Source: Planctomycetaceae bacterium
GTDB lineage: Bacteria; Planctomycetota; Planctomycetia; Planctomycetales; Planctomycetaceae
Length of the DNA: 36,520 nt
Assembly (NCBI GenBank): GCA_947476295.1
Contig: CANJQC010000048.1
Span: 1 to 36,520 of the forward strand
Reading direction: 5' to 3'
Position 1 is the stretch's first letter, and each line of letters opens with the position of its first letter. Below, one piece after another: positions 1 to 36,520 of this stretch. A program made the translations under genes and the position numbers. The notes under the pieces are model-generated. The model did not search any database and had not been told where the DNA came from. It saw only the letters and a list, made by a program, of their open reading frames with translations.

Positions 1-150
1 GAACCGCTCACTTCCACCGACCTGCTGCCCTTTCGCGACGCGACTCCTTACATCAGCCAACTCCAGTCGCTCCAACGCCGCAGTCTCATGCGCCGAGCAC
101 GCTCCACGAAGAAACGACCTCGACTTCTCGCCGAAAATGAATCCCGGTAA
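1..150 (+). CDS. C-terminal fragment of an unidentified protein
   Basis: Frame 1 is open from the first base to a TAA at 148-150 and encodes 49 residues ending in a very basic stretch (RRARSTKKRPRLL followed by AENESR). The gene enters from outside the window, so its start and main domain are not visible. The basic tail and codon use look like genuine coding sequence, but I do not recognise the family. It could also be a chance open frame. Confidence 0.4.
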   Translation, partial: EPLTSTDLLPFRDATPYISQLQSLQRRSLMRRARSTKKRPRLLAENESR

Positions 151-603
151 AAAGACTCGTCTTAGCCCGCCAGCGGGCCGTTGATTCTTTTGGCACGAAG
201 GTTGCTGTTCTGAACTTCCGACTGCGACGGTTCTAGCGTTAAAACGACGAAGTTGCGTCGTCACCACAAAATGGCCGTGTGTATGACTGGTGAAGTCGTA
301 CGCCTAACGATTGGGACGTCCATGTTCGTGTCGCGGTACTATGTTCCAGTAGCTTAACACTCGCAATTAGCGCAGTGTCGTGGGCGTTTTACAGCCTGCA
401 GTTCTGTACCTTCGGGATAAAAAATCGTTCGCGAACCGCAAACTGCTGTGATCACAATAGTTAGCTCCTGTAAGTTTGTCGGCGTGTGTTTGCAAGGGTA
501 CTTTTTGCGCCATGACGGAACGCGGATCGCTTCTGTGAGAAGTGAGCGGAGATATTTTATCTCCCACATACTCTCTCTCTCAAGAACACGTAAAGGAATT
601 CAA
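151..603. other. Non-coding stretch upstream of the pilin-like gene
   Basis: About 450 bases with no convincing gene. Short open frames on both strands lack a ribosome site and show no family resemblance. The only clear signal is the sigma-54-like promoter at 191-206. If that promoter serves the gene at 604, the transcript would have a leader of nearly 400 bases, or a small RNA could lie here. Confidence 0.5.
191..206 (+). promoter_or_regulatory. Sigma-54 (RpoN) -24/-12 promoter-like element
   Basis: TGGCACG at 191-197, a four-base spacer, then TTGCT at 202-206 exactly fits the RpoN consensus TGGCACG-N4-TTGCW. The next gene on this strand is the pilin-like gene at 604, about 400 bases on. 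RpoN drives pilin genes in several other bacteria, so the link is plausible, but the distance is long and no activator site was identified. Confidence 0.5.
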
Positions 604-927
604 ATGTCGAAGAAGTCTCTGTGGAACGATGAATCTGGTGTTATTTTGTCAGCCGAAATTGTACTCATTGGCACGATCTTGGTCCTGGGTATGCTCGTTG
701 GCCTTGTGGAGCTGCAAAGCGGGATAGTTGCTGAGCTGAGCGACCTGTCAAGTGCGTTTGGGAATCTTAACCAGTCGTACATGGTGCCTGGTTTCGCAAG
801 CTCAAAGGGCTCTGGTGGCTGGAAAGCACGCACCTACGGAGCGTCGTATTGGGATCGCGTCGACAATTGCGATTGTGATTGCAGTATGAGCATCGTGTGC
901 AACGACCCTGGGGAGGTGAGCAAGTAG
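604..927 (+). CDS. Small Flp-pilin-like membrane protein
   Basis: A 107-residue protein. ATG at 604 follows AAAGGAA at a good distance; the longer open frame from 448 has no ribosome site. Residues 7-37 read W-N-D-E-S-G-V-I-L-S-A-E-I-V-L-I followed by a continuous hydrophobic span. This resembles Flp/TadE-type pilin N-termini (DE-x-GATAIEYGLI), with a short basic head, a glutamate inside the hydrophobic segment and a soluble tail. The tail is rich in Gly, Ser, Tyr and Trp and carries a cluster of four cysteines near its end (CDCDCSMSIVC). No tad assembly gene is adjacent. Similar short proteins are, from memory, frequent in planctomycetes and unnamed. Pilin assignment is an inference from the N-terminus only. 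Confidence 0.7.
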   Translation: MSKKSLWNDESGVILSAEIVLIGTILVLGMLVGLVELQSGIVAELSDLSSAFGNLNQSYMVPGFASSKGSGGWKARTYGASYWDRVDNCDCDCSMSIVCNDPGEVSK

Positions 928-1002
928 TATTCATTTCTTGCCATCGAAGTTTTGCGAAACCTTAGAGCTTTATAATTCCTGCAACAGGCGAGACAGGGTG
1001 AG

Positions 1003-1726
1003 AGCAGCGTAACGGCGTTTGCTCTCAACTCGCCCATCTTCTGCGAAAGCATCCTCGCCCTCGCCGCCAGACGCTACGCGCCCGTCGCGATGTTCAACAT
1101 TTCTGAATGGGCATAAAAATCCGGAGCAGACATCTACTTCGGATTCCCCATTGAGAAAATGAACGACGACCGGTTCGGAAGATCGCTCGACGCCTTCTTC
1201 AATCAGCGCACTTCATTTTGGGAACCGTCGCTCTGCACGTCGGCGAAGAATTCAAAATCTCGCTCAGCGAACGGCATTACGATCCAACGCATGTACTGTT
1301 CGACGGCGCCTACAACAACGCTGTCTAACGCGATGGAGTCGTGAGTGAAAATGGAATCCGCAGCAACGATTCGCTTGAACCTCCGCACATTACCAGGGGC
1401 AGAGGCACGGACGATGCTCTGTCGGGAGCCAGGATGATTCATGTGGGACCGCTCACCGCCAGGATGAAAAACTCAGGCCGCTGCCGTTGTTCGGTCATAC
1501 CATCGATGGCAACCAAAACGAACGCACGGGCATTCACGAACAGACGGCGGTGATCCATGAATTCTTGAAGCTCAGCAACACCACGATGATCTCGGACCGC
1601 GGCACATTTTCCATCGGACACATGCTGTGAATGGACGACGTCGGACATCGCGTGATCTGTGCTGCGCTGTGGGGCGATCTGAGTGCGATGTTCAGTACGG
1701 CGGACCGAGTATGCTGGCCTTTCTGA
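1003..1726 (+). pseudogene. Degenerate IS1634-like transposase remnant
   Basis: No intact frame exists, but successive frames give pieces of one transposase in the right order: PIEKMNDDRFGRSLDAFF (from about 1150), then after a shift near 1210 LHVGEEFKISLSERHYDPTH and VLFDGAYNNAV to a stop near 1328, then PPHITRGRGTDDALSG, then after a shift near 1475 PLFGHTIDGNQNERTGIHEQ and TMISDRGTFSIGHML to a TGA at 1628, and finally weak similarity to 1726. The NDDRLGR, YDPTH, TDDA, GNQNE and SDRGT motifs are those I associate with IS1634/IS4-like DDE transposases. At least two frameshifts and two internal stops make it inactive. Terminal inverted repeats were not found, so the element's ends are unknown. 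Confidence 0.7.
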
Positions 1727-1891
1727 TGATGATGGGTTTGACGACATACTTTTTGCTGCAGCGTACGTTATGAAATTATTCAAACCACTGGATTTCCCCA
1801 CAAATCTCGCTCCGCAAGGGGGTGCGAAAAACAAGGTTAAACGAGTGAAATGTCAATCAAGACGTCTCATTCCAGGCCGCGCAGAGGATAG

Positions 1892-2830
1892 CACTGCGAC
1901 TTCAATCTCAGAGGTACTGAGCTACGTTTGCCATCAGATCTGAGTCATTCCAGTCACCTGCGAAAGATCTCGCTCCGCGATTTTGATGTGGAGATTGATC
2001 GACTACTGAGGGCTGGCCAGCCACTGCCGGACTCTATTCTGAATCTGGCCGGTCTCACACGCATCGAATTTATTTTCGTCGCCGACGAAGGTCGTGATGC
2101 GATCATCGCTGGCCCTGCCGAAGGCTTTGCCGCTCAGCCGGACGGTCGCGTCGTTGGAACGGACAGCCTTCGGCCCGTGTTGTGTCTGGACGATCTGCGC
2201 GTCGCCCTTCGAACAGCCGATAGTCGAGCAATGTTCGGTTGTTCGTTCGACCCGGAACCCGGTCGCCTCGCGAAGACGCAGCAACTTCTGCAGCAGAACA
2301 CGACGGCGGCCAGCGCTGCGGAGGCTCAGCGCGGCTTTCAGCAGATCGGCGGTGTGCTGGGACGCTGGAAGGTTACTGTGTTTGGTGTGCCGGAATCCAG
2401 TCACATGGCGGCAGCACTGGTCGAAGCCGATTATACGTTGAAGCAACTCACAACCGGCGACGAGAATCCGCAGGTACGCGGCTTCAGGAGTTATCTCAGC
2501 ATGATGCGCCCCAATGCCGACTCCATGCGTCGCTGGTGGTTTTCCCCGCGTTACGATGCGATAGAAACCAACGATCAGCAAACGGCCTGGCATCTTTCCG
2601 GTCCGCGTCTTCAGGTCAGCGCGCAGGATGAAATTGTGGATGCGAACGGCAATCGTCAGGACGCTCCATCCACGCACGCCCGTCTCGAAAAATACGCTCA
2701 GCAGTTTACAGAGAAAATTCCAGCTCTGGCCGAGAAAGTCCCCTCCATTGCTCAGTTGTGCCGCAGATGTGGCTACACTTGCTCTGCCGGATCGCAAGGA
2801 TCAGAATTCCTCGTGGTGGTGGGACTAGTG
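1892..2830 (+). pseudogene. Truncated DUF1598 protein gene
   Basis: The frame opens after a TAG at 1889 and gives LRKISLRDFDVEIDRLL, LAGLTRIEFIFVADEG, IIAGPAEGF, RPVLCLDDLRVALRTAD, VTVFGVPESSHMAAALVEAD and RGFRSYLSMMRPN in the order typical of DUF1598, a domain largely confined to planctomycetes. A full family member has a signal peptide and over 100 residues before this point; here the upstream sequence is the transposase remnant, and the first possible start is a TTG at 1928. Near 2755 the frame shifts: the expected end of the domain (AADVATLAL followed by DRKDQN) continues in the next frame. The annotated-looking open frame to 2887 therefore ends in out-of-frame residues. Both ends are damaged, so it is probably a dead gene. 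Confidence 0.7.
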
Positions 2831-2883
2831 AACTCACCGAAATCGCACGTTGAATCAAACATCAGACATAAGGACATGACGGC

Positions 2884-4974
2884 ATGAGTCGTCTTATAAA
2901 TTGCCGCAGCATCAACGTTTTCGCACTTGCATGGCTGGCCTTGGCGGCTTCATCGCAATTCTGCGGTGCCATGCCGGTTCAGAACAAAGAAGATTCAGCA
3001 CCGACGGATACGGCAAAAGTCGAGGAAACTCCGCAGAATCCGTTCCCGGAGGCCGTGGAAGTGCCGAAAGGAATTCTGGATGGCGGAACCGAATGGCTCA
3101 ATACGTCACATCCCATCGACATGAAGGATCTCAAGGGCAAAATTGTCATTCTGGATTTCTGGACATATTGCTGCATCAATTGTATGCATGTACTTCCGGA
3201 CCTGAAGTTTCTGGAAGAAAAATATCCGAAACAGGTCGTTGTCATTGGCGTGCATTCGGGGAAATTTGACAACGAAAAAGATTCGCAAAACATTCGCGAC
3301 GCCATCATGCGGTACGACATTCAGCATCCCGTTGTCAACGACAGCGAAATGATCATCTGGCGAAAATTCGGGACTCGTGCATGGCCAACTCTGGCGATCG
3401 TTGACCCGGAAGGCCGGTTCGCGGGATCGCAGAGTGGTGAAGGTCAGCGAGAACTGTTCGATGCAATTATTGGGCAGTTGATCAAATACCATCGATGGAA
3501 AGGCACGCTCGATGAAACGCCACTCGTCTTTGAATCCGAAGCCGGCAAAGTGCAGCCGACCGCATTGAGGTATCCCGGGAAGGTACTGGCGGATGATGCC
3601 TCACAGCGCGTCTTTATCACTGACAGCAACCACAACCGGATTGTAGTCGCCGGCGCAAAGGGGGAATTGCTGCACACCATTGGAACGGGTCGCAGCGGCA
3701 GGACGGACGGTGCATTTGATGTGGCGGAGTTCAATCATCCTCAGGGAACCGTGCTGGTTGGCAACACGCTGTATGTGGCTGACACTGAGAACCATATGCT
3801 GCGAGTCGTCGATCTGGAAGCAAAGACTGTCTCGACACTGGCCGGGACGGGACGACAGGGCTCTCTGGGATTTCTGAGCGGCAACCTGCTTGAGTCCCCT
3901 TTAAACAGCCCGTGGTCCCTAGCATATATTGACGGGACTCTGTATCTCGCAATGGCTGGGCCACATCAAATCTGGTCGCACAAACTTGGGACCCAAACCA
4001 TCAATGTCTACGCCGGAAGCGGTCGTGAAGATGTAGTCAACGGTCCTCTGGCAACTGCGGCATTCGCGCAGCCGTCCGAGTTAGTGGCAGATGCGGACGG
4101 AAAATTCCTGTACATCGTTGACAGTGAAGGATCGTCGATCCGTAAAGTGCCGACTGATCCCACCGGTCGAGTGACAACTGTGGCTGGCACGTCTGAGCTG
4201 CCGCGTGGTCAGTCATTATTCGCGTTCGGAAAAAAGGATGGCATTGGCAAGCAGGCACGGTTTCAACATCCGCTGGGAATTGCCGTCTTCGGTGATTCAC
4301 TCTTCGTGGCCGATTCGTACAACCATTCTTTGCGAAAGATTGAGCTGGCGTCTGCAAAAGTTTCAACCTTTGCCGGTGACGGTGTGGCAGGAAATGCACT
4401 GGAACCGCTTCAGTTGAGCGAACCAGGAGGGTTGTCCGTCTCCGGATCGTCACTGTATATCGCGGATACAAACAATCATCGCATTGTGGTGCTTGATCTG
4501 AATACAAAACAGGCTCGCGTGTTTGATGTGGCAGGGTTGACTCCACCGAATCCTCCAACAGTCGTTTCCGAGCGAGACACTTCAGACGCGATTAACGCCG
4601 AGTCAAAGTCATTTGCATCTGGAGAAAAATTGTCTGTGACAGTAACTCTGGCTGTTCCCGACGGTTACAAACTGAACGATCTGGCACCAGTGACATGGGA
4701 AATCTTCACCGATGGCGAACAGCCGATCTTTCCGACGGAAACTCTCAGCCAGCGGGACGAAGCCATCGTAGCTGACGGCAACGCGACGTTCAATTTACCG
4801 ATGACCGGCGAAGCGGGATCTGCGACGGTTTATATCCGAGTCAGCTACGGCTATTGCGGAACCAAAGAAAATGCCCTGTGCCGTCTGGCTACGGCAACTT
4901 GGCGCGTCCCCGTCTCTGTCGCTGCCGACGCCACCGACAACACGCTGAATCTGTCTTTTCCTGCTCTTCAATAA
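2884..4974 (+). CDS. Secreted thioredoxin-like/NHL-repeat protein (NHLRC2-like)
   Basis: A 696-residue protein with an N-terminal signal-like segment (about residues 10-28), a thioredoxin-like domain (about 60-190), an NHL six-blade propeller (about 210-540) and a C-terminal beta domain (about 565-690). The redox motif is C-C-I-N-C at 96-100, preceded by DFWTY, as in the NHLRC2 family, rather than the plain CxxC of DsbE/ResA proteins. NHL blades are visible as repeated D-x-x-N-H-R-I, ADTENHMLRV, ADSYNHSLRKI and ADTNNHRIVVLD units. The C-terminal domain holds two cysteines in YGYCGTKENALCR, resembling the substrate-binding end domain of DsbD-type proteins. ATG at 2884 has AAGGA nine bases upstream. 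Likely exported and involved in thiol redox or binding; the substrate is unknown. Confidence 0.85.
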   Translation: MSRLINCRSINVFALAWLALAASSQFCGAMPVQNKEDSAPTDTAKVEETPQNPFPEAVEVPKGILDGGTEWLNTSHPIDMKDLKGKIVILDFWTYCCINCMHVLPDLKFLEEKYPKQVVVIGVHSGKFDNEKDSQNIRDAIMRYDIQHPVVNDSEMIIWRKFGTRAWPTLAIVDPEGRFAGSQSGEGQRELFDAIIGQLIKYHRWKGTLDETPLVFESEAGKVQPTALRYPGKVLADDASQRVFITDSNHNRIVVAGAKGELLHTIGTGRSGRTDGAFDVAEFNHPQGTVLVGNTLYVADTENHMLRVVDLEAKTVSTLAGTGRQGSLGFLSGNLLESPLNSPWSLAYIDGTLYLAMAGPHQIWSHKLGTQTINVYAGSGREDVVNGPLATAAFAQPSELVADADGKFLYIVDSEGSSIRKVPTDPTGRVTTVAGTSELPRGQSLFAFGKKDGIGKQARFQHPLGIAVFGDSLFVADSYNHSLRKIELASAKVSTFAGDGVAGNALEPLQLSEPGGLSVSGSSLYIADTNNHRIVVLDLNTKQARVFDVAGLTPPNPPTVVSERDTSDAINAESKSFASGEKLSVTVTLAVPDGYKLNDLAPVTWEIFTDGEQPIFPTETLSQRDEAIVADGNATFNLPMTGEAGSATVYIRVSYGYCGTKENALCRLATATWRVPVSVAADATDNTLNLSFPALQ

Positions 4975-5125
4975 AACGTGGGATGGAACTGGCCCGCGCA
5001 ACATTGCGGCATTTAATGCCGCCGATTTATCCGGGTTTTGTTCAGCATTTTAAGGACAATGCTTCCACCAGTCCCTCCTCCCCTGAGCTCGGGGGAGAAG
5101 GTGGCCGACAGGCCGGATGATGTGA

Positions 5126-5653
5126 TCAAATCGAATGCTGACTGGCACATCTAAGTCCGAGTTCATCAGCGAGACGCATGAGCATCGCGATTCCTGCGCT
5201 GATCGGCAGGCTGATGATGAGCAGCGGGGGCAACGATGTGCTGGCAGCCGACTGAACATCCACCAACGCGGGCATTGATGAAAGATTCAGCTGACCGATC
5301 ATTTGCAAACTGACAGCCATGAGTGTCACGAGCGGCAGGTGTAACGGAGTCAGCATTTTCCGGTACGACTGCCGACGGGAACTGTAATCATCCGGCTTTG
5401 AAGACGGACTGATCAGGAATGCGGCGATTGCTGGCAGCAACATAGGACAGAGCGGCAGAACGCCCGGCCGCGCAACCCAGTCTATTAACAACGCGGTGGC
5501 AGACACGAGAATCCCGGTCACCGAACGCATCCAGAACATGATTCCGCATGCAATCGGCAGCACGATGGCACCCTGAGGCATCGCGCCGAACCAGGCAAGT
5601 TCAACGGCAATCGACACCCAGAGGATCGCCAGCGTCAGGACAATGTTCATCAT
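5126..5653 (-). CDS. mreD: Rod shape-determining protein MreD-like
   Basis: A 175-residue, strongly hydrophobic protein with about five membrane spans, placed directly after mreC with 14 bases between. The sequence itself is weakly conserved, as is usual for MreD, so the call rests on size, topology and position as third gene of mreBCD. MreD is an inner-membrane partner of MreC in the elongasome. Two adjacent ATG codons (5653 and 5650) could start it. It ends facing the thioredoxin/NHL gene on the other strand, with 151 bases between the two stops and no clear terminator. Confidence 0.75.
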   Translation of the reverse strand: MMNIVLTLAILWVSIAVELAWFGAMPQGAIVLPIACGIMFWMRSVTGILVSATALLIDWVARPGVLPLCPMLLPAIAAFLISPSSKPDDYSSRRQSYRKMLTPLHLPLVTLMAVSLQMIGQLNLSSMPALVDVQSAASTSLPPLLIISLPISAGIAMLMRLADELGLRCASQHSI

Positions 5654-5667
5654 TCGGCTCCGTCATT

Positions 5668-6636
5668 CTATTCCGTCAGTTTCCCCGTCGTCATCGTCAT
5701 AACATCCGTTCGCAGACTCATTCGAACAATGCCCACGCGGTCCAGTTCCGACAACGTGAAGCCCGGCTGAATCCGGACATCCCATTGACCACCGGCAAGA
5801 AATTCGGCAGAAGTGACAGTACCAAAAAACAAGCGAGGCCCTCGAACTCCGTTGATATCCGCACTGACGACGGTGTCACCGACCGTCACGGCTTCGGTGT
5901 AAGAAACTCCTGTCAATCGGCACTCTGATGAGCCTGTGCCTTCCAGCATTCCGACAGCCCCGAAGTGCAAGCCATCTTCCGATGCCCGCAGCAACTGCAC
6001 CTGCGCGCGAAAGTCGGCGGAAGTCACTGGCTGAACCATGCTCACCCACCGTCCGGTCTTCTCGATGCGCCCAATGACGCTTGACCCCGACAGTACACGA
6101 TCGCCGGCTGCGGCACCGCCGTCCGAGCCCACATCCAGGACGGCTCCGCTGCCATCCACGACAAGTTCAGATCGCGTGATGCCCGCTGAATTGCCCGCAG
6201 AGATAATGAGTTCCCGCAAAGAGCCAGGCAGTCCGCTGCTGCTGATTACCTGAGCCGGGATCATCGCGTAATCAGTGAGCGATTCTGCCGGATCAATAAA
6301 CTCAGCGATCGCAGTCGCATCTTTGGATTGCTTTAAATCACGCCGCAGTCGAGCGTTCTCAATCATCAACTGCCGCATTTTATGCAACTGCTGAACATTC
6401 AATTCGCGTGACGTATCAATCCTGACAGGACCTGCACCGCTTACCGTTTTTCCTGAATCAACCGAATGCGGCGTGATCGCCATCAGCGCCAGTCGCCCGG
6501 GGCTCAGGGCATCATGCAGCGCTGACCGGACACCGCTCAACATTCCCGTGCGATCGGCAGCTGTGATCAGAAGCGAAAGCATAAACATCGCGACAGCCGC
6601 GTACCACATTCGGTGACGAATTTGTTCAACTCGCAT
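5668..6636 (-). CDS. mreC: Rod shape-determining protein MreC
   Basis: A 322-residue protein: a single membrane span (about residues 10-28), a coiled-coil region around residues 85-110 (VQQLHKMRQLMIENARLRRD), then a beta-rich MreC domain with VISSSGLPGSLRELIISAG, GDRVLSGSSVIGRI and a C-terminal VRIQPGFTLSELDRVGIV. MreC is the periplasmic scaffold linking MreB and the penicillin-binding proteins. The ATG at 6636 has a strong AGGAGG site and lies 12 bases after the mreB stop, so the two are almost certainly one transcript. Confidence 0.9.
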   Translation of the reverse strand: MRVEQIRHRMWYAAVAMFMLSLLITAADRTGMLSGVRSALHDALSPGRLALMAITPHSVDSGKTVSGAGPVRIDTSRELNVQQLHKMRQLMIENARLRRDLKQSKDATAIAEFIDPAESLTDYAMIPAQVISSSGLPGSLRELIISAGNSAGITRSELVVDGSGAVLDVGSDGGAAAGDRVLSGSSVIGRIEKTGRWVSMVQPVTSADFRAQVQLLRASEDGLHFGAVGMLEGTGSSECRLTGVSYTEAVTVGDTVVSADINGVRGPRLFFGTVTSAEFLAGGQWDVRIQPGFTLSELDRVGIVRMSLRTDVMTMTTGKLTE

Positions 6637-6648
6637 AAGAACCTCCTG

Positions 6649-7695
6649 TCACTGCCGCATTCCGTCATCCAGTCCGTTCTTCCAGCGATCCAGATGATCA
6701 AGACAGATCATTGCGCCGCGCGTGACGGCAGTTCGTGGCGAATCCACAACACGGACCGGAATACCGAGATGTTGCGAAAGGTAACGATCTATTCCTCGCA
6801 ACAGCGCACCACCACCAGCCAGCACAAGTCCGGTGTCTGCCAGGTCCGCGATGAGTTCCGGTTGACAGCGTTCGATCGTACGACGAATGCTGTCGACAAT
6901 CTCTTCCAGCGGCTCAAATAACGCTTCTCGGATTTCTTCGCTGGTCACCAGAGCCTTGCGGGGAATTCCGCTGGCAGTGTCCAATCCGCTCACTTCATGT
7001 GTTAGCTCATGATCCAGTGGTGCCGCACTGCCAATTGCGACTTTGAGTTGCTCCGCCGACTGGTCGCCGATCCGCAGCGAATACCGCCGACGCAAATAGC
7101 GGACGATCGATTCGTCCATGACGTCGCCCGCGACTCGAATCGACTGGGACGCCACGATATCAGCCAGACTCATTACGGCAACTTCGGTTGTGCCACCGCC
7201 AATATCGCAGATCATACTTGCCAGCGGTTCGGAGACCGGCAATCCGGCTCCGATCGCCGCCGCTTTGGAATCATCAATCAGCCAGACTCGTCCCGCTCCG
7301 GCCCGTTCTGCGCTGTTGAACACCGCTCGACGTTCAACCGCCGTGATACAACCCGGCACCGCCACGATCACGCGCGGACGCAGTCCGACTGAACGACCAC
7401 AGGCTTTGCGAATAAAGTATCGCAACATGGTTTCGCAAAGTTCGAAGTCATTGATGACTCCGTGACGCAACGGCCGGACAGCCTGAATTCCTTCAGGCGT
7501 TCGTCCCAGCATCTGATAGGCCAGCTTGCCTACTGCTGCACCGCGTCCAACAACACGATGCCTGCCTCTTGGCACGGCGACGACGGACGGCTCGTCAATA
7601 CGAATGCCTTCGCCCGGCAGGCCGATCTGAGTGGACGTAGTCCCCAGATCGATCGCAAGGTCAGAACAAAATCGTTTTCGAACCCAGGCCAGCAT
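6649..7695 (-). CDS. mreB: Rod shape-determining protein MreB, divergent
   Basis: A 348-residue actin-family protein. The start ATG at 7695 is chosen because GGGAGG lies just upstream and the protein then begins MLAWVRKRFCSDLAIDLGTT, like other MreBs; the frame extends to 7740 without a good site. Visible are phosphate loop 1 (DLGTTST, 16-22), phosphate loop 2 (CDIGGGTTE, 163-171), the VPGCITAVERRAV segment and the adenosine motif LAGGGALLRGI. Unusually, the near-universal IEEPMAAAIGAG segment reads IDDSKAAAIGAG, changing the glutamates thought to aid ATP hydrolysis, and DLGTANTL is DLGTTSTQ. It is the first gene of mreBCD and lies about 150 bases after the DUF2141 gene on the same strand. 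Confidence 0.9.
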   Translation of the reverse strand: MLAWVRKRFCSDLAIDLGTTSTQIGLPGEGIRIDEPSVVAVPRGRHRVVGRGAAVGKLAYQMLGRTPEGIQAVRPLRHGVINDFELCETMLRYFIRKACGRSVGLRPRVIVAVPGCITAVERRAVFNSAERAGAGRVWLIDDSKAAAIGAGLPVSEPLASMICDIGGGTTEVAVMSLADIVASQSIRVAGDVMDESIVRYLRRRYSLRIGDQSAEQLKVAIGSAAPLDHELTHEVSGLDTASGIPRKALVTSEEIREALFEPLEEIVDSIRRTIERCQPELIADLADTGLVLAGGGALLRGIDRYLSQHLGIPVRVVDSPRTAVTRGAMICLDHLDRWKNGLDDGMRQ

Positions 7696-7849
7696 CCGTG
7701 CCTCCCTGTTGAATTTCCGTTTAATCCGCGCGCACAGCAACCGTAATAACGGCGCTCGTTAAGCCCGATTTTTACCGCCAAACCGGCAATTACCGCAAGA
7801 CGCAGATTTTGGAAGCGATTTCGGCTTGATTTTGCTCGGTAGACCGACC

Positions 7850-8500
7850 CTATCGAACATTGATCTCTATGGGTTCGACTCGGTCACGATGGTCGCTGAT
7901 TGTGAACATTGCCTGTTCAAAGGACGGTGGTCCCAGCAGACTGCGGGCGTTGTTTGAAAAACCGTACGGCTCGATTGGAATACCAATCGCATTTTTCGAC
8001 AGCTTGCCGTTTCCGTCGATGTCCTGAAAAACGGCGATGGCGACTGGCTGGTTCTGCCGCAGCTCGAGAGAAAATTGACCCTGATCTCCTGTCGTGGCGA
8101 CAACGATGGTCTCACTGCTGAGCTCTGAGTTCGGAAATCCTGCCTCAGATTCAAACACAGCAACATAAACGCTGGATGCTTTTGCCGTCAAACCCTTAAC
8201 GCAGAACGTCACGTCTTGCTCGACGGGAAGCGATGATTCTGCAGAATCGATGGTTGCGGAGTCACCCGTGCTCTTATGCGTCGTCCTAGATTTATCGCTG
8301 TCTGCCTGTGGCATGACTTGCCGAAACGATGTCGCGTTCGGCAGCGAATTCTTCGCCACTGAGGCTACTGAGGCCAGCGGCTCCTTCTGTATCCGGCCTG
8401 ATTCCGCAGGCTGGAGCAGCATCGAGTCTTGGAGCAGCAGAAATCCGCTGGCGAGCGCGGTGATAGTGACCAGCGCAACGACTAAATTTGTTCTCTTCAT
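7850..8500 (-). CDS. DUF2141 domain protein, exported or membrane-anchored
   Basis: A 216-residue protein with an N-terminal hydrophobic segment (about residues 8-27), a low-complexity linker to about residue 95, and a DUF2141 domain to the end. The domain shows the family features: VYVAVFESEAGFP, then AIAVFQDIDGNGKLSKNAIG followed by IPIEPYGFSNNA and a GPPSFEQAMF ending. DUF2141 has a small beta-sandwich appearance and no assigned activity. The start lies 16 bases after the stop of the ABC permease, so it is likely the last gene of the carotenoid/ABC series. A role with the pigment or its transport is only suggested by position. Confidence 0.8.
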   Translation of the reverse strand: MKRTNLVVALVTITALASGFLLLQDSMLLQPAESGRIQKEPLASVASVAKNSLPNATSFRQVMPQADSDKSRTTHKSTGDSATIDSAESSLPVEQDVTFCVKGLTAKASSVYVAVFESEAGFPNSELSSETIVVATTGDQGQFSLELRQNQPVAIAVFQDIDGNGKLSKNAIGIPIEPYGFSNNARSLLGPPSFEQAMFTISDHRDRVEPIEINVR

Positions 8501-8516
8501 GAATACACCTTATGGG

Positions 8517-9974
8517 TCACCCACGCTTCCAGCGATTGGAAAATACCAGTGCCAACACACCAAGGACAAGTGCACTTCCCAGCAGCACTGTGACTTCCGT
8601 CTGCAGGCTGGAGACTGGTGACTGGTACCAGAAAACTTTTTGGTAACCATCCAGAGCCCATGCGTTGAAAGTCCATTTGCCAATTTCCTTCATTCGGTCG
8701 CTCATGACAAAACGAGGGATCATGCTCCCGCCAACAGCGGACATGCTCAGGATGATGACTACCGATGCGGCATTCAATTGAGCCCGCGACTTGCACAATG
8801 TTGCCATCAGCATGGCAAAGCTGGCCGTTGCCGCCGAGGTGCAGACAGTCATCACCATAAATCCATCCAGATGCTTCGATAACTGAATCTGGAAGATCAT
8901 TTCCGCCCACAGAAACATAACGCTGATCTGTACACACCCCAGCGCGAAAATCCCGAGCCACTTGCCACCGATGATGTGGAACAGTCCGGCTTTGCTGACC
9001 AAAATTCGATCGAGCGTTCCGGATTCCTCTTCTTCCAGCAAAGCGGCTGCACTACCGGTTGCGGAGAACAACAGAAACAGCACGGCAATGCCTGCCGCAT
9101 ACATCGCAATACGTGGATTCTCCTGACTCATCGCCTGTGGGTTCTCGACCAGAATGTTCATGTCGTCATCAATACCAGACAGTTCGGCAACATCCTGATC
9201 GCCTTTTTTTGCCGATTTAGGCTGGTGGAGATTCACAGATTTTGGCAGAGACCAGCGGCTGGGAACAACGGCTGCTGTTTCTCCAGCTCGGACGACGCCG
9301 TATTCGTCTGTCGCCATCAACTGATTGGTATTCGATTCAGGAAAAAAGTCTGCGGGAGTCTTTGGCGCATCAAAGAACGAACCATCTTCGGGTTTTGGCA
9401 TCTCAGAGTCAGAGTGAGTGCGTCGTGAAGAACTTTCGTCCTGAACTTCCGGAGCGCCTTTCCCGTCCTGCTGCAGTTTGAAGAGTTTCTCGGCGAAGGC
9501 CCGAGCCGCTTTTTGAGAGAAGAAGGCTTTCACAATCGACGTGACCATGGCGACAGCCATCGAATTCTGTCCGTCGGTCACCAAAGTCACCGACGATGGA
9601 TTATCTGGTGCGTCCGTCGGGACAGGGCACGGCAATTTAACCACGAGGTCGTAGCGCCCCGAATTCTGAGCGTCCTGAATGAGTGCCGATACCATAGAGT
9701 CATTGAGACTCTGTGAACTTTTGCTGTCGTTCAACGAGGTGCATTGCAGCGATGAATTGTCTTCCAGAAACGCTCGCAATTCTGTTCCTGCGTGCGATGG
9801 TTCGGCGCACACCAGACCAATTCGTAGCTTCTTGTCGCTTCCGGTGGCAATCCCATTACTAAAGATCGCGGCGAAGATACTGAAGAAGATGACTGGCATT
9901 ACGAATACCAGCAGCAACTCCAGAGGATTGTTCCGCAGACGCAGATACATGATGCGCAGGATCGTCAGGATCAT
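8517..9974 (-). CDS. ABC-2 type transporter permease
   Basis: A 485-residue membrane protein with one span near the N-terminus (about residues 18-40), a long non-membrane segment of roughly 240 residues, and five or so spans in the C-terminal half beginning at [20 protein letters not shown]. The conserved ABC-2 segment [20 protein letters not shown] and a late [14 protein letters not shown] are present. Its ATG overlaps the stop of the ATPase gene by four bases, so the two are translated together. The large loop contains an acidic, Ser/Pro-rich stretch (about 180-230) that looks disordered. ABC-2 permeases of this shape move hydrophobic or lipid-linked molecules outward; given the neighbours, a glycosylated or acylated carotenoid is a possible cargo, but this is inference. 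Confidence 0.88.
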
Positions 9975-10894
9975 TCCCGAAGACTCCTTCCGGTCAATTC
10001 CAGAAAGACATCCTGCAGGCCAAAACTCCGAACATCAATCTGGCTGGGCTCGTGATCCAGCTGTTTGAGCACGGCCAGAACCTGCGGCAGTTCTTTCATG
10101 GAGTCAATCGCGCACTTGGCGCTCGTCCGGTGTTCATCGAACGAAAACGCCGGCAGTTCCTTCAGATACGGCTGATCAAATCGCACAAAGACTCGATGCG
10201 GTCTGCCGATCGTCTGGCGGACAAGTTCGGAGAGTTTTCCGTCTGCCACAATCGTGCCATGATCGATCACGACTATTCGATGACATCGCGTCTCTACTTC
10301 GTCCAGTTGGTGCGTCGTCAGCAGCACAGCCGCCCCCTGCGCTGTGAGTTCATCCAGCATGGTGTAGATTCGTTCCCGACTCTGCGGATCAACGCCTACA
10401 GTGGGTTCATCCAGCAGCAGCACGGACGGTCGATGCAGCACGCTGCAGGCGATGTTCAATCGTCTCTGCATACCACCGGAAAGGGTTTTCACCAATGATC
10501 GGGTCCTGTCTTTCAGCGCGGCCCAGTCGAGAACTTCCTTGATGCGTTCCTGCAGCACTCGCCCCGAGACGCCTTCCAGCCGCCCGAAGACTTCCAGATT
10601 CTGCTGCACGGTCAGATCGGGATACACGGCGAGATTCTGGGGAACCAGCCCCAGGCGTGCAGTTGTCGAGGCATCCGGGTTCGCTGAAACCTGCATCCGA
10701 ATCTGCCCCGAATCCGGTTTCAGGAGGCCGCTGATACAACGAATCATGGTCGTTTTACCGGCACCATTCGGGCCAAAGAATCCCAACAGCTCTCCGGGAA
10801 ACAGCTGCAGCGAAATTCCCTTCAGCGCTTCGCGGCCACGATACTTCTTGCGCACCTGCGTCAGTGTCAGAATCGGTGTAGGCGTCTCGGTCAT
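9971..10894 (-). CDS. ABC transporter ATP-binding protein
   Basis: A 307-residue ATPase with Walker A GPNGAGKTT (41-49), Q-loop Q86, signature LSGGM (138-142), Walker B VLLLDEP (158-164) and the switch histidine H195. The domain is of the ABC-2 (CcmA/DrrA-like) exporter class. About 75 residues follow the core and resemble the small C-terminal domain of drug/lipid exporters. Start ATG overlaps the glycosyltransferase stop (ATGA) and its own stop overlaps the permease start, placing it in a coupled acyltransferase-glycosyltransferase-ATPase-permease block. Confidence 0.93.
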   Translation of the reverse strand: MTETPTPILTLTQVRKKYRGREALKGISLQLFPGELLGFFGPNGAGKTTMIRCISGLLKPDSGQIRMQVSANPDASTTARLGLVPQNLAVYPDLTVQQNLEVFGRLEGVSGRVLQERIKEVLDWAALKDRTRSLVKTLSGGMQRRLNIACSVLHRPSVLLLDEPTVGVDPQSRERIYTMLDELTAQGAAVLLTTHQLDEVETRCHRIVVIDHGTIVADGKLSELVRQTIGRPHRVFVRFDQPYLKELPAFSFDEHRTSAKCAIDSMKELPQVLAVLKQLDHEPSQIDVRSFGLQDVFLELTGRSLRE

Positions 10895-12156
10895 GATGTG
10901 GCAATTTCATAACTTCGCTGACGCCATTGAACGCTTTTCCCCAGTCGCTTCCGCAGCAGTGAGGTCCACTGAATCAGCAGGAACAGCATAATAGCCACTG
11001 GATTCAACAAACACGCCAGCCACGCTCGATCAAACCGCCAGCAGCACACGATTCTCGGCAGATAGCTCAGCACACAGGAGGTGCCTATAGGAATCACGAG
11101 AGTACTGCTGATCCACCCGGCCGCCACTGCCATAAGACACAGCACTGGCGAGACAAATGCCAGCAACATCAACGCTGTCATCACGACCAGCAAAGGCATC
11201 TTCGCAAATCCTTCTCCTGCATTCTTGAGCAACCCGGACCATGTTTCAGCGAACGACGTGTACATGCGGCAGCTCGCCAGATCCGAAGCATCGAACAAAT
11301 CCGTCATCAGGCCTGAGTGTCGAAATGCACGCGGCAGCATGATGCCATCGTGCAGTGACTGACGAATCGAACTGTGACCACCGCTGAGTTCATAGGCGTG
11401 CTTCGTAGTGATGAAAAATTGGCCGCAACCAGCCGCCGCACTGGTCATGCGAGTCCATCGCATCAAACCGAACGGCAGAAAGCACAACAGAATCAAGTGG
11501 ATCAAAGGAATCAGTAACTGTTCACCGATTGTGCCAACTCGCTGATGTGGAAATCCGCTCAACAAGTCGGCCCCGGCCTGCTGTCTCATCCGGACAGCTC
11601 GACGCAACGCATCAGGAGAGAGTGCCACGTCAGCATCCAGAAACACAAGTTCCGGAAACGATGCGTGCTGAGCCAGTTGCCAGCAGGCAAACTGTTTGCC
11701 GCTCCAGCCTGCCGGAACTGGTATTCCTCGTATCAGACGCACGTTGGCATGATCGCGGCAATAGTTCAGGACAATCGAATCTGTGCCATCCTGACTTTCA
11801 TCATCAAGCACACAGATTTCGCAGCAAATGCCTTCGCTGCTCAGCACGGAATCGATCAGGGGGCCGATCCGCAGGGCTTCATTTCGTGCGGGAATCAAAA
11901 CGGAAACGTTGTCCATTCTTGTAGGGTGGGACAAGCGCAGCGCCGGCCCACCATTGACTTCACTGCAATCTGGTGTGCCGGCGCTCGCATTGCTCGCTGG
12001 TCCCACTCGACGACTGCAACAATTCACAACCTCGGAGGCAGCAACGACTCTTGGCGACTTCCGAAAGAACAGGAGGTTGACGAGAAACATCACGAAAACG
12101 AATGCGCTGGCTCCGAACATTGACCAGATGAGGATTGATGCTGCGACATTCGTCAT
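10891..12156 (-). CDS. GT2 glycosyltransferase, CrtQ-like
   Basis: A 421-residue membrane glycosyltransferase. An N-terminal span (about 5-31) is followed by the GT-A domain: SVLIPARNEA (from 85), CVLDDESQDGT, the metal-binding VFLDADVAL, and a late GGHSSIRQSLHDGIMLPRAF segment, then three or four C-terminal spans. ATG at 12156 overlaps the acyltransferase stop by four bases; a longer frame to 12255 would run into that gene. In staphyloxanthin synthesis CrtQ glucosylates the carotenoid acid, and the same combination of neighbours here supports a carotenoid substrate. Residues about 48-80 are odd: they are encoded by a palindromic repeat element (11921-12013) lying between the span and the catalytic domain. 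It could instead be a lipid glycosyltransferase. Confidence 0.85.
   Translation of the reverse strand: MTNVAASILIWSMFGASAFVFVMFLVNLLFFRKSPRVVAASEVVNCCSRRVGPASNASAGTPDCSEVNGGPALRLSHPTRMDNVSVLIPARNEALRIGPLIDSVLSSEGICCEICVLDDESQDGTDSIVLNYCRDHANVRLIRGIPVPAGWSGKQFACWQLAQHASFPELVFLDADVALSPDALRRAVRMRQQAGADLLSGFPHQRVGTIGEQLLIPLIHLILLCFLPFGLMRWTRMTSAAAGCGQFFITTKHAYELSGGHSSIRQSLHDGIMLPRAFRHSGLMTDLFDASDLASCRMYTSFAETWSGLLKNAGEGFAKMPLLVVMTALMLLAFVSPVLCLMAVAAGWISSTLVIPIGTSCVLSYLPRIVCCWRFDRAWLACLLNPVAIMLFLLIQWTSLLRKRLGKSVQWRQRSYEIATS
11921..12013. repeat. Palindromic repeat element inside the glycosyltransferase gene
   Basis: Left arm at 11921-11952 begins GTAGGGTGGGACAAGCGCAG and continues CGCCGGCCCACC. 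The right arm, 11972 to about 12013, reverse-complements to GAGTGGGACCAGCGAGC then GAGCGCCGGCACACC. The arms share GTGGGAC, AGCG, and AGCGCCGGC-CACC around a 19-base loop. I recall this type of sequence as an intergenic repeat in planctomycete genomes. Here it lies in frame within a coding gene and adds about 32 residues. Confidence 0.7.
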
Positions 12157-12956
12157 GTGAGTTCCCCATGGACGGAACGGGCTGGCAGCACAGGTTCGTT
12201 CTGATGACGGTCCTGGAACTTCTGACCTCGAATACCGGCCGCCAGTCGCCGCCACAGGTCATAGAGGCCTCCGACACCGGCTCGGCCCACGGACAGAGTT
12301 GTGAATGCCACCGGATTGCGAGCGATCGCAAGGTCCGTCAACGATGCCTGAGTTCCAGCAAGAGCCTGTTCCAGTTCAAGCGTTCGAGTCTCTCGTTCGG
12401 CCGATAGTGCACTGCATACGACGGGCGAACCAAAGTGAACGAGCAGTTCCGGTGATCGTTCATTCCAGAACGTGTATTCGATCGCCATTGGCAATGCAGT
12501 GCCAGAGAATTCCGAGTCGACCAGATGACTCAGCCCATTCATGAACGGCGCAGATTGTCGAATGTCGTGAAATCTGCCGGCCGGTGTCAGCCAGAGGATT
12601 GTCTGCGGATTCCCGAGCAGGTCACGACTGGTCCGCAGAAATTCCTTCGCGCCGCTTGCGGTGTCTCGTTCGACTGGAAAAAAGCCCAGCCGTTCCAAAA
12701 TCGGATAACGCCTGAGTGCTTCGAGATCCATCGGAGCGGCGAATCTGCGGCCCGGAAACAGCAGATCGGTCATCAGCACGCCGGTCATCGGGTCCCACCA
12801 GCCCGGGTGATTGATGAAGCAAACGACCGGCCGCGCGGGCAATCCGGTGAGATGTTCGTGCCCGGCGACTCGGACCGCATTGAAGTTCTTCCTGACGAAC
12901 CGACGGACGTAACGACGAAAGCCCCAATTCAGAATTTTCGAGGGCAGACTCGACAT
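12153..12956 (-). CDS. PlsC-like acyltransferase, CrtO-role candidate
   Basis: A 267-residue protein of the lysophospholipid acyltransferase (PlsC) family. The catalytic HX4D box is H50-PGWW-D55 in FINHPGWWDP, followed by APMDLEALRRYPILERLGFF with VERD, and the substrate motif TILWLTPAGRFHD in place of the usual FPEGTRS. ATG at 12956 is preferred; a TTG at 12971 is the longest option. Its stop overlaps the glycosyltransferase start. In the C30 pathway of staphylococci an acyltransferase (CrtO) adds a fatty acid to the sugar of the glycosylated carotenoid, and this gene occupies the equivalent place, although CrtO itself is a different family. Confidence 0.85.
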   Translation of the reverse strand: MSSLPSKILNWGFRRYVRRFVRKNFNAVRVAGHEHLTGLPARPVVCFINHPGWWDPMTGVLMTDLLFPGRRFAAPMDLEALRRYPILERLGFFPVERDTASGAKEFLRTSRDLLGNPQTILWLTPAGRFHDIRQSAPFMNGLSHLVDSEFSGTALPMAIEYTFWNERSPELLVHFGSPVVCSALSAERETRTLELEQALAGTQASLTDLAIARNPVAFTTLSVGRAGVGGLYDLWRRLAAGIRGQKFQDRHQNEPVLPARSVHGELT

Positions 12957-12990
12957 ATCGTTTCCGTGCAAGTGTTAAGTTTCTCCAAAC

Positions 12991-13065
12991 ATCAGCCGGA
13001 ACGTGCTAGCGTCCGGTTCAACGCCCGACCCCGATCAAACCGGGTGCTAGCGCACTGCGGCTGAT
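12991..13065. repeat. Palindromic intergenic repeat (GCTAGC type)
   Basis: Arms 12991-13018 (ATCAGCCGGAACGTGCTAGC, then GTCCGGTT) and 13038-13065, whose reverse complement is ATCAGCCGCAGTGCGCTAGC then ACCCGGTT, differ at about seven of 28 positions around a 19-base loop. It fills the gap between the first desaturase and the acyltransferase, so it lies inside the probable operon. It lacks a T-run and does not look like an intrinsic terminator. A worn relative of one arm (GGCTAGCGCC ... CTGCGGCTGGTG) is at 18070-18106. Confidence 0.75.
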
Positions 13066-13093
13066 AAGACCTGTGCCATTCAGCACGCACTCG

Positions 13094-14650
13094 CTAAGCC
13101 GCTCGTTCCTTCACGTTCTTCTCCGTCCTTGTCCCGGCACTGCGGAGATCCTGATCAACAGTATCTGCCGCGATCCAGCCGGACATCATTACCATCGGCA
13201 TACCCGGACCAGGATGCGCTGATCCGCCTGCCAGATACAGTCCTTTCAGCTCTGAGACGCGATTCGCGGGTTTGAATGCCCCCATGAATCGACCATGGCT
13301 CGCGAGACCGTAAATGGCCCCGTTCAAAACGTGATACCGAGTATGGATGTCAGCGGGTGTCAGTGAATGTTCCACTTCAATCCGATCTTCAATGTCTTCC
13401 ATACCTGCGGTGGATTTGAGCTTGTTGATGATCACGTTCCGATAGGCGGGCAACATGGTCTTCCAGTCATGGTGCTTTCTCAGATACGGAGTATGCACCA
13501 GCACATACAACGCTTCGCCATCACCCGGTGCGACTTGATCCCCCGACAGCGACGGTGCGCAGACATAGCATGTCGGATCGGCTGCCGGCTCACCCTGATG
13601 GTAGATTTGCTGAAACTCAACATGAGGATCCTTGCTGAACACGAAATTGTGATGCAGGATGTGGTCATACTTTTTCCGCAGCCCCAGATACAGGACAACG
13701 CCGGAACACGCGGCTTCGAATTTTCGTCGCGACATGAATCGATCCGCGACCTTCGGCGGGAGTAGTTCCTCACAAGTTCGCACACAGTCAGAATTGGAAA
13801 CAACGGTGGCTGCTTTCAACGAAGTGCCGTTGTTCAGCGTGACGCCCGTGACATGTCCTGCCTGTGAATCAATGGACCTCACCTGCTGACCGGTGATGTA
13901 TTGCACCCCCAGTTCCCGTCCTAGTCGAACGAGAGCTTCAGGCACGGCCCGCGTGCCGCCCATCGGATACCAGATACCTTCGTTCGTCTGCATATGCGCG
14001 ATGCCGCACAGTACTGCCGGGGATGCTTCCGGAGACGAGCCGACATACTGCGTAAAATGATCAATCATCTGCGCAATTCGCTGATCCGGAATATGCGACC
14101 GCACAAGTCCGGCCACGGTCTGCCCGAATCTCAGACTCAGCACATCGCGCAGGATTTTCAGGGAAAACGACTGCTTGAAATCCATCGTGTCCGAGATTCC
14201 GCCAACGCTTTTCCAGAAGAAGAAGCGATTAGAAACTTCGTCGAGTTGCTTTGAGATTCCCATGAACTTTTCGTATCCGTCGCCGGTACGATCAGATCCT
14301 GTGAATTCCTTCAGGCTGTCCTTCATTCCTGGCAAAGATTCCACGAGGTCGAACTGAGTGTCATCCTCAAAGAAGCAGCGCCATTGAGGATCCAGCCGCA
14401 CCATCCTGAGATAGTCGTCCAGAGATCGGCCGGCTTCCGAGAACACTCGACGCAGAACGGAAGGCAACGTCAGAATCGTGGGCCCCATGTCGAAGCGATA
14501 GCCTCGGTCTTCCAGCAAAGCGGCCTTGCCGCCCAGCCATTCATTCTTTTCCACCACGGTCACTGCATAACCGCGGCCAGCCAGTGTACACGCGGTTGCC
14601 AGTCCGCCGAGGCCGCTGCCGACGACGATGACGTCCGATTGTGCCTTCAT
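13094..14650 (-). CDS. CrtI/CrtN-family carotenoid desaturase/oxidase
   Basis: A 518-residue FAD protein. The N-terminal dinucleotide-binding motif VVGSGLGGLATACTLAGRG (from residue 10) is followed by EKNEWLGGKA, YRFDMGPTILTLP and the family's C-terminal flavin motif GLYLAGGSAHPGPGMPMVMM. This is the bacterial phytoene/diapophytoene desaturase-oxidase family, which introduces double bonds in, or oxidises the end of, linear carotenes. Its ATG overlaps the aldehyde dehydrogenase stop (ATGA). Together with the second desaturase (16218-17786) it probably divides the CrtN-type desaturation and CrtP-type terminal oxidation; the sequence alone does not tell me which does which. Confidence 0.9.
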   Translation of the reverse strand: MKAQSDVIVVGSGLGGLATACTLAGRGYAVTVVEKNEWLGGKAALLEDRGYRFDMGPTILTLPSVLRRVFSEAGRSLDDYLRMVRLDPQWRCFFEDDTQFDLVESLPGMKDSLKEFTGSDRTGDGYEKFMGISKQLDEVSNRFFFWKSVGGISDTMDFKQSFSLKILRDVLSLRFGQTVAGLVRSHIPDQRIAQMIDHFTQYVGSSPEASPAVLCGIAHMQTNEGIWYPMGGTRAVPEALVRLGRELGVQYITGQQVRSIDSQAGHVTGVTLNNGTSLKAATVVSNSDCVRTCEELLPPKVADRFMSRRKFEAACSGVVLYLGLRKKYDHILHHNFVFSKDPHVEFQQIYHQGEPAADPTCYVCAPSLSGDQVAPGDGEALYVLVHTPYLRKHHDWKTMLPAYRNVIINKLKSTAGMEDIEDRIEVEHSLTPADIHTRYHVLNGAIYGLASHGRFMGAFKPANRVSELKGLYLAGGSAHPGPGMPMVMMSGWIAADTVDQDLRSAGTRTEKNVKERAA

Positions 14651-16221
14651 GATTTCCGTTCTCCCAAAGTTCTTCTAAATTTCAACTGCGCAAGAGTGGC
14701 CCTGATCATCTGCGGAACTGCCGCCAAAGTCTGCCACGGGCCGGATGCGTGTTCCAGGCGAATCAATTTTTCAAGCACATCCAAATCAAGCGGTGTTGGC
14801 GCCTGTAGATGAGGCTTGAACCACCGTCGCGCAGAGACAATGGTCTTCAACTGCGTCATCTCAAGCAGCCCCGCCTCGCCGCGTGTCATTCCATGCCCGC
14901 TTTTGCCTCGCCCGCCAAACGGAACACGCGGATCAGCGGTAGGCACGATCAAGTCGTTGATGACCACGCAGCCCGCATGAATTCTCCGAGCAAACGCCTG
15001 ACTGCGAGCCTGTGAACCAAAAACGGTCGCACTCAACACATAGGGACACTTTGTGTGATCCTGAAGCGCCTGATCTTCCGAGTGGACTCGCAGAAAAGAC
15101 AGCACTGGTGCGAAGAGATCTGACCGGGTGACGGCCATGTCAGCCGTGACTTCATCAAGGATCGCCACACCCTCCAATTCCACTTGCCCGTTGATGACGT
15201 TGATCCGACCGGCCAGCAGTTTCGCTCCGGCGGCAACCGACTCATGGATCGTTTCCACGGCAGTCCGAGCGGCATTGCCAAGCGAGACAATTTCGCTGCA
15301 CCCACGAGCGATGAGTTTTCTCAATAGGAGCGAGAGCACGCGATCAGCCATCCGGTCGCTTGCGAACACTCGTCGCGGAGCCATGCAGGTTTGACTGTGA
15401 TTGAGCGTCAATCCGAACAGCAGACAATCACTCGCCAGCTCGGGGTCGGCGTCGTCCAGAATGAAAACAGCGTCGCACCCCGAGAGTTCCATCACGGCGG
15501 GAATTACCGATTCGGCCAGCTCACGACTCACCGCCCGCCCCGTGTTCATGGACCCGGTCAGAAAGACTTTATCGACTCCACAGCGGATCGCGGTCATCGC
15601 AGCAAGCGGATCTTCGTCAAGAATCTGAATGAGATCCGCCGGCAGACCGCTTGCTTCCGCCAGATCCACAAGTGCCTGAACAGCAGCAGTGCAGTGTGCA
15701 GCGGGTTTGATCAAAACCGCGTTGCCTGCCGCCACAGCCTGCAGAATCTGGATGCCAGGCAACATCAGTGGATAGTTCGAAGGACCAATGACAAGCACGA
15801 CACCCAGAGGTTCCCGCCGCAAAGCCACACGAGTTCCCAAAAGCCACATGGGACGTGCTTTGGAGCATGGCAGCTGTTCTTTCAGGATACGCGGGGCTTC
15901 GATTTCCAAAAATCGACAGGCATCAAGCAGCGGCAGCACTTCCGCAGCCAGAGTTTCGGCAACATCAGGGCGCGGAACACTTGCCGCGATTTCACGAGGA
16001 GTCGCGGCAATCCGCAGGCGAATCGTTTTCAGGATTCCAAGACGGTCTCGCAAAGAACGCTCAGCCCACTCGGACTGTGCAGTGCGTGATCGACACAATG
16101 TGCGTTCCACGACATCGCGAGCAGAAGTGTCACCAGAATGTTCTGCTTTCGAAGCCTCCGCAGAATGCAGCCGCAAAGTTGACGTCTCCCGGAATGCGAT
16201 GCCGTTGGAAACCTGCATCAC
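14647..16221 (-). CDS. Aldehyde dehydrogenase, carotenoid AldH-type candidate
   Basis: A 524-residue NAD(P)-dependent aldehyde dehydrogenase. Seen are the cofactor segment VLVIGPSNYPLMLPGIQIL and AGNAVLIKPA, FLTGSMNTGRAV, the general base E245 in VMELSGCD, and the catalytic C279 in HSQTCMAPRRV, 34 residues apart as expected, then PFGGRGKSGHGMTRGEAG. The start is GTG 16221 or ATG 16218, both overlapping the stop of the upstream desaturase. Sandwiched between two CrtN-type genes, it most likely oxidises the terminal aldehyde of the C30 carotenoid to the acid, as AldH does for staphyloxanthin. The substrate is inferred from context. Confidence 0.9.
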   Translation of the reverse strand: MMQVSNGIAFRETSTLRLHSAEASKAEHSGDTSARDVVERTLCRSRTAQSEWAERSLRDRLGILKTIRLRIAATPREIAASVPRPDVAETLAAEVLPLLDACRFLEIEAPRILKEQLPCSKARPMWLLGTRVALRREPLGVVLVIGPSNYPLMLPGIQILQAVAAGNAVLIKPAAHCTAAVQALVDLAEASGLPADLIQILDEDPLAAMTAIRCGVDKVFLTGSMNTGRAVSRELAESVIPAVMELSGCDAVFILDDADPELASDCLLFGLTLNHSQTCMAPRRVFASDRMADRVLSLLLRKLIARGCSEIVSLGNAARTAVETIHESVAAGAKLLAGRINVINGQVELEGVAILDEVTADMAVTRSDLFAPVLSFLRVHSEDQALQDHTKCPYVLSATVFGSQARSQAFARRIHAGCVVINDLIVPTADPRVPFGGRGKSGHGMTRGEAGLLEMTQLKTIVSARRWFKPHLQAPTPLDLDVLEKLIRLEHASGPWQTLAAVPQMIRATLAQLKFRRTLGERKS

Positions 16222-17786
16222 GCGGCCCTCCGCTGAGGCAATTCTGAACCGCGGCGATCCGTCGGAATTGAAGCGAATTCCGGATACTGAAGCTGGAGAG
16301 AATCACACATCATCCGGGCGGAAATCCGCGCCGATTCATAGATCACGGGCAGCCCGCTTCCCGGATGAGTTCCACCACCGACAAGATACACCTGCTTCAG
16401 ATCGTCATACTGGTTGTGTGGCCGTAAATGGAGCATCTGTCCAAGATTGTGGGCCAGATTGAATGTGGCTCCTCGAAAAATCTGATAGCTGTTTTGCCAG
16501 TCGTCGGGCGTCACAATTTTCTCGAAGCGAATCCGACCTTCGACATCGTGCAGCCCAATTTTTTCGATCTGCCGGATGACCAGAGCCCGAAATATACGGT
16601 TCTGCTTCGCCCAGTCAATATTTGGACCCTGATGAGCGACCGGCACAAGCACGTACAATGTACTCATGCCCTTCGGTGCCAGTGTTTCGTCCGTGACACA
16701 GGCGTTTTGGACGTAGAACGATGGATCCTCAGACAGAATCTTCAGGCGATCGATCTCGTCGAGATTTTTTTCATAGTCCTGCGCAATGTAGATTGTGTGA
16801 TGGGGCAAATCGTCATATCGACCTTCGATGCCCAGATACAGCATGAATGTTGAACACGAGTACTTACTGCGTTCCAGCCGTCGATTGTTCCATCGCCGGC
16901 GAAGCTGATTCGGAACCAGTCGCTGCATGGTATTTGCAAAGTCCGCGTTGATCACCAGTGCATCAAACTCGTGATCACCGGTGTGAGATCGCAGTCCTAC
17001 CGCCTTCCGTCCATCAAAGTGCAGTTGCTCGACTGATTCACTTAGCCGGATATCGACGCCCATGTCGCGGGCGATATTAGCCATTTTTTCACTGACCGCA
17101 GCACAGCCGCCGGTCGGATGAAAGACGCCGTATTCGTATTCAAGGAAAGCCAGAATCGTGAACAGGCTTGGACACTGAAAAGGCGACATTCCCAAATACT
17201 TCGACTGAAATGAAAATGCTGTGATCAGCCGCGGATCTGAAAAGTGCTGTTGCAGATCTTCGGCAACTGACCGCCACGGACGAAGCCACGGTGCAGCTTT
17301 CAGCACCGATGGACGCAGCAGATCGAGCACGCTGCTGAAAGGTGATTCCAGAATCGGACGAAACCGGTCCAGCTTCGTGCGGTTCTCGATCATGAATCGT
17401 TCGAACGACGCGGCATCGCCGGGTGAGATGCGAGCGATCTCAGATCGCATCCTCGCAATATCCGGCGTGGCATCAATTCGCCCGCCTGCACCAAATTCCA
17501 AGCGGTACTGAGGATCTAGGCGTGTCATTGGCACGTCTTCCCAAAGATCGCGTCCAACGGATCGAAAAATCTCTTCCAGCACCCGAGGATACAGAAAGAA
17601 CGTCGGCCCAGTGTCAAAGCGGAATCCGTCTGCTTCTATGGCAGAGCACCGTCCGCCAACACGTTCCGCACGCTCGAACAACGTCACGTCCGCTCCGGCC
17701 TGCGCCATCAGCATGGCATTCGCCAGTCCGCCCGGACCAGCGCCGACAATACAGACTTTCTTCCTTTTCGCTGACATCCTTGTCAT
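16218..17786 (-). CDS. Second CrtI/CrtN/CrtP-family desaturase/oxidase
   Basis: A 522-residue FAD protein with VCIVGAGPGGLANAMLMAQ near the N-terminus, ERAERVGGRCSAI, FRFDTGPTFFLYP and the C-terminal VYLVGGGTHPGSGLPVIYES. The start ATG at 17786 has AGGAA five bases upstream; GTG 17801 and ATG 17777 are alternatives. It is clearly a relative of the 13094-14650 protein but diverged throughout. The pair would carry out desaturation of squalene or dehydrosqualene and oxidation of a terminal methyl group. Its gene opens the coupled desaturase-dehydrogenase-desaturase block, about 330 bases downstream of the synthase gene. Confidence 0.9.
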   Translation of the reverse strand: MTRMSAKRKKVCIVGAGPGGLANAMLMAQAGADVTLFERAERVGGRCSAIEADGFRFDTGPTFFLYPRVLEEIFRSVGRDLWEDVPMTRLDPQYRLEFGAGGRIDATPDIARMRSEIARISPGDAASFERFMIENRTKLDRFRPILESPFSSVLDLLRPSVLKAAPWLRPWRSVAEDLQQHFSDPRLITAFSFQSKYLGMSPFQCPSLFTILAFLEYEYGVFHPTGGCAAVSEKMANIARDMGVDIRLSESVEQLHFDGRKAVGLRSHTGDHEFDALVINADFANTMQRLVPNQLRRRWNNRRLERSKYSCSTFMLYLGIEGRYDDLPHHTIYIAQDYEKNLDEIDRLKILSEDPSFYVQNACVTDETLAPKGMSTLYVLVPVAHQGPNIDWAKQNRIFRALVIRQIEKIGLHDVEGRIRFEKIVTPDDWQNSYQIFRGATFNLAHNLGQMLHLRPHNQYDDLKQVYLVGGGTHPGSGLPVIYESARISARMMCDSLQLQYPEFASIPTDRRGSELPQRRAA

Positions 17787-17916
17787 CGCGTTTCCTGTCA
17801 CTTCGGGAAATTGACCGAGAACGGCAGATTATGCCGATTTCTGAAAACTCATACAATGCGAATCCGCGCCTGCGGAAATAGCAAAACGGTTGGGTAAGTG
17901 AATTGGGCCGAAGACG

Positions 17917-18050
17917 CTTATACTCCACGCGGCCAGAAATGAGTCCGGCGAGCGGAGCGGAGTGAGCCCAATGGTACGTCGTTTTTGGACCGGCAAGCTG
18001 ACGCATGCCGCTCACCAATTGTCTCGCTCATTACCGCGCGGAGTATAACC
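17917..18050. repeat. 134-base inverted-repeat element, MITE-like
   Basis: The ends carry matching inverted repeats: left TTATACTCCACGCGG (17918-17932) followed by AATGAG (17938-17943), right, read on the minus strand, TTATACTCCGCGCGG followed by AATGAG. About 21 of 22 aligned bases agree apart from a small gap. The interior is unique and encodes nothing evident. It lies in the 325-base gap between the synthase and the second desaturase. The structure suits a small non-autonomous mobile element or folded RNA element; no flanking duplication was confirmed. Confidence 0.6.
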
Positions 18051-18111
18051 GATTTCTTGCTGTCGAATCGGCTAGCGCCTTAGGCTCAATGCTCTGCGGC
18101 TGGTGAAATCA

Positions 18112-19071
18112 TCAGACAGGCAGGACAATGGGCTCAGATTTCACTGCCGAGAGTATTCGCATCACTTCGTCACGAGTCAGCTTGCAGCCAGCCCCATTGC
18201 TTCGGAGTCTGCTTAACGAGCCCTCCGCCAGAAAACAAAGAAACCGACAGAAAAGCAGGATGTCGGTCGGGAAATCGTTCTTTTCAAGTAGGCTTATGTA
18301 CACGAGAGCGTCTTCGCGGGCAGCATAAGCCAGCTGGAAGACGCTTTCGCGAGAAGTCCCGATCGGAATAAAGACTCGACCACTGGTTGCATCACGATCG
18401 GCATCTTTGAGTATATTTGTCAGCTGAAGGAATTCACCAAAGCCGACCGAAAGTTGCCGGAGTTCTTTCAGTGCGACAGCCCCTGTGGGATGATGAAAAA
18501 CGAAAATGTCCGTCAGCAGTTCTCCCACAATCCCCGCCACGACATAGCAATAAAGTCGAAGATCACCCACCGTCTGAATCCGAATCTGCTCCCGGGAACT
18601 CATTGATGCATCAATAAAACGGATCATGCCACTGATCGTCGAAGCCAATGCGTTGCGAATCTCATTCGCCACTGTTGATGGCAATTCGCCAAACAGGGCC
18701 ATGAGCCTCGGAACTTGAAGCAGAAGTCTTTCCGTTGGACTCTCTGTGGGCCACAGACCTCCAAAGCTCATCGAAGCGGCACCCGAGTACTCGCTGCTTC
18801 GAGTCGTGTCGACTGCCGCTTTGTTCAGGCATGTTCTCATGGCAGTGAGTAATGAAATCTTCGTCACTGCGTCGCCTTCCGGGGCGTCCTCGATGCTGTC
18901 CGCAACTCGGAAGAGCAGATAACTGAGGCCGATGTGCCGCCGCCGCTCTGCGGTGAGCAAAGGAATCGCCAAGGCGAATGTTCGACTGGTTCCCTGGAGC
19001 AAATCGTCTATAAAGCGGTCATCATGATGGAGACAATCTACTGCTGTTGATGTTTGCACCACGGTATCCAT
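18112..19071 (-). CDS. Squalene/phytoene synthase family protein
   Basis: A 319-residue head-to-head prenyl synthase. The first aspartate-rich motif is D58-S-I-E-D62 in RVADSIEDAPEG, the second D223-A-D-R-D227 in LQLTNILKDADRDATSGRV, with YCYVVAGIVGELLTDIF at 174-190. The DSIED form and YCYVVAG motif recall bacterial/eukaryotic squalene synthases more than phytoene synthases or HpnC/HpnD. It should condense two farnesyl diphosphates to squalene or dehydrosqualene, the C30 skeleton for the downstream desaturases. The start is uncertain: ATG 19071 has GGGGA almost adjacent; GTG 19080 and TTG 19083 are possible. It is divergent from ispH. Confidence 0.88.
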   Translation of the reverse strand: MDTVVQTSTAVDCLHHDDRFIDDLLQGTSRTFALAIPLLTAERRRHIGLSYLLFRVADSIEDAPEGDAVTKISLLTAMRTCLNKAAVDTTRSSEYSGAASMSFGGLWPTESPTERLLLQVPRLMALFGELPSTVANEIRNALASTISGMIRFIDASMSSREQIRIQTVGDLRLYCYVVAGIVGELLTDIFVFHHPTGAVALKELRQLSVGFGEFLQLTNILKDADRDATSGRVFIPIGTSRESVFQLAYAAREDALVYISLLEKNDFPTDILLFCRFLCFLAEGSLSRLRSNGAGCKLTRDEVMRILSAVKSEPIVLPV

Positions 19072-19141
19072 TCCCCGCACCAACCACTGAAGAACTCAGA
19101 GACTCGGAACTCCCCCCCTCATCATAATGGCTGTGGTTCAA

Positions 19142-19171
19142 TTGACAAGCTGAAGTTTGGTGACGGATACA
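19142..19171 (+). promoter_or_regulatory. Possible sigma-70-type promoter of ispH
   Basis: TTGACA at 19142-19147 matches the -35 consensus exactly; GATACA at 19166-19171, after 18 bases, is a weak -10. It sits 22 bases before the ispH start, in the spacer shared with the divergent synthase gene. Confidence 0.3.
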
Positions 19172-19193
19172 CCCGAATTTATCAGGCAACTTT

Positions 19194-20150
19194 ATGAACG
19201 TTTTACTTGCCAGCCCTCGTGGATTCTGTGCAGGCGTGGATATGGCCATCGAATGCCTAGATGAGACAATTCGTTGCATCGGGCCGAAAATCTTTGTCTA
19301 CCACGAAATTGTCCACAACAAGATCGTGGTCGATCGCTTTGAGAAATTAGGCGTCACCTTTGTTGAGACTCTCGACGAAGTGCCCCACGGCAGCATTCTG
19401 GTGTTCAGTGCCCACGGTGTCTCGCCTGAAGTGCGTCGCGCGGCTCGCGCACGAAGGCTGCAGACAATTGATGCCACTTGCCCGCTGGTGTCCAAAGTCC
19501 ATCTCGAGGCCATTCGGTACGCCCGTCAGGGTTATGATATCATTTTAATTGGCCACGAAAGCCATGATGAAATCATTGGCACAATGGGAGAAGCTCCAGA
19601 AAGCATGGTTCTCGTCGAGACGCCCGAAGACGTCGAATTGCTTTCGTTCGCCAGCAGTCACAAACTTGCCTATTTGACGCAAACAACGCTGAGTCTGGAC
19701 GAAGCCAACGCGGTAATTCAAAGGTTGCGTCAGCGATATCCGCACATCGAATCACCAGCGAAGGAGGACATTTGTTACGCCACAACGAATCGTCAGGATG
19801 CGATCAAAGCGATTCTGGAATCCGCAGATGTCCTGATCGTACTCGGCAGCAAAAATAGCTCCAACAGCCGCCGACTGATGGAGAAAGGTCTCTCGCAGGG
19901 TGTTCCAAGCTACCTGGTTGATGATGTGGGCGAACTTCAATTGGAATGGTTCACGAACGTCGAGACCGTTGTGGTGACCGCCGGGGCGAGTGCGCCCGAG
20001 TTGGTAGTGACGGAGTGTATCAATTATCTGAAGCAGCACTTCGACGCTTCGATATCCGATGCAGTACTTCGTAAAGAGAACGTGCGTTTCCCGTTGCCTC
20101 GAGAGTTGCAGACGCTCCGAAATGGCGGAACAATTTCTGCAGCCGGATGA
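19194..20150 (+). CDS. ispH: 4-hydroxy-3-methylbut-2-enyl diphosphate reductase
   Basis: A 318-residue iron-sulfur reductase catalysing the last step of the MEP pathway, HMBPP to IPP and DMAPP. The three cluster cysteines are C12 (SPRGFCAGV), C96 (DATCPLV) and C194 (DICYATTNRQ). Substrate residues are present as H41 (VYHEIVHN), H74 (SAHGVSP), H124/E126-region (GHESHDEIIGT), and S222-S223-N224-S225 (KNSSNS). Length is normal for the family. It is divergent from the synthase gene with about 120 bases between, and 10 bases upstream of the FabZ-like gene, so it probably supports isoprenoid supply to the pigment pathway besides its housekeeping role. Confidence 0.96.
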   Translation: MNVLLASPRGFCAGVDMAIECLDETIRCIGPKIFVYHEIVHNKIVVDRFEKLGVTFVETLDEVPHGSILVFSAHGVSPEVRRAARARRLQTIDATCPLVSKVHLEAIRYARQGYDIILIGHESHDEIIGTMGEAPESMVLVETPEDVELLSFASSHKLAYLTQTTLSLDEANAVIQRLRQRYPHIESPAKEDICYATTNRQDAIKAILESADVLIVLGSKNSSNSRRLMEKGLSQGVPSYLVDDVGELQLEWFTNVETVVVTAGASAPELVVTECINYLKQHFDASISDAVLRKENVRFPLPRELQTLRNGGTISAAG

Positions 20151-20160
20151 AAGGCCCCCA

Positions 20161-20676
20161 ATGATTAACCCCGTTTATCAGCATGAATTCGCAAGCGTGG
20201 AAGACTACTTGCACCACCGTCAGCCCTATTTGATGGTCGGTTCCATTCAATTGATCGGCGACCTTTCAATCGAAACATCCACGCATGTGACTGGCGCCGA
20301 ATACTTCCTCGCCGGTCACTTTCCAGGGTCGCCGATTGTTCCCGGTGCCATGCTCCAGGAAATGACAACTCAATCGGCTGGAATTCTGCTAGCCGCCAAA
20401 TTCAACCCCATGGAGGAGTTCAACACGCATGACCCGTTCTTCAACACGTATGCTCTGGGTGTGCTGGTGAGGCTGAAGGGGGCACGATTCCGAGGCTTTG
20501 CGCGACCGGGCGATACTCTGCACACGCATGTCGAGTTGACGGATCATGTGGGCGAAGTCTTTGAATTCAAAGGTCGCATTCTGTTGAACGGCAAACTCAT
20601 CATGAGTAACAGTTTTCAACTCGCGAACATACTGTCAAAAACTTTGCAGGGTGATCGAAATCTCCTGCCACGCTGA
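20161..20676 (+). CDS. FabZ-like 3-hydroxyacyl-ACP dehydratase (hotdog fold)
   Basis: A 171-residue hotdog protein. The FabZ active-site segment reads AGHFPGSPIVPGAMLQEM, giving catalytic H53 and E67, 14 residues apart as in FabZ. DYLHHRQPYLMVGSI near the N-terminus and VRLKGARFRGFARPGDTL further on also fit. ATG at 20161 is preceded by AAAGG and lies 10 bases after the ispH stop, so the two genes are probably co-transcribed. It may act in general fatty acid synthesis or as a dedicated dehydratase; from position alone it could feed the acyl group used on the carotenoid, which is speculative. Confidence 0.88.
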   Translation: MINPVYQHEFASVEDYLHHRQPYLMVGSIQLIGDLSIETSTHVTGAEYFLAGHFPGSPIVPGAMLQEMTTQSAGILLAAKFNPMEEFNTHDPFFNTYALGVLVRLKGARFRGFARPGDTLHTHVELTDHVGEVFEFKGRILLNGKLIMSNSFQLANILSKTLQGDRNLLPR

Positions 20677-20790
20677 TTTCCTAATGTCTCGTCAACAACA
20701 TTGACGGTCTATTTCTGACCGATCCTGTTGCCGCAACCAACTTGCCGAAACTGGTCGATCAGTGGTCCGGCATCAGTATGTGAGATTGGG

Positions 20791-20870
20791 GTGGGCCGGA
20801 CGAGGCGCGGCGCAATTCCGGCTTGTGTCTGGCAATTGCCGGAACGGCGCTGCGCCTTGGTCCGGCCTAC
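20791..20870. repeat. Palindromic intergenic repeat (GGCCGGAC type)
   Basis: Left arm 20791-20822 begins GTGGGCCGGACGAGGCGCGG; the right arm 20838-20870 reverse-complements to GTAGGCCGGACCAAGGCGCA and both end in TTCCGGC next to a 15-base loop. It lies between the convergent FabZ-like and DUF454 genes, in a gap of 250 bases that holds no gene. It could fold in both transcripts and limit read-through, but it has no T-run. Confidence 0.75.
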
Positions 20871-20927
20871 ACACTCAATCTAGGTTCGAAGTCCTGAAAA
20901 CGCACCGCGTCGAATCACCGCCAACCT

Positions 20928-21320
20928 TCACTGACGCTCCTCGGGATCACCGCGCTTCGCCACCGGCACGCAGACGATGACCGCGATACCGACGCTTGCC
21001 AGCACGCCAGCGACGACAGATTGCCATGCGGCAGCGGAGAGATAAATTGTCAGTAACACAGCAATGATCACGCCTGTGACAGCTTTTACTTTCACATCCC
21101 CCCGGATTCCTCCGTGAACCTGCCAATCTATCAGGATCGGCCCGAAAAACCTTGATCTCAGCAGCCGAGAATTGAGCCGCGGAGAAGATCGCACTAGGAA
21201 AAAGCTGGCCAACAAGAGGAACGGAGTCGTCGGTAAACCCGGGATCAGAAGTCCTGCGCTTGCAAGCACAAAGGAGACGCCCGCCAGGAACAGAAAAAAC
21301 AATCTTGCAGGTGTCGCCAT
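20928..21320 (-). CDS. DUF454 (YbaN-like) small membrane protein
   Basis: A protein of 130 residues if started at ATG 21320, or 141 from a TTG at 21353 that has GAGGG upstream. The sequence FFLFLAGVSFVLASAGLLIP followed by GLPTTPFLLLASFFLVRSSP, then RFFGPILIDWQVHGGIR and two further spans, is characteristic of DUF454/YbaN. The family is inner-membrane and of unknown function. It follows the SOUL gene on the same strand with only a short gap, suggesting one transcript. Confidence 0.85.
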   Translation of the reverse strand: MATPARLFFLFLAGVSFVLASAGLLIPGLPTTPFLLLASFFLVRSSPRLNSRLLRSRFFGPILIDWQVHGGIRGDVKVKAVTGVIIAVLLTIYLSAAAWQSVVAGVLASVGIAVIVCVPVAKRGDPEERQ

Positions 21321-21366
21321 CGGCGAAGGATCGTTCAAGGCTGGATCAGTCAAGATCTGAGAACCC

Positions 21367-21942
21367 TCATTGCAATCGAATCAGAATTTCATTCCGGCGG
21401 AAAGAGCTCGGCGTCCACGGGGGGTCGTAACCCGCGAATTCGACAGCGTCATTCCCGGAGAGTCCTTTGGTTTCGATCCATTGACGCAATTCTTCTTCGT
21501 TTTTCATCTTTGATTCCTGATTCATTCGTCCCGGAAATCGAATGACGGCGAATCGTCCACCGGCGCGTTTTTGAATTTGTACTGTTTCGTCCGTCGGTTT
21601 GGGAATGTGTGCCGAGGAGATTTGTTCAGGAACGACAAAACTCATTTGTCCGTCAGTATCCTGCCCTTCGGGTTCCATAAACACCGGAGTTGTCATCGCG
21701 ACTTTGAGATCATTGTCATTTCCGCCGCTGATGTATCCAAACAGCCTTCCGAAACTGCCGTCACTGCCTTGCGACTTCATCGGCGTGGTGACCAACATTA
21801 AGTCCGGGTACTCACGAATTTCAAATGAGCCATCCGATTCAAGCAGGCTGTAGGCAGCTGACTCGTAGGAAGAGCGAGCCGTCATTCTCCATCCCACACC
21901 GGCAATCGCCACAAGTAGAATCAGGATGGCTGCATACACCAT
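21367..21942 (-). CDS. SOUL-family haem-binding protein, membrane-anchored
   Basis: A 191-residue protein from ATG 21942, chosen because AGGGAG lies just upstream; ATGs at 21957, 21969 and 21990 would add a basic head. An N-terminal span (MVYAAILILLVAIAGVGW) is followed by a SOUL domain: YSLLESDGSFEIREYPDLML, GFGRLFGYISGGN-type segment, KVAMTTPVFMEPE, and a C-terminal AGYDPPWTPSSFRRNEILIR. SOUL/HBP22 proteins bind haem or tetrapyrroles. It probably faces the periplasm. It is divergent from a DUF3050 gene, itself of the haem-oxygenase fold, across a gap of about 400 bases. Confidence 0.9.
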   Translation of the reverse strand: MVYAAILILLVAIAGVGWRMTARSSYESAAYSLLESDGSFEIREYPDLMLVTTPMKSQGSDGSFGRLFGYISGGNDNDLKVAMTTPVFMEPEGQDTDGQMSFVVPEQISSAHIPKPTDETVQIQKRAGGRFAVIRFPGRMNQESKMKNEEELRQWIETKGLSGNDAVEFAGYDPPWTPSSFRRNEILIRLQ

Positions 21943-22337
21943 CTTTGCTCCCTTCATTTTCAGTCGCATCGCAAAGATTACCTTAAGCATGTCGAGCGAA
22001 ATAGCTGCGACTCAGAATTTCCGCAACTGCAGGACATCTGGATTTCGGAAGATAACTGAGTAGGTCCTTTTTCAGACCCACTCCGGCATCGGCACCGCGA
22101 CTTAACAGACCATCGTTCAGTCACAAGCCCGACTCGAAAACGACAATGGCAAAGCTAATGCAGCACGCTGCTTCAGCCGAGGCCATTGAGAGCTCATTCT
22201 CTTTTTCTGTCGGATCGACAAAGTCATAGCCATCACGATTTTACTAGCTACAATCCCGAGTGGAAACTCCAACGCTGACTGACGAATCGGTCCGCAACGA
22301 AGAGCTTCCGTGTCAGAAGGAGATCCGGGAAATATCC
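21943..22337. other. Spacer between divergent SOUL and DUF3050 genes
   Basis: About 395 bases that should carry the promoters of both genes. The open frame upstream of 22338 (to a GTG at 22260) has no ribosome site. I see no convincing -35/-10 pair, palindrome or RNA gene. Confidence 0.5.
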
Positions 22338-23138
22338 ATGTCCAGCTTTCGCAATCTGCAGATTTCAATTCGCGACCTTCGAAACGAACTGATCAATCAT
22401 CAACTCTACGATCGGCTGAACACACAGGAAGCACTGCTTGTGTTTCTGGAGCATCACGTTTTTGCGGTATGGGACTTCATGTCTTTGCTGAAGAGCCTGC
22501 AACGAAAACTCACATGTATCGAAGTGCCATGGCGTCCGCCAGCCAGTTCTTCAGCCTGTCGTCTAATCAATGAAATCGTGCTCGCTGAGGAATCTGATAT
22601 TGGTCCGACCGGAGAGCCTGCGAGTCATTTTGAACTCTACTGCGCGGCGATGACGGATGCAGGCGCCAACACGGAACCGATCGAGAAATTCCTGCACGCT
22701 CTGAGGAATGGCGCATCGTGGCGTGATGCGATGCGAACAGCGCCGATGTCGCAGCACGTCAAGGACTTCGTTGAGACGACTTTCGACATCATTGACACAG
22801 ACGACGTGTGCGGGATTGCCTCGGCGTTCACCTTCGGTCGAGAAGATCTGCTGCCGCAGGTATTCGCACAAATTATTAGGCGACTCAATGCGGAGTCTGC
22901 GGGAAGTCTCGATGGATTTGAGTACTATCTGCAGCGACATATTGAGCTCGACGGTGACGAACATGGTGCGATGGCTCAACGTCTTGTGGAAGAATTGTGC
23001 GGTGACGATCATGTGCGCTGGCAAACTGCGGAAGCAGCAGCCGTCCGCTCCTTACTGGCCCGCAAGCGACTGTGGGACGGGATCGCAGATGAAATCGAAA
23101 CGAAAACATATCAGACCTTCCTGCCGGGTCTCTCATGA
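22338..23138 (+). CDS. DUF3050 protein, haem-oxygenase-like fold
   Basis: A 266-residue soluble protein. ATG at 22338 is chosen because GGGAA and AAGGAGA lie upstream; GTG 22260 is the longest option. Family features are LVFLEHHVFAVWDFMSLLKS (H39/H40), INEIVLAEESDIGP (E84/E85), PASHFELYCAAM (H97), and HIELDGDEHGAMA (H201, D205, E208, H209). These His/Glu pairs are arranged as in di-metal members of the haem-oxygenase-like superfamily. No activity is established for DUF3050. Its stop faces the fasciclin gene. Confidence 0.85.
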   Translation: MSSFRNLQISIRDLRNELINHQLYDRLNTQEALLVFLEHHVFAVWDFMSLLKSLQRKLTCIEVPWRPPASSSACRLINEIVLAEESDIGPTGEPASHFELYCAAMTDAGANTEPIEKFLHALRNGASWRDAMRTAPMSQHVKDFVETTFDIIDTDDVCGIASAFTFGREDLLPQVFAQIIRRLNAESAGSLDGFEYYLQRHIELDGDEHGAMAQRLVEELCGDDHVRWQTAEAAAVRSLLARKRLWDGIADEIETKTYQTFLPGLS

Positions 23139-23210
23139 GTCTTGTGAATGTCACGCAATGTTTGCCTCTCAATGAAGTGGCGCTTGTTCATGTCTTAAAG
23201 ATTCAGAGAC

Positions 23211-23246
23211 AAAAAAAGGGGGCGGATGACTGGATGTCGACCGCCC
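23211..23246 (-). terminator. Intrinsic terminator of the fasciclin gene
   Basis: Read on the minus strand: GGGCGG, a 15-base loop, CCGCCC then CC and seven Ts (bases 23217-23211 on plus are As). It begins 37 bases after the fasciclin stop. On the plus strand the hairpin is preceded, not followed, by the A-run, so it should act mainly on the minus strand. Confidence 0.8.
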
Positions 23247-23282
23247 ACCAAACTTAACTTCATCGCTCATTCGTTCATTCGT

Positions 23283-24242
23283 TTATGGCAGGATCACGCT
23301 GTCGATCACGTGAATTACCCCATTCGAAGCTTCAATGTCTGTCGCTATGACTTTCGCAGCATCCACCATCACACCCTTGTCACTAACTTTGATCATGGCT
23401 TCTCCGCCGTTCGCCGTCTTCGCTGACTTCAACTTCACCACGTCACTTGCCAAAACCTTGCCAGGCACGACGTGGTAAGTGAGAACAGCGATCAGCTTTT
23501 CTTTGTTCTCTGGCAGCAGGAGGCTTTCGACGGTCCCTGCAGGCAACTTCGCAAATGCGTCATCGGTCGGAGCGAAGACCGTGAATGGTCCTTCACCTTT
23601 CAAAGTTCCAACGAGATCAGCCGCCGTCAATGCTGCCGCCAGTGTCTTGAAGGAACCGGCAGCCACAGCCGTGTCGATGATATCCTTATCCGCAGGCAGA
23701 ATCACACTGTCGATCACATGAATCACGCCGTTCGAGCAACCGATGTCCGTTTTAACCACGTTTGCCCCGTCTACCTTTACTTTGCCGTCTTTCACAACGA
23801 CGTCAATCTGCTGACCCTGAACCGAAACAGCTCCCGTGATTTTCACAACGTCAGCCGCCATCACTTTGCCCGGAACCACGTGATAGGTCAGAATCGCCTG
23901 AAGCTTTTCCTTATTTTCTGGCTTCAGCAGTGACTCCACAATCCCCTTGGGGAGCTTTGCGAACGCTTCATCGGTAGGAGCGAAGACTGTGAAAGGACCT
24001 TCCCCTTTCAGCGTTTCAACCAGACCAGCAGCCTTGACAGCTGCCACGAGGGTCTTGAAAGAACCAGCTCCAACGGCTGTGTCCACAATGTCCTTGGATG
24101 CCGGCTTCTCGACTGCGGTAGTCATCACATGGTGGACGGTTGAGCGACGAGTCATCGCTGTCCCTTTGCACTTTGAACCAGCTTCTGCCGTTACAGCAAA
24201 AGCCAACAATCCTGTCGTCAACACGGTCGTCAGTTTCTTCAT
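23283..24242 (-). CDS. Secreted protein with two fasciclin (FAS1) domains
   Basis: A 319-residue protein with a signal peptide ([21 protein letters not shown]) and two tandem FAS1 domains, about residues 48-180 and 185-317. Each holds the hallmark H1 segment ([17 protein letters not shown] / [17 protein letters not shown]), [10 protein letters not shown], and the H2 ending [14 protein letters not shown]. The two repeats are so alike that they look like a recent internal duplication. FAS1 domains mediate adhesion or matrix binding. ATG 24242 is preferred to an in-frame GTG at 24254. A direct-repeat site lies about 40 bases upstream and an intrinsic terminator follows, so it is probably a single-gene unit. 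Confidence 0.93.
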
Positions 24243-24281
24243 CTCGAATCTCACTTTATCAAAGGGGCTTCAGTCTTATAA

Positions 24282-24298
24282 ACGTTCATAACGTTCAT
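24282..24298 (-). promoter_or_regulatory. Direct-repeat operator candidate before the fasciclin gene
   Basis: On the minus strand ATGAACGT-T-ATGAACGT, two identical eight-base units with a nine-base period, ending 40 bases before the start codon at 24242. The same arrangement stands before the divergent gene at 24775, which argues against chance. Confidence 0.55.
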
Positions 24299-24710
24299 GT
24301 CTGCAATTCAGACCGCAGGCGACCTCCGACACATAACACGATTCTGTAAATAAAATAAAAAAATGAGTGAAAGCGATGCCGACCGCAAAACAGCAGAGAA
24401 ATAAAACGCAAAAACTTGTATAAGTGTAAGTATTTGTAATTTGCGTCGTCACGATCTTGCCATTCGTTTTCTTTAAGCTCTCCGAGTTCCGCGACCAAGC
24501 GCTCGCTCGAACATAACATTCACGTTATCGGTATTCGTTCATTAGCACGAGTTCGCATGAAATCTGACAACCACGAAGCGGTGCCTTTGCGATTGTCTCT
24601 GGCAATTTAAAGTGGCTGGCAAATCCTTGGTTGCCAACCAGATTGCGATTAAGTGCACGAATAATTGCGAACATTCGTTAACATCCGGCCTTACTCACGG
24701 GATGGAGAAT

Positions 24711-24727
24711 ATGAACGTTATGAATGA
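24711..24727 (+). promoter_or_regulatory. Direct-repeat operator candidate before the small membrane genes
   Basis: ATGAACGT-T-ATGAATGA, the same layout as the site before the fasciclin gene and in the same orientation relative to its gene, ending 47 bases before the ATG at 24775. Possibly the binding site of a response regulator that recognises direct repeats; the regulator is not identified. Confidence 0.5.
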
Positions 24728-24774
24728 ATTAATTGAATTTAAAGATTGAATTTGTTCGTTTTAGGGGGCTGGCG

Positions 24775-24954
24775 ATGAATAAGAAAAGACTGGCGAAACT
24801 TGGTTATGTCGTGGCTGCTGGGGCATCATTCCTTTTCTCAATCTGGCTCTGGTTTACAGGGGGTAGGGAAGAGGGGATGTTCGTAGGGCTTTGGGTGCCA
24901 TCGATTCTGAGCTTCGGGACTCTTGTGCTCGGGAGCTCTAATCATGGGAAATAG
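24775..24954 (+). CDS. Small membrane protein of 59 residues
   Basis: ATG at 24775 follows a G-rich site (AGGGGG) and is preferred to an upstream start at 24733. The protein has a basic head (MNKKRLAKLGY), a first span (about 11-28, YVVAAGASFLFSIWLWFTGG), a short REEG turn and a second span (FVGLWVPSILSFGTLVLG). Such two-span proteins with a GLWVPSIL motif occur in other bacteria, without a known role. Its end overlaps the next small gene by 11 bases. Confidence 0.7.
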   Translation: MNKKRLAKLGYVVAAGASFLFSIWLWFTGGREEGMFVGLWVPSILSFGTLVLGSSNHGK

Positions 24955-25117
24955 CGATTTAGTGATTTTCGCCGTCGGCTGTGCAGTGTTTGCCGTGGCC
25001 CTTACCTCGACATTCATGTCTTTGATTGTCAGTAATAAATCGGCCGAGCATGCTGAGTGGGTGCTTTTACTGAATCGTGTTATGTGTCGGGAGCGGGACG
25101 ATGAAAATCCGCACTGA
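24944..25117 (+). CDS. Small membrane protein of 57 residues
   Basis: ATG at 24944, with GGGAG eight bases upstream, begins inside the end of the previous gene in another frame. The protein has a single span (about residues 6-29, LVIFAVGCAVFAVALTST) and a polar tail with one Cys (LLNRVMCRERDDENPH). I do not recognise the family. Overlap and shared membrane nature suggest the two small proteins work together. Confidence 0.6.
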   Translation: MGNSDLVIFAVGCAVFAVALTSTFMSLIVSNKSAEHAEWVLLLNRVMCRERDDENPH

Positions 25118-25339
25118 CGGCAAAGGCTCGAACCCAAACTGAGAACGGCTGGCCGTTGGAACTGACTCTTCAACGGTGCGTCAATAAGTATGTCTCTGAG
25201 GGCCGCTGACATTCGTCTTCGGGTTCAGGTAAGATGGCTTGAGACGATTGGATTTTCAGCCTAGTGAAAGTTTTGGAAACGCTTCCTTTTTTTTGCGCAG
25301 ATTGCAGGATTTCGAATCGTGGATCGACGGGGGTTTGAG

Positions 25340-26848
25340 ATGCCGGGACTGACACTGCTGACGGGCGCTACGGGGTACGTCGGCGGGCGTCTGTTGTTGC
25401 TCTTACAACAGCAGAACGTGCATGTGCGTTGTTTAACGAGGCGCCCGGAGGCTTTGGAGGACCGACGATCAGCGACTGCAGAAATCGTGGCGGGGGACGT
25501 GCTTGATCGGGAGTCCCTCCCGGCTGGCTTCGCTGGCGTCGATACAGCTTATTACCTTGTGCATTCGATGGGTGCAAGCGGGAATTTCGAGGAACAGGAT
25601 CGCATCGCTGCATCCAATTTCGCCGAGGCTGCGACTGCGGCCGGGGTGCGACGTATTGTTTACCTCGGCGGTCTTGGAAATCCGGATCATCAACTTTCGA
25701 AGCATCTTCGCAGTCGGCAGGAGACCGGCGATGCATTACGGGCGCATCATTCACAGGTGATCGAGTTTCGTGCGTCGATTGTGATCGGTTCAGGCAGCCT
25801 TTCGTTTGAGATGATCCGTGCTCTGGTGGAACGCCTGCCGATCATGATTTGCCCTCGCTGGGTGCATGTCAAAGCTCAGCCAATCGCGATCGAGGATTTG
25901 CTGGCGTACCTGACAGCAGCGCTGGATCTGCCAACGTCATCATCTCAGGTGTATGAGATCGGTGGGCCAGATCAGGTGTCCTACGGTCAGATCATGCAGG
26001 AGTATGCCCGGCAACGAGGGCTGACTCGCTGGATGATCCCCGTACCTTTTCTGACCCCGTACCTTTCCAGTCTTTGGCTAGGTCTGGTCACTCCCCTTTA
26101 TGCTCGAGTGGGCCGGAAGCTGGTCGAAAGTCTGCGCAACCCGACACTCATTTCCAACAACCTGGCCTCGACCACATTTTCGGTTCGGCCACGCACATTC
26201 CGGGAAGCGATCGCACGTGCGTTGATCAACGAAGATGGTGAATTTGCTGCCACGCGGTGGTCCGATGCTCTTTCATCAGCGGGTGAGCGTCGTTCCTGGG
26301 GCGGTAGTCGGTTTGGTTCAAGACTCGTCGATTCTCGGACAGTCGTCGTCTCTGTTCCTCCCGAGAAGGCGTTCTCGCCGATACGCCGCATTGGCGGTCG
26401 CACCGGATGGTACTACGGGAACTGGCTGTGGACGGTCAGAGGATTCATTGACCTGCTGCTGGGCGGTGTTGGAGTCAGGCGTGGACGCCGGGATGAGGAA
26501 ACGCTGCGTGTGGGTGATTCTCTCGATTTCTGGCGTGTAGAGTTGCACGAGCCCGGACATCGACTTCGACTGCACGCAGAGATGAAAGTTCCGGGCCGCG
26601 CTTGGCTCGAATTCGAAGTCACTCCATGCGAAAAAGGCAGCACAATCCGGCAGACAGCTGTCTTTGATCCGCTGGGACTCTTTGGAATCCTGTATTGGTA
26701 CGGAATCTATCCACTGCATCAATGCGTATTTGCCGGAATGCTCAGAAATATCGCTCGTGCTGCAGAGGCTGATGATGCGTCTCGCCGAAATGCGGCAGTC
26801 ACCGAACATGCTTCCGCTGCACATCGTCACGTGGAAGGCCACGTGTGA
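25340..26848 (+). CDS. NAD(P)-binding SDR with C-terminal DUF2867
   Basis: A 502-residue two-part protein. The N-terminal half is an atypical (NmrA-like) SDR with LLTGATGYVGGRLL, AYYLVHSMG, RIVYLGGLG and EFRASIVIGSGS. The C-terminal part from about residue 330 is DUF2867, a SRPBCC-like domain (RRIGGRTGWYYGNWLW, WRVELHEPGHRLRLHAEMKV, GRAWLEFEV). ATG 25340 has GGGGG upstream; a GTG at 25319 is the longest start. The stop overlaps the start of the FAD oxidoreductase gene, so the two are coupled. The substrate is unknown. Confidence 0.88.
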   Translation: MPGLTLLTGATGYVGGRLLLLLQQQNVHVRCLTRRPEALEDRRSATAEIVAGDVLDRESLPAGFAGVDTAYYLVHSMGASGNFEEQDRIAASNFAEAATAAGVRRIVYLGGLGNPDHQLSKHLRSRQETGDALRAHHSQVIEFRASIVIGSGSLSFEMIRALVERLPIMICPRWVHVKAQPIAIEDLLAYLTAALDLPTSSSQVYEIGGPDQVSYGQIMQEYARQRGLTRWMIPVPFLTPYLSSLWLGLVTPLYARVGRKLVESLRNPTLISNNLASTTFSVRPRTFREAIARALINEDGEFAATRWSDALSSAGERRSWGGSRFGSRLVDSRTVVVSVPPEKAFSPIRRIGGRTGWYYGNWLWTVRGFIDLLLGGVGVRRGRRDEETLRVGDSLDFWRVELHEPGHRLRLHAEMKVPGRAWLEFEVTPCEKGSTIRQTAVFDPLGLFGILYWYGIYPLHQCVFAGMLRNIARAAEADDASRRNAAVTEHASAAHRHVEGHV

Positions 26849-28107
26849 AACCGAAGCCTGTGGTTGTGATTGGTGCGGGATTGTCGGGGCTCTGCTGCGC
26901 TCGTCTGTTGCTAAAACATGACATCGATGTCGTCGTGCTGGAAGCTCAGGATGACATCGGTGGCCGCGTGAGAACAGACCATGTTGATGGCTTCCTCCTG
27001 GATCGCGGATTCCAGGTGCTCCAGACTGCATACCCGGAAGCGGCCCTGCAGCTTGACTATCGCTCGCTTCGCCTTCACAACTTTGAACCAGGCGCTTTGA
27101 TTCGGACGCAGGGGCGAATGGTCGAGATGAGCGATCCGTGGCGGCGCCCTGCGAAGTTGCTGTCCACCGCGTTCAATGGAATCGGAACCTTTTCTGATCG
27201 CCTGAAGCTGGCGAAGCTGCGATGGAACGTCACTCACACGTCCATCGACGACCTATGGCTGGAGCCCGAATCGACGACTCTGGAATATCTCAGAAAAACC
27301 TGCGGTTTGTCTTCTGACATCGTGGATCGTTTTTTTCGTCCATGGTTTTCGGGTGTGTTCCTTGAGAAGGAGCTGGCTACATCCAGCAGATTCTTCAGAT
27401 TCCTGTTTCGCATTTTTGCTCTCGGGGAAGCATCGTTGCCGGAACATGGCATGGGAGCCATCCCGAGTCAACTGGCTCACGGATTCCCTTCCTCAGTAAT
27501 TCGCCTCTGTGCTCCCGTCGATTCACTGGATAGCCATCGCGTGCGACTCAAGACTGGAGCGATCATCGACTGTCAGGCCATCGTGTTGGCTGTGGAAGGA
27601 CCCGAAGCGTCACGATTGACTAGTGGACGTATCCGTGTTCCGGAAGCCCGTGCGACCACCTGTTTTTACTATGCCGCGGCGCAGGCTCCATTCAGAGAAT
27701 CGCTGCTTGTTCTCAACGGCGACAACGAGGGACCGATCAATAATCTGTGCGTCGTGAGCAACGTGTCTCTAGGCTATGCGCCTCCCGGACAGGCGTTGGT
27801 CAGTGTTTCCGTCGTTGGCAAAGGAGCCTTGTCACCGTCCGAGGCGGAAGGTTCCGTGCGTCGTCAGCTGCGAGATTGGTACGGTGCTCAGGTCGATGCG
27901 TGGTCACTCCTGAAGAGTTACCACATTCAATACGCATTGCCTTCTCAGGCAGCTCACTTCCGAGATGGCAGCCCTTCACCAGCACGACTGGATGACGGTC
28001 TGTACAATTGCGGCGACTACTGCGACACAGCATCCATTCAGGGAGCAATGGTCAGCGGAAGGAAAGCTGCCGAGGCGTTACTCGCCGATCTCGGAGTAAC
28101 GAGTTAA
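26845..28107 (+). CDS. FAD-dependent amine-oxidase/protoporphyrinogen-oxidase-like protein
   Basis: A 420-residue flavoprotein starting at GTG 26845, which overlaps the stop of the SDR gene. It shows the Rossmann motif VVVIGAGLSGLCCARLLL (about 6-23), EAQDDIGGRVRTD, DRGFQVLQTAYPEA and a C-terminal GLYNCGDYCDTASIQGAMVSG flavin motif. This subfamily is distinct from true protoporphyrinogen oxidase and from CrtI, and is commonly annotated only as NAD(P)/FAD-dependent oxidoreductase. Coupling to the SDR-DUF2867 gene suggests two sequential redox steps on one metabolite, possibly a lipid or isoprenoid. Confidence 0.9.
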   Translation: MKPKPVVVIGAGLSGLCCARLLLKHDIDVVVLEAQDDIGGRVRTDHVDGFLLDRGFQVLQTAYPEAALQLDYRSLRLHNFEPGALIRTQGRMVEMSDPWRRPAKLLSTAFNGIGTFSDRLKLAKLRWNVTHTSIDDLWLEPESTTLEYLRKTCGLSSDIVDRFFRPWFSGVFLEKELATSSRFFRFLFRIFALGEASLPEHGMGAIPSQLAHGFPSSVIRLCAPVDSLDSHRVRLKTGAIIDCQAIVLAVEGPEASRLTSGRIRVPEARATTCFYYAAAQAPFRESLLVLNGDNEGPINNLCVVSNVSLGYAPPGQALVSVSVVGKGALSPSEAEGSVRRQLRDWYGAQVDAWSLLKSYHIQYALPSQAAHFRDGSPSPARLDDGLYNCGDYCDTASIQGAMVSGRKAAEALLADLGVTS

Positions 28108-28582
28108 CGGCTCTCAGCCCTTGTCGTCCTGCGGTTGCCCGCTCCATCGGCGAAGTTCAAAGGGGTCAGCGGAAATCGGCTTCTATAGCCGTCACTCAAA
28201 GGGGGACAGCGACGTGCCGGTGCCGCATTTGCGGCAAATCGCCGAAATCCGTGCTGGCTGATATGCCGGCGAAGAATACTTTTTCCTGCGGCAGTTTTTG
28301 CCGTACGATTCAATGACACGGCAGATCGCAGCCGTATGATCGACTTCCTGTCAAAAATTGACCAGCATCGAACGTCGTTGAAAGGCATCCGGCTGCAAAC
28401 TGCGATAGACGCAGCGGGGGCGTCTGGGATATTACAGCGCAATGAAATCAGGCATGGACACAATTCGGCAGTCGTATGCGCGGTGAGAAGGATCTTGTTG
28501 CGTTTCATATGAACACCATTCGTGGTCGATGTATAGCTGTATTCGTCTATTGAAATTGCAGGCTCGCTACAGGAAGTTGCTT
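28108..28582. other. Spacer without a supported gene
   Basis: About 475 bases. Two short related strings, GTTCAAAGGGGTCAGCGG (from 28156) and CTCAAAGGGGGACAGCGAC (from 28196), look like worn copies of a repeat. A 59-codon open frame at 28337-28516 lacks a ribosome site and family resemblance. The promoter of the channel operon presumably lies here but was not identified. Confidence 0.45.
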
Positions 28583-29962
28583 GTGTCAGCAAACCATTCT
28601 TCAGAATTTTCGTTGTCAACTGTGAACACGTCCGTCCGTGCGGTGAAGGTTCACAGGAAATCTGTGACCAGTGTCGGAATGTTTCTTGGGATCGCCGTCA
28701 CGGTCGTATTTTATCTGGTCGCACCGGCCATCGCGACGTACTTCTCTGGCGGGCCGGAATTTGTTCGACGCTACTTCTGCGGACACCCGATTGAATATGT
28801 GACGTCGGGACTGTTCTTTGTGGGTATGGGAATTCTTGCCGTCAAATGGAAGCAGCTACCGACCGATCGCGCAGTGATTGCAAACGTCAGGGAACTCGCG
28901 ACGACTGCTGACTGGGCAGGCGCCGATGCAGAATCGGGTGCAGTACAATGTCTGACGGCATGGCAGGCTGGTTCGCATCGCGACGTCTGGCGATCCACTT
29001 CGATGTGGCATCGCGTGCAGGACGTGCTGCACTACGTCAATGCCGGCCGAAATGATGGACTTGAAGATCATCTCAAATACCTAGCCGATCTTTCTGTCGA
29101 CCGATTGATTCAAAGCTTTTCGCTGATTCGTACGGTGACATGGGCTGTTCCAATCATGGGATTCCTTGGGACTGTGGTCGGCATCACGTTGGCGATTGCA
29201 AATGTCACTCCGGAACAACTCGATTCATCATTGCCTGAAGTGACCGCCGGTCTTGCTGTGGCGTTTGATACAACAGCACAGGCGCTGACAATGTCGATGC
29301 TGCTGGTATTTGCCACGTATTTGGTAGAACGTGACGAGCAGGCAATTCTGAACGACGTCGAGCAATTCGGAATTGATTCATTGGTGCCCTTTATCAGCCA
29401 ATCTGATGCTGCAGTAGTTGAGCCTGCCTCCGGTTTACCTGCGTTGGCAAGCTGGACGGCGGAGATTCTAGCCCAGCAAACGGATTCATGGAGTCGCCAT
29501 CTTACAGCCATGCAATCCGACTGGGCAGAAACGTTGAACTTCCAGACGGATTCACTGGCTCAGGCACTGTCGGACGAAACCGCAGCCACGTTGCAGTCTC
29601 ATCGACATGCGTCGGACTCAGCTCGGGATCAATACGCTGCGACGCTGCAACAAAGTTCGCAGATATTCGTACAACAGATGCAACAGACAATGATGACGTT
29701 TGTGGACCGCGTGGACCTATGGCAGAACGCGATGCGGGAAAGTTCACTGGCGTCAGCCGGACAGGCGGAAGAACTGCATCGGCTTGGCCGCACGATGCTG
29801 CAGTTGACTGAGGCTGAACAGAAGCTGGTTCATCTTCAGGAAAGTCTGAATGAAAATCTGCAGACGCTGCAGATGGTGGCGACTCTGGAGCAGACGGTGC
29901 AAAGTCTGAATGCAGCGGTAAGCATTCTGACATCGAAATCATATATGCGAGCGGCTGCGTGA
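28583..29962 (+). CDS. MotA/TolQ/ExbB-type proton-channel family protein
   Basis: A 459-residue protein from GTG 28583, which has AGGAAG upstream; the frame reaches an ATG at 28529 without a good site. Four spans are seen: VGMFLGIAVTVVFYLV, VTSGLFFVGMGILAV, WAVPIMGFLGTVVGITLAI and VAFDTTAQALTMSMLLVFA. The last two form the MotA/TolQ/ExbB core, with the GFLGTVVGI motif and the Thr pair of AFDTTA. The C-terminal 150 residues are Gln/Ala/Ser-rich and helical, probably a cytoplasmic coiled coil. Its stop overlaps the GTG of the next gene. It should form a pentameric stator-like channel with the downstream proteins as partners. Confidence 0.85.
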   Translation: MSANHSSEFSLSTVNTSVRAVKVHRKSVTSVGMFLGIAVTVVFYLVAPAIATYFSGGPEFVRRYFCGHPIEYVTSGLFFVGMGILAVKWKQLPTDRAVIANVRELATTADWAGADAESGAVQCLTAWQAGSHRDVWRSTSMWHRVQDVLHYVNAGRNDGLEDHLKYLADLSVDRLIQSFSLIRTVTWAVPIMGFLGTVVGITLAIANVTPEQLDSSLPEVTAGLAVAFDTTAQALTMSMLLVFATYLVERDEQAILNDVEQFGIDSLVPFISQSDAAVVEPASGLPALASWTAEILAQQTDSWSRHLTAMQSDWAETLNFQTDSLAQALSDETAATLQSHRHASDSARDQYAATLQQSSQIFVQQMQQTMMTFVDRVDLWQNAMRESSLASAGQAEELHRLGRTMLQLTEAEQKLVHLQESLNENLQTLQMVATLEQTVQSLNAAVSILTSKSYMRAAA

Positions 29963-32091
29963 CTCGGCAACGGCCTCAAACTTCAATATCACTGTTCCCC
30001 TTTCTGGCCGTATTGGTCTGTGCCATGGGGTCACTGATTTTGTTGCTGCTGGTGCTGACACGCAAGATCCGGCACGAACAATACAGCGGCGATGCGCCAG
30101 CGGCAGTCGCCGTTGCGCCAGCAGCAGCGTATCCCGATCGCAGCGGCCAAATCACAGCATTGGAGACTGAACGGGATGCCGTTAATCGTGACATGTCGCA
30201 ATTGCAGCAACAGGTCGATGAGCTTGAGCAGTCGGTTGATCAACAGCAATCGGCTGTCGCGGAGCTGCGGCAGCAATTTACGAAACTGGAAGGCACGCTG
30301 CAGACTGCAGAACTGACTTTAGATGAATCCAGCATCGCTGGACTTAGCGAACGAATTGAAGGACTGCGATCACAGCAGGTTGTGCTTCGACAGCGTTTGG
30401 ATGAACAGGAGAAACTCCTGCTGGCGAAACAATTGCAGCTGAAAGCGGTGACCGAAGCCACTGCGGCGGCTCAGGAAAATCTGCACGCCGTGAATTCTTC
30501 CATCGTCGCCCTCCGCAAGCAGGTCGAGGACGCGCAGCAAACAAGGGCGTCCGCAGGAACTGAAACTGTCGTCGAATTCACAAACTTCGCCGGCACCACG
30601 CGGACTCCGATTATTGTGGAGGTCACAAAACAGGGCTACAGGATTCAGCCGGCGGACGTCTTGATTCAGTCAAAGGACATGGAAGGCTTCCCCGTCAGCG
30701 ACACTCCCCTGCTGGCCGCGATTCTTGCCATACATCGCGAGCGGGCCAAGGGCTCCGTCACGTCGCAGCCATACGTGCTGTTGCTCGTAAGACCGACTGG
30801 CAGCGAAGCCTTCTATCCTGCACAGGGCATTCTAGCGAGCGAAAAAATTCACTTCGGCTATGAACTCATTGAAGCTGATAAAACAATCGCGGCCGGTGAA
30901 TCTGCTCCGGCAGAAGTCGCGGCGGCCGAAGGTGCGATGGCGGAGGCTTTTCGGCGGCGGGAAAAGATTTACGCAAATCTTCGATTCCTCGCCCAGGGTG
31001 TTCCGCCGCAACAGACGGAAGCACCACCTGATCCCAGCCGACGTGGCTTGTCGATACGATCTGACGGAACCGTGCGATCGGATTCCCGTGTGGCCGATCG
31101 GCGTGCGAGCAGTCAAAACTTTGCAGGCGGTGTGGCACCGCCTCCGGGTTTTTACGAACGACGCGCGGCGGCCCTCGCAGCGGAAGCGGTCGCGCGGGAC
31201 GAAGGCCGTCGAGGATCAGGAACTTCTGAATCTTCGTCCGATGGTTTCGCGGATCAGTTCGCCGAACATTACGCTCAAAGCGCCGGGTCTGGCAGGGTCG
31301 GGTCTGGCGGTGCAGAGCAAGGTGGCAGAACCGTTTCGCAGATGCCAGCGAGCCGTGGCCCGCAGTCACCGGCGCAGAACTCCGCTCCTGCCACGAAACA
31401 GACAATGTTGCCCACTGAACCTGTCTTCGGTTCAAACGAACGCCCGGAAAACATGCTGTTCGCAAATGATGGCCCACCGGTAGTTCCGAAATCCGCTTCA
31501 GCCGCATCGAAAAGTTCAGATGGTGAACCGCCACTGACTGCGGAAGAACAATTTGCCACGATGATGTCAGGGACTCCTTCCAGCGAACCCCAGTCCGCTG
31601 CAAACAGGCACTTGCAACTGCCATCAAAAATCGGAAAAGCGGGAACTCTGTCGCAGAATGGCGATCCGGCGACCGAGATTCCGGGCAATCCAATGCTCGA
31701 TCTGTCCCGCGTAGACAAGGATCTGTTGAGTCGCCTGCCGTCTACAAAGAAGGCATCAAAGGCCTACGCCACGCCGGTGGGTGTCACCGTGTTTCTTGAC
31801 GAACATCACATGACCGTCGGGCAGCAGCCTTCGATTCCAGTGACTCCCGATTCGCTCAACTCAGCGCTATCCGATCTGCTGCGAAACGTGGATACGGAAG
31901 TAACTGACGCAAGAAAGACACCACGAGAAGAAGTCATGCCGGTGGTTAAATTCATCGTCAGCCCAGGAGGCGAACGTTGGCGGATCCCACTGGCCAGTTC
32001 ACTCAAACATCTGGGGATTCCGTCGGCGAGTATCTATGAGCTGTCGCCCCATATTGAGGTGACTTCAGAACCAGGAAGGGCGCGCTTGTAA
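29959..32091 (+). CDS. Single-span coiled-coil protein, TolR/ExbD-like without the Asp
   Basis: A 710-residue protein from GTG 29959. A short cytoplasmic head leads into one span (SLFPFLAVLVCAMGSLILLLLVLT, about 11-34), a long coiled coil (about 60-210), a globular part (about 215-345) containing PYVLLLVRPTGSEAFYPAQG, a low-complexity Ser/Gly/Pro/Ala region (about 350-580) and a C-terminal domain (about 590-700). Topology is that of ExbD/TolR/MotB stator partners, but the aspartate usually found at the start of the span is absent: the equivalent segment reads FPFLAVLVC. It overlaps the channel gene upstream and the next gene by one base. Confidence 0.8.
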   Translation: MTRQRPQTSISLFPFLAVLVCAMGSLILLLLVLTRKIRHEQYSGDAPAAVAVAPAAAYPDRSGQITALETERDAVNRDMSQLQQQVDELEQSVDQQQSAVAELRQQFTKLEGTLQTAELTLDESSIAGLSERIEGLRSQQVVLRQRLDEQEKLLLAKQLQLKAVTEATAAAQENLHAVNSSIVALRKQVEDAQQTRASAGTETVVEFTNFAGTTRTPIIVEVTKQGYRIQPADVLIQSKDMEGFPVSDTPLLAAILAIHRERAKGSVTSQPYVLLLVRPTGSEAFYPAQGILASEKIHFGYELIEADKTIAAGESAPAEVAAAEGAMAEAFRRREKIYANLRFLAQGVPPQQTEAPPDPSRRGLSIRSDGTVRSDSRVADRRASSQNFAGGVAPPPGFYERRAAALAAEAVARDEGRRGSGTSESSSDGFADQFAEHYAQSAGSGRVGSGGAEQGGRTVSQMPASRGPQSPAQNSAPATKQTMLPTEPVFGSNERPENMLFANDGPPVVPKSASAASKSSDGEPPLTAEEQFATMMSGTPSSEPQSAANRHLQLPSKIGKAGTLSQNGDPATEIPGNPMLDLSRVDKDLLSRLPSTKKASKAYATPVGVTVFLDEHHMTVGQQPSIPVTPDSLNSALSDLLRNVDTEVTDARKTPREEVMPVVKFIVSPGGERWRIPLASSLKHLGIPSASIYELSPHIEVTSEPGRARL

Positions 32092-33251
32092 TGGGCCGCA
32101 GATCGCAAAGACCTGAACTTGAATTCGGATCCGATTCCTTTCTGGATGTGATCTGCAATATCGTCGGTATTCTGATCATCCTGATTGTCGTCGTGGCTGT
32201 GAAGGTCGAACGGCAACCGAGGGCTCAAGCGGAAGCGATGGCGAACGCTGCGCAGGTCGAACCACCGATTCCCGATCGAGAATCTGAGTACACTCAGCGT
32301 CAGTCTGATCTCGATGCCATGAAACAGCAGCATAGTCGGGTTGCATCGCGGTTGCAGGAACTTACAAGTCGCAAGGCATTACTTCATCAGGAACATCGAC
32401 TGGTCCAGGAAGAAATGGATGCACTGCAGAATCAGTTGGCTGCACAAACTGCAGATACGCAGCGAATCAAGGTCGCGCAATCCGACGCTGAAAACGAAGC
32501 GGGAAAACTATCGGCGGATGTCGAAAGGCTGTTGAACATTTTGGCGGGCAAGGAGAAGGCTCTGAAGAATGCAATCACAGTGATTCAGCAGGAGGAATCG
32601 GTCGCCACCGAGGCTAAAGAAAAATTGCGGCAGACAATTGTAGAGACAGTTCGTCTGCGTGAAGTGCTGGACGACACTGCAAAGCCTGCGGACTCCAGTC
32701 CGAGGCTGGTGCATCGCATTATGCCGGTCAGCCGAAAAACCAACGGCGAAGAAGTAATGTTTCGGATGTCTGAGGGCCGGATCAGTGAAGTACCGATCAA
32801 AGAACTCATGAATCTGGCGGTTGATCGTGTTCGCAAACGAATCACGATGCTGCAGCGTTTTGGTCGTCTGGAAGATGTCGTCGGACCAATCGGCGGTTAC
32901 AAGATGACGTTTGCGATCGAGATGAATGCCTTCAACTCACTGGAATATCTTCAGTATGGCGGTGACGGCAGTAAGTTCAATTCGTTCACACAGGTGATCG
33001 TTCCCGATGAAACTCTGGTTGCCGAGTCCGCCGCCGATTCGGTGAAGCCGGGTTCTGCGTTTCGTCAGAAACTGGAATCGATGCCGGCCGACAGTTCGGT
33101 AACGATAGTCGTGTATGAGGATTCGTTTCGAGAATTCGCGGCACTGCGGGAAGTCGCTCACGGACTGCAGATCCGTGTTGCCGGAAGACCCCTGCCTGTC
33201 GGCACTCACATAACGATCAGCGCCAGCGGCAGTGCATCGCGGGCGCAGTGA
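32091..33251 (+). CDS. Single-span coiled-coil protein, TolR/ExbD-like with Asp
   Basis: A 386-residue protein whose ATG shares a base with the previous stop (TAATG). The span is SDSFLDVICNIVGILIILIVVVAVK (about 16-40) and carries the aspartate in FLDV, at the place of the proton-accepting Asp of ExbD/TolR (LIDVVF). A coiled coil follows (about 65-195), then a globular C-terminal domain with MFRMSEGRISEVPIKELMNL, VGPIGGYKMTFAIEMNA and DSVTIVVYEDSF-like strands. It is likely the energised partner of the TolQ-like channel, and may pair with the 710-residue protein in the same stator. Confidence 0.82.
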   Translation: MGRRSQRPELEFGSDSFLDVICNIVGILIILIVVVAVKVERQPRAQAEAMANAAQVEPPIPDRESEYTQRQSDLDAMKQQHSRVASRLQELTSRKALLHQEHRLVQEEMDALQNQLAAQTADTQRIKVAQSDAENEAGKLSADVERLLNILAGKEKALKNAITVIQQEESVATEAKEKLRQTIVETVRLREVLDDTAKPADSSPRLVHRIMPVSRKTNGEEVMFRMSEGRISEVPIKELMNLAVDRVRKRITMLQRFGRLEDVVGPIGGYKMTFAIEMNAFNSLEYLQYGGDGSKFNSFTQVIVPDETLVAESAADSVKPGSAFRQKLESMPADSSVTIVVYEDSFREFAALREVAHGLQIRVAGRPLPVGTHITISASGSASRAQ

Positions 33252-33296
33252 CCGGTCGCACAGCATTTTTGAGAGCGTGCAGTGGGAACACATTTT

Positions 33297-33398
33297 GGCG
33301 AGCGGCAGGGCGTCAGCCCTCCGAGAATACAAGAGCTGCACAAATAAAGTATTTGATCTCAACGAATCACTCGGAGGGCTGCCGCCCTGCCACTCGCC
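33297..33398. repeat. Palindromic intergenic repeat (GGCAGGGCG type)
   Basis: Arms 33297-33325 (GGCGAGCGGCAGGGCGTCAG then CCCTCCGAG) and 33370-33398 match as reverse complements at 27 of 29 positions around a 44-base AT-rich loop. It lies in the 295-base gap between the TolR-like gene and the PQQ-like gene, where no gene is seen. Confidence 0.85.
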
Positions 33399-33546
33399 TT
33401 TCCATTTCCCTGAGGCGACAATGATGAGACAACCCCGAACGATTCTGCTACAGTTCCGCCGTTGTGAATTCGGCTCACTTGCCGGGTTTGTCTTTCGAAT
33501 GGATGGAACTCTGATTCCGTTCTGACTTGTAGTTTCAGGGTGTGTC

Positions 33547-34797
33547 ATGGTCTTCAGATCTGTTGCGTTGGTGTTTTGTGCGTGTGTGTTGTTGAGCGGT
33601 GTTGTCAGGTCCGAGGACTGGCCGTCATGGCGCGGCCCCAATCGCGACGACATTTCAACTGAGACCGGGCTGCTCAGGAAATGGCCGGAAGGCGGGCCGG
33701 AGAAACTCTGGACCTCCAAAGACGCCGGACTTGGCTACTCGGGATGCTCCATTGTCAACGGCGTACTCTTTACGATGGGGGCAGACGGCACGGGGGAAGA
33801 ATCAAATGATTTCGTGATTGCCATCAACACGAAGTCTGGCGAAAAGGTCTGGCAGGCAAATGTCGGGAGTTATCTTGAAAACGGCTGGGGTGGTGGTCCG
33901 CGAAGCACGCCGACGATATCCGGTGACCTGCTGATTGCGATCAGCAGCAAGGGTGATGTTGTCTGTCTGTCAACAAAGGATGGTGCGGAAAAATGGCGTG
34001 CCAGTCTGACGGGACTCGGTGGCACGATTCCAAGCTGGGGCTATTGTGAATCGGCATTGATCGACGACGACCGTGTGCTCGTCACTCCCGGTGGGGATAA
34101 CGGCACAATCGCCTGCTTCAATCTGCGGACGGGCGAGAAAATCTGGCAGTCATCCGAGATGAAGCAGCCTGCAAACTACTCGTCAATTATCGCAGTGGAT
34201 CATTTCGGCAAGCGCCAATACATCCAGTTGACCGGGCAGAAAGTTTTTGGTCTCAACGTTGACGGCAAGCTGCTGTGGCAACAGGATTTCCCGGGTCGCG
34301 TCGCCGTGGTTCCCACACCGATCTACAAGGATGGCCAAGTCTATGTGACGGCGGGCTACGGTGCTGGCTGTATGTTGCAGAACGTGACGGCAGACAGCGC
34401 TGTGGAAAAAATCTACGATAACAAAGTGATGAAGAATCACCACGGTGGTGTGTTGCTGGTTGGCGATTATCTTTACGGTCACAGCGATGACAACGGAATG
34501 ATTTGCCAGAACTTCAACTCCGGAGAATTGGTCTGGAGTGACAAGAAGAAGAACGGCAGCAAGGGCGCAGTGGCGTATGCTGATGGAATGCTCTATTGTC
34601 TTTCAGAAGACAGCGGCGAGTGTTATCTGGTGGAAGCGACGGAAACAGAATACAAGGAGATCAGTCGTTTCAAAATGGACCCTCAGACGACACGGCGTAA
34701 TCCCCAGGGCCGCGTCTGGACACATCCTGTGATCAGTAATGGCAGGCTGTATCTGCGTGATCAGGATGTTATTTGCTGTTACAAGATTACAGAGTGA
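33547..34797 (+). CDS. Secreted PQQ-like beta-propeller protein
   Basis: A 416-residue protein with a signal peptide (about residues 1-22, VALVFCACVLLSGVVRS) followed by DWPSWRGPNRDDISTETGLL, the usual opening of planctomycete PQQ-like propeller proteins. Repeated blades are marked by G-E-K-V-W-Q-A, GAEKWRASLTGL, GEKIWQSSEM, DGKLLWQQDFPG and GELVWSDKK. No PQQ-dependent dehydrogenase catalytic signature is evident, so it is probably a binding or scaffold protein, not an alcohol dehydrogenase. It precedes the M20 peptidase by 11 bases and may be co-transcribed. Confidence 0.9.
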   Translation: MVFRSVALVFCACVLLSGVVRSEDWPSWRGPNRDDISTETGLLRKWPEGGPEKLWTSKDAGLGYSGCSIVNGVLFTMGADGTGEESNDFVIAINTKSGEKVWQANVGSYLENGWGGGPRSTPTISGDLLIAISSKGDVVCLSTKDGAEKWRASLTGLGGTIPSWGYCESALIDDDRVLVTPGGDNGTIACFNLRTGEKIWQSSEMKQPANYSSIIAVDHFGKRQYIQLTGQKVFGLNVDGKLLWQQDFPGRVAVVPTPIYKDGQVYVTAGYGAGCMLQNVTADSAVEKIYDNKVMKNHHGGVLLVGDYLYGHSDDNGMICQNFNSGELVWSDKKKNGSKGAVAYADGMLYCLSEDSGECYLVEATETEYKEISRFKMDPQTTRRNPQGRVWTHPVISNGRLYLRDQDVICCYKITE

Positions 34798-34808
34798 AAG
34801 GACTTGCA

Positions 34809-36179
34809 ATGCAAAACATTCTGGATCACCTGAAATCCACTCAGGATACGGCCCTCAGTGAACTCTGCGATTTCCTGAGAATCCCCAGCATTAGTGCAGA
34901 CAGCAAGTATGCGGGTGACATGCAGCGCTGTGCGGATTGGGTCATGGCGTCCATGAAGGATGCAGGGCTGACGGCTCAGATCTTTCCCACGAAGGGCCAT
35001 CCGATTGTTTACGGAGAACGCATTCAGAATCCGAAGCTGCCGACGATCTTGGTCTATGGACACTACGACGTTCAGCCCCCCGATCCGCTGGATCTGTGGA
35101 CAACGCCGCCGTTTGAACCGCAGGTGCGGGACGGCAAATTGTTTGCACGCGGCGCGACTGACGACAAAGGTCAACTGTTTACGCACCTGAAGTCCATCGC
35201 CGCCTGGGTGAAGTTAAACGGGCAGCTCCCAGTCAACGTCAAAGTTTTGATCGAAGGCGAAGAAGAAGTTGGTGGCGCAAATCTGGATCATTTTCTGGAG
35301 ACGCATGGCGATCTGCTGAAGGCGGACATTGCGGTGGTGAGTGATACCAGTCAGTACGGCGACGGAATACCGGCGATCACTTGCGGTCTGCGTGGGATTG
35401 TGGCCGCAGAAGTGCGACTCAAAGGACCATCGAAGGATCTTCACAGCGGCATCTATGGAGGCAGCATTGCAAATCCGGTGAATGCTCTGGCCAAGATCTG
35501 CGGGAAACTGGTCGGTGACGACGGATGCGTTCAGATTCCGGGCTTTTACGATGACGTTGTGGAACTCACAGAACTGGAACTTGAACAGTACGCTCAATTG
35601 CCGTTTTCTGAATCGCACTTCCTGAAAGAAGTGGGCAGTTCGGCAACTTTCGGAGAGACCGGGTATACGACGCTGCAACGTCGTACGGCGCGTCCGACGT
35701 GCGATCTCAACGGGATTTTTGGCGGCTATACGGGCGAAGGCCCAAAGACCATCATCCCGTCAAAGGCGACCGCAAAAATCACCTGCCGCCTAGTTCCTGC
35801 CATGAAGCCAGCAAAAGTTCTGGATGCACTGGAAGAGTTTCTGAAATCCCATTGTCCGCCGGGGATTGAGTTCGAATTCAAGCGATTTCATGGCTGTGAG
35901 GCGTTTGTTTTCGATCCGACAAGCGAGTGGCTTACGGCAGCACGGAAGGCGATTGAGACCGCCTTTGGCCAGCCGCCGGTTCTGGTTCGAGAGGGCGGTT
36001 CCATTCCGGTTGTGCTCAGTTTCAAACAGATTCTGGGAATCGATACCCTGCTGCTCGGCTGGGGCCGAAATTCAGACAATCTTCACAGCCCTGACGAACA
36101 CATTCACGTTCAGGATTTTCACCGTGGTACCCTCGCCAGCGCCTGCCTGTGGGCAGAATTGGCAAAGGTAGGAACTTGA
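34809..36179 (+). CDS. M20-family dipeptidase/metallopeptidase
   Basis: A 456-residue cytoplasmic-looking di-zinc peptidase. ATG 34809 has AAAGGA upstream; the longer frame from 34773 overlaps the previous gene. Metal and catalytic motifs are GHYDVQP (H85, D87), GATDDKGQ (D118), and IEGEEEVGG (E151-E153), with the lid-domain DLHSGIYGGSIANP and a C-terminal GGSIPVV and SPDEHIHVQDF (metal His). Length and motif spacing fit the dipeptidase branch (PepV/carnosinase-like, often annotated 'dipeptidase'). Substrate unknown; probably a dipeptide or peptide-like amide. Confidence 0.93.
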   Translation: MQNILDHLKSTQDTALSELCDFLRIPSISADSKYAGDMQRCADWVMASMKDAGLTAQIFPTKGHPIVYGERIQNPKLPTILVYGHYDVQPPDPLDLWTTPPFEPQVRDGKLFARGATDDKGQLFTHLKSIAAWVKLNGQLPVNVKVLIEGEEEVGGANLDHFLETHGDLLKADIAVVSDTSQYGDGIPAITCGLRGIVAAEVRLKGPSKDLHSGIYGGSIANPVNALAKICGKLVGDDGCVQIPGFYDDVVELTELELEQYAQLPFSESHFLKEVGSSATFGETGYTTLQRRTARPTCDLNGIFGGYTGEGPKTIIPSKATAKITCRLVPAMKPAKVLDALEEFLKSHCPPGIEFEFKRFHGCEAFVFDPTSEWLTAARKAIETAFGQPPVLVREGGSIPVVLSFKQILGIDTLLLGWGRNSDNLHSPDEHIHVQDFHRGTLASACLWAELAKVGT

Positions 36180-36190
36180 AGACAAACTTC

Positions 36191-36270
36191 GTTTAACGGC
36201 GAGCCGCAGGCGTAGGTGGCAGCCGGAACTGAATCAAGAATTTCCCTACGCCTGCGGCTCCCCGTTAAAC
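36191..36270. repeat. Palindromic intergenic repeat (GTTTAACGG type)
   Basis: Arms 36191-36216 (GTTTAACGGCGAGCCGCAGG then CGTAGG) and 36245-36270 are reverse complements at 25 of 26 positions around a 28-base loop. It lies between the M20 peptidase and serS, with no T-run after it. Confidence 0.88.
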
Positions 36271-36316
36271 TAAACACTCGATTCAGAGAGTCGGGCTACA
36301 TTCAGGAGTTCCCCCA

Positions 36317-36520
36317 GTGCTGGACCTGCAGTTCATCTGCGAACATCGTGACGAAGTTATCGACAATTGCTTCAAACGCGGAGTGACCGTCGATGTCGAT
36401 GCCGTGATTCGCCTGCGTGACGAGCGAAATACGCAGATTGCCAAAGGCGACGAACTTCGCCGTCAGCAGAAAGAAGTATCGGCGCAGATTCCGAAGGCAT
36501 CCGCGGCGGATCGACCGAAA
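36317..36520 (+). CDS. serS: Seryl-tRNA synthetase, N-terminal fragment
   Basis: GTG at 36317 with CAGGAG upstream opens a frame that runs off the window after 68 codons. The sequence MLDLQFICEHRDEVIDNCF followed by KRG, then LRDERNTQIAKGDELRRQQK, is the start of the SerRS N-terminal coiled-coil arm that holds tRNA-Ser. The catalytic class II core lies outside the window. Confidence 0.92.
   Translation, partial: MLDLQFICEHRDEVIDNCFKRGVTVDVDAVIRLRDERNTQIAKGDELRRQQKEVSAQIPKASAADRPK

What the first reader, a model, noticed from the sequence alone, without database searches (positions are those of the whole stretch)
8517..19071. C30 carotenoid gene set co-translated with an ABC-2 exporter
A synthase, two CrtN-type proteins and an aldehyde dehydrogenase are followed by an acyltransferase, glycosyltransferase, ATPase and permease. 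Within each block the genes overlap by four bases. The content matches the staphyloxanthin logic (synthase, desaturase, oxidase, AldH, glycosyl- and acyltransferase) but adds a dedicated transporter joined to the decorating enzymes. In a cell with two membranes this could export a glycosylated, acylated carotenoid to the outer membrane, which I do not recall being described. The family calls are seen in sequence; the transport role is inference.
Basis: partly seen in the sequence, partly recalled or inferred. Interest (0 to 1): 0.7.

Follow-up and report, generated by a model that had tools for sequence, protein, structure and literature searches.

The report
Carotenoid operon with built-in exporter module
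A pigment-making gene cluster in a planctomycete bacterium carries its own membrane pump plus a small protein that probably faces the periplasm, and a similar pump-plus-protein unit sits in a different pigment cluster in another phylum, which makes it a good candidate for how some bacteria move carotenoids out of the inner membrane.

Summary
The gene set is real. Four-base overlaps are confirmed at five junctions; gaps of 310 and 122 bp remain.

In its orthologous clade the pair does travel with crt genes: 17 of 17 informative genomes, with DUF2141 after the permease in 16 of 17. It is optional, though: 14 of 29 genomes with this CrtN have it. The wider permease family is mostly not crt-linked.

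The strongest new evidence is recurrence: a separate permease lineage in Acidobacteriota (five loci) sits with DUF2141 among C40 genes (CrtY, CrtI, CrtB), with no glycosyl- or acyltransferase recognised beside it. So carotenoid export is a well-supported hypothesis, while 'glycosylated, acylated' and 'outer membrane' are unproven. DUF2141 also neighbours other exporters, suggesting a general accessory. Transport itself is inference.

The parts
18112..19083 (-). Squalene-synthase-like enzyme (only SQS_PSY gene found in the genome)
   Evidence: PF00494 109 bits; TIGR01559 81 bits, below its cut-off of 287; one match in G000; solved structures: squalene synthases E 8e-12 to 6.5e-7, dehydrosqualene synthase E 9.5e-7 at best
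16218..17801 (-). CrtN-like carotenoid desaturase (CRTa); alternative ATG start at 17786
   Evidence: TIGR02734 535 bits; 63% identical to the ortholog in L063 (G020)
14647..16221 (-). Aldehyde dehydrogenase, expected to oxidise the terminal aldehyde to the acid
   Evidence: PF00171 251 bits; role inferred from the C30 pathway
13094..14650 (-). Second CrtN-like protein (CRTb), expected terminal-methyl oxidase
   Evidence: TIGR02734 389 bits; role inferred
12991..13065 (.). 28-nt inverted repeat (79% complementary) with 19-nt loop between the two gene blocks
   Evidence: RNA fold of 12972-13093 -48.9 kcal/mol, z -2.5, 2 of 200 shuffles as stable
12153..12971 (-). Acyltransferase (PF01553)
   Evidence: 29 bits against a 23-bit cut-off
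10891..12156 (-). GT2 glycosyltransferase, HpnB/CruG-like, taken from the ATG at 12156 (longest ORF starts at 12255)
   Evidence: PF00535 60 bits; TIGR03469 HpnB 134 bits and CruG 99 bits, both below cut-off; ATGA junction in the sequence
9971..10894 (-). ABC ATPase of the exporter; Walker A, LSGGM signature, Walker B and H-loop visible in the translation
   Evidence: PF00005 118 bits; DrrA 242 and NodI 213 bits, below cut-offs; dN/dS 0.05
8517..9974 (-). ABC-2 permease: one hydrophobic segment, a long polar region, then a membrane block
   Evidence: PF12698 99 bits; hydropathy; 4-base overlap with the ATPase
7850..8500 (-). DUF2141 protein with an N-terminal hydrophobic segment; proposed third part of the export unit
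   Evidence: PF09912 86 bits; follows the permease in 16 of 17 informative clade genomes; predicted beta-sandwich at about residues 92-216, mostly pLDDT near or over 90
19194..20150 (+). ispH (lytB), divergent neighbour of the operon; isoprenoid precursor supply
   Evidence: PF02401 304 bits; same arrangement in L040, L043, L045 and L080

Best explanation
The locus makes a C30 carotenoid acid from farnesyl diphosphate through a squalene-type intermediate, then glycosylates and acylates it, and carries a dedicated export unit of three proteins: ABC ATPase, ABC-2 permease and a DUF2141 protein that is anchored by its N-terminus and probably faces the periplasm. Most likely the ATPase and permease move the finished carotenoid from the cytoplasmic leaflet to the periplasmic face, and DUF2141 assists there, perhaps by binding the permease or the head group. 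Shown: gene content, order, overlaps, conservation, purifying selection, repeated association with two carotenoid pathway types. Inferred: that the pair transports anything, that the substrate is the carotenoid, the C30 product itself (by orthology), the role and side of DUF2141, and any onward step to the outer membrane.
For: Orthologous pair with crt genes in 17 of 17 informative genomes, ATPase/permease overlap in 17 of 17 clade loci and GT/ATPase overlap scored in 12 of 17. DUF2141 in 14 of 15 genomes with the clade permease or its remnant against 6 of 105 others among 120 genomes (Fisher p 8e-13, relatedness not corrected). The crt-linked permeases (planctomycete clade; Acidobacteriota plus Botrimarina) are not one clade: AU p 0.001. 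Acidobacterial order CrtY-CrtI-CrtB-ATPase-permease-DUF2141-amine oxidase in L130, L163, L164, with permease/DUF2141 overlapping by 4 bases in these three. Further ABC pairs beside C30 genes: G087, in the operon (ATPase 39% identical), and G116 (L054). In G024 no CrtN or second CrtN ortholog was found and the permease is only a C-terminal remnant.
Against: 15 of 29 genomes with the CrtN ortholog lack the clade pair, P. limnophila included. 31 of 36 informative members of the wider permease family are not crt-linked, among them Rhodopirellula rubra (L156), a species with C40 carotenoids (PMC12078418 passage). DUF2141 also sits beside HlyD-MacB and HlyD-RND exporters and stays intact in G024 without pair or crt genes, so it is not carotenoid-specific. 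G088 has the pair but no DUF2141. DUF2141 is predicted as a beta-sandwich with only middling matches, mostly starch-binding domains; no lipid-carrier family stands out among the rows shown. The permease model is poor (pLDDT 53). No transport or localisation data exist here.
Confidence: 0.5

Rival explanations
1. Block 2 (acyltransferase, GT, ATPase, permease, DUF2141) makes and exports a separate acylated glycolipid that is merely co-regulated with the carotenoid.
For: GT and ATPase overlap by 4 bases, a hairpin separates the blocks, GT resembles hopanoid-associated HpnB, ATPase resembles NodI and DrrA.
Against: Acyltransferase and GT homologs also follow the C30 genes in L065 and L068, which show no pair; CRTb and acyltransferase overlap by 4 bases in L047-L049; the acidobacterial pair sits among crt genes with no GT or acyltransferase recognised.
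Confidence: 0.2
2. The pair is an efflux or repair pump, for instance removing oxidised carotenoid fragments or a toxic aldehyde intermediate, not a placement system.
For: The ATPase is closest to DrrA among NCBIfam models (242 bits, below the cut-off of 312).
Against: No aldehyde dehydrogenase was recognised beside the acidobacterial pair (window AldH by tblastn; Pfam on L130 neighbours); close linkage to DUF2141 suggests an envelope process.
Confidence: 0.12
3. The pair is a passenger: co-transcribed but functionally unrelated, kept together by descent.
For: Most informative members of the wider permease family live elsewhere; 15 of 29 genomes with the CrtN lack the clade pair.
Against: At least two, perhaps three, separate crt associations in the family, a further distant pair in G087, and 4-base overlaps; a rough chance estimate for 3 or more in 39 loci is 5e-4 (0.4% per locus is my assumption, and 39 is 32 unlinked plus 7 linked non-clade loci).
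Confidence: 0.1

Closest known systems
C30 squalene-route carotenoid cluster of Planctopirus limnophila (Santana-Molina 2022; paper not held, known through passages of PMC11958385 and PMC12078418)
   Same: CrtN, AldH, second CrtN, acyltransferase in the same order (L063)
Staphyloxanthin cluster (recalled)
   Same: Synthase, two CrtN-type enzymes, AldH, GT, acyltransferase by role
   Different: Synthase slightly nearer to squalene synthases than CrtM; acyltransferase matched only PF01553; staphyloxanthin has no ABC pair as far as I recall
Polyene pigment cluster of Lysobacter enzymogenes (PMC3691225, passages read)
   Same: Pigment genes clustered with exporters and a carrier linked by the authors to outer-membrane location
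   Different: Polyketide pigment; whether any exporter is of the ABC-2 type was not looked up
crtE-cg0722-crtB operon of Corynebacterium glutamicum (PMC3598387, passages read)
   Same: A putative membrane protein co-transcribed with carotenoid genes
   Different: Single membrane protein in the gene list given; function not stated in the passages
NodIJ / DrrAB ABC-2 exporters
   Same: ATPase and ABC-2 permease architecture
   Different: NodI and DrrA model cut-offs not reached; unrelated neighbourhood
DUF2141 beside crtG in Sphingomonadales and Qipengyuania (PMC5989583, PMC9241875, passages read)
   Same: DUF2141 gene next to a carotenoid gene, function unknown
   Different: The word 'transporter' does not occur in the main text of PMC5989583

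Membership tests
C30 carotenoid cluster of the planctomycete type | Two CrtN-type enzymes with AldH, in one operon | tested here: met
   CrtN orthologs about 60-65% identical in the other Planctomycetaceae
C30 carotenoid cluster of the planctomycete type | Squalene supplied by an HpnC/HpnD pair | tested here: not met
   One SQS_PSY gene in the genome, inside the cluster; 11 of 13 clade genomes tested are like this, G034 and G039 have two synthases elsewhere. HpnE not tested
C30 carotenoid cluster of the planctomycete type | Product is a C30 carotenoid | not testable with these tools
   Inferred by orthology only
Staphyloxanthin cluster | CrtM-type dehydrosqualene synthase | tested here: inconclusive
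   PDB matches: squalene synthases E 8e-12 to 6.5e-7, dehydrosqualene synthase E 9.5e-7 and weaker
Staphyloxanthin cluster | CrtQ-type glycosyltransferase and CrtO-type acyltransferase | tested here: inconclusive
   GT2 with HpnB/CruG nearest; acyltransferase matches only PF01553; no direct comparison with CrtQ or CrtO made
ABC-2 exporter | ATPase with ABC motifs plus ABC-2 permease, co-encoded | tested here: met
   transport direction not tested
NodIJ or DrrAB | NCBIfam model cut-offs for NodI or DrrA | tested here: not met
   213 of 521 and 242 of 312 bits
DUF2141 | PF09912 match above its cut-off | tested here: met
   85.7 bits against 24.4
Dedicated pigment-to-outer-membrane system | Pigment found in the outer membrane, dependent on the transporter | not testable with these tools
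   Needs mutants and fractionation

The most novel reading that the evidence does not exclude
ATPase, ABC-2 permease and DUF2141 form a carotenoid-export unit that has joined separate carotenoid pathways, C30 in Planctomycetota and cyclic C40 in Acidobacteriota, and DUF2141 is a general periplasmic accessory of envelope exporters.
Probability: 0.4. Interest if true: 0.75.

Novelty: new variant of a known kind. Interest (0 to 1): 0.55.

Why it matters
Among the listings of my paper searches (titles and abstract starts seen, few papers opened) nothing described an exporter for carotenoids in bacteria with two membranes. A conserved three-gene unit inside carotenoid operons gives a concrete, deletable candidate, and it gives DUF2141, named in three papers of the library, a testable role. 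The key paper on planctomycete C30 carotenoids was not held, so it may already mention these neighbours.

Tried and rejected

Uninformative for crt linkage: L095/G088 (contig ends in the GT). G118 (L097) is counted as linked through its other contig (L079). Uninformative for DUF2141: L090 (0.75 kb from mid-permease to contig end); negative: G088. L089 and L090 are near copies. One search kept 80 of 114 relatives. The '31 of 36' counts a crt hit at any flank length but an absence only with over 7 kb on both sides; with that rule for both it is 4 crt-linked of 35. The 64 non-clade loci include L125, a clade remnant, as uninformative. A crt hit meant over 120 bits by tblastn with window or L130 proteins within 10 kb, so divergent crt genes could be missed. 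L125 and L079 (and L168) were left out of the trees. In one search, 'overlap' means that an in-frame start codon exists at that offset; GT/ATPase read so in 12 of 17 clade loci with both genes: L046, L085 and L096 were mis-scored through a split match (L046 does overlap by the coordinates), L050 has a 5-base gap, L051 scored -37 with a GT cut by the contig end. G118 shows a second, contig-end DUF2141 piece.
Full report
What is there. The window is a whole contig (G000:C48) of a 5.99 Mb draft genome, 99% complete. Its nearest relatives named are planctomycete MAGs; one same-family genome (G020) has a contig of 5,423,075 bases, which equals the published P. limnophilus total of 5,460,085 minus its plasmid of 37,010 (PMC3035269, passages; that paper prints another chromosome length), so I read it as Planctopirus limnophila and the family as Planctomycetaceae. 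The minus-strand operon reads synthase, CrtN-like, AldH, CrtN-like, acyltransferase, GT, ABC ATPase, ABC-2 permease, DUF2141.

How tightly it is built. Overlaps of four bases join CrtN/AldH/CrtN and GT/ATPase/permease, and acyltransferase/GT if the GT begins at the ATG at 12156. The ATPase/permease overlap is possible in 17 of 17 clade loci with both genes. Between the blocks lie 122 bp with a 28-nt inverted repeat that folds to a strong hairpin; in L047, L048 and L049 the two blocks overlap by four bases instead, so they can be one translational unit. All nine genes evolve under purifying selection between the window and L040 (dN/dS 0.05 for the ATPase, 0.21 for the permease, 0.33 for DUF2141).

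Does the pair always travel with crt genes? In the orthologous clade, yes. Of 18 distinct genomes (window, L082-L097, G034), 17 are informative and all 17 have crt genes upstream; DUF2141 follows in 16 of 17 informative ones, the exception being G088. Among 120 genomes of the order, 29 have the CrtN ortholog and 15 have the clade permease or a remnant; 14 have both. The one permease genome without crt genes, G024, keeps only about the last 138 permease codons next to an intact DUF2141, with some 5 kb of contig left upstream: the rest of the cluster looks lost together.

But it is not needed for the pathway genes. The other 15 CrtN genomes were looked at: most carry CrtN-AldH-CrtN, some with acyltransferase and a few with GT, without the clade pair, though several contigs are short and G030 and G048 showed only the CrtN. 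Eight of them were tested for synthases: all eight have two adjacent SQS_PSY genes elsewhere (G087 a third), as expected for HpnC/HpnD, whereas 11 of 13 clade genomes tested have a single divergent synthase inside the cluster. P. limnophila, where deletion of hpnD abolished carotenoid formation (PMC11958385, passages), is of the first kind. So exporter and in-cluster synthase mark a distinct sub-type, although G034 and G039 have the exporter without that synthase.

A wider family, and a second carotenoid link. Permease relatives, mostly 30-54% identical over the best segment, are common in Pirellulaceae and occur in Acidobacteriota and Eisenbacteria. Of 64 non-clade loci, 36 are informative: 31 have no crt gene found within 10 kb and 5 do (4 of 35 by the stricter rule in Tried and rejected). 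The recurrent other neighbours that I annotated show no carotenoid theme. Three of the five are Acidobacteriota, and two more were found in the order of L130 (37 genomes searched, 6 matching, 3 of these crt-linked). L130, L163 and L164 read CrtY-CrtI-CrtB-ATPase-permease-DUF2141-amine oxidase; L131 is cut by its contig ends (CrtI to DUF2141), and in L127 ATPase-permease-DUF2141-oxidase faces CrtB-CrtI-CrtY on the other strand. CrtY of L130 is above its curated cut-off (484 against 215 bits), so this is a cyclic C40 pathway; its CrtB is best but below its cut-off (380 of 480), and the last enzyme is HpnE-like, below cut-off. Permease and DUF2141 overlap by four bases in the three complete operons. 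No glycosyl- or acyltransferase was recognised beside these genes (not every neighbour was scanned). The other two are L139 (Botrimarina hoheduenensis, the pair convergent with a C30 cluster) and L123 (a CrtN with the pair, no DUF2141).

Is this one event? In a tree of 87 permeases the planctomycete clade (18 rows, support 100) and the acidobacterial clade (5 rows, 99; with L139, 84) stand apart, and forcing clade, Acidobacteriota and L139 together is rejected (AU p 0.001; quick tree, long branches present, group named after seeing the tree). Repeated recruitment, or an old carotenoid role with many losses, both fit; passenger status fits less well. In G087 a more distant pair (ATPase 39%) has a start four bases inside the second CrtN gene.

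Judgement. The exporter belongs to the carotenoid operon, and carotenoid (or carotenoid-dependent) export is the most likely role, at about 0.5. Outer-membrane delivery and dependence on glycosylation and acylation are not established, and the second is weakened by the acidobacterial operon. Clusters that pair pigment genes with transport genes are known for polyene pigments (PMC3691225, passages) and a membrane protein is co-transcribed with carotenoid genes in C. glutamicum (PMC3598387, passages), so the principle is known and the variant is new as far as my searches reach (listings mostly, and the central paper not held).

Noticed in passing
L169:4426-8118; L170:7545-12975; L171:7717-13143; L172:3192-7277; L173:7405-11411: DUF2141 genes beside HlyD-FtsX/MacB-ABC or HlyD-AcrB exporters in relatives; hints that DUF2141 is a general exporter accessory.
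   Followed up: partly
L069:11298-15114: An ABC-2 permease, PqiA and MlaD (MCE) gene run divergently beside the C30 crt genes of G041: possibly another envelope lipid-transport partner.
   Followed up: no
window:19084-20150; L040, L043, L045, L080: ispH lies divergent to the synthase gene in several clade loci, joining isoprenoid precursor supply to pigment genes.
   Followed up: no
window:18112-19083: The single divergent squalene-synthase-like gene appears to replace the HpnC/HpnD-like pair seen in related genomes; its last third does not match the Pfam model.
   Followed up: partly
L125:5166-6217 (G024): Remnant of the permease C-terminus next to intact DUF2141 in a genome where neither CrtN ortholog was found: a natural loss of the cluster.
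   Followed up: partly
L082: The record is titled Candidatus Kuenenia stuttgartiensis but is close to the window (81-97% for the operon proteins, DUF2141 64%), so the label is probably wrong.
   Followed up: no
window:28529-33251: A MotA/ExbB-domain gene overlaps by 4 bases a 710-aa gene, which overlaps by 1 base a 386-aa gene; the last two have no Pfam match.
   Followed up: no
window:17910-18056: A 23-nt inverted repeat, arms 101 nt apart, in the 310-bp gap between synthase and CrtN.
   Followed up: no
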